Below are positions 1 to 64,000 of a stretch of DNA of 64,000 bases, piece by piece. The first letter of the stretch is position 1. The number at the start of each line of letters is the position of its first letter. Below the pieces are notes generated by a model, which searched no databases, was not told the origin of the DNA, and saw nothing but the letters and a program-made list of their open reading frames with translations. Source of the DNA: Lachnospiraceae bacterium (GTDB lineage: Bacteria; Bacillota; Clostridia; Lachnospirales; Lachnospiraceae); assembly GCA_900168235.1 (NCBI GenBank), contig FUZG01000004.1, forward strand, positions 1-64,000, in the 5' to 3' direction. The position numbers and the translations under genes are program-made.

Positions 1-221
1 CACTGGTGCACCTGCTGGAAACCAATTCCACAACAGGGTAGCCAAATCCGGATCGGATAAACGCTGAAGGCATCTAAGCGTGAAGCCGACCTCAAGATGA
101 GATATCCAAGGATCCATGAGATCCGCGAGACCCCCTGAAGAGTACAGGGTAGATAGGATGGAGGTGGAAGCACCGTGAGGTGTGCAGCTGACCATTACTA
201 ATAGGTCGAGTGCTTGTCCAA
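1..221 (+). rRNA. rrl: 23S ribosomal RNA, 3' end (partial)
   Basis: Only the last ~220 nt of the large-subunit rRNA are in the window; the rest lies upstream. The sequence shows the typical 23S 3' domain: the region before GAAGGCATCTAAGCGTGAAG, the AAGATGAGAT segment, and near the end ACTAATAGGTCGAG, which in 23S genes lies about 15-20 nt before the mature 3' end. The exact end is estimated at about 219-222. Spacer and tRNA genes follow on the same strand, as in a normal rRNA operon, but no recognisable 5S gene follows. Confidence 0.95.
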
Positions 222-451
222 GATAAACAATCGGTGGATTATTACTGTCATGATGAAAACGGAGCATTTACTGCGGAGTTTTCTGAAATGAACTATGTTA
301 GCCATAAGATTTCGCCCATCACCGAAGGTGATTTAATTAGCGAAATCTGTTACTGGAGTGAGCTGCAAGCGAATGACAGTGACGTTATTCTGGGATGAAA
401 AAATTTGAATTCGATGTTCGGTTTTCACTGTACAGAGTATAGTGAAGAAAT
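222..451 (+). other. Structured rRNA-tRNA spacer, no recognisable 5S
   Basis: This 230-nt spacer occupies the place where 5S rRNA would be expected. I see none of the conserved 5S segments. It is nevertheless foldable: an outer stem pairs 242-251 with 373-382 (one G-T pair), an inner stem pairs AGATTTCGC (307-315) with GCGAAATCT (340-348), and inside that ATCACC (318-323) pairs with GGTGAT (327-332) around GAA. This looks like a processing spacer of the rRNA transcript (inference). The short open frames here and over the tRNAs are not believable genes. Confidence 0.6.
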
Positions 452-525
452 GGCCCACTGGCTCAGTTGGTTAGAGCGCCGCCCTGTCACGGCGGAGGTC
501 GACGGTTCAAGTCCGTCGTGGGTCG
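452..525 (+). tRNA. tRNA-Asp (GTC)
   Basis: A 74-nt cloverleaf. Acceptor arm GGCCCAC (452-458) pairs with GTGGGTC (518-524), with discriminator G at 525; the anticodon loop in CCGCC-CTGTCAC-GGCGG reads GTC; the T arm carries GGTTCAA. No CCA is encoded. It is the first of four tRNAs following the 23S gene and is probably processed from the rRNA operon transcript. Confidence 0.97.
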
Positions 526-534
526 TTTTCACCT

Positions 535-606
535 GGCCCGGTGGTCAAGCGGTCAAGACATCGCCCTTTCACGGCGGTAACACGGGTTCGATTCCCGTCC
601 GGGTCA
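535..606 (+). tRNA. tRNA-Glu (TTC)
   Basis: A 72-nt cloverleaf. Acceptor arm GGCCCGG (535-541) pairs with CCGGGTC (599-605), discriminator A at 606; anticodon loop CTTTCAC gives TTC; T arm GGGTTCGATTCCC. CCA is not encoded. It lies 9 nt after tRNA-Asp, so it is almost certainly in the same transcript. Confidence 0.97.
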
Positions 607-626
607 CTAATGAATAAATTTAGATA

Positions 627-654
627 TTGTATTTAAATTAATTCATGCTATAAT
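627..654 (+). promoter_or_regulatory. Possible internal promoter before tRNA-fMet
   Basis: TTGTAT (627-632), a 16-bp spacer and TATAAT (649-654) lie in an AT-rich gap between tRNA-Glu and tRNA-fMet. The perfect -10 box suggests that the last two tRNAs can be made independently of the rRNA promoter. This is inferred from sequence only. Confidence 0.45.
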
Positions 655-674
655 AGTATAGCGATATATAATAA

Positions 675-748
675 CGCGGGATGGAGCAGTCTGGAAGCTC
701 GTCGGGCTCATAACCCGAAGGTCACAGGTTCAAATCCTGTTCCCGCTA
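675..748 (+). tRNA. Initiator tRNA-fMet (CAT)
   Basis: A 74-nt cloverleaf with anticodon CAT. It is the initiator type: the first base C675 faces T747 and cannot pair, and the anticodon stem has the three G-C pairs (GGG/CCC) typical of initiators. Discriminator A at 748; no CCA encoded. Confidence 0.97.
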
Positions 749-773
749 CTCAACTTAAAATAGTTGTTGGTTT

Positions 774-846
<73 letters not shown>

Positions 847-851
847 CGAAA

Positions 852-880
852 AGAGATCATCGTTAGATGATCTCTTTTTT
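852..880 (+). terminator. Terminator of the rRNA/tRNA operon
   Basis: A 10-bp perfect stem AGAGATCATC (852-861) with GATGATCTCT (866-875), tetraloop GTTA, followed by a T run. It ends the tRNA cluster. Confidence 0.9.
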
Positions 881-914
881 ATAAAATATAATCATATTAT
901 GACAAATCTGGACA

Positions 915-1045
915 TAGAAAAAAGGATTGATTCGATAGGGTGAAGCTCTCGCCGCCGTCTCTACGTCAATCCTTTTGACCGATCCGATAAGCTACTGTTT
1001 GGTGAAGCTCTCGCCGCCTCCCCTTCACTTATCTTCTCTTAAGTT
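915..1045 (-). ncRNA. Candidate small RNA with two identical hairpin loops
   Basis: Read on the minus strand, a good sigma-A promoter (1052-1080) fires into a ~130-nt segment without an open frame. It contains two consecutive hairpins: GATAAG/CTTATC (1033-1028 with 991-986) and an 11-bp stem (976-966 with 930-920). Each presents exactly the same 18-nt loop segment GGCGGCGAGAGCUUCACC (+ strand copies at 1001-1018 and 939-956), while the bases between stem and loop differ. The second stem ends in a U-rich tract (923-918) like an intrinsic terminator. Promoter, repeated loop and terminator together argue for an independent regulatory RNA. I do not recognise the family. Ends are estimates: start ~1045 from the -10 box, end ~915 from the U tract. 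Confidence 0.7.
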
Positions 1046-1051
1046 GAGTTA

Positions 1052-1080
1052 ATATTATCACACACATTCGTGATTGTCAA
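1052..1080 (-). promoter_or_regulatory. Promoter of the candidate small RNA
   Basis: On the minus strand: perfect -35 TTGACA (1080-1075), 17-bp spacer, -10 TAATAT (1057-1052). It lies downstream of the HPr-like gene and points at the double hairpin, so the RNA need not depend on that gene's transcript. Confidence 0.75.
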
Positions 1081-1127
1081 GAAAGTGTGTAAACAAATAC
1101 AATTTTAATGGTGGGATGTCTAAACAA

Positions 1128-1367
1128 TCATGCGATCAGATTATACTTCTTGTATGCAGAAACTACTTTTGAAACATTGATGTTTTCACCAATGAGGGAA
1201 ACATGGAGCGGATCAAATAAACTAAGGGATAGGAGTCCGATGATAGATTTACCGTTAATGCTTATCCTACCATCACTGACATCTACCTGACATTCTAAAC
1301 TGCTGTTGATCTGAACGAATTTTTCAATTTGATCCTTATCATTAAGCAATACCGGAATATCTGTCAT
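1128..1367 (-). CDS. HPr-like protein lacking the active-site His
   Basis: A 79-residue protein. Residues ~25-70 resemble HPr, the small phosphocarrier of the sugar phosphotransferase system: the stretch NGKSIIGLLSL matches the region around HPr Ser46 (Ser41 here). The part where HPr carries its phosphorylated His15 (GLHARPA) is replaced by an unrelated sequence with no His, so it cannot carry phosphate in the usual way. In that it recalls Crh, an HPr relative that has lost the His but keeps the regulatory Ser; whether this Ser is phosphorylated is unknown. The start ATG has a strong AAAGGAGG site 8-9 nt upstream. It is a single gene, transcribed away from the HD-GYP gene. Confidence 0.65.
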   Translation of the reverse strand: MTDIPVLLNDKDQIEKFVQINSSLECQVDVSDGRISINGKSIIGLLSLSLFDPLHVSLIGENINVSKVVSAYKKYNLIA

Positions 1368-1755
1368 TTGGAAGCCTCCTTTCCAGACTTAACGTCTTGT
1401 TCTGAATCTCGATATTATAATAGCCTATACAATATGCGTGTTCAAGCCAAAAGCGTGCATACAATATGTTGCAATGACATGCTTTAAACCCCTAAAACAT
1501 ACATTATTAGTGGCATTTGGACATCTTGAAGTATGAGAATCCATAATCGTACTTTTTTAGAAACAAAGCAAAATGTATACAAAGTACGCCAAAAAGAACA
1601 TGACAAATAGTTTATTCTTTATTAACCTTTAATTAATATATCTCATTATGCGCCTGCGGTTCACAATGAGGTTATGTTCATGTGCGCCTGACGGCAGTTT
1701 CTCAATAGCGCAGGAACAACAATATTGGCTGGTTTCATTAGTAAGGGTAGTTAAA
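1368..1755. other. Divergent intergenic region before the HD-GYP gene
   Basis: About 390 bp between the HPr-like gene (minus) and the likely start of the HD-GYP gene (plus). On the minus strand TATAAT (1419-1414) is a plausible -10 for the HPr-like gene, without a well-placed -35. The segment 1648-1755 is open in the HD-GYP frame but its translation has no family character and is probably leader. I looked for a cyclic-di-GMP riboswitch there and saw no match. Confidence 0.5.
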
Positions 1756-3150
1756 ATGTTTAATGTCTTCTCTGTTGGTGCTTCTTTTTTGGTTTATGTT
1801 CTTTCGACGTGGCATTATTATTTTAAGAACAGAAAAACTCCATTACGCTATTTAATGGCTCTTTTGGCAGGATTATTTTCCGGTCAGTTACTAATAAAGT
1901 TTTTCTCCCATTCTATTGTAGGGCTGTTGAATAATGCGGGGATTCAATATTCTTCCATGGCGATATTTTTTACGCTGGTAGTTGCAGGAATGGTTGCGAT
2001 CCCTGTGTTTGTGCTGCTATTCCAAAAGATTTTCGGGATTTCAACTTATGTTGAGACTATGATCCTGCTTGGAAGTCTTACTGCTCTTGGAAATTTTGCA
2101 GATACGGTTTCATATGGAAATATCATTCTTATGAACATCTGCATGTTCACCATATCTGTACTGAGCTACATATATACTCATAAGGATTTTGAAAAGCTCA
2201 TTGAAAATCTGCGAAACGGAGAAAAAGTGAATGGGCTTTCGGCGACAATCCTTATGTATGTCCTCACAGTTACTACATTACTATATAGTCTTGTCTTTTC
2301 TGTGTACGGGAACATATTTTTTGCGAGAAGCGATTTTGGTATCAGCGCAGCAGTTGTAACCTGCTCTATTGCCGGTATCTGCACATATTTCTTTTCTGTA
2401 AGACAGTTGATAAGGATATTGAACGGTTCCATTGAAAATGATCGTCTGAATCATGAGATACATGAAGCGGATACCCGTCTTATCAAGGGAAAGCAGAAGA
2501 TGCTGGATTCCCAGGAGAGTGTGATCGCTGCATTTGCGGATATTCTCGAGAATAAATCCGGTGAATCCGGCGGACATGTAAAGAGAGTAGCGCTTTACAG
2601 CGAGATACTTGCGGAAGAAATGGGGCTTTCAGAGGAAAAAGTACATATAATTAAGATCGCATCCATGATGCATGATGTTGGTAAGATACTTGTTCCAAAT
2701 GAGATTTTGGAGAAAAAGGGTCGATTCACGTATGAAGAACGTGAGGCGATGAAGCTTCATGTGGATTACGGTGACAGGATCCTCGGTGGTGCAAAGGGTG
2801 AGATCATGACAGCAGCCCGCAATATCGCTAAGGAACATCATGAAAGATGGGATGGCAAAGGTTATCTTTATGGCTTATCCAAAGATGAGATTTCTATTGA
2901 GGCTCAGATAGTCTCCGTTGCTGATGTATTTGATGCTCTTACAAGCAAACGATGCTACAAGGATGCGTGGGATATTAAGAGTTCATACAGGGAAATCGTG
3001 GATGGAAGCGGTACACAGTTTTCTCCTGCGGTTGTAGAAGCATTTAAGAAGGGATTTGATCGTTTCAGAGAGGTAATGATCAGTAATCCTGATGCGCAGG
3101 GAGATACGGAAGCCGTATTTAAGGCATTAAACAACACTATAGCTTCATAA
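1756..3150 (+). CDS. Membrane-bound HD-GYP domain protein
   Basis: A 464-residue protein. The N-terminal half (to residue ~225) is hydrophobic, with about six to seven membrane segments and no familiar sensor signature. A short linker leads to an HD-GYP domain, a class of cyclic-di-GMP phosphodiesterase acting in the cytoplasm. Visible metal-site motifs: GHVKRVA (~272), MMHDVGK (~304), HHERWDG (~360). The signature GYP reads GYL in WDGKGYLYGL, and the later DVFDALTSKR is intact, so activity is plausible but not certain. The frame is open back to 1648, but that part does not look like protein; ATG 1756 starts at the hydrophobic region, though its ribosome site (AAGGGTAG) is weak. It is a stand-alone gene with its own terminator. 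Confidence 0.85.
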   Translation: MFNVFSVGASFLVYVLSTWHYYFKNRKTPLRYLMALLAGLFSGQLLIKFFSHSIVGLLNNAGIQYSSMAIFFTLVVAGMVAIPVFVLLFQKIFGISTYVETMILLGSLTALGNFADTVSYGNIILMNICMFTISVLSYIYTHKDFEKLIENLRNGEKVNGLSATILMYVLTVTTLLYSLVFSVYGNIFFARSDFGISAAVVTCSIAGICTYFFSVRQLIRILNGSIENDRLNHEIHEADTRLIKGKQKMLDSQESVIAAFADILENKSGESGGHVKRVALYSEILAEEMGLSEEKVHIIKIASMMHDVGKILVPNEILEKKGRFTYEEREAMKLHVDYGDRILGGAKGEIMTAARNIAKEHHERWDGKGYLYGLSKDEISIEAQIVSVADVFDALTSKRCYKDAWDIKSSYREIVDGSGTQFSPAVVEAFKKGFDRFREVMISNPDAQGDTEAVFKALNNTIAS

Positions 3151-3157
3151 AACAGTT

Positions 3158-3190
3158 AGTCCTCCGACGTGATCGCCGGAGGACTTTTTT
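3158..3190 (+). terminator. Terminator after HD-GYP gene
   Basis: A 9-bp stem AGTCCTCCG (3158-3166) with CGGAGGACT (3177-3185), followed by six T. Confidence 0.9.
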
Positions 3191-3210
3191 CATAAAGAAA
3201 ATTTAAATGA

Positions 3211-3948
3211 TCATTTATTCGCAGATGCCCGGAGAAATTCTGCGGTACGTTCACTTTTGGGATTCATAAAAATCTCTTCGGGAGTACCTTCTTCTTCGAT
3301 GCGTCCTTTATCCATAAATACAACTCTGTCAGCCACATCGCGTGCAAAATTCATTTCGTGTGTCACAACGATCATTGTGAGACCGTCATTTGCGAGTTCC
3401 TTCATGATATTCAGAACTTCACCGACCATTTCGGGGTCAAGAGCAGATGTGGGTTCATCAAACAGCATGAGTCTCGGATTCATGCAGAGTGCGCGGGCAA
3501 TGGCTACACGCTGTTTCTGTCCGCCGGATATCATACGTACATCAGCATTTGCAAATTGGCGCATACCAACTTTCTCAAGGAAGGTCAGTGCATTTTTAAC
3601 GGCTTCTTCACGGGAAATCTTCAAAACCTTCATCTGAGGTTTCACGCAGTTATCCAGAACGTTCATATTGTTAAACAGGTTAAACTGCTGGAAGCACATG
3701 CCGACCTTGGCACGGTAGGCATTTATATTCTTGTTATGCAGGATATCTTCGCCAAAGACGTTGATCATTCCGCTGTCTGCTTTTTCTAAAAGGTTGATGC
3801 ATCGGAGGAGAGTTGATTTGCCGGAACCGGAGCTTCCGATGAGGCATACAACTTCACCTTCGTTCACGGAAAAATCCACACCTTTCAGGACTTCAAGAGC
3901 ACCGAAGCTCTTGTGTATATCTTTGATCTCTACTATTGGTGCAGTCAT
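3211..3948 (-). CDS. Amino acid ABC transporter ATPase (probably lysine)
   Basis: A 245-residue ATPase of the polar amino acid uptake family (GlnQ/HisP type). It powers import across the cytoplasmic membrane. Seen: Walker [11 protein letters not shown]-loop CFQQFNLF, signature ISGGQKQR, Walker [13 protein letters not shown] and switch His VTHE. The start is taken at ATG 3948, 8 nt after AAAGGAGT; an ATG 36 nt upstream has no site and lies inside the permease gene. It overlaps nothing but follows the permease with only a few bases between. It is the last gene of the importer operon, whose lysine riboswitch indicates lysine or a related basic amino acid as substrate (inference). Confidence 0.93.
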
Positions 3949-3955
3949 TTCCGGG

Positions 3956-4723
3956 TTACTCCTTTCCAATCTTTTTCTCTGCATAACCGATGGTTCTGGG
4001 ATCCGTGTCGCTCATTGGAAGAGTGAGAGATACGGTCTTATTCATGTTTTTCTCTATGCGGTTCAGGATGAGACTCGCGATAGAAGTCAGGATAAGGTAT
4101 ATCAGCGCTTCCAGGAAATATGTCTCAGTGAAGTGGAAGGTTGAACCTGCAATACTTTTTGCCTGAAACATGAGCTCTGTTATGGAGATGATCATGAGAA
4201 CAGAGGAATCCTTGATATTTACGATAAACTCGTTTCCGATGGCAGGAAATGCATTTCTGATCGCCTGAGGAAGGATTACCGTAAACATAGTCTGACTATT
4301 GGACATACCGAGAGAGCGTGCCGCCTCAGTCTGCCCCGGATCAACTGCCTGTATTCCTGCACGGACTATTTCTGCCATGTATGCGCCGGTATTTATGCTG
4401 ATAACGACGATGGCGGCGGTGAGCTGATTCCAGTGAATGATATTTAAGAGGGCATAGTATATAAATACAGCCTGTACCATCATTGGTGTACCGCGAAAAA
4501 TCGTGATATAGATATTTGCGAGTACGTCAAAGAAGGTTTTGATGGCTCTGGCAGCTGCTCCGGTGGTGAAGTCAAGCTTTACCGCGCGGAAACCGCCTAC
4601 CAGAAGTCCGAGGATAAGTCCCAGTATTGTTCCGGTGAGCGCAACAACAAGTGTCGTGCGCACACCGAGCATCAGGCTGGAACCATATTTTGATAAGATT
4701 TCAATGCAGTTTGCAATAAACAT
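3956..4723 (-). CDS. Amino acid ABC transporter permease (probably lysine)
   Basis: A 255-residue membrane protein of the HisMQ/GlnP permease family. It shows about five membrane segments and the cytoplasmic EAA loop that docks to the ATPase, here [12 protein letters not shown] followed by [15 protein letters not shown] single permease gene means the channel is probably a homodimer. The ATG lies 2 nt after the stop of the binding-protein gene and no clear ribosome site precedes it, so translation is probably coupled to that gene. Middle gene of the riboswitch-controlled operon. Confidence 0.93.
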
Positions 4724-4725
4724 GA

Positions 4726-5595
4726 TTATTCGTTAGCCGGCTGACGGTTTACGGCTGCCTCCATGATTTCATTTCTTTCTTCTTCTGTGATCTCGCTAAG
4801 AGCGGACTCGAGCTGGGATTTAAGCTCTGTGTCTTCTTTACGAACTGCTACAGAAACAGTTGTGTCAGCTTCAAAGCCCTGACCATCTGCGAATCTTACG
4901 ATCGCGAGATCCGGATTTGCGGCTACTACGCCGTTTGCAACAGGAAGCTCGGATACAACACCGTCCACAGCGCCTGCCTGAAGAGCCTGGATCGCTGCAG
5001 GGAAAGTTTCAGCAGCAGGCTGGTGATTTACGCCGTCGATCTGATCGATCACTTCGTCATAGATGGTGTTCATCTGACCCTGGACATTCGCACCGGAGAA
5101 ATCCTGAATGGATGAAGCTGATGCGTATGCGCCGTTACCCTTTACGATCATAACTTCCTCTGATTCGTAGTAAGGAGATGTGAAAGCAACTTCCTTTTCG
5201 CGCTCAGGGGTATCTGTCATACCTGCGATGATGGCATCGATCTGATCGTTCTGAAGAGACAGGATAAGGTTATCCCAGTCAAGCTTTACGATCTGAACCT
5301 GCTTTCCGGTTGCTTCTGCAAGACGGGTTGCGATGACAACATCATATCCATCTGCGTAATCTGTTCCGGTGATAGGCTGGGTGAATTCGTTTTTGTCAGT
5401 TGTTGTCCAGTTGAACGGAGCATAGTTGCACTCCATTCCGACACGGAGTACGTCAGAAGACTGAGCGGCTGCAGATGAAGTTTCTGAAGCTGCGGCAGCA
5501 TTAGTACCTGCTGCAGATGAAGCGGATGAACCGCATCCTGCGAGAAGAATTGCTGACAGTGCGACTGCTGCTGTTGTGGTAAAGATCTTTTTCAT
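4726..5595 (-). CDS. Substrate-binding lipoprotein of lysine-type ABC importer
   Basis: A 289-residue lipoprotein. The N-terminus has Lys residues, a hydrophobic stretch and the lipobox LLAGC, so the mature protein is anchored by its Cys outside the membrane. A Ser/Ala-rich linker follows, then a type II periplasmic-binding fold of the amino acid family (RVGMECNYAPFNW, GYDVVIATRLAEATG, DAIIAGMTDTPEREK). The start is ATG 5595, 8 nt after GGAGG; the upstream in-frame ATG contains that ribosome site and is unlikely. First gene of the operon; a lysine riboswitch and terminator precede it, which is the main reason to propose lysine as ligand. Confidence 0.92.
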   Translation of the reverse strand: MKKIFTTTAAVALSAILLAGCGSSASSAAGTNAAAASETSSAAAQSSDVLRVGMECNYAPFNWTTTDKNEFTQPITGTDYADGYDVVIATRLAEATGKQVQIVKLDWDNLILSLQNDQIDAIIAGMTDTPEREKEVAFTSPYYESEEVMIVKGNGAYASASSIQDFSGANVQGQMNTIYDEVIDQIDGVNHQPAAETFPAAIQALQAGAVDGVVSELPVANGVVAANPDLAIVRFADGQGFEADTTVSVAVRKEDTELKSQLESALSEITEEERNEIMEAAVNRQPANE

Positions 5596-5650
5596 AAATG
5601 TTTCCTCCATTTGATAAATTTTTGCAGCAGAAGTGGGAGCTTAATTGCAC

Positions 5651-5687
5651 AAAGAAAAGCCGTATGCGGACTATCACATACGGCTTT
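5651..5687 (-). terminator. Riboswitch-controlled terminator
   Basis: On the minus strand an 11-bp stem (5687-5677 with 5666-5656; AAAGCCGTATG) is followed by TTTTCTTT. It sits between the lysine aptamer and the first importer gene, the usual place for the expression platform of a transcription-terminating riboswitch: bound ligand should favour this hairpin and stop transcription. Confidence 0.85.
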
Positions 5688-5699
5688 GTACATCCATAT

Positions 5700-5860
5700 A
5701 ATAATAGCGCCACTTCGTAAGAAGGAGTGATACAGATATTTTCTGCATCCCCACGACACGATCCCGCCGGATCGTCCCGTTCGGCGATGGTTACCTTTCA
5801 TTCGTTTCAAAGCCCGCCGGCTCCGCGAATTACTCATTTACATCGCTACCTCTATTGCTT
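5700..5860 (-). promoter_or_regulatory. Lysine riboswitch (L box)
   Basis: The minus-strand leader carries the conserved lysine aptamer pieces in order: AGAGGTAGCGATG near the 5' end, then TGAAAGG, then TCGCCGAA, and a P4-like hairpin GATGCAG/CTGTATC followed by a P5-like stem. P1 closes with AATAG near 5855 and CTATT near 5706. Spacing and order match the L box of Firmicutes lysine genes. A promoter lies directly upstream and a terminator directly downstream. It should switch the importer operon off when lysine is plentiful. Confidence 0.85.
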
Positions 5861-5871
5861 TTATGTGTAAA

Positions 5872-5900
5872 AATATAATCGCTAAAATAAAATACGTCAA
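5872..5900 (-). promoter_or_regulatory. Promoter of lysine importer operon
   Basis: On the minus strand TTGACG (5900-5895), 17-bp spacer, TATATT (5877-5872), placing transcription start a few bases before the L box. Confidence 0.75.
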
Positions 5901-6022
5901 GAAGAATTTTTATTACATTGAATTGATGAAGTGATAAAGTAATCATTTTAGAGGACTAGATCGCGCAGTTTACGTGGATTTATGTATTTTTTTTCGTATA
6001 AAAAATCGACAGGAGAAAAATT

Positions 6023-6214
6023 ATGGATATTGAAAAACTTTTTGAAATGGCAGATTTTTCTAAAGAGACAGATTTAAAGATTAGTCTTGCAGAGAGGCTT
6101 GGTATAGATCCGCGTTTTATTCCGAGAAGATCGGATAAATCCAACGTTCACGGAGAACCGCCGAGACATCGCCGCAGGACAGACTTTTCAGCGGAACAAA
6201 ATAGTCAGATATAA
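6023..6214 (+). CDS. Small hypothetical protein
   Basis: A 63-codon frame (62 residues) with AGGAGA 7-8 nt before its ATG and an intrinsic terminator shortly after its stop. The protein is charged, acidic at the N-terminus and Arg-rich later (RRSDKS, RHRRRTD); it has no membrane segment or known motif. I do not recognise it. The combination of ribosome site and terminator suggests that it is expressed. Confidence 0.55.
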   Translation: MDIEKLFEMADFSKETDLKISLAERLGIDPRFIPRRSDKSNVHGEPPRHRRRTDFSAEQNSQI

Positions 6215-6243
6215 TTATTTTATTCATAATATGCCAAATTTAG

Positions 6244-6289
6244 AAATAGCCGAGATAGCGGTTTGATACTGCTGTTTTGGCTATTTTTT
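6244..6289 (+). terminator. Terminator after small hypothetical gene
   Basis: AAATAGCC (6244-6251) pairs with GGCTATTT (6279-6286), with an inner AGCGGT/ACTGCT stem, then a T run. Confidence 0.75.
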
Positions 6290-6299
6290 AGGAGGATTT

Positions 6300-7167
<868 letters not shown>

Positions 7168-7219
7168 ATCATTATTCCCTTCCTTAACGAATCTTCAGCT
7201 TACATAAAGCGTATCTTTA

Positions 7220-7283
7220 ACGACGCGTACTAAACTCCTTCTTGATCGAATTTCAAGAAGCAAGGAGTTTTGGTATGCGTCGT
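7220..7283 (+). promoter_or_regulatory. Long inverted repeat over the start of the efflux operon
   Basis: ACGACGCGTAC (7220-7230) pairs over 11 positions with GTATGCGTCGT (7273-7283, one G-T pair). Inside it AAACTCCTT (7232-7240) pairs with AAGGAGTTT (7262-7270), and CTTGA (7241-7245) with TCAAG (7253-7257). The 3' arm contains both the ribosome site AAGGAG and the ATG at 7275, so the folded mRNA would hide the start of the first efflux gene. It could act as a translational switch or, as DNA, as a large operator. Confidence 0.7.
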
Positions 7284-9107
7284 TTTAATTTCAAGATTAA
7301 TAAAAAAAAGGCCGGGAAGGTGATGATCATCGCGGTTTTGGCGGTGGCGGCATGCGCGGTCGTAGTACAAAAAAGTGCAAGCGCAAAGACGGGGGATGTT
7401 CCTGAAATACAGACAGAAACAGTGACAACTCAGGATCTCACAAAGAGCATCAGTTTATCGGGTAAGCTCATCAGCAATGCGTCATATTCGGTCACAGCAC
7501 CATTATCTGATGTGATCGTAAAAAAGATGAATGTGAAGGTTGGAGACAGGGTCAATAAGGGAGACATCATCGCGGTTCTTGATGGTTCTACTATCGAGGC
7601 CTCTCTAAAGGGTGCGGAGGAGACACTTTCTGTTGAAAAGGAAAAACAGCAGATAGAGCTCATGCAGGCGCAGAGAGCATATGAGGAAGCACAGCAGACT
7701 GCACAGATACAGGCGGCCCGGGCGGCATCTGAAACTGCTAATGCCATGAAGCAGTACAATGATGCACTTAGTGAAAACGGTGCCTGGCAGAGCTCGCTTG
7801 CAGGCTCAAATTCTGTGGTAAATGATCAAAATGCAGCATATAACAGTGCAAAAAACAGTGTTGAGGATGCGACGAAGAAATCCAGAAAGACTGAAAAAGC
7901 TGTGAGTGAAGCACAAAATGAATTAGATAATGCAAAAAATACTCTCGCTGAAAAGGAAAATGCATTAAATAATGCAAAAGATGCAGAAAAAACTGCCGAA
8001 GATGCAGTCAAAGAAGCAAAGGATGGAGATGAGAAAAAGCGGGCAGAAGCGGAGCTTGCTTCAAAGCGGGCTGCGAGAGAGCAGGCTGAGCGGGATTACA
8101 ACAGTGCAAAGGCTGCGGTTTCAAGCGCGGAGACGGAGCTCGAAGAAGCCACAGAGAAAAACAGCAAGGCAAAGTACAGACTGGAAGATAAGCAGTCAGA
8201 CCTTTCGGATACTGAGTCAAAGCTTAATGATGTGAAATCAAAGCAGTCAGAGGCTGAAAGCAGTGTAAAGAGCACGAAGGACACGGTTCAGAGCACAAAG
8301 GAAAGCGCGCTTAAAGCCGTACAGTCTGAGGAAGACACAAACCGCACAAATAAGAAGGCTGTAGAGGATTCCAGAGACGGTCTCACGACAGCGAAGCTGA
8401 ACGGAAAAACTTCTCTGATCTCTGCTGAACAGGATGTGGAGAAATATAAAAAACAGATGTCGTATCTCACGGTTTCTGCACCTTCTGCGGGTATTATCAC
8501 TGCTGTTGGAGTGAAAGAAGGTGACAACTACACAGGAGGCGAGATCGCTGTGATACAGGATGACAGCGGTTTTAAGGTAAGTGCATCTGTAGATCAGTAT
8601 GATATCAGTGATATAGCGGTTGGAATGAAAGCACTTATCACAACTACGACTACAGGTGATGAGCAGATGGAAGGCGTACTTACATTTGTTTCACCTACAA
8701 CATCCGCAGAAACTGTGAAGACAGATAACAATTCATCATCTGCGTCGAGCACTGCATCAACAGATGGTGACTACCCTATAGAGATCACGATCCGGAAGCC
8801 AAGTGAGCGTCTCCGTATGGGCATGACTGCTAAGGTCACACTCATAGAGAATGAGAAAAAGGGTGCGCTCTGTGTAGCGGGAACAAGCATCAGGACAGAT
8901 GAGAATGGTAACAGCTATGTAGTTATCCGGGATGGTGAAGAGAGCAAAAATGTGCCTGTTACAAAGGGACTCCAGACAGATTATTACACTGAGATCAGCG
9001 GAAACGGTATCGCTGACGGAACAGAGATAATCGTATCAGATGGTTCCGAAGGTGCCGAAGCGACAATGGCAGGCTACGAAGGAGGCGGATCGGTTGAGTT
9101 TTATTGA
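7275..9107 (+). CDS. Membrane fusion protein of MacAB-like efflux system
   Basis: A 610-residue HlyD/MacA-type periplasmic-adaptor relative. After a basic N-terminus, one membrane segment (residues ~15-33) anchors it; residues ~45-115 form the first half of a lipoyl-like/beta-barrel module (VKVGDRVNKGDIIAVLDG). A very long, Ala/Glu/Lys-rich coiled coil covers ~120-390, and the second half of the lipoyl-like module follows (LTVSAPSAGIITAVGVKEGD), then the beta-barrel and C-terminal domain. The start is ATG 7275, 7 nt after AAGGAG. It is the first gene of an operon with ABC ATPase, permease and a two-component system, so it most likely couples the transporter to the cell envelope for export. 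Substrate unknown. Confidence 0.9.
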   Translation: MRRFNFKINKKKAGKVMIIAVLAVAACAVVVQKSASAKTGDVPEIQTETVTTQDLTKSISLSGKLISNASYSVTAPLSDVIVKKMNVKVGDRVNKGDIIAVLDGSTIEASLKGAEETLSVEKEKQQIELMQAQRAYEEAQQTAQIQAARAASETANAMKQYNDALSENGAWQSSLAGSNSVVNDQNAAYNSAKNSVEDATKKSRKTEKAVSEAQNELDNAKNTLAEKENALNNAKDAEKTAEDAVKEAKDGDEKKRAEAELASKRAAREQAERDYNSAKAAVSSAETELEEATEKNSKAKYRLEDKQSDLSDTESKLNDVKSKQSEAESSVKSTKDTVQSTKESALKAVQSEEDTNRTNKKAVEDSRDGLTTAKLNGKTSLISAEQDVEKYKKQMSYLTVSAPSAGIITAVGVKEGDNYTGGEIAVIQDDSGFKVSASVDQYDISDIAVGMKALITTTTTGDEQMEGVLTFVSPTTSAETVKTDNNSSSASSTASTDGDYPIEITIRKPSERLRMGMTAKVTLIENEKKGALCVAGTSIRTDENGNSYVVIRDGEESKNVPVTKGLQTDYYTEISGNGIADGTEIIVSDGSEGAEATMAGYEGGGSVEFY

Positions 9108-9813
9108 TGTACCGAAAATAATAGATGCTCACGGCATCGTAAAAAGATATAACGAAGGCTCGGAAAATGAGCTTGAGATACTTCATGGGCTTGATCTCGT
9201 TGTGAGAAAGGGTGAATTTGTGTCTATCGTAGGACAGTCGGGATCGGGAAAGTCTACGCTCATGAATATCATAGGTCTTCTGGATCATGCGACTGAGGGA
9301 ACTTATCTTCTGGACGGAAAGGATGTGAGCGGTCTTAAGGATGATGAGCTTTCCGGTATCAGAAATAAAAAGATAGGATTTGTCTTTCAGACATACAATC
9401 TGATACCCAGGACCAGCGCCAGATCAAATGTGGAGCTCCCTATGATGTACGCAAAAGTGCCTGAAAGAGAGCGAAGAGAACGAGCAGAAATGCTTTTAGA
9501 AATGGTAGGAATGAAAGAAAGGATGCTGCACACACCGGATGAGCTGTCAGGCGGACAGAAGCAGAGAGTCGCCATTGCGAGATCCCTTGCAAATCATCCG
9601 TCTATACTGCTTGCGGACGAGCCCACAGGAGCTCTGGACAGCAATACGGGACGTGTGATAATGGACCTTTTTCATGAGCTTCATGAAAAGCATGGCATCA
9701 CTATCGTCCTCATTACCCATTCAAATGAGCTGGCAGAGGAAACACCCCGGATCGTCACTATCTCTGACGGTATGATAATCGGAGAGAGGAAGGGACGTTC
9801 GTATGCTGCGTGA
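9094..9813 (+). CDS. ABC transporter ATPase (MacB/LolD type)
   Basis: A 239-residue ATPase of the MacB/LolD family. Motifs: Walker A GQSGSGKST, Q-loop FQTYNLIP, signature LSGGQKQR, Walker B ILLADEPTGALD, switch His ITHS. The best start is TTG 9094, 8 nt after GGAGG (9081-9085), which makes the gene overlap the adaptor gene by 14 nt; the longer frame from 9040 lies inside the adaptor gene and has no site. Translationally coupled to both neighbours, it should energise the FtsX-like permease encoded next. Confidence 0.9.
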   Translation: MSFIDVPKIIDAHGIVKRYNEGSENELEILHGLDLVVRKGEFVSIVGQSGSGKSTLMNIIGLLDHATEGTYLLDGKDVSGLKDDELSGIRNKKIGFVFQTYNLIPRTSARSNVELPMMYAKVPERERRERAEMLLEMVGMKERMLHTPDELSGGQKQRVAIARSLANHPSILLADEPTGALDSNTGRVIMDLFHELHEKHGITIVLITHSNELAEETPRIVTISDGMIIGERKGRSYAA

Positions 9814-11071
9814 AAATGTAAAGCTTGCCCTTTCTGCGCTCTGTGCAAATAAGCTTCGATCCTTTCTCACCATGATCGGAATAATCATAGGTATAGCGTC
9901 CATAATCGCTATCATGACGGTAAGCGATGCCATGAACAATTCGCTGAAAAGCTCCATGGGTGACATGGGAGCGAATGTCATGGAGTTTTATCTGTCTGAA
10001 AAGCCTGATCCCATTACCGGAGAGTACCGCAGCGAGGTGCGTAAGCTTAAAAACTCTGACTATGTAACGGATGAGGGACTGGCTGAGATTTTGAAACAGT
10101 TTCAGGGAAAGATAGAGGGAATCTCACTCACGAATGAGGCAGGAAACCTGAAGGTCACTGATCAAAAGAAATATGCGAATATTTCGCTCGTCGGCATGAA
10201 CAGCACGGCTATTACAAAGAAACATCTAAAGCTCTTATCAGGACGTTCATTTGAGAAATCTGAATATCAAAATGCAGGAAAAACTGCAATCGTATCGGAC
10301 AGGTATGTGAACAATATGTTTGACGGCGATACAGAATCTGCTCTGGGAAAAACTATCGAGGTGGAGTTAGACAATAAATATTATCAGTACACGATAGTCG
10401 GAGTATATGAGTATCAGCAGAGCGGAGGCAGTCAGAATACGGGAAATCCGAAGGATGTCACGACAGACGTATATATCCCTTTACGCACAATAGCGGCGCA
10501 GTGCAAGCTTCTCGGGCAGTACACTAATTTTTCTATTCTGGCAGCAAAGGATGAAGATCCGGAGATGCTGATCTATGAGATAAAAGACTACATAAACAGA
10601 AGGTATTACACTAATAACGACTCCTTCGAGATAGACGGGTACAGCATGAAGGCAGAGCTTGAGAGCATGAACGACATGATGAACACTCAGAAGATGGCTT
10701 TTGTCGGAATAGGAGCTCTTTCGCTCTTAGTCGGAGGTGTGGGTGTCATGAATATCATGATCGTCTCCATTACGGAGCGGACCCGTGAGATAGGTACGAG
10801 AAAGGCGCTCGGTGCAACAAATGGCGATATAAGGTTCCAGTTTATAACGGAATCGATTATAGTATGTATGATAGGCGGAATTATCGGTATCATTGCAGGG
10901 CTCCTTTTAGGATTAGGTATTTCTAATGCCATGAACTTTAAGGGAACTCCTTCAATATCGGGAATGATCATCTGCGTATTGTTTTCTGTTGCATTTGGAG
11001 TGTTTTTCGGGTTCTATCCCGCAGACAGGGCGGCGAAAATGAACCCCATAGAGGCGTTGCGATATGAGTGA
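9803..11071 (+). CDS. FtsX/MacB-like ABC permease
   Basis: A 422-residue permease of the MacB type: one N-terminal membrane helix (KLRSFLTMIGIIIGIASIIAIM), an extracellular domain of ~220 residues, then three C-terminal helices with the family motif GGVGVMNIMIVSITERTREIG around residue 315 and a C-terminal PADRAAKMNPIEALRYE. The ATG overlaps the end of the ATPase gene by 11 nt. Such permeases do mechanical work on adaptor partners rather than classical membrane transport. With genes before and after it forms a complete efflux and sensing operon. Confidence 0.92.
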   Translation: MLRENVKLALSALCANKLRSFLTMIGIIIGIASIIAIMTVSDAMNNSLKSSMGDMGANVMEFYLSEKPDPITGEYRSEVRKLKNSDYVTDEGLAEILKQFQGKIEGISLTNEAGNLKVTDQKKYANISLVGMNSTAITKKHLKLLSGRSFEKSEYQNAGKTAIVSDRYVNNMFDGDTESALGKTIEVELDNKYYQYTIVGVYEYQQSGGSQNTGNPKDVTTDVYIPLRTIAAQCKLLGQYTNFSILAAKDEDPEMLIYEIKDYINRRYYTNNDSFEIDGYSMKAELESMNDMMNTQKMAFVGIGALSLLVGGVGVMNIMIVSITERTREIGTRKALGATNGDIRFQFITESIIVCMIGGIIGIIAGLLLGLGISNAMNFKGTPSISGMIICVLFSVAFGVFFGFYPADRAAKMNPIEALRYE

Positions 11072-11771
11072 TAAGACATACAAAATTTTGATAGCTGAAG
11101 ACGAGTCGGATATTATCGAACTGCTGAGACTTTATCTGGAAAATGCAGGATTTGTGGTGATAGGAGTCCCTGACGGGTTAGAAGCACTGAAAGTCATCGA
11201 GTCAGAGCATGTGGACCTTGCGATTTTTGATATCATGATGCCGAAAATGGACGGATATCAGCTCATCCGCAAGGTTAGAGAGACGCATAATCTGCCGATA
11301 ATGGTGCTTTCCGCAAAAAATCAGGATTCTGACAAGATCCTGGGACTTGACCTCGGGGCAGATGATTACCTTACAAAACCCTTTAATCCTCTTGAGATCG
11401 TGGCACGGGTAAAGTCGGCTCTCCGGCGCTTCTATCAGCTTAATGACGCAGTGCAGGAGCAGCAGAACAGTATCCTCAGAGTCGGAGATATCACTCTGAA
11501 TGTGATGGCGATGTCGGCGGAAAAGAATGGCGAGGAGCTCCAGCTCACGCCCACAGAGTTTAAGATATTGTCATTCCTCATGCAGCACCCCGGTCGCGTA
11601 TTCACCAGAACGCAGATCTACGAAAACGTCATGGGTGAGTACTACGAAAGCGATGACAATACGATAATGGTCCACATCTCAAAGATTCGTGAGAAGATAG
11701 AGGACGACAGCAGAAAGCCGGAATATCTCTTAACAGTCAGGGGGCTTGGTTATAAAATTGCGAAAATCTGA
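11064..11771 (+). CDS. OmpR-family response regulator
   Basis: A 235-residue regulator. Receiver domain ~6-120 with the acidic pair EDE, phospho-acceptor Asp in AIFDIMMP (~55) and Lys in LTKPFNP (~107), then a winged-helix DNA-binding domain (~135-235) with TPTEFKILSFL and VRGLGYKI. The gene overlaps the permease stop by 8 nt and the kinase start, so transporter and regulation are one operon. It probably controls this operon in response to the kinase, perhaps at the inverted repeat before the adaptor gene (inference). Confidence 0.95.
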   Translation: MSDKTYKILIAEDESDIIELLRLYLENAGFVVIGVPDGLEALKVIESEHVDLAIFDIMMPKMDGYQLIRKVRETHNLPIMVLSAKNQDSDKILGLDLGADDYLTKPFNPLEIVARVKSALRRFYQLNDAVQEQQNSILRVGDITLNVMAMSAEKNGEELQLTPTEFKILSFLMQHPGRVFTRTQIYENVMGEYYESDDNTIMVHISKIREKIEDDSRKPEYLLTVRGLGYKIAKI

Positions 11772-13356
11772 AAAAAAGAATCATGGCGTGAGCCTGTCAT
11801 TCCTGATCCTTAAAAACTATACGGTTTTCTTTATGCTGGTGCTGTTGCTGGCGTTTGTGCTGATATTTACTTTTCAATATCTGGAGGTAAATGTCTGGTG
11901 GGATACGCCGGAAAAGATAACTGAGCAGAAAAATCTCCTTAAGAACGAGAGATATGATGATATTCCTGTCATGAAATATCTTGGGAAAAACGGATACATT
12001 GAGGTCCTTGATGAAAACGCGCATGTCCTTTATTCAGGGAAAAAGGGACCTGTAGCGTCTTATTCAAAAAATGTTCTGGAATATATCCCTGATATCGAGT
12101 CAAATACATTTTATTCGATCAATTATCTCAAGGATGAGGATGGAGTATACAACACAGTCGTAGAGAGAACGACTGTTGGTGACAATAATTTCTATCTGGA
12201 AGAGATCATGATTCTGGATCCGGATGGTAATGTCCTGTTCAATACGAATGATTCATCAGAGGAGACTGTGACCGAGCAGGAACTGAATTATATCTCAGGT
12301 GAGGCCGGAGACAGGACCACCGTACAAAAATATCAGTTTGAGACAAAAAAGGGACAGACACGGTATCTCCTGATACATACAGTTGACCATACGCTGGAGT
12401 ACAACAATATACTCAGCAAGACTGCACTGCTGTTTCTGGTGGTATTCATGGCGGGGCTTTTTATCTCGATCCTTATCGCGGTTGCGAGTATAAGCCATAC
12501 GGTGCTCCGTCCTCTGAACCTCATGAAAAGCGCCATGGAAAATCTGGCACATGAGAGGGAAAAATACGGAAGTATCGAGAAGATAAACTATAACGGACCG
12601 AGAGAGCTTACAGCTATCTGTGATTCGTTTAATGATATGGCGGATGACCTGCGGAGCAGTGAGGACAGGAGAAAGAAGCTGGAGCAGGACCGTCAGAAGA
12701 TGCTCGCGGATATTTCACATGATATAAAAACTCCGGTAACAGTCATCGAGGGCTATGCACAGGCTCTTGAGTCGGGACTTGTGCCGGAAAGTGAGGTTCC
12801 GAGATACTTAAGAGAGATTCAGAAAAAGTCGGAGATACTGTCGGAACTTGTTAATTCGTTCTATGAGTTCAGCAGGCTCGACCATCCGGGATTTAGCCTT
12901 GATAAGAGCAAGGCTGATCTTGCAGAGTTTTTACGTGCTTATCTTGCGGAAAAGTATGAGGAGCTGGAACTCAGCGGATTTGATGTAGATATAGATATCC
13001 CGGAAAATGTTGTGACGGCTGAGTTTGATTCATTCCAGCTGAAACGGGTTTTTGAGAATATCATAAGCAACGCTCTTAAGCACAATAAGAGCGGATGCAC
13101 CATAATCGCTTCACTTCAGGTCTGCAATAAAGGATTTACGCTGACCATCGGTGATAACGGCAGCGGGATACCTGAGGAACTCCGTGACAAGATCTTTGAT
13201 CCCTTCGTAGTCGGAGAAGCGGCGAGAGTCAGCGGAAGAGGCTCGGGGCTCGGACTTTCCATTGCACAAAAAATTGTCGAAGCCCACGGATGGCATATAG
13301 GATTAAAAAAAGACGTACCGGGTACGGTTTTTGAAATACACGGAACGCTTTTATAG
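11758..13356 (+). CDS. Sensor histidine kinase
   Basis: A ~532-residue kinase, partner of the preceding regulator. Membrane helix 1 at ~20-42, an extracellular sensing region of ~160 residues, helix 2 around ~220-245, HAMP linker, HisKA domain with the phospho-His in MLADISHDIKTPVTVIEGYA, then the HATPase domain with NALKHN, GDNGSGIP and SGLGLS. The start is uncertain: TTG 11746 and TTG 11758 both fit, and GGGGG at 11740-11744 is too near the first and rather far from the second; no ATG is suitable. The ligand is unknown. Confidence 0.9.
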   Translation: MRKSEKKNHGVSLSFLILKNYTVFFMLVLLLAFVLIFTFQYLEVNVWWDTPEKITEQKNLLKNERYDDIPVMKYLGKNGYIEVLDENAHVLYSGKKGPVASYSKNVLEYIPDIESNTFYSINYLKDEDGVYNTVVERTTVGDNNFYLEEIMILDPDGNVLFNTNDSSEETVTEQELNYISGEAGDRTTVQKYQFETKKGQTRYLLIHTVDHTLEYNNILSKTALLFLVVFMAGLFISILIAVASISHTVLRPLNLMKSAMENLAHEREKYGSIEKINYNGPRELTAICDSFNDMADDLRSSEDRRKKLEQDRQKMLADISHDIKTPVTVIEGYAQALESGLVPESEVPRYLREIQKKSEILSELVNSFYEFSRLDHPGFSLDKSKADLAEFLRAYLAEKYEELELSGFDVDIDIPENVVTAEFDSFQLKRVFENIISNALKHNKSGCTIIASLQVCNKGFTLTIGDNGSGIPEELRDKIFDPFVVGEAARVSGRGSGLGLSIAQKIVEAHGWHIGLKKDVPGTVFEIHGTLL

Positions 13357-13400
13357 AAAAACAAAGCCCTCTTGATCTTGAAATATAAAGATCAAGGGGG
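13357..13400 (-). terminator. Terminator of ABC-F gene
   Basis: A 13-bp stem (13367-13379 with 13388-13400, one G-T pair) between convergent genes. The T-rich tail is on the minus strand (CTTTGTTTTTC), so it mainly serves the ABC-F gene; it may also slow transcripts from the kinase side. Confidence 0.8.
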
Positions 13401-13422
13401 CATTTCATGTTTATATCAGATT

Positions 13423-14979
13423 TTATACGAGCTTTGTTGTCCATTTGGATGCATCCCATACATCCTGAGCGAGACCTTCATAAAACTCAGGCTCATGACA
13501 AACCATCAGGATACTGCCTTTATACTCTTTAAGAGCACGTTTCAGCTCATCCTTTGCGTCTACATCGAGATGGTTTGTAGGCTCATCGAGTACGAGGATA
13601 TTTGACTCACGGTTTATCAGCTTGCAGAGACGTACCTTCGCCTGCTCACCACCGGAGAGAACCTTAACCTTACTCTCGATGTGGTTTGTTGTGAGACCGC
13701 ACTTTGCAAGAGAGCTTCTGACCTCATACTGGTTAAAGGACGGAAATTCCTGCCATATCTCTTCGAGACATGTGGTATTGATATCAGGAGACATTTCCTG
13801 CTCAAAGTAGCCGATCTCAAGGAACTGATCACGTTCTACGCTTCCTGAGATGGGATCTATGATACCGAGGAGACTCTTAAGAAGTGTAGTCTTACCGATA
13901 CCGTTGGCACCTGTGATGACGATCTTCTGATTTCTCTCCATTATGAGATTCAGAGGAGATGAAAGAGGCTCGTCATAACCGATAACGAGGTCCTTTGTTT
14001 CGAAGAGGACACGTCCCGGAGTTCTTGCTACGCGGAAATTGAACTCAGGCTTCGGCTTTTCTGTGCTCTTCTGGAGAAGTTCCATGTTATCCAGCTTTTT
14101 CTGACGGGACATTGCCATATTTCTGGTGGCAACACGTGCCTTGTTTCTGGCAACGAAGTCCTTGAGGTCAGCGATCTCCTTCTGCTGTCTCTCATATGCT
14201 GCGTCCTGCTGGGCTTTATGCACGGCATAAACTTCCTGGAAGTGGTCATAGTCGCCGGGATAGCGGTTCAGATGGCACTGGTCCATGTGATAGATGATAT
14301 TGATCACGCTGTTCAGGAACGGAATATCATGAGAAATAAGGATAAACGCATTCTCATAGTCCTGCAGATATCTCTGGAGCCATGAGATATGATCCACGTC
14401 CAGATAGTTTGTAGGCTCATCAAGGAGCAGGATATCAGGCTTTGCAAGGAGCAGCTTTCCGAGAAGGATCTTTGTACGCTGGCCGCCGGAGAGCTCGGTT
14501 ACGTCCTTATCAAGTCCGAGATCAAGGAGACCAAGTGCGCGGGCTACTTCCTCTACCTTTGCATCGATCATGTAAAAATCGTGCATTGTGAGAAGATCCT
14601 GGATAGTTCCCAGCTCTTCGAGAAGCGCAGCCTGTTCATCTTCATCGGCTGTTCCGAGCTTTTCACAGATCTCGTTCATTTTTTCTTCCATAACGAAGAG
14701 ATCATCGAAGGCACTTTTCAGTACGGATTCGATGGTCATGCCCTTCTCGAGGACAGCATGCTGGTCGAGATATCCGACCTTTACATTTTTTGACCACTCG
14801 ACCTTACCTTCTTCAGGATTGATCTTTCCTGTGATAAGGCTCATGAAGGTTGATTTTCCTTCGCCGTTTGCGCCTACGAGACCGATGTGTTCACCCTTAA
14901 GCAGACGGAAGGACACATCATCGAAAATCTGGCGGTCGCCAAAGCCAAGGCTTACGTTACTAACATTAAGAATACTCAT
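13423..14979 (-). CDS. ABC-F family ATPase
   Basis: A 518-residue soluble protein with two ABC domains and no membrane part. Domain 1: Walker A GANGEGKST, signature LSGGQRTK, Walker B ILLLDEPTNYLD. An interdomain helical linker (~245-310) carries many Lys/Arg. Domain 2: GANGIGKTT, LSGGEQAK, ILVLDEPTNHLD. ABC-F proteins act on the ribosome as translation factors or antibiotic-protection proteins; this one resembles housekeeping YkpA/YbiT-like members more than resistance types (inference from overall form). Stand-alone gene with its own terminator. Confidence 0.9.
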   Translation of the reverse strand: MSILNVSNVSLGFGDRQIFDDVSFRLLKGEHIGLVGANGEGKSTFMSLITGKINPEEGKVEWSKNVKVGYLDQHAVLEKGMTIESVLKSAFDDLFVMEEKMNEICEKLGTADEDEQAALLEELGTIQDLLTMHDFYMIDAKVEEVARALGLLDLGLDKDVTELSGGQRTKILLGKLLLAKPDILLLDEPTNYLDVDHISWLQRYLQDYENAFILISHDIPFLNSVINIIYHMDQCHLNRYPGDYDHFQEVYAVHKAQQDAAYERQQKEIADLKDFVARNKARVATRNMAMSRQKKLDNMELLQKSTEKPKPEFNFRVARTPGRVLFETKDLVIGYDEPLSSPLNLIMERNQKIVITGANGIGKTTLLKSLLGIIDPISGSVERDQFLEIGYFEQEMSPDINTTCLEEIWQEFPSFNQYEVRSSLAKCGLTTNHIESKVKVLSGGEQAKVRLCKLINRESNILVLDEPTNHLDVDAKDELKRALKEYKGSILMVCHEPEFYEGLAQDVWDASKWTTKLV

Positions 14980-15094
14980 TATAAAAACCTCAAATAGAAC
15001 AAAAAATGTAACTGTTCATAAACTAAAACTTATTCACCTGTGATACTATACAGAATTTTTGCTGATATGAACAGAGGAAAAGTTAAGCGCTCCG

Positions 15095-15132
15095 AAAACA
15101 AAAGACCGCCCGGAAGATAAACCGGACGGCCT
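15095..15132 (-). terminator. Terminator of phosphoglucomutase gene
   Basis: Minus-strand stem GGCCGTCCGG (15131-15122) with CCGGGCGGTC (15113-15104) around a short loop, then TTTTGTTTT. Confidence 0.85.
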
Positions 15133-15154
15133 TGTTAGTCTAAGTACAGAATTT

Positions 15155-16849
15155 TTACTCTACTGAATTGATAAGCCCCAGAATCTCATCCTTTATAGCC
15201 TTATTCACGGCGAGAGCCTTTTCTCTGGAGTCCTGATCTGAGTAGAAATAGAACTTGATCTTGGGCTCTGTACCGCTGGGACGGATAGCGAACCAGGAAC
15301 CGTTTTCGAGGAAGAGACGGAGTGCGTTCTGTGCGGGAATATCCTCGTAACCGTTGATGTAGTCGATGACCTTTGTGACCTTTGAGCCTGCGACGGTTTC
15401 AGGCAGGTTGGATCTGAACCACTTCATCATACGCTGGATACGCTCAGCGCCCGGGATTCCCTCAAGTATGATATTGGGCTCGTCCTCTGCAAAGAAGCCG
15501 TATTTTGCATAGATATCCTGAAGCACATCCCAGAGAGTCTTACCCTGCTTACGGTAGTAGGCAGCGGCTTCGGCAACCAGCATACCTGCTGAGATACCGT
15601 CCTTATCACGGATATTCTCACTTGCGGCATAGCCCACTGATTCTTCGTAACCAAAAAGATAGGTATAGCCGTTTTCGTGAAGGAACGGGATGCGTCCGCA
15701 GATATTCTTGAAGCCTGTAAGGGATTCAAACATTTCTACGCCGTAAGCCTTTGCGATTATATCTGAAAGTGAGGAAGTCACGATAGACTTCACGATAGCG
15801 CCTTTTTCAGGAAGAGTGCCTGCGGTCTTGTGACCCTCGAGTATGTAGTTTACGAGGATATAGCCTGTCTGGTTACCGTTCAGCGGGATGTAATTTCCGT
15901 CATTATCCCGGATCTCGATAGCAAAACGGTCTGCATCGGGATCGGTCGCCATGAGGAGCTCTGCGTTAAATTCGCGTCCGTACTGCTCGCTGAGCTTAAA
16001 TGCCTTCGGATCCTCAGGGTTTGGATAGCCTACGGTTGTGAAGTCAGGATCAGGGTTTTCCTGCTCGGGAACAATCTTCCAGTTATTAAAGCCTCTGTCT
16101 TTCAGCATTTCACGGAAGGGAATGGAACCGCATCCGTTGAGAGGTGTGTAAACAAAGGGGATGGAGAGATCGAGCTCATCACCTTCGTGGATCGCAAGGG
16201 ATTCGATGTGATCCAGATAAGCGCGGTCATATTCTTCGCCGAGGACAGTGATCATTCCGCTTGAAATGCCCTCGCTGTAATCGGACTTCTTTATACCGCT
16301 CCAGATATCAACTGCATTGATCTTTTCTGTCATGCCGTCTGCGATAGCAGATGAAACCTGACATCCGTCATCCCAGTATGCCTTGTATCCGTTGTATTCG
16401 CGTGGGTTATGGGAGGCGGTGATATTTATGCCGGAGATGGTGCCGAGCTTCCTGATAAGGTATGCGAGCTCAGGTGTAGGGCGGAGTGACGGGAAAGTGT
16501 ACACTTTTATGCCGTTTGCTGCAAAGATGCCCGCTGCCAGCTCGGAAAACTCACGTGAAAAATGTCTCGGATCGTGAGCGATGATGACACCCTTATCCAT
16601 AGCTTCCTGACCGTAGGACACGATGTAGTCAGCGATTCCCTGACTAGCTTTTCCGACGGTGTAAAAATTCATGCGGTTCGTACCCGCACCAACCTTACCG
16701 CGGAGTCCTGCTGTTCCAAAGGAAAGCTCCTGATAGAAGCGGTCCTCTTTTTCGGTTTCGTTATCCTTTATGGCAACAAGCTCATCCTTCAGCGGATCGC
16801 CGTCAGCAAGCTTATCAAGCCATTCTTCGTACTTTTTTGTATAATCCAT
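15155..16849 (-). CDS. Phosphoglucomutase / phosphomannomutase family
   Basis: A 564-residue alpha-D-phosphohexomutase. It interconverts hexose 1- and 6-phosphates in the cytoplasm, feeding sugar-nucleotide and glycogen-type metabolism. Motifs in order: phosphoserine loop TASHNPREYNGYK (~145), metal loop DPDADR (~305), sugar loop GYEES (~395) and phosphate loop RPSGTEPK (~520). Length agrees with the PgcA-type Firmicutes enzymes. The start is ATG 16849 with GGAGG upstream; the 76 further upstream codons are open but run through the intergenic region and have no site. Confidence 0.93.
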   Translation of the reverse strand: MDYTKKYEEWLDKLADGDPLKDELVAIKDNETEKEDRFYQELSFGTAGLRGKVGAGTNRMNFYTVGKASQGIADYIVSYGQEAMDKGVIIAHDPRHFSREFSELAAGIFAANGIKVYTFPSLRPTPELAYLIRKLGTISGINITASHNPREYNGYKAYWDDGCQVSSAIADGMTEKINAVDIWSGIKKSDYSEGISSGMITVLGEEYDRAYLDHIESLAIHEGDELDLSIPFVYTPLNGCGSIPFREMLKDRGFNNWKIVPEQENPDPDFTTVGYPNPEDPKAFKLSEQYGREFNAELLMATDPDADRFAIEIRDNDGNYIPLNGNQTGYILVNYILEGHKTAGTLPEKGAIVKSIVTSSLSDIIAKAYGVEMFESLTGFKNICGRIPFLHENGYTYLFGYEESVGYAASENIRDKDGISAGMLVAEAAAYYRKQGKTLWDVLQDIYAKYGFFAEDEPNIILEGIPGAERIQRMMKWFRSNLPETVAGSKVTKVIDYINGYEDIPAQNALRLFLENGSWFAIRPSGTEPKIKFYFYSDQDSREKALAVNKAIKDEILGLINSVE

Positions 16850-17058
16850 ATCTAAAATACCTCCGTCATGCTCAGTATAGTTTTGTTTAAAAAAACGTAA
16901 AAAATTGATAGCTTCATTGTAGCATATAAATATTGAAAAGCCATTTAGTTTTGCGGTATCATGGGTAGCGTATGTGTGTTGCTGGTTACTGGTGCGAGCT
17001 GTAAGCGAGTGAACAGTAACTGTTGCTGCGGATTTAGAACACAGATTAGAGGTAAAAA

Positions 17059-17478
17059 ATGGAAGAGAAGCAGACATTTATTTATAGAAGATCAGCAAAT
17101 TACTACGAAACAGATCAGATGTCCATAATCCATCATTCAAATTACGTGAGATGGATGGAAGAAGCGAGAATGGCATGGATGGCGTCTCTCGGTGTTGACT
17201 ATGCAGAGATGGAGCGCCTCGGCGTCATTTCTCCCGTAATCTCCGTTGATGTAAAGTACAAGAAGCCTGTTCTTTACGGAGAAACAGTTGATATCGCAGT
17301 TACGGTTAAGAAGTATAACGGTGTAAAGCTGTCACTCGGATACGAAATGAAAAACGTTGAGACAGGAGAAGTTACCACCATCGGCGAAACAAGCCATGGT
17401 TTCCTGAAAGAAAATAAGATAATCTCTCTCCAGAAGGAGCTGCCTGAAATGCACTCCATGCTGGAAGAACATAACTGA
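17059..17478 (+). CDS. YbgC-like acyl-CoA thioesterase (hotdog fold)
   Basis: A 139-residue single hotdog domain of the 4HBT family. The family motif is seen at residues ~16-30, YYETDQMSIIHHSNY, including the catalytic Asp; VDVKYKKPVLYGE and the GETSHGF strand are also typical. It should hydrolyse short acyl-CoA or related thioesters; the natural substrate is not clear. A ribosome site AGAGG precedes the ATG. Divergent from the phosphoglucomutase gene; the ~210-bp gap holds a hairpin (GTTACTG 16985-16991 with CAGTAAC 17014-17020). Confidence 0.88.
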   Translation: MEEKQTFIYRRSANYYETDQMSIIHHSNYVRWMEEARMAWMASLGVDYAEMERLGVISPVISVDVKYKKPVLYGETVDIAVTVKKYNGVKLSLGYEMKNVETGEVTTIGETSHGFLKENKIISLQKELPEMHSMLEEHN

Positions 17479-17482
17479 CACC

Positions 17483-17524
17483 AAAAATCACTGGGCAGGA
17501 TAAAACCTCACCCAGTGATTTTTT
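17483..17524. terminator. Bidirectional terminator
   Basis: AAAAATCACTGGG (17483-17495) pairs with CCCAGTGATTTTT (17511-17523). A and T runs on both sides let it end both the thioesterase and the convergent HD gene, whose stop codon overlaps it. Confidence 0.9.
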
Positions 17525-18143
17525 ATATAAACAATACCTTCTCAGCGATATCTTCCTCGATCTTACTGGTGCTGATACCCGATTCACGGAGCCGTCTTTC
17601 GTATTCGTGCCTTCTGTGGCGGAGAAATACGGCAGCTGGGCTCTTGTCCTTGCCGTAGGCTGTCTCAACTGAGGCACAGTACTTGTCAGCGATTATCAGT
17701 ATATATCCCTCCAGATGATGGGGCGGGATCGGTGTCATAGGAAACATATGATGAAGGATCGCGTCTATCACGGCTTCTTTCAGTTCCGGAAAAACTGTTC
17801 TTGCGGTAGTTATGGAATCAATAGGATGCCGATAGCAGCAGACCACATCATTTGCATACTTGGAATATCTGCCGATTATCCCAAGGTCGTGCATGAGTGC
17901 GCATTTCAGTAGGTTATCTTTATTTAACCTGATATGGTGCTCCAGCAGGAAATAATATATGCGCAGACATATCACTGCAACGCATATGGTATGGACAGCA
18001 ACCGAGGTGTGTCCGTGGTGCTCCTGCTTAAGCGCCTTTCTAAAAACATCCGTGTTGTATATCTCCCGGGCAGCTTCCGAGAGAAGATCAGTCTCGATCT
18101 TTCGATAGATACGAGAACGTCTAAGGAACTTTTCTTTGGTCAT
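17523..18143 (-). CDS. HD-domain hydrolase-like protein
   Basis: A 206-residue cytoplasmic protein with one HD domain. Seen: His in HHGHTSVAVHT (~40), the doublet MHDLG (~90), then YRHP (~107) and HHMFP (~132), which together provide a metal site. The family includes nucleotide phosphohydrolases and phosphodiesterases; the substrate cannot be told from sequence. It is not of the HD-GYP type. The start has GGGGGAT upstream. A run with two GTATACC copies (~18208-18222) lies in its promoter region. Confidence 0.75.
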   Translation of the reverse strand: MTKEKFLRRSRIYRKIETDLLSEAAREIYNTDVFRKALKQEHHGHTSVAVHTICVAVICLRIYYFLLEHHIRLNKDNLLKCALMHDLGIIGRYSKYANDVVCCYRHPIDSITTARTVFPELKEAVIDAILHHMFPMTPIPPHHLEGYILIIADKYCASVETAYGKDKSPAAVFLRHRRHEYERRLRESGISTSKIEEDIAEKVLFI

Positions 18144-18233
18144 AGTAATAAATCCCCCGTAGGATAAACGTTCTGCGTATAATATCGTCTTTAAATATCA
18201 AAAAGTGTATACCGTATACCAAAAGGGTGAATT

Positions 18234-18923
18234 TTAGTGCACTGCTGCGGGTGCGCTCTCATCAGGCTCAGCAAGCTTGCGGATCTGATTTATGGCGTTT
18301 GAAACAGCCGGGATCATGAGGAGGGCAACTGTTGCGATAGCCTCAGGAAGGATATATGTAGCATTGTAGCCCAGTGAGTAAATGAGCGGGTGCATGCCCT
18401 CGGGTGCGCTTGATGCAAAGAAAATATATCCTGAGATCACATGCATGATGAAACGTCCGAAAACACCAAGTGCATAGCCTGCTATGAGTCCGTGACGCTT
18501 TGCGGTGAATAGACCTGCAAGACCCAGCATACCGAATGCAAGAGGGTAATCAAGGAGAACCTGTACAGGATGATAGATATACGGACCTGTAACAAGTCCG
18601 AGCAGTCCATAAGCCATACCTGTAACGATTCCTATACGGAAACCGTAGATATATCCGATGAGAGCGATAAAAAACATGGAGAAAAGAGTGATGGAACCGC
18701 CGAAAGGCAGGGATGCAAATTTGATAAATGAAGTTACCATTGCAAGCGCCATCGCCATAGCGCAGAAAGACATCTCTTTTGCAGACAGTTTCTGGTGATT
18801 GTCCTTACGGAGTGTGAGGATCATTGCAAATACTGCAATGAGAAGGATGACCATAACAGCGTAGCCTGCAAAGGTCGGGATGTAGGAATAGTCTGCATCA
18901 GACCAGTTAAAAAAAAGTGACAT
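18234..18923 (-). CDS. thiT: Thiamine ECF transporter S component
   Basis: A 229-residue membrane protein with about six helices, of the ThiT (YuaJ) family, which binds thiamine and works with the shared energising module of ECF transporters (not encoded here). Family features are the loop before GGSITLFSM and the GFRIGIVTGMAYGLLGL stretch. The TPP riboswitch directly upstream supports thiamine as substrate. The start is ATG 18923, 7 nt after AAGGAGG; an ATG seven codons upstream lies in the regulatory hairpin. The C-terminus extends slightly beyond the last helix (PDESAPAAVH). Confidence 0.93.
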   Translation of the reverse strand: MSLFFNWSDADYSYIPTFAGYAVMVILLIAVFAMILTLRKDNHQKLSAKEMSFCAMAMALAMVTSFIKFASLPFGGSITLFSMFFIALIGYIYGFRIGIVTGMAYGLLGLVTGPYIYHPVQVLLDYPLAFGMLGLAGLFTAKRHGLIAGYALGVFGRFIMHVISGYIFFASSAPEGMHPLIYSLGYNATYILPEAIATVALLMIPAVSNAINQIRKLAEPDESAPAAVH

Positions 18924-18950
18924 GAAAAAACCTCCTTTGAACATAGGAGG
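18924..18950 (-). terminator. Expression platform of TPP riboswitch
   Basis: On the minus strand CCTCCT (18950-18945) pairs with AGGAGG (18936-18931), followed by TTTTTTC. The same AGGAGG is the ribosome site of thiT. The hairpin can therefore act both as a terminator and by hiding the ribosome site; which dominates is not clear from the sequence. Confidence 0.75.
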
Positions 18951-18975
18951 GGAGTGTGAAATATCACAAAATATT

Positions 18976-19062
18976 GCCTCCCTACGCCGGCATTATCCGG
19001 TTCAGGTGTTGAGGGTCCCGGAATCAGGTCTGATTCGGGTCTCAGCAAAAGCTCCCCTGGCA
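18976..19062 (-). promoter_or_regulatory. TPP riboswitch (THI box)
   Basis: On the minus strand the leader holds the conserved TPP aptamer pieces in order: CCAGGGGAGCTTTTGCTGAGA, GACCC, ACACCTGAACCGGATAATG and CCGGCGTAGGGAGG. It precedes a thiamine transporter gene, so high TPP should lower transporter synthesis. Confidence 0.97.
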
Positions 19063-19100
19063 TCGGCACGTAAGAACGTGCATTAATTTTTACACAATAC

Positions 19101-19129
19101 ATCCTATACGCCACAAAAAAACGTGTCAA
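19101..19129 (-). promoter_or_regulatory. Promoter of thiT transcript
   Basis: On the minus strand TTGACA (19129-19124), 17-bp spacer, TAGGAT (19106-19101), about 35 nt before the TPP aptamer. Confidence 0.7.
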
Positions 19130-19306
19130 CAGGAATATTTTATTGGACTGATTTTCTATGGATGAACTTAAAAAGATCGATAAAATTAGCTTAAACAACG
19201 CTAAATAAGCATTTGACTAAGGATTTTGCACTGAAATGCCGAAATAACATAAGAAGTCATGGACGATGATTTTCTGTATCTTAAAGGAATTTTGAGGGGT
19301 ATTAGT

Positions 19307-22300
19307 ATGGGCAAAAGGGGATTTACCTGTGCTGATTTTAGTGAAAAATTCATAGACAATATTTTGTCTGTCATGCCGGGAGGCTTTGTTATCTGTCGCG
19401 CTGACTGGAATGACGATAAGATTTTATTTGCAAACCAGGAGATCTTGGATATATTCGAATGCAGTAATGAGAAAGAGTTCCTGGAGCTTACCGGAGGAGT
19501 CATAAAAAACGTGGTCTATCCGGATGATTATCAGGCACTGAGACTCAGCATGAAGCATCAGATAGATAGAACATGTGATGCATCAGAGCATCTCCACTAC
19601 CGTATCATCTCAAAATCAGGTAAGATCAAGTATATAGAAAGTTACGGAAAATACTACGATAATCCAAAGGAAGGACCGTTACTCTATCTTTTCGTTACTG
19701 TTGCAGAGATAAAAGTCGATGAACTTACCCATCTGCCGAGAAGACGGTATTTTTGGCATCTTGCGACTGCAAAAAGCGAAGAATTAAGTAAGGAAGAAAA
19801 GGAAACTGTTATTCTTGCATTTAATCTTGTCGGAATGAAGGGATATAACGGTAAGTATGGCATAAATGAGGGAGATAATCTGCTCCTTGGTTTTGCCAAT
19901 ATCCTTGCAAATAATTTTGACAGGAATTGTGTATCACGATTTGGAGAAGATCATTTTTATGCAATATCCGTAAAAGAAGAGGCAGAGGAACGAAGTCGTA
20001 ATCTGATCGAGGAACTCAGGTCATTTAATGGCGGAAAAACGCTTCCGGTACGAATAGGTATTGCTGATTTTAAGGAAAAAGTTTCTGTAGAAGTTACAAG
20101 CGACTGTGCCAAGGCAGCGGCGGATACTATAGGAAATGTGACAGAATCTGCTTTGGTATGGTACAGCGAAGAGATAGAAAAAAAGATCTCCCGCAGGGAA
20201 TATATCATAAAAAACATAGACACGGCTATTTCAGAAGGCTGGATCGAAGTATTCTACCAGCCTGTTGTCCGCACGCTTACAAGGAAACTGTGCGGTGCTG
20301 AGGCTCTGGCGCGTTGGATAGATCCTGTACACGGAATGATTTCACCGGGAGACTTTATACCGATTCTTGAAGAACACGGTTTATCATACAAGCTCGATCT
20401 GTATGTGATAAAGCGTGTTATCAGTCTGCAGCAGCAAAGATTAAGGTCCGGAGAACCACTTATTACTGTATCTATCAATATTTCACGTTCAGACTTTGAA
20501 CATTACGATCCGGCAGAAATTCTTGTGGCAGAATGTGATTCACACGGCGTAAGGCGTGATCTTATATGTGTTGAGATCACAGAGACAGCCCTTACATCAG
20601 ATCAGGGACAGATACGTGAAGCTATAAACAGGCTGCATGAGGCAGGTTTTGAAGTATGGATGGATGACTTTGGCAGCGGTTATTCATCCCTGAACATGCT
20701 GAAGGATTACTATTTTGATGAGATAAAGCTCGACATGGTATTCCTTCGGAATTTTAATGAGCGGTCAAAAAAGATCATGACCATGGCAGTCCGTATGGCT
20801 AAATCTCTTGGAATCCATACGCTTGCAGAAGGTGTTGAGACCGAGGAACATGTGCAGTTTTTAAAGAGTATAGGTTGTGAGCGTATCCAGGGATATTACT
20901 ATGGAAAGCCGCAGCCGGTTGTAGCGATGCTCGAGCATATAAACAGTTCCGGTATAACCTTTGAAACCCGTGAGGCGTTTTCTCTGTATCAAAAGACGGG
21001 ACTTTTGGATCTCGTGACTTCGAAGCCCAGAGCGCTGTTTTTCTATACAGGAAAAAGATTTGAGCTCATTTACAGAAACGATGCTTTTATAAATGAAATG
21101 TTTGAAACCGAAGAGAATCCGGATGCCGGGATCGACTTTAACATGAATTCCGAAAAGAGTCCTCTTAGCTATCAATTTAGGAATTTCGCGGATAAAGTGA
21201 TAAAAAACGGAAAAGAAGAGGTAATGACATTTGTGAGCCGAAATCGTTACTTCCATTTTTCGTTTGAAACTGTTGCGCACTCGAAGAGTGGTTACATGAT
21301 GTGGGCGGGACTTGATGGAACGTTTTATGAAGAGCAGAAGCAATTTGCTTCGCGTGACAGACTGAGCCGCAATCTTATAGGTGTGTTTGAGGCCATCTAT
21401 CAGATAGATTTCATTAAACAGGTTAGAAAGATAATAGTATCAAGCATATCGGGTGAAGCAGAGGGAGAACTTCGGTACGATATAAATGGTGATATATGGG
21501 ACTACAGCGGAAGAGAAGTCTTTGAAGGAGATACTGAACGCTGGAAGAGGTTTGCGAATAGAAATTACCTGTTAAGCAGGATAGATAGCTCCGGTCGGGG
21601 ATTTTTTTCAGAAATGTTCTGTATGAAAAAAGAAAACGGAGACTATGTGTGGAATGAAGTACTCGTACTCTCCTTTGCGGAAGCCGGGGAAGAAACAGTG
21701 CTGGTATGCATGAAACCCGCTGCTTTAGAGAGCTACGAGAACAAGACAGAACTTGTTAAAAAGATCATTGATTATAATTATCTGTCTATTAGTGATACGG
21801 ATACTTTGTCTCACGATATCTGGATGTCGCTCAATGATTTTGGAAATATTAATTTCTTCTGGAAGGACATGAAAAGGCGTTTTGTAGGCGCCAGCAAATC
21901 GTTCCGTGATTATTATGGCTTTACGTCGGATTCTGATTTTGTCGGAAAAACAGATGAAGATATGGGATGGCATCTAAATGATTCGACATTTAGGGAAATA
22001 GAGCAAAAGATACTGGCAACCGGTGAAGTGAATATAGGGTCGCCAAATGTCAATGTTGTGGACGGAGTCGTGCATAATATCATCGCATCAAAGTTTCCGG
22101 TCTACCATGATAATCATATCTCAGGACTGGTAGGTTATTTTATCGACATAAAGCAGGATATTAATGATAGTACGCCTTACGGAATGGATCTGAGACTTGT
22201 CGATACTACTACGGGTCTCATGAATGCGGGAGGATTCCTGCACTCAATATTAGCCCTCGATGATAATTACCATACAAACGGTGAAGAATATATGTGTTCT

Positions 22301-25030
22301 GTCATATCAGTAAAAGGTTATGACAATTTTTTGCAGGATTATGGTAATGAGATCGGTTTAAAGCTTATCCGCAGGATTGCAGACGAGATCCGGAGCATGT
22401 TTGATATGGGAGCGGTCATTGCACGCACAGCAGGATGCGATTTTATGGTCGCTGTCAGAGATATACGTTACGAGGAATTGTCGGAAATCCTTATTAATAT
22501 AGAGAAAAAGATCGGAAGAATAAAAGAAATCGATGGTTTCCTGTGCCGGCTTTCTGTTTTCTACGGAATAGCGAACGGAATGGAAGGTGATACTGCACAG
22601 AAGGTTGTAGAGATAGCCCGTGACCGGCAGAAAAGGATGCTTGGCATGGCTGAAAACATATCTGAAGCATCTGACGCTGTAAATAATCTTGAGCTCGATC
22701 AGTATAATGATTACCCGCTGCCGTATGTGGTAGTTAAGCCCAGAAAGAATAAAGAGACCGGTGAAGTAGAGGATATGGAATTTGTCTTCACAAATCGTGT
22801 CTACAATGAGATGACGGGATCAAAGCGGTATTCGCTTTTGGGAAAAGGATATTTGGAGATCTTTCCTAAAACAGATAAGAGATGGATAGAATTAACAGCC
22901 CGTGCTGCAAGAGGAGAATATATACGCGGCAGGCTTTATGATGGTGCAACAAATCACTGGCTGAGCTTTACAGCGGCTCCTATTGGAAATACCGATGCAT
23001 GTACCGTGATCTGTGATGTGATCGATGAAGAGAGAAAGCAGCAGAAAGAAGTATCTGAAGGAAAGGCAACAAGCGATGCGGTTCTGGAAGTTGCAAAGTC
23101 TCTTGACCGTGAACTGGATCTCGATGAACTGATAAGAGAGACTCTGGGTGTCATAGGAAATATCACGGGAAGCGACAGAGTTGTTGTTTTGGAGGATAGA
23201 GGAAAGATCGTTGACAGCATCTATGAATGGTGTGATGAAGGAGTTAAAGAAACACCGAAGGATGATGGAATAAGGCGTGATGTCAGCATTTCTTCCATAA
23301 TGGATCAGATTGTAAAGAATGAGAATGGTGTGAACTTAAAGAGCATCGAGATGATAAGGGTCGATCATCCTCATCTGTATGAAGTCCTTAAGAGAAGAAA
23401 TGTCCGTTGGTCTGTGGTAATGCCGTTCTTTGATTCGGGTAAGCGTATAGGTTATCTGATAGCTGATAATTATAGCCAGAATCCTGATTTTAACATCATG
23501 AAGTTTATGCATACGTCAGCGTATTTTATCTTCTCGAGACTCCGTTACCGCGAAAAAGTCGAGGATACGATAAGCTCTATCGCAGTAAATAAGGATTCTT
23601 ACAGAATGTCGCGGTCAAGCGAGCTTGTTTATGACATAACGCGGATACTTGGAAGAAATGAAGATATCAATGAAGCTGCAAATGAAGTTCTGGCAAGGCT
23701 CGGAAAGATATTCCATGCGGATCGTACCTTCTTTATCGAGATAAAGAATAATAAATCAAGCTGTGCTCTTGAGTGGTGCAATAACGGAATAAAGTCTGCA
23801 CACATGAAGTGGCAGAATCATGACAACAGTAAGAACATGGCCATGTTTTATGCCGAGTCAGGAGACAGGAATTTATTCTTTACGGATGATATAAGTATAT
23901 ATAAGGAGCAGAATAATCTCAGGTACAATTTTTTGAAAAAGAACGGAGTTGAAAGTCTTATAGAAGCACCTTTCTATAGAAATGGCCGACTCGCCGGATT
24001 TCTCGGAATGGATAATTTCAACCTGAATTATACAGATGAGGCAAAAAAAGTACTTGAGATCGCTGCGAACTTTATTGGTTATGGACTTGTGATCAAGTGT
24101 CTTACTACAAAATTTGAATTAGAGAAAGTCCGGATACTGAACGCTGAAAATAAGGCATTGGTACCTGTTGGAGATAATTATGACAGGTCGGTTCAGGATG
24201 TTTACAAAGAAATTCCTATCCCGTGCGCATATTTCAGGGTACACATGTCTCCTGACGGATATAGTGCGGAGGATATCGAATATGTATTTGCAAATGATGC
24301 ATATTGTACATTTGCTGGCAGGAAATCTGAAGAATTAGTCGGGTTAAAATATTGCTCTGAGGCATTTCACGATGCTGATCCTCAGTGGATTGTCGATGCG
24401 TATCAGGTAGTTGTACGCGGAAAGACTATAAGGAGTCTCCGGTACAGTGTTGCCGGTAAACGCTGGGCAGAGGCAGTTATGGCTCCGGCTGTGATACCGG
24501 GTTATTGTATCGTTATGCTGCTTGATGTTGATACGAGACGGAAGAAAGATGAAGACCGCATAAAGATGATCGAGGTACTTCTCCGTGCTGCACATATAGC
24601 AGGAGACGAGGAAGACGACCAGAACGCAGTCAACAGGATACTCTCTGAGATCGGTATGTTTACGAAGGCAGAGTACTGCTTTGTACTGGAGACACGGGGA
24701 CAGTACTTTGATGAAAAGTATGAATGGCATGCAGAGGGTGTTAAGTCAAGGATTTTAAGTGCCCAGAATATCGATATGAAGAAGATAGGTATGACAGGTC
24801 TTATCGGTTCGGGAATATTCCTTGATGAGATCGGTTCACGTATGGAGATCAGACCTGAGGCAAAGGAATTTCTGACGAAATTTACATGCAGGAATATCAT
24901 ACTCGTACCAATGGAGATCGGAGATGAAAAGGGGTATCTCGGTATCCAGAACATCTCTGAGGAAAAAGCGGATCTCTTTATGGAGATGCTGCAGGAGATC
25001 GAAGGATTTATATCTTCCAGACTGAGTTGA
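19307..25030 (+). CDS. Giant PAS-GGDEF-EAL-PAS-GGDEF-PAS-GAF signalling protein
   Basis: A 1,907-residue cytoplasmic protein without membrane segments. Approximate order: PAS (10-125), GGDEF relic (140-290; RFGEDHF instead of RYGGDEF), EAL (313-560), PAS-like (565-690), linker domain, PAS (830-950), second GGDEF relic (965-1110; RTAGCDF), PAS (1140-1240), GAF (1270-1400), GAF (1430-1600), PAS (1640-1735), GAF (1750-1905). The EAL part keeps the catalytic set: GAEALARW, SINISRSD, EITETAL, MDDFGSGYS, IKLD, LAEGVETEEH, QGYYYGKP. So the expected output is cyclic-di-GMP hydrolysis, with two silent cyclase domains and many sensory modules. The start is ATG 19307 after GAGGGG; an earlier ATG at 19259 lacks a site. 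First gene of a four-gene operon. Confidence 0.9.
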   Translation: MGKRGFTCADFSEKFIDNILSVMPGGFVICRADWNDDKILFANQEILDIFECSNEKEFLELTGGVIKNVVYPDDYQALRLSMKHQIDRTCDASEHLHYRIISKSGKIKYIESYGKYYDNPKEGPLLYLFVTVAEIKVDELTHLPRRRYFWHLATAKSEELSKEEKETVILAFNLVGMKGYNGKYGINEGDNLLLGFANILANNFDRNCVSRFGEDHFYAISVKEEAEERSRNLIEELRSFNGGKTLPVRIGIADFKEKVSVEVTSDCAKAAADTIGNVTESALVWYSEEIEKKISRREYIIKNIDTAISEGWIEVFYQPVVRTLTRKLCGAEALARWIDPVHGMISPGDFIPILEEHGLSYKLDLYVIKRVISLQQQRLRSGEPLITVSINISRSDFEHYDPAEILVAECDSHGVRRDLICVEITETALTSDQGQIREAINRLHEAGFEVWMDDFGSGYSSLNMLKDYYFDEIKLDMVFLRNFNERSKKIMTMAVRMAKSLGIHTLAEGVETEEHVQFLKSIGCERIQGYYYGKPQPVVAMLEHINSSGITFETREAFSLYQKTGLLDLVTSKPRALFFYTGKRFELIYRNDAFINEMFETEENPDAGIDFNMNSEKSPLSYQFRNFADKVIKNGKEEVMTFVSRNRYFHFSFETVAHSKSGYMMWAGLDGTFYEEQKQFASRDRLSRNLIGVFEAIYQIDFIKQVRKIIVSSISGEAEGELRYDINGDIWDYSGREVFEGDTERWKRFANRNYLLSRIDSSGRGFFSEMFCMKKENGDYVWNEVLVLSFAEAGEETVLVCMKPAALESYENKTELVKKIIDYNYLSISDTDTLSHDIWMSLNDFGNINFFWKDMKRRFVGASKSFRDYYGFTSDSDFVGKTDEDMGWHLNDSTFREIEQKILATGEVNIGSPNVNVVDGVVHNIIASKFPVYHDNHISGLVGYFIDIKQDINDSTPYGMDLRLVDTTTGLMNAGGFLHSILALDDNYHTNGEEYMCSVISVKGYDNFLQDYGNEIGLKLIRRIADEIRSMFDMGAVIARTAGCDFMVAVRDIRYEELSEILINIEKKIGRIKEIDGFLCRLSVFYGIANGMEGDTAQKVVEIARDRQKRMLGMAENISEASDAVNNLELDQYNDYPLPYVVVKPRKNKETGEVEDMEFVFTNRVYNEMTGSKRYSLLGKGYLEIFPKTDKRWIELTARAARGEYIRGRLYDGATNHWLSFTAAPIGNTDACTVICDVIDEERKQQKEVSEGKATSDAVLEVAKSLDRELDLDELIRETLGVIGNITGSDRVVVLEDRGKIVDSIYEWCDEGVKETPKDDGIRRDVSISSIMDQIVKNENGVNLKSIEMIRVDHPHLYEVLKRRNVRWSVVMPFFDSGKRIGYLIADNYSQNPDFNIMKFMHTSAYFIFSRLRYREKVEDTISSIAVNKDSYRMSRSSELVYDITRILGRNEDINEAANEVLARLGKIFHADRTFFIEIKNNKSSCALEWCNNGIKSAHMKWQNHDNSKNMAMFYAESGDRNLFFTDDISIYKEQNNLRYNFLKKNGVESLIEAPFYRNGRLAGFLGMDNFNLNYTDEAKKVLEIAANFIGYGLVIKCLTTKFELEKVRILNAENKALVPVGDNYDRSVQDVYKEIPIPCAYFRVHMSPDGYSAEDIEYVFANDAYCTFAGRKSEELVGLKYCSEAFHDADPQWIVDAYQVVVRGKTIRSLRYSVAGKRWAEAVMAPAVIPGYCIVMLLDVDTRRKKDEDRIKMIEVLLRAAHIAGDEEDDQNAVNRILSEIGMFTKAEYCFVLETRGQYFDEKYEWHAEGVKSRILSAQNIDMKKIGMTGLIGSGIFLDEIGSRMEIRPEAKEFLTKFTCRNIILVPMEIGDEKGYLGIQNISEEKADLFMEMLQEIEGFISSRLS

Positions 25031-25087
25031 AAGTAATGCTGTTTATGGGATATATGCACAGCTGACAGCAGGAGTATGAGGTGGGGG

Positions 25088-26713
25088 ATGGATAAAGAGA
25101 AGTATTTTGTCGATAATTTTGAACGTGCTCTGACGGATACGTGGATACAGGTTTATTACCAGCCTATTGTCCGCACTATCACAAAGAGGATATGCGGTGC
25201 AGAGGCGCTGGCGCAGTGGATAGATCCGTATAACGGAGTTTACCCGCCGTCTGATTTTCTGCCCATACTTGAGAAACACCATCTGGTGGAAAGGCTGGAC
25301 CTCTATATCTGCAGGATCATACTGGATGATCTGCAGCGGGCTTTTGATATGGGGGTTACCTGCGTCCCCACGTCAATAAATCTTTCGTATATTGATTTTG
25401 AGGATTCGGATGTGGTTGAAGGTATCATAGGGATGATCCGTGAGTACAATATCCCGAAGAGACTTTTAACTATCGAGATCACAGACTTTTCGACTAAGTG
25501 TCAGGATAAACAAAAGGTTGAGTTTATCCGTGATTTCCGTGCTAATGGCTGCAATGTATGGCTGGATGATTTTGGGCGTAACGGAGCTTCTCTTGAAGGT
25601 CTGAAAAAGTATCCTTACAGCGCCATAAAGTTTGATATGAGATTTTTTGATGATGTGTATGGCGCCGACGGCGAAGACCGTGCACGCATCATTCTTTCCT
25701 ATACCCTCAATATGGCGAAGTGCATGAAAGTCGGGACTCTGATAAAGGGCGTTGATACAGAGGAGCAGTATGCTTTCTTTAAGAGGCTTGGATGCGAGAT
25801 GGCGCAGGGCAGTTATTTCTCTGATCCTGTACCGCTTTCTGAAATGTATCACCTTGATATGGAAATGGAATCTCTGGAAGAGGAGCCGTATTACAGGGCT
25901 ATAGGGCAGATCGAGATAGAGAATACTCTCATAAAGTCCGGCGGATTCAGGATGGTTACATCGGAAGCCATGGCTGTCGTTGAGTATATGGACCACGCGT
26001 ACAATTTTTTGTATATGAATGAAGCGAGCAGGATGTACCTTAAGAATCTGGGACTTACCAAGGATTCTGCGGAAAAGCTTTTTAACCAGCGGTCCGGTAT
26101 GCTTCAGGAAAATCTGCATGCTTTTATACGTCAGCTTTCTCATGGAGCCAGAGGAGTCCGTCTGTTTTTCCTCCTCGGGGATAAGATCGTGGATCTAAAG
26201 GGAGATTTTATTGCAAGAAATGCAAAGACAGGCGCTATTGCCTTTGCACTGACCAACCCTCCGGCAACGGATGACAGCAGGAGCCGTGCGGCAGATTTCC
26301 ATAAGGCGATGGAAGGCGTGTATCTCATGTTTGACCGTCTGGATCTCGTGAGTCTTCCGTCAGGTATTATTGAGAACACGTACCTGAATACTTATAAATA
26401 CGGCGGTATCCATCCCGGAATGGATTTCAGGGAAGCTGTTATGGAATTTGCGGATCAGTATATCGTGAAGCGTGACAGAGAGAAATTCCTTGAATTTATA
26501 AACATCGACACGTTTGAGGAGCGTATTGGTGAGGATGGCTACAAATTTTTGACGGAAAATTTCCATACGATAATGGATGACGGACAGGTGATCAATAAGA
26601 ATTATGTTTTGTCCCGTATCCACACGGATGACAATGATATGATGCTCATAGCCATTATCCGTATTGATGAGGCAGGGACATCTAAAGGGAGCACAGATAA
26701 GAAAGAAGGGTAA
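25088..26713 (+). CDS. Degenerate EAL-domain protein with PAS-like C-terminus
   Basis: A 541-residue protein. Residues 1-255 are an EAL domain closely like that in the preceding protein (YYQPIVRT, GAEALAQW, IDPYNGVYPPSDFLPILE). The substrate-binding EAL, SINLS, EITDFS and LDDFGR are present, but the active-site motif AEGVET reads IKGVDTEEQ, losing one acidic residue and changing the other to Asp, so activity is doubtful. The C-terminal ~280 residues follow the same order as residues ~565-830 of the giant neighbour (VTSEAMAVVEYMD, AMEGVYLMFDRLDLV), so it looks like a tandem duplicate of that middle part. It may bind cyclic-di-GMP as a receptor or modulate the neighbour. The start is ATG 25088 after GAGGTGGGGG. 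Confidence 0.85.
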   Translation: MDKEKYFVDNFERALTDTWIQVYYQPIVRTITKRICGAEALAQWIDPYNGVYPPSDFLPILEKHHLVERLDLYICRIILDDLQRAFDMGVTCVPTSINLSYIDFEDSDVVEGIIGMIREYNIPKRLLTIEITDFSTKCQDKQKVEFIRDFRANGCNVWLDDFGRNGASLEGLKKYPYSAIKFDMRFFDDVYGADGEDRARIILSYTLNMAKCMKVGTLIKGVDTEEQYAFFKRLGCEMAQGSYFSDPVPLSEMYHLDMEMESLEEEPYYRAIGQIEIENTLIKSGGFRMVTSEAMAVVEYMDHAYNFLYMNEASRMYLKNLGLTKDSAEKLFNQRSGMLQENLHAFIRQLSHGARGVRLFFLLGDKIVDLKGDFIARNAKTGAIAFALTNPPATDDSRSRAADFHKAMEGVYLMFDRLDLVSLPSGIIENTYLNTYKYGGIHPGMDFREAVMEFADQYIVKRDREKFLEFINIDTFEERIGEDGYKFLTENFHTIMDDGQVINKNYVLSRIHTDDNDMMLIAIIRIDEAGTSKGSTDKKEG

Positions 26714-26716
26714 GCT

Positions 26717-29700
26717 ATGGTTCAGGTGACATTTACCCTTTCGAGAGAATCTGATGTTGCAAACGCTCTTAGTAAGTGGCATCAGATAACAAAGGGAAAA
26801 AGCGTCCGCCGGATGTTTCTCCTTATCTACTCCGTCGGAATAAGTGTTGAAAAATTAAAGGACAAGCAGGAGGAGATCCTTCGGGAATTTCCGGGGCTTG
26901 CGTTTACCGGTCTGTGCAAGAAACATTCAGTTAATGGTGAACGCTTTATCAGGCTGTCTTTTATTTTATTTGATAAGACGATCGTATCTATGTTTTCAAG
27001 GTCGTTCGCTGATACGAGCGAGACCGAAGCAATAGAAGAGCTTGGTGCATTGGTAGAGGATTCAAAGGATTCTGCGGCGGTTCTGCTCCTGGCAGCGGGT
27101 GGCAGCGCGAAGCTTTCAAATCCTCTGTCTGAGTTTGAAGCAAAATATAATATCCCGGTTTTTGGCTCATGGACTGCGGATTTTGTGGCGAATGACCCGG
27201 AGTGCCATTTTATATGGCATAACGGTGAACTGAGCCGCGGAATGGTAGCGCTTGTCTTTTCCGGAAAGACGCTGTCACTGCATATGGAGCTTTTAAGCGG
27301 ATGGAAACCGCTCGGAAAGTCTTTTTCTATCGAGACCAGAAAGAGGATGACGAGAGGTTCTCTTGGGGAAACGGTACTGAAATTTATCGATGGAAGACCG
27401 GCGTCTGATATCTACAGACGGTATCTCCATGTGGAACCGAATGAAGCCTTTATAGAAAATATCAGGCAGTTTCCTTTTGCGGTAAAGAGAAAGAATCTGT
27501 ATTTCAGCAGACTCCCGTATTATTGTGATGCAGCGGGCGAGCTTTATTTTATCGGTGATATACAGGATGATGACCAGCTGAGCTTTTCTTCTGCGGATCC
27601 TGATACTATGTTTGAGGAGTCGGTGGAAGCTAGCCGGAGATTGGCGGATTTCGGGCCTGAGGCGATATTCTTCTTTGGCAGCGGTATGCGAAAGAGCTTT
27701 ATCGGGGATGAAGAGAGGGAGCTTCTCTGCTTCCAGAATATATTGCCGAACACGCAGTATCTGAGGGCAAGAGGTCAGATACTTTACAATGACGGGGCAG
27801 GCGGTATCCACAATACCTGCGCGGTGGCGATCGGGCTTCGTGAGGGAACTGACGTTGCTGCAGAAGGAACGCGTGCCTATAATGTACGCACTTTTATGAG
27901 AAAGAATCTGATCCATCCTCTGGCAGACAGGAACACATCATTTCTGCTTGCAATCACGGATGATCTAAATGAGGCGCTTGAAAAGGCAGAGCACGCGAGT
28001 AAGGCAAAGTCGGATTTCCTGTCTAATATGTCTCATGAGATCAGGACTCCTATCAACGCGATACTCGGAATGGATGAAATGATCCTGCGTGAAAGCATTA
28101 ATGACGATGTTTTGGGTTATGCGCAGGACATCAGAAACGCGGGTGTGGAGCTTTTGGGTCTGATAAATGACATACTGGATTTCTCAAAGATCGAGTCCGG
28201 CAGACTCACCATCATTCCGGTTGACTACAAGCCTGCCGAGATGATACGGGACCTCTATCAGATGATAAAGAAGCGTGCGGATGATAAGGGCTTAAAACTT
28301 GTTATCGATGCAGATCCGGATATACCGGAAGTGCTTTTTGGAGACGAGGTCCGGGTTAAGCAGGCTATCACAAATATTTTGACAAATGCAGTGAAGTACT
28401 CTGAAAAGGGAACTGTTACGTTCAAGATAAGCGTACTGGAGCTGCATGCGACGGAAGTAATACTGGAGTTTTCTATTAAGGATGAGGGCATCGGTATCAA
28501 GAAAGAGGATATCAAGAAGCTTTTTGATTCCTTCCAGCGTCTTGATGAAAAGCGCAACAGGAATATCGAGGGAACAGGTCTCGGAATGGGTATTACGAGA
28601 CAGCTCTTAAAGCTCATGGATACGGATATCATGGTTGAGAGCGAATACGGAAAGGGATCTACTTTCTCCTTTGTACTGAGGCAGCAGATCAGGTCCGGAG
28701 CTCCCATGGGTAAGCCGTCATTTGATCATCAGAAGGGAAGTTCCATGAAGAAAGCAGCCCAGTTTACAGCTCCTGACGTAAGGGTTCTGGTAGTTGATGA
28801 TACGCCAATGAACATCACGGTCATAAAGGCGCTGCTTAAACAGAACAAGATCGAAGTTGATTCTGCGGAGAGCGGAGCAGAAGCTATCGAAAAAGTAAAG
28901 GAGAACCATTACGATATAGTATTTCTCGATTTTCGTATGCCAAACATGACCGGTATAGAAACACTGCATGCGATCAGAAAACTTGAGCAAAATATGTGCA
29001 AGGATTCGCCTTTTATCTGTCTAACGGCTAATGCAGTGACCGGTGCCATGGAGGAATATAGGAAAGCAGGTTTTGATGATGTCATCACAAAACCGGTTGA
29101 TCCGGCACTTTTGCAGGACAAGCTCCTTTTCTATATCCCGCAGGATATGATAAAGATAAACATGGATGCGGCACTCGGCATTGAATCTAACGATGATGAG
29201 CCGGAAGTCGAAATCCCTGAAGGATTAAAGAATATTCCTTTTATGTCGATAGAAGACGGAATCGAAAACTGCGGATCTGCAGAGGCGTTTCTTGATACCG
29301 TTAATGTTTTTTACAGCGGTTTTAAGAAACAGGTAGGCGCGATCCAGGGCTTTCTTGATGCAGGGGATATAGAGAACTATACGATCAAGGTTCATGCTCT
29401 TAAGAGTTCTGCAAGGATAATCGGTATCGGAAAACTGTCAACTTTGGCAGCGGCGCTTGAAAAAGCGGGAGATGATAAAAGGGTCGATATCATAAAGAAA
29501 GATACGCCGGAACTCATGCAGCTCGCAAATGTGGTATATAAAGAGCTTGATTATTGTCTTGGTGAAAAGAACGGTCCTGATGATGACAGACCTGAGATTG
29601 ATCCTGATGAATGGATTGAAGCACTTATGGCATTGCAGGGCTTTACAGAAGATTTTGATCACGAAAACCTCGGGATGATACTTGATATGCTGAAAAAATA

Positions 29701-29806
29701 CAAGATCCCGAAAGAAAACAGGGAATTGTATGAAAATATCAAGGAAGCGGCAGTTGGACCGGACTGGCAGAAATTGTCCGATCTGTTGAAAGATATAGAG
29801 GCATGA
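26717..29806 (+). CDS. FIST-sensor hybrid histidine kinase
   Basis: A 1,029-residue cytoplasmic kinase. Residues ~1-390 are a FIST N and C pair, a sensor domain proposed to bind small molecules such as amino acids. Then HisKA with phospho-His in NMSHEIRTP (~438), HATPase (NAVKYS, DEGIGI, GTGLGMG), a receiver with VVDDTPMN, Asp in FLDFRMP (~736) and ITKPVDP, and an HPt domain with its His in VHALKSSARIIG (~892). The C-terminal 80 residues are acidic without known motif. Begins 3 nt after the EAL gene; a ribosome site GAAGGG is visible. It has all parts for a phosphorelay His-Asp-His, whose last acceptor may be the double-receiver protein encoded next. Confidence 0.93.
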   Translation: MVQVTFTLSRESDVANALSKWHQITKGKSVRRMFLLIYSVGISVEKLKDKQEEILREFPGLAFTGLCKKHSVNGERFIRLSFILFDKTIVSMFSRSFADTSETEAIEELGALVEDSKDSAAVLLLAAGGSAKLSNPLSEFEAKYNIPVFGSWTADFVANDPECHFIWHNGELSRGMVALVFSGKTLSLHMELLSGWKPLGKSFSIETRKRMTRGSLGETVLKFIDGRPASDIYRRYLHVEPNEAFIENIRQFPFAVKRKNLYFSRLPYYCDAAGELYFIGDIQDDDQLSFSSADPDTMFEESVEASRRLADFGPEAIFFFGSGMRKSFIGDEERELLCFQNILPNTQYLRARGQILYNDGAGGIHNTCAVAIGLREGTDVAAEGTRAYNVRTFMRKNLIHPLADRNTSFLLAITDDLNEALEKAEHASKAKSDFLSNMSHEIRTPINAILGMDEMILRESINDDVLGYAQDIRNAGVELLGLINDILDFSKIESGRLTIIPVDYKPAEMIRDLYQMIKKRADDKGLKLVIDADPDIPEVLFGDEVRVKQAITNILTNAVKYSEKGTVTFKISVLELHATEVILEFSIKDEGIGIKKEDIKKLFDSFQRLDEKRNRNIEGTGLGMGITRQLLKLMDTDIMVESEYGKGSTFSFVLRQQIRSGAPMGKPSFDHQKGSSMKKAAQFTAPDVRVLVVDDTPMNITVIKALLKQNKIEVDSAESGAEAIEKVKENHYDIVFLDFRMPNMTGIETLHAIRKLEQNMCKDSPFICLTANAVTGAMEEYRKAGFDDVITKPVDPALLQDKLLFYIPQDMIKINMDAALGIESNDDEPEVEIPEGLKNIPFMSIEDGIENCGSAEAFLDTVNVFYSGFKKQVGAIQGFLDAGDIENYTIKVHALKSSARIIGIGKLSTLAAALEKAGDDKRVDIIKKDTPELMQLANVVYKELDYCLGEKNGPDDDRPEIDPDEWIEALMALQGFTEDFDHENLGMILDMLKKYKIPKENRELYENIKEAAVGPDWQKLSDLLKDIEA

Positions 29807-29825
29807 ACGACAGGGGGATTTGATA

Positions 29826-30587
29826 ATGAAGCACCAGGACAGAATACTTTTTGTCAGCGGAAAATTTACATTTACAACAGACGCACTGAAAAATGCTTTG
29901 CTTGAGGAGGGTTTTGCCGTTACTGACTGCCCGTATGACAGGCAGGCGATACTTGAGGGAACAAGTGATGCTGATGTTATACTTCTTTATCTGGACATGA
30001 ATGTGACGAGGAAGAGGGATCTCCTTGACTATATGGTAGATCTCTTCGAGGAAAATCAGAAGGTTGTGGTGACCATCGGATCAGAGCCTGAGTCCAGAAA
30101 GTTTTTTGATCTGTTCCCGAAGAACCTTGTTGATATCATGCTTATACGTCCTGTCAACATCAGGAACTTTATCCATGAACTCCACACGGTACTTAATGCA
30201 TCGGGAAGAAAGAAGAAGTACAAAATTCTGCTCATTGATGATGACTCGACTTTCCTTAAGGCTGCATCAGGCTGGCTTAAGAAAACAGGTTTTTATGATG
30301 TTACCATCATGAATTCGGGGGTCAGTGCGCTGAAATACCTGGAGGATCACCGTCCGGACTTCATATTGCTTGATTTTGAAATGCCTATCATGAAGGGACC
30401 GGAGGTATTTAAGAAGATACGCTCAAATCTCCAGAGTCAGGATATTCCTGTATTTTTCCTTACGGGCAAAAATACGAAGAATGACGTTATGGAAGCCATG
30501 AAGCTGAAACCCGAGGGATATCTCCTGAAAACTGACGAGAAACAGATCATTGCGAGATTAAATGAATATTTCGGAACTGATCACTGA
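29826..30587 (+). CDS. Double-receiver response regulator
   Basis: A 253-residue protein with no DNA-binding or enzyme output. Residues ~5-120 resemble a receiver that has lost its acidic site (RILFVSGKFTF; YLDMNVT, with LIRPVN at the Lys position). Residues ~130-250 are a full receiver: IDDDS, Asp in LLDFEMP (~180) and FFLTGKN; the usual Lys is in LLKTDE. It lies 19 nt after the hybrid kinase gene with AGGGGG before ATG 29826 (a TTG six bases upstream is less well placed). It probably takes phosphate from the kinase and acts by protein contact, perhaps on the EAL proteins. Last gene of the operon, followed by a terminator. Confidence 0.88.
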   Translation: MKHQDRILFVSGKFTFTTDALKNALLEEGFAVTDCPYDRQAILEGTSDADVILLYLDMNVTRKRDLLDYMVDLFEENQKVVVTIGSEPESRKFFDLFPKNLVDIMLIRPVNIRNFIHELHTVLNASGRKKKYKILLIDDDSTFLKAASGWLKKTGFYDVTIMNSGVSALKYLEDHRPDFILLDFEMPIMKGPEVFKKIRSNLQSQDIPVFFLTGKNTKNDVMEAMKLKPEGYLLKTDEKQIIARLNEYFGTDH

Positions 30588-30631
30588 GCGAAAATCTTTA
30601 CGAAAACGTAACTTAACGGGCTGGAACACAG

Positions 30632-30681
30632 AGCTCCCAAATTGACTAATAGAATTTTATGGTCAGTTTGGGGGCTTTTTT
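30632..30681 (+). terminator. Terminator of the four-gene signalling operon
   Basis: AGCTCCCAAATTGAC (30632-30646) pairs with GTCAGTTTGGGGGCT (30662-30675) around an AT-rich loop, then T run. Confidence 0.9.
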
Positions 30682-31037
30682 ATGCGAATTTCCGAATTTG
30701 CATTGTATTTAAGTACGTAAACGGTTAAGTAGAATACATGTTGCAAAAATTTGATCATTTATGTACGGACAAATAGAAAGTTGTATGTATTATTTAAAAT
30801 ACGTATTGTGAAGTTTTAACAGAAATTGTGCAAAAAGAAGTTAAAAACAGACCAACACAATCCCCATTTGCTGATGAATGTGAAAACTTTACAAAATCCC
30901 ATGATGATGTTATCGTTTACATCAATAATTTGAATAATGCTAGTTGTACTAAGGAGAGCTGAGGCGGTCATGTAAGTTTTTTGTACACATATAACCCGGA
31001 GGGGAGCTTTCTGTAGTTGAAAGAAGGGGCTTTTTAG
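30682..31037 (+). other. AT-rich leader before TPR-GGDEF gene
   Basis: About 355 bp with no open frame of interest. TTTACA near 30916 with GCTAGT 17 bp downstream is a weak promoter-like pair. Close to the start, AGCTTTC (31006-31012) can pair with GAAAGAAGGGGCT (31020-31032), which would include the ribosome site GAAGGGG and be followed by T; this could attenuate translation, but the evidence is thin. Confidence 0.35.
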
Positions 31038-32603
31038 ATGGACAACTATTCAATTTATGCAGAAAACATTCAGTTAAGGCTTAGGGAGATCGATGAACTC
31101 AGGTTTACAGATCCTGAGAAGGTCATTCCTATTGCAGAGCAGTTATACGAGGATGCAAAGGATCTCGGAGATGATGGTCTCATGGGATATGCAGACTTCT
31201 TTGCAGGAGATGCCTGGTACAGCATTGGAAATGTTGAGCATTGTTTGTACCATTTAAATCGTGGAATACGTGAATTTGAGCGTGTCGGAAACTGGTACAA
31301 GGAGATCGGATGCTACATCCTTCTCGGAATCGTATTTTCTAATCAGGGTGATTCCGGCAACGCTTTTGCAAGTTATCGTGAGGCTTTGATCCTTGCGAAA
31401 GAAAACGACGATATTTTTGACATGGCACTGATCTACGAAAACTACAGTGAGATCTGTGACCTGACAGAAAATGCGGAGAAAGCGCTCCAGTACGCGCTTC
31501 ACGCAAGAAAGTGCATACTGAGATGCCGTGATAACCCGAGATTTAAGCGTATCTACGCCATCATCCAGACTACGGTGGCAAAGCTGGATATCAAGGCAGG
31601 AAAGCTGGATCACGCTGAGCGGATCATTAAGGAGCTTAAGAAATTCATCAAAGAGAACCCGGGAGAAAGGGAATCTCTGGATCTCCTCATAATCGAGCTC
31701 CTCTGCCTGCATGAGAAGGGATGCAGTGAGCTTGAGGATGAAGCTGTAAAACGGGTTGTTTCGGAGTTTGATGTAAATACCTGCCGATCCGACTATTTTA
31801 TGTACATCCTGCTCTTCATGAATTATCTTCGTGACAGCGGACGTTACAAGCTTCTCGAGCACATTGTTTCAGAGATGGAAGCGACCCTCGGAAATGAAAA
31901 TTTCCCTGCGATACAGCTGAAAATTTCTGAGTTCAAGGTTGAGATCCTCGAAGCACAGGGAAAAGAAAAGGAACTTCTCCAGGAACTCATGAAGTACCGC
32001 ACATATTTCAGGAGACAGCAGGAGCAGAATACTTCCACTGTGAGGTTACTGCTCGATCTGCAGAGCTCCCTTGAGAGCTCCAGAAAGGTAAACGGTGAGC
32101 TTCAGAAAAAGGTTGGTACTGATGAGCTCACAGGTATTGCAAATCGCTGGAGACTTCGTGAGAAGCTTCTTTCCATGTTTAAGGAAGCGGAGAGTGATGA
32201 ACTGCTCTTTGCAGTGGAGATGATGGATATCGACCACTTTAAGGAGATTAACGATACCTACGGACATGTGGCAGGAGATAAGTGCCTCACAGCAGTCGCT
32301 GAGGTTTTGAAGGATATTTCAGGTGAGAGATGCTTCCCTATCCGTTACGGCGGAGATGAGTTTATGATCCTCTACAGCGGACACAGCCAGGATGAGCTGG
32401 ACAGGATATGTCATTCTATCCGCGCAGATATCCGCGAGAGATGCAAACAGCCGGATCTCCCGGATTTCACTATTTCTCAGGGAGTCTTTGGTGCGGTTCC
32501 CGAGGCATCGGACCACATCGAGAGCTGGGCAACCCGTGCTGACCACGCGCTTTATCAGGGTAAGAACAGAGGCGGAGATGCCATCAATCTGAATTTTCTA
32601 TAA
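31038..32603 (+). CDS. TPR-repeat diguanylate cyclase
   Basis: A 521-residue cytoplasmic protein. Residues ~1-345 are helical TPR-like repeats (for example GNVEHCLYHLNRGIREF, GDSGNAFASYREALILA), a short coiled segment follows, and ~355-520 is a GGDEF domain with intact motif RYGGDEF, metal Asp in MMDIDHFKEIND and DELTGIANR. It should make cyclic-di-GMP from two GTP. No RxxD inhibitory site precedes the motif, so feedback inhibition by product is not expected. GAAGGGG precedes the ATG. It lies just after the sensor operon but has its own leader. A paralogue with the same layout is at 54.6 kb. Confidence 0.93.
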   Translation: MDNYSIYAENIQLRLREIDELRFTDPEKVIPIAEQLYEDAKDLGDDGLMGYADFFAGDAWYSIGNVEHCLYHLNRGIREFERVGNWYKEIGCYILLGIVFSNQGDSGNAFASYREALILAKENDDIFDMALIYENYSEICDLTENAEKALQYALHARKCILRCRDNPRFKRIYAIIQTTVAKLDIKAGKLDHAERIIKELKKFIKENPGERESLDLLIIELLCLHEKGCSELEDEAVKRVVSEFDVNTCRSDYFMYILLFMNYLRDSGRYKLLEHIVSEMEATLGNENFPAIQLKISEFKVEILEAQGKEKELLQELMKYRTYFRRQQEQNTSTVRLLLDLQSSLESSRKVNGELQKKVGTDELTGIANRWRLREKLLSMFKEAESDELLFAVEMMDIDHFKEINDTYGHVAGDKCLTAVAEVLKDISGERCFPIRYGGDEFMILYSGHSQDELDRICHSIRADIRERCKQPDLPDFTISQGVFGAVPEASDHIESWATRADHALYQGKNRGGDAINLNFL

Positions 32604-32624
32604 GTGAATAAGCTATATTTACGG

Positions 32625-32655
32625 ACAGCCGATCAGAAATGGTCGGCTGTTTTTG
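32625..32655 (+). terminator. Terminator after TPR-GGDEF gene
   Basis: ACAGCCGA (32625-32632) pairs with TCGGCTGT (32643-32650), then five T. Confidence 0.88.
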
Positions 32656-32688
32656 TGCCTTTTTAGCTTATGTACAGAAATTTGTCGC

Positions 32689-32716
32689 TTGATTAATTTT
32701 CATATTGATGTAAAAT
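32689..32716 (+). promoter_or_regulatory. Probable promoter of NSS transporter gene
   Basis: TTGATT (32689-32694), 16-bp spacer, TAAAAT (32711-32716), ~55 nt before the start codon. Confidence 0.45.
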
Positions 32717-32770
32717 AAGGTAGCGCGTTAAAGCGTTGAATAAAAAAAGTCAATGGAGAGCTAATTAAAT

Positions 32771-34144
32771 ATGGAAAAGAAACAAAAGCGAAGCAGTTTC
32801 TCAGGAAAACTGGGATTTGTGCTTTCTGCGGCAGGTGCATCAGTAGGTCTGGGTAATATCTGGAGATTCCCTTATCTTGCAGCTAAATACGGCGGCGGAA
32901 TCTTCCTTCTCGTGTATATTATCCTGGCACTTACTTTCGGATATACGATGATCATGGCAGAGACTGCACTTGGACGTATGACTCAGAAGAGCCCTGTTGG
33001 TGCGTTCCGCTTTTTTGGTAAAACATGGCAGTCAAGCTACGGCGGATGGATCAATGCGATAATACCGATCCTTATTGTGCCGTATTACTCCGTTATCGGT
33101 GGATGGGTAGTGAAGTACCTTGTAGGATACATCTCAGGTTCTGCACAGGTGCTCGCATCTGATGATTACTTTACATCCTTTATCTCAGACAATATTCAGC
33201 CTGAGTTCTGGTTCCTGGTATTTGCAGCCATCACAATGGCTGTTATCTTCATGGGAGTGCAGAACGGTATCGAGAGAGTATCCAGGATCATGATGCCTAT
33301 TCTGGTCGTTCTGGCAGTCATCATCGCAGGTTACTCAATGACAAGACCCGGAGCAGTTGCGGGAATCCGTTACTTCCTGATCCCGAATCCGAAGAACTTC
33401 TCATGGATGACAGTAGTTTCTGCTATGGGTCAGATGTTCTACTCACTGTCTATCGCAATGGGTATCCTTGTAACATTTGGTTCCTACATGAAGAAGGATG
33501 TTTCCATCGAGGGAACAACAAATCAGGTAGAGATTTTTGATACAGCTATCGCTATCATGGCTGGTCTCATGATCATTCCTGCTGTATTTGCTTTTTCCGG
33601 TGATGAGGCTGCGAACACACTTCAGGCAGGCCCTTCACTGATGTTCATTACAATGCCGAAGATCTTTGCAAGCATGAAGTTTGGTTCATTCTTCGGTCTG
33701 CTGTTCTTCCTGCTGGTGCTCTTTGCAGCACTGACTTCTGCTATCGCTCTTGCAGAAAGTGCAGTTTCTACTTTTGAGGACGAGCTTCACTGGGACAGAA
33801 AGAGATGTTCTTCACTGGTATTCAGCATCATGATAGTTCTCGGTTCTCTGTCTGCACTTGGATATGGACCGCTTGCAAACGTAAAGATCTTTGGAATGCA
33901 GTTCCTTGATCTCTTTGATTTCCTTACAAACTCTGTGATGATGCCTCTTGCGGCAATGGCTATCTGCCTTCTTATCATCCGTGTCATCACTGTTGAGAAG
34001 ATCTGTGAAGAAATCGAGTACAACGGCGCAAAGTTCAACAGAAAGCCTGTATTTAACTTCATGATCCGCTATCTGTGCCCGTTCTTTGTAGCGATCATTC
34101 TTTTCAGCTCAGTAGCGAGCGTACTTGGATTTATAAAGATGTGA
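32771..34144 (+). CDS. NSS-family sodium-dependent amino acid transporter
   Basis: A 457-residue membrane protein with about 11-12 helices. The N-terminus is diagnostic of the neurotransmitter:sodium symporter family: GFVLSAAGASVGLGNIWRFP, where the unwound first helix binds sodium and substrate. GGGIFLLVYI and the sixth-helix region (FYSLSIAMG) also fit. It should import an amino acid with sodium. Bacterial relatives carry Leu, Trp or Tyr; the substrate here is unknown. Single gene between two terminators. GAGAG before the start is a modest ribosome site. Confidence 0.93.
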   Translation: MEKKQKRSSFSGKLGFVLSAAGASVGLGNIWRFPYLAAKYGGGIFLLVYIILALTFGYTMIMAETALGRMTQKSPVGAFRFFGKTWQSSYGGWINAIIPILIVPYYSVIGGWVVKYLVGYISGSAQVLASDDYFTSFISDNIQPEFWFLVFAAITMAVIFMGVQNGIERVSRIMMPILVVLAVIIAGYSMTRPGAVAGIRYFLIPNPKNFSWMTVVSAMGQMFYSLSIAMGILVTFGSYMKKDVSIEGTTNQVEIFDTAIAIMAGLMIIPAVFAFSGDEAANTLQAGPSLMFITMPKIFASMKFGSFFGLLFFLLVLFAALTSAIALAESAVSTFEDELHWDRKRCSSLVFSIMIVLGSLSALGYGPLANVKIFGMQFLDLFDFLTNSVMMPLAAMAICLLIIRVITVEKICEEIEYNGAKFNRKPVFNFMIRYLCPFFVAIILFSSVASVLGFIKM

Positions 34145-34167
34145 TGATTAAATCAATATAAAAAAAG

Positions 34168-34209
34168 AAAAGCAGAGGCTCCGATTTTGTTCGGAGACCT
34201 CTGCTTTTG
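34168..34209. terminator. Bidirectional terminator
   Basis: AGCAGAGGCTCCGA (34171-34184) pairs with TCGGAGACCTCTGCT (34191-34205, one bulge), flanked by A and T runs, between the convergent transporter and HAD genes. Confidence 0.9.
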
Positions 34210-34216
34210 TTCGTGT

Positions 34217-34942
34217 TTACTGCGCGTTTTTAAGCAGGATATTTCCAAGCTTTATGCCGTCCGGTGTGAGGCAGTCCTTATAGCTTCGTATAACGCCGTC
34301 TGACGGGATATCTGCTGTGTCCTTAAGAAACTGTGGCAGATACAAAACACTGTGCATACCGGCGCTCTGAGAGCCTTTTACGTCGCACTCGAGATTGTCG
34401 CCGATGAAAATGATCTCATCAGGAGAGCAGGACGCTTTTTTGCTCACAAGCTCAAAAAATTGTGCGGAAGGTTTTTCGGAATCAGCTTCCTCGCTTGTTA
34501 CCATGTAGTCAATGTACTCTGTGAGACCGAGTTTATCGATTTTAAGGTACTGTACGTAGGAAGTCATGTTTGTGCCGAGACCGATCCTGTAACCTGCATT
34601 TTTTATGGCACTCATGAGCTCCTTTATTCCCGGTTCGGGCACTGCACTGTCTAAAAGGGTCTTCCAGTAGATAGTCGCCATATTGAGGGCGTGAGGGAAG
34701 ACCGGCAGATCGAACTTTTCAAGAAAGTACTGATAGCGTATCAGTCGGTTATGCATGGCTGCTCTGTCAGGCAGCGCATCAAAGAGACGGCTCTGGGCAT
34801 CAGCGATCTCAGTACGTGCTTTATCACGGTCAAACCCGAAGTTGTCTTGTATGTAGTCATACAGAGCTTCTTTACCGTGCCTGTCGCCCTCATTAAAGCA
34901 GTAAAGGGTGTTATCGATATCAAAAAATACAGTTTTGATCAT
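34217..34942 (-). CDS. HAD-family nucleotidase (YjjG-like)
   Basis: A 241-residue HAD hydrolase. Motif I FFDIDNTLY gives the nucleophile Asp and the acid Asp; motif II is LGTNM (Thr), motif III Lys in SEKPSAQFF, motif IV GDNLECDVKG. A helical cap lies at ~20-90. Similar to pyrimidine 5'-nucleotidases that remove phosphate from nucleoside monophosphates; the substrate is inferred from overall similarity only. Probably co-transcribed after the lipoprotein gene, ~36 nt away. Confidence 0.85.
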   Translation of the reverse strand: MIKTVFFDIDNTLYCFNEGDRHGKEALYDYIQDNFGFDRDKARTEIADAQSRLFDALPDRAAMHNRLIRYQYFLEKFDLPVFPHALNMATIYWKTLLDSAVPEPGIKELMSAIKNAGYRIGLGTNMTSYVQYLKIDKLGLTEYIDYMVTSEEADSEKPSAQFFELVSKKASCSPDEIIFIGDNLECDVKGSQSAGMHSVLYLPQFLKDTADIPSDGVIRSYKDCLTPDGIKLGNILLKNAQ

Positions 34943-34978
34943 AAAATAAATAATTCCTGTTCTTTCTGCGGAGTCCTG

Positions 34979-36064
34979 TTAATTTGACTCCGGGTTGGTG
35001 TTGTCATCAGGTGTTGTTTCAGATGATCCGCCTGACATTGACTGCTTATCGTAGTCATAGTCGTCGAGAGCGTCGATCATTGCACCTGTAGGATGGAAGA
35101 GCACAACGACAACGCGTCCTTTTTTGTAAAGGCGGATGTCATCTTCATCCTTTTTATACTCGCTAATTGCATCTTTTACAAGCGAAGATGCATCGTCTTC
35201 ATCCTCTAAGTAGTAGATCTGGGCGTAGCCGTAGGGATCAGGGGCATCCACAGTGATCCTTTCCAGAGCATCGATGTCGGTGTCCAGATCTTTATTTATA
35301 TCGTACTTTTTAGCGATGGTATAAGTGTAGCTGTCATTTCCCTTGAGCATCAGGTGTGCGAGCTTCTCGGCTTTATTGTCCTGAGAGATCGTAAGCCTGG
35401 AAACAGTGTATTTACCTGTGTTTTCGCCTGCGGTGTAGATATAATTATGGGTCTCGCCGTCAGCTGTTACGATCTGAACATGGTTACTGCTCTGGAAGTC
35501 AAGGATGCTGAAGAGCAGAGTTTCGTTTTTATTATAAAACTCGTATGTTACAGGTGTTCCTGCTGATGAAAGGTTTGAAGCAGTCTTTTCATCGCCGTAG
35601 GTATAGCTGTTTACCATTGCGAGACATGTATCGATATTATCCCTTGTGTAGAATTTTGTTTCTGTCGTATGGAAAGGATCTGCCACAGTGGTTTCCTTTT
35701 CATCATCGCTGTCTGCTTCGTTTTCAGATACTTTATTGCGCTTTACCTTGTTTTTGCTTACTGTCTTTTTGGTCTTGTTTTTTGAGACTGAGTTCTTGGA
35801 AACTTTATCTTTTTTCTTGGGCTTTTCAGTCTCTTCTTCAGCGCTTTCTTCCGGGGATTCTTCGTCTTCTTCGATCTCTATGGCTTTATCCTCGATCTCC
35901 TCGTCCTCGAGAGAGGGTTCTGTTTCCTCTGCGATTTCTTCCTCAGCGGGAGCCTCGGTTTCCTCTACGATATGCCCCAGCTCTGTAGAGTAGAGACCGC
36001 AGCCTGTAAATGAACCTGCTGTCAGGACTGCAGAAATTGAAAGGATAAGAAATTTTCTGTACAT
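34979..36064 (-). CDS. Lipoprotein with acidic and VSKN-repeat linker
   Basis: A 361-residue putative lipoprotein. The signal peptide ends in a lipobox-like SFTGC (Cys22). Residues ~30-80 are extremely acidic (Glu/Asp), followed by a basic stretch with repeated VSKN/NKVKRNKVSEN units (~85-115), which looks like an unfolded spacer reaching through the cell wall. The C-terminal ~230 residues (from YTRDNIDTCLAMV) appear folded but I recognise no family; they alternate hydrophobic and charged parts and end with a Ser/Gly tail. Function unknown. AAGGCGG precedes the ATG. Confidence 0.8.
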   Translation of the reverse strand: MYRKFLILSISAVLTAGSFTGCGLYSTELGHIVEETEAPAEEEIAEETEPSLEDEEIEDKAIEIEEDEESPEESAEEETEKPKKKDKVSKNSVSKNKTKKTVSKNKVKRNKVSENEADSDDEKETTVADPFHTTETKFYTRDNIDTCLAMVNSYTYGDEKTASNLSSAGTPVTYEFYNKNETLLFSILDFQSSNHVQIVTADGETHNYIYTAGENTGKYTVSRLTISQDNKAEKLAHLMLKGNDSYTYTIAKKYDINKDLDTDIDALERITVDAPDPYGYAQIYYLEDEDDASSLVKDAISEYKKDEDDIRLYKKGRVVVVLFHPTGAMIDALDDYDYDKQSMSGGSSETTPDDNTNPESN

Positions 36065-36250
36065 GATAAGTACCGCCTTCGTGTTTTTATGTAGTAAAAA
36101 GCCTACAATTAATTTGTTCTAAAAAATTAACATTAGGATTTAAAGAAATCTTAAAAATTTTTAATCGATCATTTCTTTTTTAAAACGATCATTTCGGTTA
36201 CAATAAATGGCGATTAAGCGTTTTTTCGATGAAATTCCTTCAAATCGTGT

Positions 36251-36277
36251 TATAATAATCTAGGAACAAATGTTTGC
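36251..36277 (+). promoter_or_regulatory. Promoter with LexA (SOS) box of dinB
   Basis: A perfect -10 TATAAT (36251-36256) is followed by GGAACAAATGTTTGC (36263-36277), close to the Gram-positive LexA box CGAAC-N4-GTTCG. It covers the expected transcription start, so LexA would block transcription until DNA damage. No good -35 box is seen. Confidence 0.75.
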
Positions 36278-36299
36278 AACGATTCGGAAGGAGGTCATC

Positions 36300-37574
36300 A
36301 TGCGGCGCACAATTTTTCATGTGGATGTTAATTCCGCATTTTTAAGCTGGTCTGCCGTAAAGAAGCTTCGTGAAGAGCCCGGAAGCGTAGACCTCCGCAC
36401 TATTCCCTCAGCAGTCGGAGGGGATGTGACTACGAGGCACGGTATCATTACCGCAAAATCGATACCTGCGAAAAAATACGGCATCACTACTGCGATGCCT
36501 GTAACGAAGGCATTGGAACTCTGTCCGGAACTGGTACTTGTCCGGGCGGACTTTGATACCTACCGCAAGTTTTCAAGAGCCTTTATAGAAATCCTGAAAA
36601 AGTACGGCAAAGTCGTGGAGCAGGCGTCTATCGATGAAGCGTACGTGGATATGACCGGATGTGAGCAGGCGATAGCGAAGGTTTCTGCCGATAAATATAA
36701 AGAACCTTTTCCGTTGAATGCAGCGCACCTTATAAAGGATGAGATACGTGATACCCTTGGTTTTACGGTAAATATCGGTATCTCTGAAAATAAGCTTTTA
36801 GCCAAGATGGCGTCAGACTTTGAGAAGCCGGACAAGGTACACACACTGTATCCTGATGAAGTCCCGGAAAAAATGTGGCCGCTTCCCATCGGTGAGCTTT
36901 TCGGATGCGGAAAGAAAACTGCGGAGCGGTTAAAGCACATCGGTATTTTTACTATCGGAGATGCGGCAAAAATGTCGCAGGATCTCCTGATACCGCTACT
37001 CGGGCAGTCGGGCGGTTCCTATATTCACAGGGCGGCTAACGGCATCTCTACATCAGAAGTCAGCGATGAACGTGAGGAAGCGAAGAGCGTCAGTAACGAG
37101 CTCACGACATCATACGACATCAATGAGTCGAATCTGGTCCCTGACGGAGAGCAGATTCTGAGATTTCTTTCTGAAAAAGTGAGTAAGAGACTGCAAAAGC
37201 AGAATTTCTACGCAGGTACGATAGGTTTTGGTGTAAAGACAGATGATTTTAAGCGGCGCTCCATCCAGCGTAAGCTTGATAATTCTGTGAATGATGAGGA
37301 AACTATCTACAGTATATCAAGGGCTCTCATGGATGAACTTCTGCTTGGCAGAAACGGGCTTTTTTCTAAGGGAGCGAAGGTCAGGCTTCTCTGTGTCAGT
37401 GCTTCTAATCTGGATCACGGAGAGTTTCGTCAGATGACGATCTTTGACCTTGCGGATCAGTTAGAGGAACAGAAGGAAGACCTCAAGAAGAAGGAAAAGC
37501 TTGAAAAATTGGATAAAATGACGCATATGATTCAGGAAAGGTTCGGTAAAAACGCGGTCCATAAGGGGTTCTAG
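36300..37574 (+). CDS. dinB: DNA polymerase IV (Y family)
   Basis: A 424-residue error-prone polymerase that bypasses DNA lesions. The first catalytic Asp is in FHVDVNSAFLSW, the second acidic pair in QASIDEAYVDMT (~110), followed by the helix-hairpin-helix region (IGELFGCGKKTAERL) and the little-finger domain (~240-350). A C-terminal extension rich in Lys/Glu may include a clamp-binding motif (QMTIFD). The start is ATG 36300, 7 nt after GGAAGGAGG; a longer frame from 36270 would include the LexA box. SOS control is supported by that box. Confidence 0.93.
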   Translation: MRRTIFHVDVNSAFLSWSAVKKLREEPGSVDLRTIPSAVGGDVTTRHGIITAKSIPAKKYGITTAMPVTKALELCPELVLVRADFDTYRKFSRAFIEILKKYGKVVEQASIDEAYVDMTGCEQAIAKVSADKYKEPFPLNAAHLIKDEIRDTLGFTVNIGISENKLLAKMASDFEKPDKVHTLYPDEVPEKMWPLPIGELFGCGKKTAERLKHIGIFTIGDAAKMSQDLLIPLLGQSGGSYIHRAANGISTSEVSDEREEAKSVSNELTTSYDINESNLVPDGEQILRFLSEKVSKRLQKQNFYAGTIGFGVKTDDFKRRSIQRKLDNSVNDEETIYSISRALMDELLLGRNGLFSKGAKVRLLCVSASNLDHGEFRQMTIFDLADQLEEQKEDLKKKEKLEKLDKMTHMIQERFGKNAVHKGF

Positions 37575-37589
37575 GGGAGAATCTAATAA

Positions 37590-38474
37590 ATGGAGAATAG
37601 AATGGATAAAAACCGAAACAGATCAAAATGGCTGTTGATCGCTGCGATACTTATATGTACGGAGCTTTTTACAGTAAGTGTTCTAAAGGTCGATATTTTT
37701 GCAAGAGCACCGAAAAACACGGGGGACTATGGTGTTTTTCTTAATGCAGATTCGGATGATATCAAGGAGATGCACGGTTTCTCTACCGTTGTGATCGATG
37801 CATTCGAAAACAGTGCGGAGGATGTGGCGCTCCTTCACAGCAAGGGATGCGCGGTTTATTCGTATATTAATGTGGGTTCCATCGAGAACTGGCGCAGTTA
37901 TTACGAGAGATATAAGCATCTCGCCATCGGAAAATACGAACACTGGGAAGATGAAGAGTGGGTCAATGTGTCGGATAAGTCATGGCAGGATTTCGTAGTG
38001 AATGAGCTTGCAAAGACAATTTCCGACAATGGCGCTGACGGATTTTTCGTCGACAATGCGGATGTTTATTACAAGTACCCGTCAGATGACATTTATTATG
38101 GTCTCGTGAATATCATGACAGGTCTGAAAGGCTATGGAAAACCTGTCATCATAAACGGCGGAGACAATTTTGTATCAAGGCTTATCCGAGAGGAAAAAAG
38201 CGGTATCATCACAGGAGTAAATCAGGAAAGTGTATTTACACGGATCAAGAATTACAAGAAGGACCGCTTCGGAAAGCAGAAGAAGTCGGACAGAGAGTAC
38301 TTTCAGGAATATCTGGCTGAGTGCAAGGGCGCAGGGCTCGATGTTTATCTGCTGGAATACACAAAGAGCCGCCGACTCGTTGAAAGGATCCGCAAGTACT
38401 GCGCCGAAAATGGATTTAAGTATTATGTATCTGATTCGCTCGGCTTAAAGTGGAGTGAAAAAGCCCTTAAATGA
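37590..38474 (+). CDS. GH114-like glycoside hydrolase, membrane-anchored or secreted
   Basis: A 294-residue protein: basic N-terminus, one hydrophobic segment (~13-30) as signal peptide or anchor, then a barrel domain of the GH114/TM1410 family (endo-alpha-1,4-polygalactosaminidase-like). Visible family elements: VFLNADSDD, VIDAF, VYSYINVGSIENWR, ADGFFVDNADVYYKY, VIINGGDNF and GLDVYLLEYT. Such enzymes are linked to exopolysaccharide matrix breakdown. ATG 37590 (GGGGAG upstream) or ATG 37602 (GGAG upstream) may be used. It starts 15 nt after dinB, so may share the SOS transcript, and overlaps the end of the convergent AraC gene by 8 nt. Confidence 0.8.
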   Translation: MENRMDKNRNRSKWLLIAAILICTELFTVSVLKVDIFARAPKNTGDYGVFLNADSDDIKEMHGFSTVVIDAFENSAEDVALLHSKGCAVYSYINVGSIENWRSYYERYKHLAIGKYEHWEDEEWVNVSDKSWQDFVVNELAKTISDNGADGFFVDNADVYYKYPSDDIYYGLVNIMTGLKGYGKPVIINGGDNFVSRLIREEKSGIITGVNQESVFTRIKNYKKDRFGKQKKSDREYFQEYLAECKGAGLDVYLLEYTKSRRLVERIRKYCAENGFKYYVSDSLGLKWSEKALK

Positions 38475-39450
38475 CAGGGTTTTTACAAAGCCTGTATTCA
38501 CGCGGGGTCAAACCTGTTTCACGTCGGAATAGCCGATGGAAGAAGCTGGTATTTTCATAACCCACGGCGGCAGCGATATCATCAACAGACAGATCGGAAT
38601 TTCTCAGGTAGAAACATGCCTGAGAAATTCTTTTTTGTGCAAGAAGGTCACGGAAGGTTTTTCCTGTGGCTTTTTTTATTATACGGGACAGGGAATAGAT
38701 ATCGAGTCCGTTTTCTTCGGCAAATTCCCTAAGTACGGCGGTCCGGTACTCTGACTCTATATAGGACAGGAGACGTATCATGAGCTTTTCTTCAAAGGAT
38801 GTGCCGGACAGACTGATCCTGTCAGCATACTGGGTCAGGTGCAGAAAGAGCAGCCCCAGAGTGTTTTCTGCAAGGGTCCGCTTATTTGGATCGTCGCTCA
38901 TCATGACCCATATAAGGTTTTCAGCAAGATTTTGTACAGGCAGGATACCTGATACATTGAAATAGAGATAGTTTCCGCCGCGGTCTGTTTCTGTGAGGCA
39001 GGACACGAGAAAGGAGCGGAGAGCGCTGTCTTCCTGACCCAGCATGCGGAAGGCTGTATCAAAGAAAGCAGGCAGGATCATGAAATTCACAGCGATATCG
39101 TCACGTCCTGCAGGCAGGATTTCCTGCTTTGCATGCTGATTCAGAAAGAGAAAGTCTCCTTCTTTTAATTCGATCTTGTTGCCGTCTATGAGGTGGGTGG
39201 TCTTTCCCTGACACATATAAACGAGCTCGACAAAATTATGTGTATGCAGTGGAAAGTGAACAAACCTCACATGCGGGCGTATATCTATCAGTTTCCCATT
39301 CCGAAGCACCATCGACGAGTCGATCACTTCGGAATTTTTGACCTTCTCCGGGCTGTAATACAGCGTCCGGTCGACTTCTTTATGGCCGCTCAGGATCGCC
39401 TTTTCCTCTTCAGTTATAACATCAAGCCGGCTCAGCAGTTCGTGATTCAT
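38467..39450 (-). CDS. AraC-family transcriptional regulator
   Basis: A 327-residue regulator. Residues ~50-130 form a cupin-like sugar-sensing part (HFPLHTHNFVELVYMCQGKTTHLIDG), and ~225-325 the two helix-turn-helix DNA-binding modules (LREFAEENGLDIYSLSRIIKKATGKTF; VDDIAAAVGYENTSFFHRLFRRETGLTPREYR). AGGAG precedes the ATG. The next functional gene on the other strand is rhamnose isomerase, 0.8 kb away, so it may respond to rhamnose; this is inference from context only. Confidence 0.9.
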   Translation of the reverse strand: MNHELLSRLDVITEEEKAILSGHKEVDRTLYYSPEKVKNSEVIDSSMVLRNGKLIDIRPHVRFVHFPLHTHNFVELVYMCQGKTTHLIDGNKIELKEGDFLFLNQHAKQEILPAGRDDIAVNFMILPAFFDTAFRMLGQEDSALRSFLVSCLTETDRGGNYLYFNVSGILPVQNLAENLIWVMMSDDPNKRTLAENTLGLLFLHLTQYADRISLSGTSFEEKLMIRLLSYIESEYRTAVLREFAEENGLDIYSLSRIIKKATGKTFRDLLAQKRISQACFYLRNSDLSVDDIAAAVGYENTSFFHRLFRRETGLTPREYRLCKNPVI

Positions 39451-39486
39451 GGGTGTGGGGCTCCTTCCTTGGTTTTGTGGCGTAGT

Positions 39487-39996
39487 GACGGAAGTGATTC
39501 TTGCGCGGGGACACGGTACAGGACAGCATCATGTCCACTCACCGTCGCTCCGTTGTCAGCGCTCCGACGCCTATCATCAGGCGTGTTCCGCAACTCGGGC
39601 ACTTTGGTCTTATGCCACGGGCAGAGCTCAAAGTGCCCTCAAACAGTTCTCCACACGCCTGAGCTATGCTCGCGCTTCCTGCCTCCGCTTCCAATGGTTC
39701 TCGGACATGATGCTGTCCTGTACCGCTGATTACGAAGAAATGCACTTGTGTATGAAAGTACTTTTGCGTCTGCTTCCATCTGTTTTGCAAATATCAGGAA
39801 GAGGAGAACGTTGCTTTCCATAAGCATCCCGTAAAGAACCGCACAGGTGAGATCCACTGTTTACGAAGACTATGCACGCGGGGCATGAGCTATTCCGACA
39901 GCGAATGTCCTGCGTGCAAAAGTCGAAGTTAGCAGTTAGCTCGCCGTAGTGTCGGTTCCCCGGGATGTGTTGGAAACAACGCTCTCCACTTCCGTC
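39487..39996. repeat. Degraded mobile-element-like stretch
   Basis: This ~820-bp gap between the AraC and rhamnose isomerase genes holds no intact gene. GACGGAAGTG (39487-39496) recurs inverted as CACTTCCGTC (39987-39996), enclosing ~510 bp of somewhat GC-richer sequence. Inside are a perfect 23-bp inverted repeat and scraps that encode Cys-X2-Cys zinc-ribbon-like ends on both strands: CPACKSRS (plus, near 39910) and CPSCGTR (minus, near 39590). These suggest the ends of broken transposase genes, but I cannot name a family, and I see no clear target-site duplication. Confidence 0.4.
39514..39725. repeat. 23-bp perfect inverted repeat
   Basis: The 23 bp at 39514-39536 (CGGTACAGGACAGC..) recur exactly inverted at 39703-39725, with 166 bp between. 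A hairpin of this size or a pair of element ends is possible. It lies inside the degraded stretch between the AraC and rhamnose isomerase genes. Confidence 0.85.
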
Positions 39997-40274
39997 AATT
40001 CTGTGCCAAAATAGTACAGTATATTTGGACGTATTTGTACGTTGGGAACGCGATCTGAAAAATTATAAAAAGTCCGATGAATTAGAATATACCCACATTT
40101 TAGCACAACTTTGAGAAATGCAAAAACGGACTCTTTTTTAACAAATTGCGGACCTTAAAAGAAGATGATCTGACGGATATACTGAAATCAGCAAAAAGAC
40201 GGTCAAAGACTGCATTTGAGAGCTGTGCAGGGACCGTGGTGTGTAGAACGGCTCTCAGAATGGAGAAGAGTATA

Positions 40275-41528
40275 ATGACAGTGGAAGAACGTTATCAGGA
40301 CGCTAAGGCACGTTATGCGGCAGTTGGGGTGGATGTAGATGCTGCGATTAAGAGGACATCTGAGATTCCGATATCTCTGCATTGCTGGCAGGGTGATGAT
40401 GTAGTCGGTTTTGATCAGAAAGGGGCTCTTAGCGGAGGAATCCAGACAACAGGAAATTACCCTTATCGCGCTCGAAATGTAGAAGAAGTGTTTTCAGATA
40501 TCGAGCAGGTGCTTTCATATACACCCGGAAAACATCATAAGATCAATCTCCATGCATGCTATGCGATTTTTGACGAAGGCGAATGGGTAGACAGAAATAA
40601 GCTTGAGCCTAAGCACTTTGCAAAGTGGGTTGAGTTTGCTAAGAAGAACCATGTAGGTCTCGATTTTAACCCGACCCTGTTTTCTCATCCCCTCGCTGCT
40701 GATGCAACACTCTCATCTGAAAATGAAGAAATCCGTAAGTTCTGGATCGAGCACTGCATCGCATCACTTAAGATCTCTGAATATCTCGCAACCGAGACAG
40801 GTGAGCCGTGTCTCATGAATATCTGGATTCCTGATGGTCTGAAAGATCTGCCTGCAGACAGGAGAGGACCGAGAGCAAGACTTAAGGATTCACTGGACAA
40901 GATCATTTCACAGCCTTATGACAAGTCAAAAGTTTATATCTCTGTAGAGTCAAAAGTATTTGGTATTGGTATGGAGTCCTATACTGTAGGTTCTCATGAG
41001 TTCTATATGAATTATGCGGCAAAGAATAACCTGCTCTGCCTCATTGATACAGGACATTTCCATCCCACAGAAATAGTTGCGGATAAGCTCAGCTCCATGC
41101 TTCTCTTCAATGAAAAGATGGCGCTCCATGTATCACGTCCTATCCGCTGGGATTCCGACCATGTAATTCTCTTTAATGATGAGCTCCGTGAGCTGGCAGA
41201 AGAAATCGTAAAGAACGGTCCTGAAAATTTCTTTATCGGTCTCGATTATTTCGATGCATCCATAAACCGTGTATCTGCATGGACAAACGGTATCAGAAAT
41301 ATGGAAAAAGCGCTTCTCTACGCAGAGCTTGAGCCTAATGAAGAGCTCGCAAAACTTCAGGAAAAGCGCGATTTCACAGGAGTTATGTCCCTTCGTGAAG
41401 AAGTTCGCACACTTCCCTTCGGTGATGTATGGGATTACTACTGCGAGCAGCATAAAGTCCTGAAAGAGCATGACTGGTTTGCTGATTGCAGAAAATACGA
41501 AAAAGATGTTATGTCAAAACGCGTTTGA
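40275..41528 (+). CDS. rhaA: L-rhamnose isomerase
   Basis: A 417-residue enzyme that converts L-rhamnose to L-rhamnulose in the cytoplasm; length and sequence agree with RhaA throughout (HCWQGDDVVGFD, HKINLHACYAIFD, FNPTLFSHPLA, metal-site residues in SVESKVFGIGMESYTVGSHEFYMNYA, DTGHFHPTE, GLDYFDASINRV). The start is ATG 40275 after GGAGAAGAG; a 43-codon extension upstream is open but has no site. The kinase and aldolase of the pathway are not next to it, so they must be elsewhere or absent. The divergent AraC regulator is the only likely pathway neighbour. Confidence 0.95.
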   Translation: MTVEERYQDAKARYAAVGVDVDAAIKRTSEIPISLHCWQGDDVVGFDQKGALSGGIQTTGNYPYRARNVEEVFSDIEQVLSYTPGKHHKINLHACYAIFDEGEWVDRNKLEPKHFAKWVEFAKKNHVGLDFNPTLFSHPLAADATLSSENEEIRKFWIEHCIASLKISEYLATETGEPCLMNIWIPDGLKDLPADRRGPRARLKDSLDKIISQPYDKSKVYISVESKVFGIGMESYTVGSHEFYMNYAAKNNLLCLIDTGHFHPTEIVADKLSSMLLFNEKMALHVSRPIRWDSDHVILFNDELRELAEEIVKNGPENFFIGLDYFDASINRVSAWTNGIRNMEKALLYAELEPNEELAKLQEKRDFTGVMSLREEVRTLPFGDVWDYYCEQHKVLKEHDWFADCRKYEKDVMSKRV

Positions 41529-41625
41529 CGCTGAAAAAAATACAAAAAAATGCGTTTTGTAGCCAAAAAAATACCTTTAAATGGACTGTATGTGGGGTAT
41601 AATTTATTTAAAGGAGGGCGTATAA

Positions 41626-41925
41626 ATGTTAAACATCAATTCAGATAAGTCCAGCATGAAACTTGTAATTTCTTTAGAGGGTAGGTTGGATACTACATCC
41701 TCTCCGCAGCTTGAGGAGTTTATCAAGAAAGAAGTTGGAAATACGAAGGAACTGGTTTATGACCTTAAGAATTTAGAGTATATTTCCAGTGCGGGCTTAA
41801 GAGTTCTGCTTTCTTCCCAGAAAATAATGAATAAGCAGGGCGCTATGGTTCTGAAAAATGTTTCTGAGGAAGTAATGGAAGTATTTGAGGTTACGGGGTT
41901 CGCAGATATTTTCAATATTCAGTAA
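41626..41925 (+). CDS. STAS-domain anti-sigma factor antagonist
   Basis: A 99-residue single STAS domain like SpoIIAA/RsbV. The phosphorylatable Ser lies in YISSAGLRVLLSS (around residue 56). In partner-switching systems such a protein, when not phosphorylated, binds the anti-sigma kinase and frees a sigma factor or other target; a SpoIIE-type phosphatase reactivates it. Strong AAGGAGGG precedes the ATG, and TATAAT (41598-41603) is a likely -10 box. A terminator follows, so it can be made alone; neither kinase nor sigma factor is nearby. Confidence 0.92.
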   Translation: MLNINSDKSSMKLVISLEGRLDTTSSPQLEEFIKKEVGNTKELVYDLKNLEYISSAGLRVLLSSQKIMNKQGAMVLKNVSEEVMEVFEVTGFADIFNIQ

Positions 41926-41937
41926 TTATGCATTTTT

Positions 41938-41968
41938 TAAGGGCGGGTTTATTACCGCCCTTATTTTT
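41938..41968 (+). terminator. Terminator after STAS gene
   Basis: TAAGGGCGG (41938-41946) pairs with CCGCCCTTA (41955-41963), then five T. Confidence 0.9.
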
Positions 41969-42064
41969 GTGCAGTTTTTTGATATGTAGGACTATAAGAA
42001 AGTCGCTTCGTCAGCCGAAATACAAATAGGCAGGATTTTGACTTTTTTTTAGGGGGATCGGATT

Positions 42065-42601
42065 ATGGCTGATGGATTTAATGATAGAAGCATATTAAAC
42101 AGGAAAAAGATATATGAAATACCGGCAGAGACCTTGATCCTTAAAGAGGGTGAAATAAACCTTGATATGTACAAGCTCGTGACAGGTCACGTGGAAATGT
42201 ATACGGGCTATGGTACGGATAATGAGGTATTGATCGGCATGCTTGGACCCGGAGCATGCTTTGGGGAGTTTGGGCTTCTTACCGGAAAACCTGCTATATA
42301 CACTATCGTCACATATTCCAAGTGTGAGATCCTGCGTGTTACGGAAGGAATGATGGGCGACTTTATTGAGGATAATAAGGAATCTATCCTTCAGATAATG
42401 AAAAACATGGCAAATACCATGTTGAAGATGCAGCGTCAGATAAGCGATCTCACTCAGGAACTGGCTGAGGCAGAGGGGCGTGCAGGTGACGCTGTGACCA
42501 TTACGAAAGAAAATATCAGACAATATGCCATTGGCGATCTGAATTTTAGGAGAGAGCCTGCGAAGATGAGATTTTTGAACAGGAATCGAGAAAAAAGATA
42601 A
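42065..42601 (+). CDS. Cyclic-nucleotide-binding (cNMP) domain protein
   Basis: A 178-residue protein with one CRP-like sensor domain (residues ~15-125): LILKEGEINLDMYKLVTGHVEMYTG and the phosphate-loop-like GACFGEFGLLTGKPAIYT. A helical tail follows (~110-145) but there is no DNA-binding helix-turn-helix, so it is not a typical CRP regulator. The usual Arg-Ser/Thr-Ala of the cAMP pocket is not clear. AGGGGGATC lies before the ATG. It stands between a STAS gene and a relic of a SpoIIE-type phosphatase, so it was probably the sensor part of a partner-switching module (inference). Confidence 0.82.
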   Translation: MADGFNDRSILNRKKIYEIPAETLILKEGEINLDMYKLVTGHVEMYTGYGTDNEVLIGMLGPGACFGEFGLLTGKPAIYTIVTYSKCEILRVTEGMMGDFIEDNKESILQIMKNMANTMLKMQRQISDLTQELAEAEGRAGDAVTITKENIRQYAIGDLNFRREPAKMRFLNRNREKR

Positions 42602-42603
42602 AT

Positions 42604-42753
42604 ATGGTTGTCACATTAAATGAGAATCTTGATAAGTCTGTTACGGAAACATTACCTGTGATGTCAGAGAGCATAAAGTGGTTCAAGGGTGAAGCTGAAC
42701 AATTCGATGACATCACAATGATAGGATTCGAGTTCAAAAAGCCTTTGAATTAA
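42604..42753 (+). pseudogene. C-terminal relic of SpoIIE-type PP2C phosphatase
   Basis: A 49-codon frame starting 2 nt after the preceding stop. Its last part, FKGEAEQFDDITMIGFEF, is the characteristic end of SpoIIE/RsbU-type phosphatases, including the metal-binding Asp pair (FDDIT), and the rest (LPVMSESIKWF) fits just upstream in that family. Over 200 residues of the domain are missing, so it has no activity alone. The neighbouring STAS gene would be the natural substrate of the intact enzyme. Confidence 0.75.
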
Positions 42754-42837
42754 ATCTGAAATCGTAATTTGTTTCGTCAAACTGACAAAATGTTACAAAT
42801 TCAAAAATTTTTGCTTACGAAAAAATTTTTATGGTGG

Positions 42838-42869
42838 TAATATGTAGCATGCTACTTGTAGCGTGCTAC
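42838..42869 (+). promoter_or_regulatory. Promoter -10 and palindromic operator of MarR/ABC operon
   Basis: TAATAT (42838-42843) is followed by GTAGCATGCTAC (42844-42855) and, after two bases, GTAGCGTGCTAC (42858-42869). Each 12-mer is itself (nearly) palindromic and the pair forms a tandem operator directly over the transcription start. A MarR-type repressor is encoded immediately downstream, so self-repression is likely. Confidence 0.75.
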
Positions 42870-42935
42870 ATATTTTTTTCGAAGCACTTAACGAGGTATT
42901 TTCGAGCTTAGTGCAATTTTTTATGGGGTACTTTT

Positions 42936-43409
42936 ATGAATTTTGATAATGTAGAGCTTTCAGAAGCTGTGGTTGAGAAGCTGTGCGAACCGGATGTGGG
43001 CTTTCTCATAAAAACCATTTCAGAAAAATTCAAATGCTCGGTAGATGTGGCAACAGGTTCACTTGGACTCACCATGTCGCAGATGCTGGTCCTTATCATA
43101 TTGAACAGACTGGGCGGGACTGCGAATCAGAGAACGATCGAGAAAGCTCTGGATGTATCGCATCCAACTGTAGTGGGACTGGTGGCACGGTTAGAAAAGA
43201 ATGGATTTGTAACATGCAGTATCGATCCTGAAAACCGCCGGAATAAGATAGTCGGACTCACTGACAAGAGCCGGGATGCGCTGAAACATTTTGAAGACGG
43301 ACACAGATTGTTTTTACGAAAAGTGTTCAAGGGCTTCACAGATGCAGAATCCGAGGAATTTATCCGCATGTTGATGAAACTGCGGTCAAACCTTGGACTT
43401 TCAAATTGA
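42936..43409 (+). CDS. MarR-family regulator
   Basis: A 157-residue winged-helix protein: MSQMLVLIILNRLGG, then recognition region TIEKALDVSHPTVVGLVARLEKNGFV and wing SIDPENRRNKIVGLT. It is followed by two ABC exporter genes in the same direction, and a tandem palindrome covers its promoter, the pattern of a repressor that controls its own drug-export operon and is released by the compound. The start codon has only a weak GGGG site. Confidence 0.9.
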   Translation: MNFDNVELSEAVVEKLCEPDVGFLIKTISEKFKCSVDVATGSLGLTMSQMLVLIILNRLGGTANQRTIEKALDVSHPTVVGLVARLEKNGFVTCSIDPENRRNKIVGLTDKSRDALKHFEDGHRLFLRKVFKGFTDAESEEFIRMLMKLRSNLGLSN

Positions 43410-43485
43410 CAATATGATTTCTGCTTGGTGCAGAGCACTTTAGTTTACGAAATCATTTAAATATATTTTTTAAGGAGGAACCTGA

Positions 43486-45216
43486 ATGATAAAAGTTTTG
43501 ACAAAAAGTATTCGGGAATACATGAGATCGACGATCCTTACGCCGGTCTATGTGGCTCTGGAAGTGCTGCTTGAGTGCATACTTCCTTTTGTAATGGCTG
43601 ACCTTATTGACCATATGAATGGTACTTCAATGGAGCCTGTAGTGAAATACGGGGCTATTCTTCTTGTTATGGCATTTGCGTCACTTTTCTTTGGAGTAAT
43701 GTCCGGAAGAGAAGCAGCTACTGCATCCTGCGGTTTCGCAAAAAATCTCCGTCATGACATGTTTTACAGGATCCAGTCATTTTCATTTGCGGATGTAGAT
43801 AAGTTTTCTTCTTCATCTCTCGTAACAAGAATGACTACAGATGTAACAAATGTTCAGAATGCATTTATGATGGTCATCCGAATCGCAGTCAGAACGCCTC
43901 TTATGATGATCTTTTCACTGATCATGGCTTTTTCCATCAATGCGAAGCTTGCACTAATTTTTGCAGTGATGATACCGGTAGTGGGTTTTGCGCTTGGAAT
44001 GGTGATCCGTACGGCGTTTCCTATCTTCCGCAGGATCTTCCACAAGTATGATGCACTTAATACTTCTGTACAGGAAAATGTATCTGCTGTACGAGTAGTC
44101 AAGGCATTTGTAAGAGAAGGTTACGAGCAGGAAAAGTTCGGAAAAGCATCAGAGGATGTAAGACAGGAATTTACCCTGGCTGAGAGAGTTGTATCTCTTA
44201 ATAATCCGTTCCTTACATTTGGTATTTATACATCACTCCTTCTCTTAAACTGGTTTGGTGCAAATGTCATTATTTCATCGCATGGTTCTGCGCTCTCAAC
44301 AGGTGAGCTTACATCACTTATCACATACGGCGTTCAGATCATGATCTCGCTCATGATGTTCTCTATGGTTGTTGTTATGATCACCATCGCATCTGAGTCT
44401 ACAGAGCGTATCGTTGAAGTGATGCAGTATGAGCCGACTCTCGTAAGTCCTGAAAATGGTGAGATGACGGTGGCTGACGGAAGCATTGACTTTGAGCATG
44501 TTTCGTTCCGTTATGCCGGAAACAGCAAGAAAAAGGCGCTTTCCGATATCGATCTTCATATCGGTTCCGGTGAGACCATTGGTATCATCGGCGGAACAGG
44601 TTCTTCAAAGACAACCCTTATCCAGCTGATCTCAAGACTTTATGACGTTACCGAAGGTACGGTCAAAGTCGGCGGAAAGGACGTTAAGGAATATGATCTG
44701 AAGGCTCTCCGTGACCAGGTTGCAGTTGTTCTGCAGAAAAATGTACTTTTCTCAGGAACCATTAAGGATAATCTCCGCTGGGGAAAGAAGGATGCAACTG
44801 ATGAAGAGATACTTCACGTGTGCAGGCTTGCGCAGGCTGACGAATTTGTACAGCTTTTCCCTGATAAATATGACACATGGATCGAGCAGGGCGGTACAAA
44901 CGTATCAGGCGGTCAGAAGCAGAGACTCTGTATTGCAAGAGCACTTTTGAAAAAGCCGAAGGTGCTGATCCTCGATGATTCGACCTCTGCGGTTGATACA
45001 AAGACTGATGCACTCATTCGCCGTGCATTTGCAGAGGAGATACCTGATACTACAAAGATCATCATTGCCCAGAGAGTGTCTTCCGTACAGGATGCTGATC
45101 AGATCATCGTTCTTGACGGAGGACGGATCGTTGAAAAGGGTACACATGATGAACTCCTTAAGGAAAAGGGTATCTATAGTGAGCTTTATACCTCTCAGAC
45201 AGGAAAGGAGGCGTAA
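43486..45216 (+). CDS. ABC exporter half, degenerate-site subunit
   Basis: A 576-residue half transporter: six membrane helices (~1-310) and an ATPase domain (~335-575). Walker A is GGTGSSKTT, signature VSGGQKQR. Walker B reads LILDDSTSAVD: the catalytic Glu after the Asp is replaced by Asp, and GSS stands where GAGK is usual. This is the hallmark of one partner in heterodimeric exporters (BmrC/D type), with one weak and one active ATP site. AAGGAGG precedes the ATG; the next gene encodes the other half. Confidence 0.92.
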   Translation: MIKVLTKSIREYMRSTILTPVYVALEVLLECILPFVMADLIDHMNGTSMEPVVKYGAILLVMAFASLFFGVMSGREAATASCGFAKNLRHDMFYRIQSFSFADVDKFSSSSLVTRMTTDVTNVQNAFMMVIRIAVRTPLMMIFSLIMAFSINAKLALIFAVMIPVVGFALGMVIRTAFPIFRRIFHKYDALNTSVQENVSAVRVVKAFVREGYEQEKFGKASEDVRQEFTLAERVVSLNNPFLTFGIYTSLLLLNWFGANVIISSHGSALSTGELTSLITYGVQIMISLMMFSMVVVMITIASESTERIVEVMQYEPTLVSPENGEMTVADGSIDFEHVSFRYAGNSKKKALSDIDLHIGSGETIGIIGGTGSSKTTLIQLISRLYDVTEGTVKVGGKDVKEYDLKALRDQVAVVLQKNVLFSGTIKDNLRWGKKDATDEEILHVCRLAQADEFVQLFPDKYDTWIEQGGTNVSGGQKQRLCIARALLKKPKVLILDDSTSAVDTKTDALIRRAFAEEIPDTTKIIIAQRVSSVQDADQIIVLDGGRIVEKGTHDELLKEKGIYSELYTSQTGKEA

Positions 45217-45218
45217 AA

Positions 45219-47120
45219 ATGAATAAAAAACTTGCAGTAAAACCGGGAACTTTTTCACGTCTCCTGAAATATATCCTGAGTAAATATACGGGAACTATCA
45301 TCATTGTTATGATCTGCATCATTTTCTCAGCACTGTCAGCTACGGTCGCAACAGTTTTCATGCAGAGACTTATTGATGAATGTATCATTCCCGGAATGAC
45401 GACCGGAATGGACAGCGTGTACAAAAAAATGGTATCGCTGATCCTTACAATGGGATTTATCTATGTGCTCGGAGTTCTGGGCAACCTGATCTATACACAG
45501 CTCATGGCTGTTGTAACACAGGGAACGCTGAAGAGTCTTCGTGATGACATGTTTTTCAAGATGGAAACTCTTCCCATCAAGTATTTTGATACTCACGCCC
45601 ACGGCGACATCATGAGTACTTATACTAATGATGCGGATGCGATCCGTCAGCTTATCGGACAGAGTCTGCCGATGATATTTCAGTCTACACTGACTATTGT
45701 ATCTATCTTCCTTATGATGCTCTTTTACAGTGTCTGGCTTACGATAGTTGTTGCCGGTGTATGTTTCCTCATGATGACTATTTCTAAAAAGTACACAGGT
45801 GCCAGCACCAAGTACATGATCCGCCAGCAGGAATCTCTCGCTGCCGAAGAAGGCTTTATCGAGGAAATGATGGGTGGACAGAAGGTCATTAAGGTGTTCA
45901 CTCATGAGGAAGAGAGTGAAAAGAAATTTGACGAATACAATGAAAAACTTTTTATAAATGGTGAAAAAGCTCATAAAGCAGGTAACGTGCTGATGCCGAT
46001 TCTCGGAAACGTGGGAAATCTCATGTACGTTGTTCTGGCGGCGGTAGGAGGAACCCTTGTTATCATGGGGCTTCCGAACTTAAGCCTCAGAGGTGTTTCA
46101 CCTATTTCCATCGGTATCATCGTGTCATTCCTCAGCATGTCCCGTCAGCTCTCACAGACTATCGGACAGGTTTCTATGCAGGTTTCCATGATCGCCATGG
46201 GTATCGCGGGAGCAAGCCGTGTATTTGAGCTTATCGACGAGGAACCCGAGTCTGATGATGGATATGTAATGCTGGTCAATGCTTACAAGGATGAAAACGG
46301 CAAGATCCACGAAACTGAAAAGAAGACGGATTTCTGGGCATGGAAGCATTATCACAAGGACAGTGATACCACAACATATCAGGAGCTTAAGGGTAACATC
46401 GAGATGGTTGATGTTGATTTCGGATACGTTCCTGAGAAGCTCGTCCTTCACAATGTGAGCCTCTATGCAAAGCCGGGTCAGAAGATCGCCTTTGTAGGTG
46501 CGACAGGTGCAGGAAAGACCACTATTACTAACCTTATCAACCGCTTTTATGATATTCCTGACGGAAAGATCCGTTATGATGGTATTAATATAAATAAGAT
46601 CAAGAAACCTGATCTCAGAAGATCACTCGGAATAGTTCTTCAGGAAGTTAATCTGTTTACCGGTACGGTAATGGACAATATCCGTTATGGACGCCTGGAT
46701 GCAACTGATGAAGAGTGTATCGAAGCAGCCAAGCTTGCAAATGCAGATGATTTTATTACGAGACTTCCTGATGGATATGATACGATGCTCACGGGTAACG
46801 GCTCACAGCTTTCTCAGGGTCAGAGACAGCTCATTTCTATTGCCAGAGCTGCTGTTGCGGATCCGCCGGTAATGATTCTCGATGAGGCTACAAGTTCTAT
46901 TGATACACGTACTGAGGAGCTTGTTCAGAGAGGTATGGATAACCTCATGAAGGGCAGAACTGTATTTGTAATTGCACATAGACTATCGACAGTTCGTAAT
47001 AGTAATGCTATTATGGTCCTCGACCACGGAAACATTATCGAACGTGGAACACATGAAGACCTGTTGGCACAGAAGGGTACCTACTATCAGTTATACACAG
47101 GTGCCTTCGAACTGGAGTAA
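45219..47120 (+). CDS. ABC exporter half, catalytic subunit
   Basis: A 633-residue half transporter with six membrane helices and an ATPase domain with canonical Walker A GATGAGKTT and Walker B MILDEATSSID; the signature reads LSQGQRQL. Between membrane and ATPase parts an insertion of ~50 residues rich in charged and aromatic residues (~340-390; TDFWAWKHYHKD) is present, longer than usual. The gene begins two bases after the stop of its partner with AAAGGAGG upstream, so the two should form a heterodimer. Drug or peptide export is likely, the cargo unknown. Confidence 0.92.
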   Translation: MNKKLAVKPGTFSRLLKYILSKYTGTIIIVMICIIFSALSATVATVFMQRLIDECIIPGMTTGMDSVYKKMVSLILTMGFIYVLGVLGNLIYTQLMAVVTQGTLKSLRDDMFFKMETLPIKYFDTHAHGDIMSTYTNDADAIRQLIGQSLPMIFQSTLTIVSIFLMMLFYSVWLTIVVAGVCFLMMTISKKYTGASTKYMIRQQESLAAEEGFIEEMMGGQKVIKVFTHEEESEKKFDEYNEKLFINGEKAHKAGNVLMPILGNVGNLMYVVLAAVGGTLVIMGLPNLSLRGVSPISIGIIVSFLSMSRQLSQTIGQVSMQVSMIAMGIAGASRVFELIDEEPESDDGYVMLVNAYKDENGKIHETEKKTDFWAWKHYHKDSDTTTYQELKGNIEMVDVDFGYVPEKLVLHNVSLYAKPGQKIAFVGATGAGKTTITNLINRFYDIPDGKIRYDGININKIKKPDLRRSLGIVLQEVNLFTGTVMDNIRYGRLDATDEECIEAAKLANADDFITRLPDGYDTMLTGNGSQLSQGQRQLISIARAAVADPPVMILDEATSSIDTRTEELVQRGMDNLMKGRTVFVIAHRLSTVRNSNAIMVLDHGNIIERGTHEDLLAQKGTYYQLYTGAFELE

Positions 47121-47123
47121 TTA

Positions 47124-47771
47124 ATGGACGGAGCAATTTTTGACATGGATGGTCTTCTCTTTGATACTGAGAAGATCTGGCAGAGAAAGTGGCATGATGT
47201 CGCTGATGAAATGGGCGTTACATTGCCTGATGAGTTTAAGAACGAGATCACTGGTTCCAGCGGACCTTTTATGAACAAGGTAGTATGTAAGTACTATCAT
47301 GTGGAGGACGGAGCTGAGATCATTAAAGACGTTTATGAACGTGTGCATACGGAAGCACAGGCACATGTAGATATGAAGAAGGGTGTTGTTGAGATCCTCG
47401 ATTATCTGAAAGACAACGGCTTCCTCATTGCAGTAGCAAGCAGTTCCTCAAGAAAGCAGATCCTGCACAATATTCAGTCTGCAGGTATCCAGAATTATTT
47501 CGATGCTATCGTGAGCGGTGTTGAGCTTAGCCGCGGCAAGCCGGCACCTGATATCTTCCTGAAGGCTGCAGAGCAGATCAAGTGCAGACCGGAAGACTGC
47601 TATGTATTCGAGGATGCGATTAACGGCGTAACCGCCGGACATGCAGCCGGATGCAAGACCGTAATGATCCCGGATATGCTCGAACCCGATGAAGAGACCA
47701 TCAAAAAGACTGTTATGGTCTGCAAGGATCTCATCGAAGCAAAGGAAGCGATCCGCGAAGGAAAGATCTGA
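47124..47771 (+). CDS. HAD-family phosphatase (beta-phosphoglucomutase-like)
   Basis: A 215-residue HAD protein. Motif I IFDMDGLLFDTE, motif II ASSSSRK, Lys in LSRGKPAPDIF, motif IV FEDAINGVTAG. The cap of ~70 residues after motif I is of the beta-phosphoglucomutase/phosphatase type. It could act on a sugar phosphate. It starts 3 nt after the exporter gene with GGAG upstream and so is probably co-transcribed, although a functional link to export is not obvious. Confidence 0.88.
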   Translation: MDGAIFDMDGLLFDTEKIWQRKWHDVADEMGVTLPDEFKNEITGSSGPFMNKVVCKYYHVEDGAEIIKDVYERVHTEAQAHVDMKKGVVEILDYLKDNGFLIAVASSSSRKQILHNIQSAGIQNYFDAIVSGVELSRGKPAPDIFLKAAEQIKCRPEDCYVFEDAINGVTAGHAAGCKTVMIPDMLEPDEETIKKTVMVCKDLIEAKEAIREGKI

Positions 47772-47790
47772 TAATTAAAACAAAATGATT

Positions 47791-47843
47791 AAAGACCGTG
47801 AGGTTGTATATCAAGTTTTATCGATATACACCGCACGGTCTTT
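47791..47843. terminator. Bidirectional terminator
   Basis: AAAGACCGTG (47791-47800) pairs with the CACGGTCTTT ending at 47843, with a further GTATATC/GATATAC stem inside. It separates the exporter/HAD transcript from the small gene on the minus strand. Confidence 0.88.
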
Positions 47844-47844
47844 A

Positions 47845-48045
47845 TCATTTGAATAAATCAAATATAGAAAATGTGGTTTTTCTATAAATTTTGTTGTAGA
47901 CAGCTTTTTTTGGATTTTTAATAAATCCCATACCTTTTTTACCATATCCCGGAATCAGAGCCTTTTTGATGGCACGTTTAGCCCTTCCTGTAGTTCTTGC
48001 TTTCAAACTCTTTTTTAGGCTTGGTTTTCTAAGTCCGAATTTCAT
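47845..48045 (-). CDS. Small basic protein of unknown function
   Basis: A 66-residue, strongly basic protein (many Lys/Arg) with KPSLKKSLKARTTGRAKR, then IPGYGKKGMGFIKNPKKA and an aromatic end. I believe similar short proteins occur in many Firmicutes as hypothetical or phage-associated proteins, but no function is known to me. The second Met (48045) is chosen: AGGGGG lies 9 nt before it, whereas the first Met follows that site directly. Confidence 0.65.
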   Translation of the reverse strand: MKFGLRKPSLKKSLKARTTGRAKRAIKKALIPGYGKKGMGFIKNPKKAVYNKIYRKTTFSIFDLFK

Positions 48046-48139
48046 AAACATCCCCCTATGAATATGTAAAAGAGGTCAAATAAGAATAGACTTCTATTTG
48101 ACCTCTTAAAAGATGCAGCATTATTTTGTATTGTAGTGA

Positions 48140-48709
48140 TTATCTGTAGCAAACGCCGCAAGGTGTTCTTCCCATTGCCTGTGCCTGAGAAAGCGGTACA
48201 GCAACTACACCGTGCTTAATTGTTCTGCAATTTGCAGTATGATATCTGTTTCCGTCACCTGTTGCAGGAATGTAAACGATAGGATCATTTGCAGATGCTT
48301 TCTGCTGAGCCTGTAATGCAGCCGCCTGCTGAGCCTGTAATGCAGCCGCCTGCTGAGCCTGGAGAGCAGCTGCCTGCTGTGCCTGCTGAGCCTGAAGAGC
48401 AGCTGCCTGCTGTGCCTGCTGCTGTTGAGCAAGTGCGAGTGCCTGTTGCTGCTGAAGTTCCTGAGCTGCTGCGGGCTGAAGTGCCTGCATTGTCTGCTGA
48501 GCCTGTGCAAGCTGAACAGTTAAAAGCTGGTAGTTCTGAGCCTGTGTCGGATCAGCCTGAGCGAGAACAGCCGCCTGCTGAACCTGAGCAGTTAATGCAG
48601 CGACCTGAGCCTGAGCAGCCTGAAAGTCAGTCAGAGCGCTTGCATAGCATACGGTGTTCATTGCAAGTACAAACACACCAACAATGAGTAGTTTGAATAA
48701 TTTCTTCAT
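48140..48709 (-). CDS. Secreted Gln/Ala-repeat protein with Cys-rich C-terminus
   Basis: A 189-residue protein: signal peptide (~1-24, cleavage near CYASA), then ~110 residues almost wholly Ala, Gln and Leu, partly as tandem AAALQAQQ units, expected to be a long helix or coiled coil. The C-terminal ~48 residues (VYIPATGDGNRYHTANCRTIK..PCGVCYR) form a small domain with His and Cys spacing (YHTANC, CGVC) like the Ada-type metal-binding module seen at the end of secreted nucleases and similar proteins. It probably works at the cell surface. AAGGAGG lies upstream; a 19-bp A tract (minus strand) is ~52 nt before the start. Confidence 0.75.
   Translation of the reverse strand: MKKLFKLLIVGVFVLAMNTVCYASALTDFQAAQAQVAALTAQVQQAAVLAQADPTQAQNYQLLTVQLAQAQQTMQALQPAAAQELQQQQALALAQQQQAQQAAALQAQQAQQAAALQAQQAAALQAQQAAALQAQQKASANDPIVYIPATGDGNRYHTANCRTIKHGVVAVPLSQAQAMGRTPCGVCYR
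48303..48374 (-). repeat. 24-bp tandem repeat inside Gln/Ala protein
   Basis: Two identical 24-bp units (48303-48326 and 48327-48350) and a diverged third (48351-48374) encode eight-residue AAALQAQQ blocks; looser copies continue to ~48430. Copy number is likely to vary between strains. Confidence 0.9.
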
Positions 48710-48760
48710 CCCTCTAATTCCTCCTTGGATATATTTAATAATTAAACATATGTAGTTTAG

Positions 48761-48779
48761 CGTTTTTTTTTTTTTTTTT
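48761..48779. repeat. 19-bp homopolymer T tract (A on minus strand)
   Basis: Nineteen consecutive T (A on the minus strand) lie 52 bp upstream of the start codon of the secreted repeat protein gene. Tracts of this length are prone to slippage. Confidence 0.95.
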
Positions 48780-48854
48780 CAACAGCTAATTTAAGAAATG
48801 CTTAAGGACTTATGTGCAAAATGTTAAGAAATCTAATTTTATCAGATAACTGGA

Positions 48855-48883
48855 TTGACACGGTCATGTATCGTATGTATAGA
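48855..48883 (+). promoter_or_regulatory. Promoter of truncated lipoprotein gene
   Basis: TTGACA (48855-48860), 17-bp spacer, TATAGA (48878-48883). The leader of ~115 nt to the start contains repeated AAAATGATAAA-like bases. Confidence 0.7.
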
Positions 48884-49003
48884 GGTTATACATTCCGGCA
48901 TAACTTATTTGGAAATGATATAGATTGATAAAAATGACAAAAAATGATAAAGATTGATAAAGAGATTTCTATTTTAAATAATTATTTATCTGAGGGGGTA
49001 AAA

Positions 49004-49513
49004 ATGAAGAGATTTTTAGCACTTGTTTTATGTGTGACGGTATGTGTTTCCTTTGCGGGATGCGAAGGGAAGGGGAGCGCGCCTGCGCCGACGGCTCAGA
49101 CGGAAGAGATGAGCTTTTCCGATGCGAAGGTGAGCTTTCTTGGACCGGAGGGAACGTATACGCAGGAAGCATGTGAACAATTTTTTGCAGAGGAAGGAAA
49201 ATATCTGCCATATGAGACTGTGGGCGATGCTGTGAAGGCACTCGTGAACGGTGATACGGATTATGCGGTGATTCCGCAGGAAAATACCATCGGCGGGGCT
49301 GTTATCGACTATGTGGATACGCTCATAGGGGAGACAAGTGTGTATGTGACAGGTGAAGTGGAACTGCCCATTAACCAGAATCTGCTAGTACTTCCGGGAA
49401 CGGACGTAAGTGAGATTAAGACGGTATATTCCCATAAACAGGGTATCGCCCAGGGCAAAGAGTGGCTGCAAAAAAATGTACCACAATATGATGTGGTGGA
49501 TCGACTTGTCTGA
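49004..49513 (+). pseudogene. Truncated prephenate-dehydratase-like lipoprotein
   Basis: A 169-residue product. A lipoprotein signal peptide (lipobox-like SFAGC) is followed by a Pro/Ala linker and a prephenate dehydratase domain: VSFLGPEGTYTQEA, LVNGDTDYAVIPQENTIGGAV, ELPINQNLLVLPG, HKQGIAQGKEWLQ. In the enzyme the domain continues for ~50-60 residues with the catalytic region; here it stops at VVDRLV, so it is probably a broken gene. The fold is related to periplasmic-binding proteins, so the intact protein may have been a surface binding protein rather than a phenylalanine enzyme (inference). The start is ATG 49004 after GAGGGGG; a promoter and a terminator flank it. Confidence 0.75.
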
Positions 49514-49575
49514 CAACAAGTTTCACATGAAACAATTAAACGACACTTTTGCAAAAAATGATTAAAGACTTGATA

Positions 49576-49607
49576 AAAAAACTCCGATATACAATGCGGA
49601 GTTTTTT
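49576..49607 (+). terminator. Terminator after truncated lipoprotein gene
   Basis: AAAACTCCG (ending 49586) pairs with CGGAGTTTT (49597-49605), then T run. Confidence 0.88.
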
Positions 49608-49648
49608 ATTTTAAAAATTCATTGGTGAGTATGTGAAAGGGGTCAAAG

Positions 49649-52321
49649 ATGCTGAACATTTGCGAACGAATTGATGAGGAACTAACAACCCTGCAGCATG
49701 GCGATAATGTATTTCATGAGGCTTTGGAAAAAGTTAAGGAAGGTGAAGTTCGTTTTCATGTAACAGATAAGAGCGGGCGGGTTCCTGATTATGACCTTGC
49801 GTATACCTACAATATGCTTCTTTTCCCGGAAAATGTTCGGGCGATCATTACGAAAATGACTCAGGGCGGCTCTGTTTATGCGCCGTTCCATTCATATGAT
49901 GAAAACGATAAAGATAATATTTGTCTGGATTTTCTGAAAGCATTTAAGAAGATCGAGTTTGAAGTGATCGATGAATACAGTATCGCAGTGGCTCGTGCTG
50001 CCCTTAAATATACAGATATAGATATTTATTATATTGATGACAGGCTTGAATGGTTTGTTGAAAATTCAGATAAACTGCATAAGGTGGAGAGTTTTTCTAA
50101 TGAACGTGATAAGAATGTGCTCAGAGTAACGCCGAGTCCATTTGAGATGGGTTACACCAAGCGTGACTGGTCAACAGTATTTTCGCTGGCAGCATTCCAG
50201 AATCTGTTTTTTTGGCAGTCCTTTACTGAAGGTCAGAAGGGACCGTTCAAATATGTTGAAGTAGTTTTAACTCAGATCGCAGGAATCGGCGGAATACTGT
50301 CTTACATGTCAATGGTATCCAATGCTGCCTCTACAAGAGGACTCAAGGCATTTTTAAGACCCGGATGCACCAGATATCCGGAGAAATTGCTCTGCAAATA
50401 TTTCAGGGTTAATCCGAAACCTGATGATGCCACAGAAGAAAATACTATCACGATCGTTGATCTCGCCGTATTTACGACAACATGGTTCTGCTGTCAGTAT
50501 CCGGCAAGTTTTGATGAAAGCATCCTTGATGACAATTTTGCGGCAGAGATGCGTGAATATGCAGAGGCAGTTTTAGGCGGAAGAAAAGCGCTTGGCGTGC
50601 TTGCGAGAGGTACAGATTATATTACATCAAATCTCGGCGCAGACAGGACGCATGCGCGGGTTGAACAGATGATTCCGGTGATCCGTGAGTGGATGGAAGA
50701 AGGCGGATATGAGAAGATTTTCCTAGCAACAGAGGATCAGGATAACTTTGATCAAATGAGAAAGGCTTTCCCCGGAAAGATCATTGCTATTTCTCAGGAG
50801 AGAATGAGTGTTGCTGATATGAAGAAAAAGGGAACAACACTTATTTATGAGTTTGAGCAGAAAAGTAATCAGGGTCAGGAGTATAACGATGCCCTTGAAG
50901 ACACCACGGTCAATTATTTCTATGCTCTTTATATCCTGTCAAAATGTGATGCATTCCTCTGCTCAGGACAGTGCAACGGCTGGGATACTGTACGGTCATT
51001 AAACGGCGGAAAATTTGAGCGGGAGAGAAAGCTCATGGTAGTCCTCGAGGGTGATCCCGAGATAGAGAAATGGAAGGAAATCCGTCCTGTAACCGCAGGA
51101 ATGTTTGCAAGAGGCGTTTATCCTACAAGTAAAGCGTTCTTTATGACGAGCCGGTTTGATCTCAATGAGAAGGTTGATCCCGATGCTGTAAGAAAAGCCT
51201 GGGATAAAACATTGAAGGTTTATCCTTATATGTCATATGCGGTGGCGACCAGAGCGGGAAAACTGGTATTGCTGGAAAATGACCGTCCATTCGTCATAGA
51301 AGAGACCAGTGAAGTGATAGAACCCTTTGAAAGAGCGGGTAATTTCCATACGGTGACTTTCTGTTATCTCACAAATACGCTTTGGATCTATGCAGATCAT
51401 GTGCCTTTTGACGGAACTGGATACGAGCGCGTTCTTGAGACTTTCTTCTACCACTATTACTGCATAACAGACGGCAAAGAATATTCGGTTCCTGAAGGTG
51501 TCTATACAGAAAAGGACGGCGCAGTGGATGGGACGGAAATCGATGCATATCAGATGGTAGATGCCATCGATCCGAAGGTCATGATGGCAGGCATGGGCAA
51601 GGGAGACACATTCGTATTAAAGGAATGTATCCGTGATGAGCTGTTTCTTACAAAGGAAGACTGCCGCGGATACTGCATAAGCGTACCGAGCGATGAGTTC
51701 ATGAATTATGCAAAATCTGTGAAGGGAAGTCCGATGTCGCTCCTTTCTGTATTTTTGGCAAGGGCGGTTGAAAGAGTGCATCCTGAGAATAAACTTCCTA
51801 TAAGCACGATGTCTCCTGTCAGCGTACGTAAAGTCATGGGAAATGCAAATTCCCTTCTTCACCAGGTAGTTCATGCGCCTTATGAATTTAAGCCGGAGGA
51901 CCTGGAAAAAGACGATGCGACATTAAACGGCATGTACAGAGGTTTCCTCAAGGGATTTTCCTCAGAGCAGAATATAAAGACCTTATGCGGTGTGTACCGC
52001 GGTATCTGCGAAGGCTACGCAAAGGCATTTGCAGCAGGAGCTCTTGATAATGTGATCATAGAGACGAGATCCGGAATAAAGCCTTCTATAGGTGTCAGCT
52101 ATCTCGGAACCTTAAAAACGGCTGAATACGGAAACAGGATCCGTATGACAGCTTTCCATGCGATGCAGGAAAAGGGCGTCATGCTCCAGGTAACGGAAAT
52201 TGGTGATCATTTCTACATCGACTGGTATCAGGGCTTCCATGGCGAAATGTATGCAAAGGCTATGCGTGATCTGATGATAGAGGCAGGAATGAGCGGCGCG
52301 ATACTGGAGCGTGTTGAATAA
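49649..52321 (+). CDS. Fusion of NodZ-like glycosyltransferase and condensation-type acyltransferase
   Basis: An 890-residue protein with two enzyme-like halves and no membrane segment. Residues ~95-480 resemble alpha-1,6-fucosyltransferases of the NodZ type: GVLARGTDYI (~317), RTHARVEQMIPVIREWM and KIFLATEDQDNFDQM (~355), near-invariant in that family for GDP-sugar binding, and a later LSKCDAFLCSGQCNGW. Residues ~485-890 look like a condensation/CoA-dependent acyltransferase domain: SRFDLNEKVDPDAVRKAW, YADHVPFDGTGY (His-X3-Asp-Gly, ~584) and a C-terminal part with STMSPVSVRKVMG. It could transfer a sugar and acylate the product, for a surface glycan. AAAGGGG precedes the ATG. The substrate and product are unknown. 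Confidence 0.72.
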   Translation: MLNICERIDEELTTLQHGDNVFHEALEKVKEGEVRFHVTDKSGRVPDYDLAYTYNMLLFPENVRAIITKMTQGGSVYAPFHSYDENDKDNICLDFLKAFKKIEFEVIDEYSIAVARAALKYTDIDIYYIDDRLEWFVENSDKLHKVESFSNERDKNVLRVTPSPFEMGYTKRDWSTVFSLAAFQNLFFWQSFTEGQKGPFKYVEVVLTQIAGIGGILSYMSMVSNAASTRGLKAFLRPGCTRYPEKLLCKYFRVNPKPDDATEENTITIVDLAVFTTTWFCCQYPASFDESILDDNFAAEMREYAEAVLGGRKALGVLARGTDYITSNLGADRTHARVEQMIPVIREWMEEGGYEKIFLATEDQDNFDQMRKAFPGKIIAISQERMSVADMKKKGTTLIYEFEQKSNQGQEYNDALEDTTVNYFYALYILSKCDAFLCSGQCNGWDTVRSLNGGKFERERKLMVVLEGDPEIEKWKEIRPVTAGMFARGVYPTSKAFFMTSRFDLNEKVDPDAVRKAWDKTLKVYPYMSYAVATRAGKLVLLENDRPFVIEETSEVIEPFERAGNFHTVTFCYLTNTLWIYADHVPFDGTGYERVLETFFYHYYCITDGKEYSVPEGVYTEKDGAVDGTEIDAYQMVDAIDPKVMMAGMGKGDTFVLKECIRDELFLTKEDCRGYCISVPSDEFMNYAKSVKGSPMSLLSVFLARAVERVHPENKLPISTMSPVSVRKVMGNANSLLHQVVHAPYEFKPEDLEKDDATLNGMYRGFLKGFSSEQNIKTLCGVYRGICEGYAKAFAAGALDNVIIETRSGIKPSIGVSYLGTLKTAEYGNRIRMTAFHAMQEKGVMLQVTEIGDHFYIDWYQGFHGEMYAKAMRDLMIEAGMSGAILERVE

Positions 52322-52419
52322 AAACATTTTTGACATTCTTACGTATTGATTGTATGCTAATATCCTGTCTAAAAAATTTGAGCCAAAAGGCTTAGATATC
52401 AGAAAGGATTTATATTTAC

Positions 52420-53340
52420 ATGGGTATTGTCGTAATCGGAGCAACAATGGTTGATATCAAGGGTTATCCTGATTGTCAGTATATCCCCGGAGGAAGAAAC
52501 GCAGGTAAGATCGTTCAGGTTCACGGAGGCGTTTCCAGAAATATCGCGGAGGATATTGCAAATGTTGAGCTGAAGCCTACATTTGTCACAGCTCTTGATG
52601 ACGGCCCGCTCAGTGCTGATGTACTTAATAAGCTGAAGCGCCATCATGTAAATACTGATTATACAGTTATCTGCGAAAATGGTCTCGGAACATGGCTTGC
52701 CGTTTTCGATAATGAAGGAGATGTAACAGCATCTATTTCAAGCCGCCCGGATCTGTCAGGTATCGGTGATCTTCTCGATGAAAAGGGCGATGAGATCATC
52801 AAAAATGCGGACAGCGTGACAGTTGAGATCGATATGGATTCTACGATCGTAAAAAAGATCACTAAACTTGCAGAAAAGCACGGTAAGAAGGTATTCGCCG
52901 TTGTTTCCAATATGTCTATCGCTATCGAGCGCCGTGACCTTGTGCAGAAGGTTGACTGCTTTGTATGTAATGATGACGAAGCCGGTCTTTTCTTCTCTGA
53001 TGATTACTCTGACAAGACACCGGAAGAGCTTGCTGAGATCATAAGCTGCAAGATCAAGGCTGCAAAGATCAAGCGTATGGTAGTGACAATGGGCGGTAAG
53101 GGCGCAGTTTACGCAGAAGAGAATGGAAACTACGGCGTATGTCCTCCGGTTCCCGTTGCAGTTATCGATACAACAGGCGCAGGAGATGCATTCTTCTCAG
53201 GTGTAACTATCGGTATGACCTACGGAAAGTCCATCGCTGATTCCTGCAGAATCGGTGCAAGACTCGCTTCCTCTGTTATCTCAAACAAGGAAAACGTATG
53301 TCCCAGATTCCTTCCTGAAGAATTTGGCTTAAAAATCTAA
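52420..53340 (+). CDS. PfkB-family carbohydrate kinase
   Basis: A 306-residue ribokinase-like sugar or nucleoside kinase. Signature 1: GGVSRNIAEDIA (~38); signature 2: DTTGAGDAFFSG (~247) with the catalytic Asp. The N-terminus (IGATMVDIKGYP) and absence of a long lid suggest the pseudouridine/nucleoside kinase side of the family, but that is tentative. The gene is 98 bp behind the fusion enzyme and may be co-transcribed or use a promoter in the gap. AGAAAGGA precedes the ATG. Confidence 0.88.
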   Translation: MGIVVIGATMVDIKGYPDCQYIPGGRNAGKIVQVHGGVSRNIAEDIANVELKPTFVTALDDGPLSADVLNKLKRHHVNTDYTVICENGLGTWLAVFDNEGDVTASISSRPDLSGIGDLLDEKGDEIIKNADSVTVEIDMDSTIVKKITKLAEKHGKKVFAVVSNMSIAIERRDLVQKVDCFVCNDDEAGLFFSDDYSDKTPEELAEIISCKIKAAKIKRMVVTMGGKGAVYAEENGNYGVCPPVPVAVIDTTGAGDAFFSGVTIGMTYGKSIADSCRIGARLASSVISNKENVCPRFLPEEFGLKI

Positions 53341-53463
53341 ATAAAAACTTCGTAATTTAACGAATCATTTGAGGCGTGAGCGGCATAAAATTGTCCTGTA
53401 TTGTACTTTTGTCAGAACAATTAAAAAATTGCCAACTTGCGCCTCGATTTTTGATAACATGAT

Positions 53464-53640
53464 GTAAGGGTTTCAAGCTCAAAGGTCGTTCGTGCTTGCA
53501 CGAAAAGAGCTTTGAATTTGAAAGCCGCCAAACACGAGCAAGAAGCGTGAAACGCGTATTGCGAGTTTTTGCAGAATTGCGTCAGCAATTCGTGACATCA
53601 GTAAGGGTTTCAAGCTCAAAGGTCGTTCGTGCTTGCACGA
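53464..53640 (+). repeat. 40-bp direct repeats in hairpin-rich intergenic region
   Basis: The 338-bp gap 53341-53678 has two exact 40-bp copies (53464-53503, 53601-53640; GTAAGGGTTTCAAGCTCAAA...), each ending in the hairpin TTCGTGC-TT-GCACGA. Between them are other inverted repeats, such as AATTGC-GTCA-GCAATT (53574-53589). After the second copy the sequence runs into GGAGGACATAAG. It looks like a dispersed non-coding element or two tandem copies of one. Confidence 0.8.
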
Positions 53641-53678
53641 GGAGGACATAAGTAATAGTTCAAAGGACAGAAATATAT

Positions 53679-54485
53679 ATGAAACTTGATAGAGAACACG
53701 TCCGCAGGGTTTTTACAGAATATACGGATCAGTATGATTCTTCGGATATAAAAGTCGCACTGAAGATCGAGCACACCTTTAAGGTCGCAGAAATCGCAGC
53801 GCGTATCGCAAGATCACTCCATCTCTCAGAAGATGACGAGAATCTTGCATGGTTACTGGGTATGCTTCACGACGTCGGCCGTTTTGAGCAGTTACGACGT
53901 TATCACACATTTTTTGATGGAAAATCTGTAAATCATGCAGCATTAAGCGCTGATATACTTTTTGATAAAGACGGCGGGACAGCCGAAGGACAGCCAAAAC
54001 AGATGCGGATTCGTGATTACATTGAAGACGCGTCAGAGGATGCAGTGATAGAAAAAGCAATACGACTGCACAATGTTTTCAGGCTTCCTGAGCAGATGGA
54101 AGAACGGGAATTGATGTTTACCAATATTCTCAGAGATGCTGACAAGATTGACATTCTCAGAGTAAACTGCGAGATCCCGATGAATGAGATCTATGACTGT
54201 CCGATCGAGCATCTGAAGATCGACCGGGTCACACCGGAAGTCCTGACAGATGCATTGAGCTGCAAAAATGTTGACAGAGGTCATGTGAAACGGCCTATAG
54301 ATCATTTGTTTACACACATCTCACTTACATTCGGAATGGTTTATCCGGAAAGCTTTCGTATCACAAAAGAACAGGGATTCTTAAAACAGATGATGTCCTT
54401 TGAGAGCGGAGATCCTGTGACGGCTGAGGGGTTGTCAGAGCTCCACGATGCAATGGAACAGTTTATGCTGGGCAAGGCAGGCTGA
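53679..54485 (+). CDS. HD-domain phosphohydrolase-like protein
   Basis: A 268-residue cytoplasmic HD protein: first His in KIEHTFKVAEIAARIA (~32), MLHDVGRFEQL (~65), VNHAALSADILF, and ILRDADKIDILRV (~155). It resembles bacterial dNTP/nucleotide hydrolases of the HD superfamily but the substrate is unknown. It directly precedes the TPR-GGDEF gene (81-nt gap), so a joint transcript is plausible. The ribosome site is modest (AAAGGA). Confidence 0.82.
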   Translation: MKLDREHVRRVFTEYTDQYDSSDIKVALKIEHTFKVAEIAARIARSLHLSEDDENLAWLLGMLHDVGRFEQLRRYHTFFDGKSVNHAALSADILFDKDGGTAEGQPKQMRIRDYIEDASEDAVIEKAIRLHNVFRLPEQMEERELMFTNILRDADKIDILRVNCEIPMNEIYDCPIEHLKIDRVTPEVLTDALSCKNVDRGHVKRPIDHLFTHISLTFGMVYPESFRITKEQGFLKQMMSFESGDPVTAEGLSELHDAMEQFMLGKAG

Positions 54486-54566
54486 ATCTGTTATGAAACG
54501 CAGTACAGGCGGTTAAAGCCTGAGGGGATGCTGCGCTTGCACGAGAGTATTTATGGGGTTAGGTAT

Positions 54567-56237
54567 ATGGACAAAAAAAGCTATGAGGAACGTGCGGCAG
54601 AGCTGGTAAGGATCATTACAGAAAAACGTACCGATCTTGATGCCACGGTCACAGAAGACCTGGAGAAGCTTCTGGAGATAGCATCTGAGCAGAATGACGA
54701 TGAAATGTGCGGTTATGCATATTATCATCTTGCCGAGGCGTATTTTTTCCATGATCTTGGTACAGATAAGACCAGACGCTATTTGCTGGAAGGCATACAG
54801 TACCAGGAACTTTCAGGAAACCGTACACTGGTAGCACGTTCCTATAATCTTTTGGCAACGATAGTCTGCCTCGGAGATAACATGATGCTGGCAATGGATA
54901 ATTACATGACAGCACTCAGTTACTGCGATGAAAACGATCATTCTACCAATATCTACGGTATTATCCTTTCAAATATTTCCAGAGTTTATATAAAACTAAA
55001 TGACAAAACTACGGCAATGGAATATCTGAAACGTGCGATCCCCTATATTGAGGATTACCGTGAAGATGCCATGTACGAGCGGAATATCCGTACATGCTAT
55101 ATCCTTCTTGCGAACCTGCACCTCGCTATAAATGGTGACCTTCATGAAGCTCATAAGTGCATAAGGCACATGATCGACGTGATAGAGCCGGAGAACGGAT
55201 TTCGGGATTTTGAAAAAGATATCTGTTTTATCGCGCTTGAAATTCGTATGCTCCATATGGAGGGCAGAGAGGAGAAATATCAGGAAAAAATCGGACTTCT
55301 CCTTGATCAGATAAGAGAAAATACGGTCATTATCGATGAGCTCGAGGATATATACGAGATCTGCAAGATGCTTCTGGAATTTGATGAACTTGATGCGCTG
55401 AGCGAGATCGGTGCGATAGTTTACAGAGTCATGCAGGATATCCCGATCTCAAGTGTCCGCCTTCGTTTTGTAGAGCTTCAGATTGAATTTTTACGTAAAA
55501 AAGGTGATCATCAGCTGGCGGATAAATTCTGCGGATGCTACTTTGATATTTCCAGAGAAAAGCAAAAATCCGACACCATTGAGTATCTTTTTGCGGTCAA
55601 TGTCCGCAGAAGCATCGAGGAACTGAAGAAAAAGCAGGATTCCATGAAGAAGGAAAATGACCGTCTGATACGGCAGGCAGAGGTTGATGAGCTCACAGGG
55701 CTCCCGAACCGCTACAGCCTGAACCGCATCTCGGATGATCTCTTTGAAAAGGCGTGCCGCGAACACCGCTCTTTGGCAGTGGAAATTTTTGATATTGACT
55801 GCTTTAAGCAGTTCAACGATACTTTCGGACATCAGGCAGGAGACAGATGCCTTAAAAAAGTCTCTGAAGTCGTTATGCAGTTCTGCCGGAAGCATGATCA
55901 TATTTATGCTGCCCGTTACGGCGGTGATGAGTTTATCCTGATGTATCTCGGACGGAATGATATGGAAGTTCAGGATCTGGCAGAAGACCTGCGAAACCGC
56001 ATTTCAGATCTGAATATGGCAAACCCGAATGCGTCTGATGCGCCTATAGTTTCTATTTCCCAGGGAATCAGAAATTCGGTGCCCCGTGAGGGAAATAAGC
56101 TCTGGGACTACATGTACACCGCGGATAGTGCGCTTTATCAGGTGAAGCAGACTCAGCGCGGCGGCATCAGGATACTGCACAATGCATCTCTTTCGGAGGA
56201 TATGGTTTCAGTCGAAAAATTTGCAAAGGCGAAGTGA
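54567..56237 (+). CDS. TPR-repeat diguanylate cyclase (second copy)
   Basis: A 556-residue paralogue of the 31-kb protein. Residues ~1-370 are helical TPR-like repeats (DMMCGYAYYHLAEAYFF type), then a coiled linker (IEELKKKQDSMKKEN), and a GGDEF domain (~385-550) with DELTGLPNR, FDIDCFKQFNDTFGH and intact ARYGGDEFI. No RxxD inhibitory site. It should make cyclic-di-GMP. The start is ATG 54567 with GGGGTTAGG upstream; ATG 54528 is less well placed. The segment before it carries CGCTTGCACGAG, like the hairpin of the upstream repeats. Confidence 0.92.
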   Translation: MDKKSYEERAAELVRIITEKRTDLDATVTEDLEKLLEIASEQNDDEMCGYAYYHLAEAYFFHDLGTDKTRRYLLEGIQYQELSGNRTLVARSYNLLATIVCLGDNMMLAMDNYMTALSYCDENDHSTNIYGIILSNISRVYIKLNDKTTAMEYLKRAIPYIEDYREDAMYERNIRTCYILLANLHLAINGDLHEAHKCIRHMIDVIEPENGFRDFEKDICFIALEIRMLHMEGREEKYQEKIGLLLDQIRENTVIIDELEDIYEICKMLLEFDELDALSEIGAIVYRVMQDIPISSVRLRFVELQIEFLRKKGDHQLADKFCGCYFDISREKQKSDTIEYLFAVNVRRSIEELKKKQDSMKKENDRLIRQAEVDELTGLPNRYSLNRISDDLFEKACREHRSLAVEIFDIDCFKQFNDTFGHQAGDRCLKKVSEVVMQFCRKHDHIYAARYGGDEFILMYLGRNDMEVQDLAEDLRNRISDLNMANPNASDAPIVSISQGIRNSVPREGNKLWDYMYTADSALYQVKQTQRGGIRILHNASLSEDMVSVEKFAKAK

Positions 56238-56311
56238 CATGATAACCCAATAATGATAGAATAAAATTTGATTTTGAAAAATTTATTTTGTTGTTATCTT
56301 TGTGAGGTACT

Positions 56312-57301
56312 ATGTCTGAAATAAATCGAGAGCTTAACTGGGCGATACTCGGAACCGGAGCTATTGCGCATGAAATGGCAGAGGGACTTAAGAAAATGGG
56401 AAAGGTCCCTTACGCCGTTGCAAACCGCACCTATGAAAAGGCGGTGTCATTCGCTGAAAAATACGGCGTAAAGACCGTTTATGAAAATGTGGATGATCTC
56501 TTTGCGGATGAAAACGTGGATATCATTTATATCTCAACTCCGCATAATAAGCACTATCCATATATGAAAAAAGCGCTGGAGAGCGGAAAACACATTCTGG
56601 TCGAAAAGGCTATCACGCTTAACAGTGATGAGCTGGATGCAATGATAAAGCTTGCGGAGAGCAAAAATCTGGTCATTGCCGAAGCTATGACTATCTGGCA
56701 CATGCCTATATACAAGAAGATCAGAGGTATCCTTGAAAGCGGAGAGCTTGGAAAAGTCCAGATCATGACAGTGAACTTCGGAAGCTATAAGCCCTATGAT
56801 ATGTCGAACCGCTTTTTCAATATGGAGCTTGCAGGTGGTGTGCTCCTTGATATCGGTGTTTATGCCCTCAGTATGGTCAGAAACTTTATGTCAGAGGCGC
56901 CTGACAGGGTATTGAGCCAGTGGAGACCTTCACCTGCGGGATCTGACGAGCAGGCATCGATCATTCTCATGAATAAGCAGGATCAGATGGCTTCGGTCGC
57001 ACTTTCTCTGCACTCAAAACAGCCGAAGCGTGCTATCATCAGCTGCGAAAAGGGCTATATCGAAGTGATGGATTATCCCCGTGCAGATAAGGCAGTTATC
57101 GTTGATGCCGAAACAGGTGAAAAGCGCGAGATCACTGAGGGAACGACAGAAGATGCCCTTTACTACGAGCTCTGCGACATGGAGCAGGCAGTGAAGAGCG
57201 GCGATACCACTTCGCTTCAGCTCAGCAACTCAAAGGATGTAATGGACATAATGACCGCACTCCGAAAGGAATGGGGACTTAAATATCAGGAGGAAATCTG
57301 A
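56312..57301 (+). CDS. Gfo/Idh/MocA-family oxidoreductase
   Basis: A 329-residue NAD(P)-dependent dehydrogenase. Rossmann part with GTGAIAHEMAEGL (~13), YISTPHNKHY and the catalytic-type VEKAITLN (EKP-like motif, here EKA, ~93), then the alpha/beta C-terminal domain (MELAGGVLLDIGVY). Such enzymes act on sugars or inositols; the substrate is unknown. The usual Pro of the EKP motif is Ala, a frequent variant in this subfamily. GAGG precedes the ATG. Confidence 0.9.
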   Translation: MSEINRELNWAILGTGAIAHEMAEGLKKMGKVPYAVANRTYEKAVSFAEKYGVKTVYENVDDLFADENVDIIYISTPHNKHYPYMKKALESGKHILVEKAITLNSDELDAMIKLAESKNLVIAEAMTIWHMPIYKKIRGILESGELGKVQIMTVNFGSYKPYDMSNRFFNMELAGGVLLDIGVYALSMVRNFMSEAPDRVLSQWRPSPAGSDEQASIILMNKQDQMASVALSLHSKQPKRAIISCEKGYIEVMDYPRADKAVIVDAETGEKREITEGTTEDALYYELCDMEQAVKSGDTTSLQLSNSKDVMDIMTALRKEWGLKYQEEI

Positions 57302-57333
57302 TAGAATATGAAAAATAATTTTGGAGATTTTTG

Positions 57334-57975
57334 ATGTTCAAATTTTTGTTTAATCCGTCCTGCTTTACGTTTCAAAAGGATGGCAGGACGAAATGTTTTG
57401 TAGTACCGCCTGCGGCTATGTTCTTAAGGCTGGCGGTAGATGTGTTTTTTGTAATAATGGTTATGAGAGGCTATAAAGCCTTTTTTGAGAATGACATGCT
57501 GGAAAACAAGATGCAGGGGCTTTTTATCGGAACACTTGCGATGCTCCCAACAAGCCTCATGCTCCTGTTAGTTGGTAAGTTTAGAAAAAGAGTGAAGAAC
57601 AGACCGCTGGAGCTGATCCGCTTAAAGGCAAGAAGGCGGATGTTCGCAGAACTCAAAATGCCGAAAGCCGAAGCTGTCACGACCAGTGAGATTAATGAGC
57701 TTTTAACTTCTCCGAAGATAGATCTTGCATATTATGTCAGTTCATTAGCCGGGGCTGCTTTAACTTTAGTGATGGCTGCACTGCTGGTCTATGACTATTA
57801 TGCGAACCACTTTACAGGTCGCGTACTAAATGCATATATCTTTGGAACTCTGATGGGAGTACTGCTTAATATGTTCGTATTTTCAGGGGTTAAAAATGCA
57901 GTTAATAACTATTATCTTTTCAGCGAAATGAGGGAAGTCATCACGCTGAAGATCAATCATCAGTTCAATAAATAA
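57334..57975 (+). CDS. Four-helix membrane protein of unknown function
   Basis: A 213-residue protein with four probable membrane helices in two pairs (~28-48, 58-80, and ~130-155, 165-188), separated by a basic cytoplasmic segment (GKFRKRVKNRPLELIRLKARRRMF). No family recognised. The ATG follows GGAG by 8 nt and starts 32 nt after the oxidoreductase gene; it is likely co-transcribed and is followed by a terminator. Confidence 0.75.
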   Translation: MFKFLFNPSCFTFQKDGRTKCFVVPPAAMFLRLAVDVFFVIMVMRGYKAFFENDMLENKMQGLFIGTLAMLPTSLMLLLVGKFRKRVKNRPLELIRLKARRRMFAELKMPKAEAVTTSEINELLTSPKIDLAYYVSSLAGAALTLVMAALLVYDYYANHFTGRVLNAYIFGTLMGVLLNMFVFSGVKNAVNNYYLFSEMREVITLKINHQFNK

Positions 57976-57988
57976 ATATTTTTAGCAT

Positions 57989-58027
57989 AAAGAAAGCCGG
58001 TACAGACGTTGTGTACCGGCTTTCTTT
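57989..58027. terminator. Bidirectional terminator
   Basis: AAAGAAAGCCGGTAC (57989-58003) pairs with GTACCGGCTTTCTTT (58013-58027) between convergent genes. Confidence 0.92.
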
Positions 58028-58033
58028 GTGGTC

Positions 58034-58513
58034 TTATTTCTTTTCAATGATATTCTGACCGGATTTACGGATCTGGTCAAAGTCTATTTCGGGCATGAGC
58101 TCGGTCTTTATGATGTGGAGCATATCGTCCAGATTATCGAGTTCCTGCTTTGTAAATCTCTTTTTACATCGTTCTGCCACCATATCCAGATATTCCTGGC
58201 TGATACGGTAGTATTCCATGTATTTTTCGGTAGGGTGAAGATGATATTCACGCTTGTCCTCAGGGGACTGTATTTTTGTGATATAACCCTTTTTAATTAG
58301 ATTATTTACCTTGTAAGCTGCATTCGGACTGGAAATACCCATGAGATCGGCAAATTCCGATACTGTAGGGTCGTGAAGTGCCATGATACATTCCATGCAG
58401 AAGGATTCTACGGTAGTAAGAGTAGCCTCTCTTTTTTCAAATCTTGAGAAAATCTGCATATAAAAATAAATGCGCATCGCACTATAAACTTCATTCAACG
58501 AATCTGCCAGCAT
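58034..58513 (-). CDS. MarR-family regulator next to fab operon
   Basis: A 159-residue winged-helix regulator: HDPTVSEFADLMGISSPNAAYKVNNLIKKGYI is the DNA-binding part, followed by wing SPEDKREYHLHPT. The start is ATG 58513, 6 nt after GGAGG. It lies behind the fatty-acid operon in the same direction, separated by a terminator and a promoter of its own. MarR-type FabT controls fatty acid synthesis in streptococci, so a role in fab control is possible; position alone does not prove it. Confidence 0.85.
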   Translation of the reverse strand: MLADSLNEVYSAMRIYFYMQIFSRFEKREATLTTVESFCMECIMALHDPTVSEFADLMGISSPNAAYKVNNLIKKGYITKIQSPEDKREYHLHPTEKYMEYYRISQEYLDMVAERCKKRFTKQELDNLDDMLHIIKTELMPEIDFDQIRKSGQNIIEKK

Positions 58514-58568
58514 GAGAACCTCCAAAATAAAAATGTGGCGACTGAGTTAATTAAAAAGCAACTTTACA

Positions 58569-58598
58569 AGTATACAATATTTTCAAAATTTTTGTTAA
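58569..58598 (-). promoter_or_regulatory. Probable promoter of fab-linked MarR gene
   Basis: On the minus strand TTAACA (58598-58593), 18-bp spacer, TATACT (58574-58569). Confidence 0.45.
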
Positions 58599-58652
58599 AA
58601 AAATTTAAGTTTTCTTTTTAATGTATCGGTATATTTGAAATATTATTTAGAA

Positions 58653-58693
58653 CGCCTGCCGAGGTAAGCTCATCACTATATCTGCGGCAGGCG
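58653..58693 (-). terminator. Terminator of fab operon
   Basis: On the minus strand CGCCTGCCG (58693-58685) pairs with CGGCAGGCG (58661-58653). The following TTCTAAATAATATTT is only partly T-rich, so it may be leaky. Confidence 0.65.
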
Positions 58694-58738
58694 GCTTAAG
58701 TGTTATGTGTGTTGTGTATGGATAAGAGTTTTGCTGTA

Positions 58739-59206
58739 TTACTCAGCGACTGCAAATACGAGCTCTGCACGGCAGGCGAGCTTTCCGTTTACGGTAGCCT
58801 TTGCCTTTCCGATGCCTACAGGGCCTTTCATTTCTACAACTTCACAGGAAAGCTCCAGAACATCTCCCGGAGTTACCTGCTGCTTAAAGCGTGCATTTTT
58901 TACACCGCCGAAAAGTGCGATCTTTCCCTTGTATTCAGGAAGGGAGAGAAGAGCGACTGCTCCGGTCTGCGCCAGTGCCTCAAGGATCAGTACACCGGGC
59001 ATAACAGGCTGTCCCGGGAAATGTCCCTGGAAAAAGGGCTCGTTCATGGTAACGCACTTGATGCCCTTAGCCCATTTGCCGGACTCGTAATCCGTGATCC
59101 TGTCTACCAGTGCAAAAGGATAGCGGTGGGGCAGGATCTCAGCGATCTCAGCAGCAGTAAGTGTATTTGGTGTGCGCTCGACTGTTGTTTCTGTTGATTC
59201 ACTCAT
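58739..59206 (-). CDS. fabZ: 3-hydroxyacyl-ACP dehydratase
   Basis: A 155-residue hotdog-fold enzyme that removes water from 3-hydroxyacyl-ACP in each round of fatty acid elongation. The active site His (GHFPGQPVMPGVLILEALAQ, ~70) and Glu (in LEALAQ) are seen, as is LPHRYPFALVDR. The first ~15 residues (MSESTETTVERTP) extend beyond the usual start, but GGAGGG before this ATG supports it. Last gene of the operon, 15 nt after fabF. In related operons accB lies between fabF and fabZ; here it is missing. Confidence 0.95.
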   Translation of the reverse strand: MSESTETTVERTPNTLTAAEIAEILPHRYPFALVDRITDYESGKWAKGIKCVTMNEPFFQGHFPGQPVMPGVLILEALAQTGAVALLSLPEYKGKIALFGGVKNARFKQQVTPGDVLELSCEVVEMKGPVGIGKAKATVNGKLACRAELVFAVAE

Positions 59207-59221
59207 TATAGTGAGCCCTCC

Positions 59222-60460
59222 TTATTCTGCCCTTGCAAAGATAAGGCATGCGTTGTGTCCGCCAAATCCAAGGCTGTTGCTCAGTGCATACTTGAGATCT
59301 GCATCTCTTCCTGTATTAGGTACGTAGTCCAGATCGCACTCAGGATCGGGAACCTTGTAACCAACTGTAGGCGGGATAAAGCCTTCCTCAAGAGCCTTTA
59401 CGCAGAATACTGCCTCGACTCCGCCTGCGCCGCCAAGGAGATGACCTGTCATGGACTTTGTGCTGGATACGGCAAGTTCCTTAGCGTGATCGCCGAATAC
59501 AGCCTTGATAGCAGCAGTCTCGCCTGAGTCGTTAAGGTGAGTTGATGTGCCGTGTGCGTTTATATAATCGATATCTTCAGGCTTCAGACCTGCATCCTCG
59601 ATAGCGAGCTTCATGCATGCTGCACCGCCTTCTCCGTTAGGTGAAGGAGCAGTTACGTGGTAAGCATCACAGTTTGCACCGTATCCTACGATCTCAGCGA
59701 GGATCTTGGCACCGCGCTTTTTAGCGTGCTCATACTCCTCGAGAACGACAATACCTGTACCTTCGCCCATTACAAATCCGCTTCGCTCTGCATCAAAAGG
59801 GATGCTTGCGCGGTCGGGATCTTCAGCACGGCAGAGTGCTCTCATGCTTGCAAAACCGCCGATAGCGAGAGGAGTGATGGAAGACTCTGTACCGCCTGCG
59901 ATCATAACGTCCTCATATCCGTCGCGTACACGGTGGAAAGCATCACCGATAGCGTTGCTTCCGCCTGCGCATGCAGTAACGGGACATGTGCACATTCCGC
60001 GGAAACCGTTTCTGATAGCGATATGTGCTGCAGCGATGTTGGAGATGGTCATAGGAATGTAATGAGGATTTACACGCTCAAATCCCTTTTCCATTCCGCG
60101 ACTGTGCTCCTGCTCAGTCACATCGATACCACCGATACCGCTGGAGATGATGACACCTGTCTTGTCGTCAGGCTGCTCTTTATCTGCATGGATACCGCTC
60201 ATCTCGATAGCTTCCTGTGCAGCTACAACTGCGAGCTGTGCAAAACGGGCCATGCTGCGGCTTTCTTTCTTAGTGATAACTGTGAAAGGATCGAAGTTTT
60301 TTACTTCTCCGGCAACCTTTACAGAAGATTCTGTTGTATCGAAAGCTGTGATAGGAGCGATGCCGTGGCGTCCCTCTCTGATGGACTTCCAGCTTTCTTC
60401 TACATTGTTTCCGGTCGGATTAACGGTTCCGATTCCGGTGATTACAACTCTACGTCTCAT
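59222..60460 (-). CDS. fabF: 3-oxoacyl-ACP synthase II
   Basis: A 412-residue condensing enzyme that extends acyl-ACP with malonyl-ACP. The catalytic Cys lies in VTACAGGSNAIGDAF (~165; ACAGGSN instead of ACASGTN), the two His in NAHGTSTHLND (~305) and MTGHLLGGAGGVEAV (~342). Length fits FabF. AAAGGA precedes the ATG, 22 nt after fabG. Confidence 0.95.
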   Translation of the reverse strand: MRRRVVITGIGTVNPTGNNVEESWKSIREGRHGIAPITAFDTTESSVKVAGEVKNFDPFTVITKKESRSMARFAQLAVVAAQEAIEMSGIHADKEQPDDKTGVIISSGIGGIDVTEQEHSRGMEKGFERVNPHYIPMTISNIAAAHIAIRNGFRGMCTCPVTACAGGSNAIGDAFHRVRDGYEDVMIAGGTESSITPLAIGGFASMRALCRAEDPDRASIPFDAERSGFVMGEGTGIVVLEEYEHAKKRGAKILAEIVGYGANCDAYHVTAPSPNGEGGAACMKLAIEDAGLKPEDIDYINAHGTSTHLNDSGETAAIKAVFGDHAKELAVSSTKSMTGHLLGGAGGVEAVFCVKALEEGFIPPTVGYKVPDPECDLDYVPNTGRDADLKYALSNSLGFGGHNACLIFARAE

Positions 60461-60482
60461 GTTTTTCCTTTCCGGGCGCGGG

Positions 60483-61247
60483 TCACATACCCATGCCGCC
60501 GTCTACGCCGATGATCTGACCTGTGATATAGGATGCTTCTTCTGATGCAAAGAAACGAACAGCGTTTGCAACATCCTCGGGACGTCCGCATTTTTTCATG
60601 GGGATTCCGGAGAGGATAGCTTCCTGTGCTTTTTCAGGAAGTACTGCTGTCATGTCTGTATCGATAAATCCGGGTGCAACAGCATTTACAGTCACATTTC
60701 TGCCTGCAAGCTCTTTTGCAAGGCTCTTTGTGAGACCGATGACTCCTGCTTTACTTGCGGAGTAATTTACCTGACCTGCGTTGCCGTGGATACCTACAAC
60801 ACTTGTGATGTTGATGATACGGCCCCAGCGCTTGCGGATCATCTTCTTAGCAGCTGCTCTGCAGCAGAAAAATGTACCGCGGAGGTTAAGACCGATAACA
60901 TTGTCAAAGTCTTCGGCAGTCATACCGATGGCAAGTCCGTCCTTTGTACGGCCTGCGTTGTTTACGAGGATGTCTACTTGTCCCAGCTGCTCCTCAGCAT
61001 AGTCGATAAGGGCGTTAGCCTGAGCTTCGTCTGATACATCAGCCTGGAAAACAAGGATCTTTACATCCTTATCACCTGCGGCTTCGCGGCAGAGAGAAGC
61101 TGTTTCCTCAGCTGCCTGTGCATTTCCTGCATAATTTATGATCACGCTGCAGCCGGCAGAAGCAAGAGCTACGGATATAGCGCGTCCGATACCTCTGCTT
61201 GCGCCTGTAACAACTGCATTACGGATCGTTGTTTCATTTATACTCAT
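60483..61247 (-). CDS. fabG: 3-oxoacyl-ACP reductase
   Basis: A 254-residue short-chain dehydrogenase that reduces 3-oxoacyl-ACP with NADPH. Cofactor loop TGASRGIGRAIS (~14); catalytic Ser in INITSVVGIHG, and Tyr/Lys in VNYSASKAG (~158). C-terminal GQIIGVDGGMGM is typical. GAGGAGG precedes the ATG; 20 nt after fabD. Confidence 0.95.
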   Translation of the reverse strand: MSINETTIRNAVVTGASRGIGRAISVALASAGCSVIINYAGNAQAAEETASLCREAAGDKDVKILVFQADVSDEAQANALIDYAEEQLGQVDILVNNAGRTKDGLAIGMTAEDFDNVIGLNLRGTFFCCRAAAKKMIRKRWGRIINITSVVGIHGNAGQVNYSASKAGVIGLTKSLAKELAGRNVTVNAVAPGFIDTDMTAVLPEKAQEAILSGIPMKKCGRPEDVANAVRFFASEEASYITGQIIGVDGGMGM

Positions 61248-61267
61248 TTATATACTCCTCCTCAGGA

Positions 61268-62242
61268 TCAGAGTTCAGCGATCATCGCATTGAAATCATC
61301 AAGTGTGTCGATGGAGAATGTTCTGTAAGCATCGGTTCCGACAGCCTTTGCGGTTTTCTTTACAAAGCCTGAAAGAGTCTTTCCGGGACCTACTTCGATA
61401 AAGGTATCTACACCGAGCTCGATCATCCTGCGGATGATCATTTCCATACGGACGCTTTTCTGAACCTGCTGTACCAGAAGCTCAGGAACAGCCTTGGATG
61501 TGCTTTCAGGAGTTACATCCTGTCCGCCGAGATCTTCGCTTGTGATCTCACGTCCGAGATAGTTGAACATTACAGGAATCTGCATAGGGTTGAAAGTGAG
61601 GCTCTCAAAACGCTTCTTAAGCTTATCGCCTGCGGGAGACATGAGGCTTGTATGGAAAGGTCCGCTGACCTTGAGCGGGATGCATCTGCGTGCACCTGCC
61701 TCGGAAGCGAGAGCGGATGCTGCATCTACAGCCTTTTTCTCACCGCTGATAACGAGCTGGCCCGGGCAGTTGAAATTGCAGATAGAAACAACACCTTCGG
61801 AAGATGCCTTGTCACAGCACTCCTGAAGCTTGTCTTCCTCGAGGTTCATAACTGCTGTCATACCGCAGTCGATACCTTCTGCTGCATCCTTCATTGCTTT
61901 TCCGCGGAAAGCGACTGTCTCAACTGTTTCCTTAGGATCAAGAACACCTGCAGCGGAAAGAGCAGAGTACTCACCGAGGGAAAGACCAGCAGCGTAGTCG
62001 ATCTGTACATTTTTTTCCTTGAGCATCGCTGTGACACCCATGGCAAATGCTGTCATACAGGGCTGTGTATATTCAGTCTGGCTTAAAAGTCCGTTGGGAT
62101 CTTCAAAGCACATTTCGTGCAGATCGAAAGAGAGCTCGGCTGCGTCAAATGCCTTTCGGAATGTTTCAGATGCTTCGTAGAAGTCTTTACCCATTCCTGC
62201 ATGCTGACTTCCCTGTCCTGCGTAAAGAATTGCTGTTTTCAT
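61268..62242 (-). CDS. fabD: Malonyl-CoA:ACP transacylase
   Basis: A 324-residue enzyme loading malonate onto acyl carrier protein. YAGQGSQHAGMGKD marks the start; the Ser nucleophile lies in GLSLGEYSAL (~90; GLSLG in place of GHSLG), and the catalytic His in GPFHTSLM (~200). The start is ATG 62242 after AAGGAAG; a longer frame begins inside fabK. Middle gene of the operon. Confidence 0.94.
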   Translation of the reverse strand: MKTAILYAGQGSQHAGMGKDFYEASETFRKAFDAAELSFDLHEMCFEDPNGLLSQTEYTQPCMTAFAMGVTAMLKEKNVQIDYAAGLSLGEYSALSAAGVLDPKETVETVAFRGKAMKDAAEGIDCGMTAVMNLEEDKLQECCDKASSEGVVSICNFNCPGQLVISGEKKAVDAASALASEAGARRCIPLKVSGPFHTSLMSPAGDKLKKRFESLTFNPMQIPVMFNYLGREITSEDLGGQDVTPESTSKAVPELLVQQVQKSVRMEMIIRRMIELGVDTFIEVGPGKTLSGFVKKTAKAVGTDAYRTFSIDTLDDFNAMIAEL

Positions 62243-62261
62243 GTGTTTTGCTTCCTTTCGA

Positions 62262-63167
62262 TCAAAATTCTCCGCCTGTGATGTCTGCGAAGATATCTGC
62301 AATAGAACGGATCTCTTTTACCTGACCGCAGGTCTGACCTGCCATGAGGCTTCCGGTCTTTGTATCACCGTCAAATACGGCGCGGCGGAGAGAGCCGAGA
62401 GTGAACTTTTCGAGCTCCATCTTATCTGCGCCGGCTTTTTCCTGCTTGATATATTCGCGTGTCATCTGATTTTTAAGGACACGTACAGGAGTACCGCCGA
62501 TACGGCCTGTAACAACTGCGTCATTTCCCTTTGCCTTGATGACAGCGTTTTTATAATTCTCGTGGATCGGACACTCAGGGGATGCGAGGAGGACGGTTCC
62601 TACCTGTACACCGCATGCGCCGAGAGCGAGAGCAGCCTTGAACTGTCTGTTATCTGCGATACCGCCTGCTGCGATGACAGGGATATTTACTGCGTCGCAT
62701 ACCTGGGGTACGAGAGTCATGGTGGTCATTTCGCCGATGTGACCGCCGCTTTCGCAGCCTTCTGCAATAACTGCATCAGCTCCGAGGTCTTCAAGGTGCT
62801 TTGCGAGGATAGCTGCTGCGACTACCGGAATTACAACAATTCCTGCATTTTTGAAGCTCTCCATGTATTTTGCAGGATTGCCTGCACCGGTTGTTACAAC
62901 GGGAACTTTTTTCTCGACAACGATCTCTGCAAATTCGTCTGCTGCCGGATGCATGAGCATGATATTTACACCGAAAGGCTTATCAGTGAGGCTTCTGCAC
63001 TTGTCGATCTCTTCGCGGAGCATATCGGGATTCATTCCGCCTGTTCCGATGAGTCCGAGTCCGCCTGCATTTGAACATGCCGCAGCAAATGTTCCGTTTG
63101 CGATGTTAGCCATACCGCCCTGAATGATGGGATAGCGTGTACCAAGAATTTCGTTAAGATATTTCAT
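62262..63167 (-). CDS. fabK: Enoyl-ACP reductase II (FMN-dependent)
   Basis: A 301-residue flavin TIM-barrel enzyme that performs the last reduction of each elongation round; it is the triclosan-tolerant alternative to FabI. Seen: YPIIQGGMANI (N-terminal FMN loop), NIMLMHP, VTTGAGNP, GCESGGHIGEMTT (~145, with the conserved His) and IPVIAAGGIADN plus GACGVQVGT. AAAGGTG precedes the ATG. The 53-nt gap to fabH has no acpP gene, which many Firmicutes place there. Confidence 0.95.
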   Translation of the reverse strand: MKYLNEILGTRYPIIQGGMANIANGTFAAACSNAGGLGLIGTGGMNPDMLREEIDKCRSLTDKPFGVNIMLMHPAADEFAEIVVEKKVPVVTTGAGNPAKYMESFKNAGIVVIPVVAAAILAKHLEDLGADAVIAEGCESGGHIGEMTTMTLVPQVCDAVNIPVIAAGGIADNRQFKAALALGACGVQVGTVLLASPECPIHENYKNAVIKAKGNDAVVTGRIGGTPVRVLKNQMTREYIKQEKAGADKMELEKFTLGSLRRAVFDGDTKTGSLMAGQTCGQVKEIRSIADIFADITGGEF

Positions 63168-63220
63168 GATCTTTCACCTTTGTTTTTTAGTATAGGAACT
63201 ACCGCTTTTGATCAGATTGA

Positions 63221-64000
63221 TCAGGCTTTAGGCGCATAGCTTAAGAGAACGCCTGCTTCGGTGAGACCGCCGCCAAAACCTACGAGCATTACAGAGTCAC
63301 CGGACTTTACCTTACCTGATTCACAGAGTTCGTTAAGTGCCAGCGGTACGGAAGCAGCACTTGTATTTCCGAATCTGTCCATATTTTTGTAAAACTTTTC
63401 TGTCGGAGCTTTGTACTTCTTTACTACATGGTCGATTATGCGGGAATTTGCCTGATGGCATACCACCCAGTCAACATCGTCCATGGTCTTTTCTGATTTT
63501 TCAAAAATACCGTTGATGACTCTCGGGATAGCAGAAACAGCGAACTTAAACACATTTTTTCCGTTCATGGAAACATAGGACTTGCCATCTGCTTCGTTTA
63601 TGCCGGGAACAAGGATATCCTTTGCACCGCAGGCACCCTGAATGCTGTAATACATGGTGTCATCTGCTTCGTAAACCGCAGCGCCTGCTCCATCGCCGAA
63701 GAGTACGCATGTGGTGCGGTCTGTCATATCAAGGATCTTTGAAAGCTTTTCAACACCGATAACAAGTGCATATTTTTTACCATTGGCTGACAGGAAACCG
63801 CGGGCAACTTCTGTTCCGTAGATAAATCCTGTGCATGCTGCATTTATATCAAGTGCTGCTATATCTGTGGGAAGTCCCAGAGCTTCCTGTATGAGGCAGG
63901 CTGTGCTGGGACAGGCAAATTCTGCTGAAAGTGTGGCTACGACTACGCATCCGATCTGTTCTTTATCGATATTGGCGCGCTCAAGTGCCTGTGAAGCTGC
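63221..64000 (-). CDS. fabH: 3-oxoacyl-ACP synthase III (partial; N-terminus beyond window)
   Basis: The last 259 residues of the initiating condensing enzyme, which joins acetyl-CoA or a branched starter with malonyl-ACP. The frame is open to the window edge, so the Met at 63727 is internal. The catalytic Cys lies in DINAACTGFIYG (~63 residues into the visible part), the His in WVVCHQANSRI, and the Asn in RFGNTSAASVPLAL. About 70 N-terminal residues lie outside. First visible gene of the fab operon, so its promoter is also outside. Confidence 0.95.
   Translation of the reverse strand, partial: AASQALERANIDKEQIGCVVVATLSAEFACPSTACLIQEALGLPTDIAALDINAACTGFIYGTEVARGFLSANGKKYALVIGVEKLSKILDMTDRTTCVLFGDGAGAAVYEADDTMYYSIQGACGAKDILVPGINEADGKSYVSMNGKNVFKFAVSAIPRVINGIFEKSEKTMDDVDWVVCHQANSRIIDHVVKKYKAPTEKFYKNMDRFGNTSAASVPLALNELCESGKVKSGDSVMLVGFGGGLTEAGVLLSYAPKA

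Follow-up and report, generated by a model that had tools for sequence, protein, structure and literature searches.

Near the start of the 64,000-nt stretch of Lachnospiraceae DNA analyzed here (the window), one 18-nt sequence, GGCGGCGAGAGCTTCACC, occurs twice on the minus strand within two stems of unlike sequence, which raises the question of what kind of gene carries the same short sequence on two different stems and what the repeated part does. The initial annotation had read the locus as a stand-alone small RNA, a decoy or a base-pairing RNA, in which the 18 nt form an open loop that is the functional part.

A candidate small RNA gene next to an HPr-like gene

Both copies of the 18-mer, at 1018-1001 and 956-939 (minus strand), were exact as first described, and with up to three mismatches the 18-mer was found in the window at those two sites only, compared to a chance expectation of 0.04; two copies arose in 0 of 100 shuffles. 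The near-ideal promoter sequence noted upstream was also confirmed. An exact consensus -35 hexamer, TTGACA (1080-1075, minus strand), is followed after a 17-nt spacer by the -10 hexamer TAATAT (1057-1052), giving 10 of 12 consensus matches over 1080-1052, with three promoter-like sites in the region compared to 0.9 in shuffles. From this promoter we infer a transcript of approximately 130 nt (1045-912, minus strand), starting about 7 nt past the -10 hexamer and ending past the U tract.

Within the putative transcript, hairpin 1 (1033-986, minus strand) has the outer stem GATAAG/CTTATC and, by comparative alignment, carries a bulged-hairpin element at its apex, i.e., the first 18-mer copy (1018-1001; GG C G GC GAGA GC UU C A CC), while hairpin 2 (976-920, minus strand), drawn from the fold and the alignment, is built on the outer stem AAAAGGATTGA/TCAATCCTTTT and carries the second copy (956-939). 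Model R2 scores the two copies at 39.2 and 38.9 bits, respectively, values that are not independent since both copies contributed to the alignment of that model. Hairpin 2 closes with a run of six T (923-918, minus strand), the U tract of a presumed intrinsic terminator for which this hairpin would double; in 13 loci, its outer stem has 98.5% paired cells, and both partners have changed in 4 of its 10 pairs. A terminator scan called none at the window locus; it takes loops of 3-8 nt only, and the apical domain of hairpin 2 is larger. Altogether, the two stems differ and the second has a U-rich end, as had been reported, and the locus looks like a stand-alone, non-coding small RNA gene of Lachnospiraceae.

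The window gene is flanked upstream, on the same strand, by a gene for an HPr-like protein of 79 aa (1367-1128; PF00381, E 0.0011, under the curated cut-off), and on its other side by a tRNA cluster behind the end of a 23S rRNA. The order of HPr-like gene and then RNA is the same in the congeners G014 and G031 (L037 and L039). A small HPr-like protein, recognized by reading and without a full Pfam match, is also encoded approximately 1.2 kb from the RNA at L264 of G408. Elsewhere in the window, a Clostridiales-1 RNA (RF01699; 87 bits) lies at 53460-53600 on the plus strand, and Lysine and TPP riboswitches lie at 5697-5862 and 18962-19068, respectively, both on the minus strand.

Structure and covariation of the repeated element

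Comparison across relatives makes a folded hairpin of the form NNYGGC-NNN(N)-GCUUCANN, bulged by two U, a better description of the shared 18 nt than the open loop first assumed. The consensus element, RRYGGC-N3-4-GCUUCAYY with the UU bulge, has short internal loops on its flanks, together with another short helix. Paired positions of the 18-mer vary in congeners and paralogs, in which GG..CC is replaced by GA..UC or GA..UU, and GC-GAGA-GC by GC-GAAA-GU; YY covaries with RR, indicating that the stem is kept and not its letters.

Covariation of the stems, a check that the initial annotation had proposed, was determined in two alignments. In the two-stem alignment of 13 loci, 8 pairs changed on both sides, and the covariation score was 0.239 compared to 0.155 when shuffled; one measure went against this, the number of further pair types being 19 compared to 23.1, below all shuffles. 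In the single-hairpin alignment, which covers 47 distinct copies, both partners changed in 6 of 8 pairs and 91.8% of cells were paired, with a covariation score of 0.420 compared to 0.217 when shuffled; none of 500 shuffles reached 0.420, and the score was at most 0.128 when slid.

A larger set of 74 distinct copies was gathered with the model from the 47-copy alignment and was hence selected and aligned in its favor; in this set, the UU bulge and an A at column 25 were each present in 73 copies. Column pair 14-21 was GC in 66 copies, AU in 6, and GU in 2, pair 15-20 was CG in 72 and UA in 2, and pair 13-24 was GC in 71 and AU in 3, while column 25 faced column 12 as U-A in 49 of the 74 copies and as C.A in 24. 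The apical loop took 14 forms in the same copies (GAGA, GAU, GUGU, GAGU, GAAG, and nine others) and began with G in 68. The earlier proposal that the loop is the functional part of a base-pairing RNA is not supported by this pattern, in which bulge and pairing are conserved and the loop is what varies.

The structural case rests on comparison, not on folding energy. As a single sequence, the window RNA has only a modest advantage in predicted folding over its shuffles (z -1.66; 9 of 200 as good), and its copy 1 favors a different hairpin with a 7-nt loop, as is also seen in L037; copy 1 of L042 likewise folds differently. When seven sequences were folded, the GC-GAGA-GC core was predicted in 11 of their 14 hairpins and missed in 3, including window copy 1. 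Pairing alone hardly tells the strand, with 345 of 376 cells paired as given compared to 336 of 376 on the opposite strand; thus, the strand was called from the promoter and U tract.

Paralogs, relatives, and their genomic context

In the source genome (3.79 Mb), there are five exact copies of the 18-mer, spread over three loci that are each a twin structure, with a degenerate first copy at the third locus, and the window gene is one of three paralogs. The hairpin model at E<=1 gave eight matches in this genome, six of them in the three RNAs and the other two at E 0.3 and 0.7. A promoter-side 23-nt box, AATTGTATNTACTTTTATACTTG, is common to the window gene's two paralogs with one mismatch each (C8:115807-115829 and C25:29129-29151), and with up to three mismatches this box was found nowhere else in the source genome.

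Among 48 genomes of the genus, model R1 detected the RNA in 6, with 15 loci in total, including three in the source genome, four each in G014 and G031, and two in G009; at the level of the order, 6 of 392 genomes had it, every one from the family of the window, and none was dropped. With model R2 at E<=0.001, hairpin matches were obtained in 19 of 397 family genomes, and 10 of these genomes were accepted; the nine dropped genomes had one match each of 23-26 bits, eight of these in ORFs, and G409 was kept with a single intergenic hairpin of 32.8 bits behind TTGACA (L247/L275). In the class, 11 of 391 genomes matched model R2, and the five accepted are all of the window's family, while the six out-of-family genomes, each with a single match of 23-30 bits that in five cases lies in an ORF, were dropped. 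Carriers that could be named are Lachnospiraceae NK4A144, MC2017, and JC7, Oribacterium P6A1 and C9, and the MAGs RUG411 and RUG214; one further carrier is a MAG titled Bacteroides, with the same model scores as G336:C19. These carriers are a lower bound, because the contig pattern scan, whose pattern misses triloops in the second copy, yielded at least 119 stretches, of which 80 were searched as loci with model R1 (8 matched at E<=0.01).

The relatives are predicted to repeat the same bulged hairpin one to five times per RNA. Accepted relatives mostly have 2-5 hairpins, usually approximately 45-90 nt apart, and G409 seemingly has one. Conservation of the repeated element in relatives, on outer stems of unrelated sequence, is what a decoy would be expected to show. 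G408 has five copies of a version with three hairpins (L262 and L263) at 166-187 kb of contig C2, and two of these copies are shortened. These G408 copies sit among NERD-, AbiH-like, TIR-like, and helicase-like genes, named by reading their sequences.

Signals of a gene were counted at 26 loci, a set that excludes L275 and L276, has L263 twice, and is not fully independent. At 14 of the 26 loci, the best-scoring promoter candidate was an exact TTGACA located 38-74 nt ahead of the first hairpin, while at 9 the best promoter score was no better than in shuffles (p 0.48-0.99). A run of at least five T within 70 nt downstream was present at 18 loci and absent from 8, an uncontrolled count. The element is mostly intergenic: at the 22 multi-hairpin loci, 10 of 52 hairpins lie inside ORFs that reach 80 aa or more, and each such ORF is short (83-110 aa), compared to 13 of 17 single weak matches, which lie in ORFs of 127-711 aa.

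Other loci have unrelated neighbors, including genes for citrate synthase, ABC transporters, a chemotaxis receptor, and a glycoside hydrolase, and the downstream genes are mixed, at many loci on the opposite strand. When the 50 nearest ORFs (at least 75 aa) from 26 loci that are not fully independent were collected and 40 of them scanned with Pfam, no partner protein was identified and no neighbor gene family was common to most loci. Orthologous loci retain the same neighbors in several congeners.

Comparison with known RNAs and possible modes of action

Consistent with the initial view that no known family fits, nothing in Rfam covered the element at curated cut-offs when the window and relatives were scanned. 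Matches to tsr25 (11.7 bits compared to a cut-off of 63) and to SNORD51 and ZFAT-AS1_1 (under curated cut-offs) at or near the element were discarded as chance. The element is not reported in titles and abstract openings of the literature on Lachnospiraceae small or structured RNAs (supplements excluded), and a literature search for the element sequence found no papers. By these scans the element belongs to no Rfam family, and its predicted repeated-hairpin plan resembles that of CsrB and of ANTAR-sequestering RNAs.

TwoAYGGAY RNA (RF01731) consists of two hairpins, as does the RNA predicted here. Unlike a member of that family, which PMC2864571 presents as a candidate RNA of Clostridiales and others, the element is adjoined and not covered by RF01731 model matches in L069 and L270, and none lies over the window element. 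Two TwoAYGGAY RNAs stand beside the relative at L270 of G371, at 2528-2684 (minus strand) and 3850-4003 (plus strand), one of them approximately 140 nt from the last hairpin of the relative. EutV is sequestered by the RNAs Rli55/EutX, which are grouped here with the ANTAR dual-hairpin antiterminators. Two tandem hairpins of one kind are read by one protein in ANTAR antiterminators, whose substrate definition, as given in PMC3369931, calls for hexanucleotide loops with A at position 1 and G at position 4. The RNA studied here has two tandem hairpins of one kind as well, but its apical loops are variable, 3-4 nt long, and closed by C-G (72 of 74 copies) or U-A (2 of 74), and most loci do not have the look of regulated-operon leaders. 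CsrB/CsrC/RsmY-type sponges are stand-alone RNAs repeating one small hairpin, in the account given in PMC7652899, and here too one small hairpin is repeated on otherwise unrelated stems. However, CsrA sites have GGA in the loop, whereas GGA was found in 0 of 74 apical loops, and the conserved part here is the UU bulge. CsrA is present in 39 of 48 congeners compared to 6 of 48 for the RNA, a distribution that does not track the RNA, and a CsrA sponge was set aside as unlikely, on loop sequence and distribution. Because the repeated-hairpin plan is shared but the loop features of both systems failed, the element was not filed as a CsrB or ANTAR member.

The reading we favor, with a probability of roughly one in two, is that the RNA acts in trans and offers its repeated bulged hairpins to an RNA-binding protein, much as CsrB offers its own to CsrA. 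A sigma-70-type promoter would make a non-coding RNA of approximately 130 nt with two stems, each displaying the hairpin RRYGGC-NNNN-GCUUCAYY with its two-U bulge and the second doubling as the terminator. A sequence- and shape-specific Lachnospiraceae RNA-binding protein would recognize the UU bulge and its neighbors, and the RNA would act in trans by titrating or docking that protein, the more strongly the more hairpins are present (2-5 in most relatives, with congeners having as many as four genes per genome). Near-invariant parts are the bulge, the A that faces U or C, and the closing pairs, while the loop and the outer stems vary, which suggests a protein reading a bulged helix and not a seed. 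Of the two functions first proposed, the decoy is in line with repetition on unrelated stems, while base pairing via an open loop is not supported. As a counter-point to a sponge, target mRNAs carrying the same element were not found in the source genome; candidate mRNA leader copies of the hairpin there were none of them convincing, and other genomes have weak single hairpin matches, e.g., G009:C91 (E 0.004).

Lachnospiraceae are major rumen and gut bacteria in which post-transcriptional regulation is little known. If this reading is true, they would have an RNA family titrating a regulator, and riboregulation could be modeled in a testable way in bacteria for which the genus examined yielded no Hfq. 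The hairpin is well defined, covaries, and recurs one to five times per RNA, so that it offers itself as bait for the partner and would supply Rfam with a clean new family.

An explanation that we consider unlikely, yet the strongest of the competing ones, is a set of redundant base-pairing small RNAs in which the GCUUCAYY strand or an A/C-rich 5' tail would open and pair with mRNAs near ribosome sites. LhrC of Listeria exposes a conserved unpaired seed. According to the respective papers, both LhrC (PMC4132741) and FopS of Bacteroides (PMC11697453) are present as several near-redundant paralogs per genome, and FopS exposes a conserved unpaired seed (PMC11697453). Several paralogous genes per genome with a common promoter-side sequence are likewise seen here, a feature of known multicopy families; the GCUUCA strand hardly varies, and several paralogs share the 5' stretch AUCACCAACAAACAG or near variants. 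However, the conserved part here is a covarying structured hairpin: the conserved strand sits in the covarying stem with only two U free, its YY varies together with RR, and the window group and more distant relatives have other 5' tails.

A search for complements near start codons, which the initial annotation had suggested, was run in the source genome. Complements to 12 nt of the element with up to one mismatch numbered 39, of which 6 were in the RNAs; the 33 complements of TGAAGCTCTCGC outside RNA genes compare to 10 for a reversed control, an excess that would favor pairing and behind which coding bias is likely. Among 24 of these 33 that were inspected, none was located where the longest sense ORF begins, and 3 lay 18-23 nt upstream of a candidate internal start that has a Shine-Dalgarno-like sequence, all three inside longer sense ORFs (392, 232, and 518 aa). 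Hfq was detected in 0 of 48 congeners, including 0 of 22 of high quality; an Hfq-dependent small RNA was rejected on this ground, and the result also counts in favor of the protein-binding reading and against base pairing. Many Gram-positive small RNAs work without Hfq.

A scaffold or ligand-binding RNA, in which the bulged hairpin would be a ribonucleoprotein docking site or a small-molecule pocket and not a sponge, is doubtful. The element is compact and highly conserved, with a bulge and short internal loops, and its copy number varies as scaffold modules may, but no effector gene recurs beside the loci examined, and the mixed downstream genes, often on the opposite strand, argue against a cis-acting riboswitch. 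Mobile or repetitive, REP-like DNA that happens to fold is very improbable: although the cluster of copies in G408 and the nearly equal pairing on both strands would fit it, orthologous loci with the same neighbors exist in several congeners, the outer stems differ in sequence yet remain paired, many copies are bordered on one strand by promoter-like and U-rich sequences, nothing similar to the window copy turned up in phage or plasmid records, and 22 viral contigs holding the pattern gave no model match below E 0.5, the last two results being those on which a phage or plasmid decoy was rejected.

A more specific form of the protein-binding reading, to be held tentatively, is a CsrB-like system with an unrelated RNA-binding protein that recognizes the UU-bulged hairpin and is possibly tied to c-di-GMP and motility genes. 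Domains linked to c-di-GMP, HD_5 and PilZ included, were found in five neighbor ORFs at 4 of 26 loci, a post hoc count without a proper control and not one we build on: GGDEF at L264, EAL-GGDEF and HD_5 at L267, FIST-GGDEF at L096, and PilZ at L273. The neighbor at L265 is a chemotaxis receptor, and in the window an HD_5 protein is encoded one gene further out. GGDEF is common in carriers, with 39 matches in the source genome and 12-51 in 12 genomes.

Two further observations concern individual carriers. G014 and G031, with four RNA copies each, have a second, divergent CsrA-like gene (44-46 bits; G014:C7:105222 and G031:C23:23248), and the source genome has one CsrA only. Downstream of the RNA, a good ribosome site precedes a very short ORF at L096 (after 1869; MGPTDQ, followed by an ABC transporter) and at L247 (after 1535; MEEPGK).
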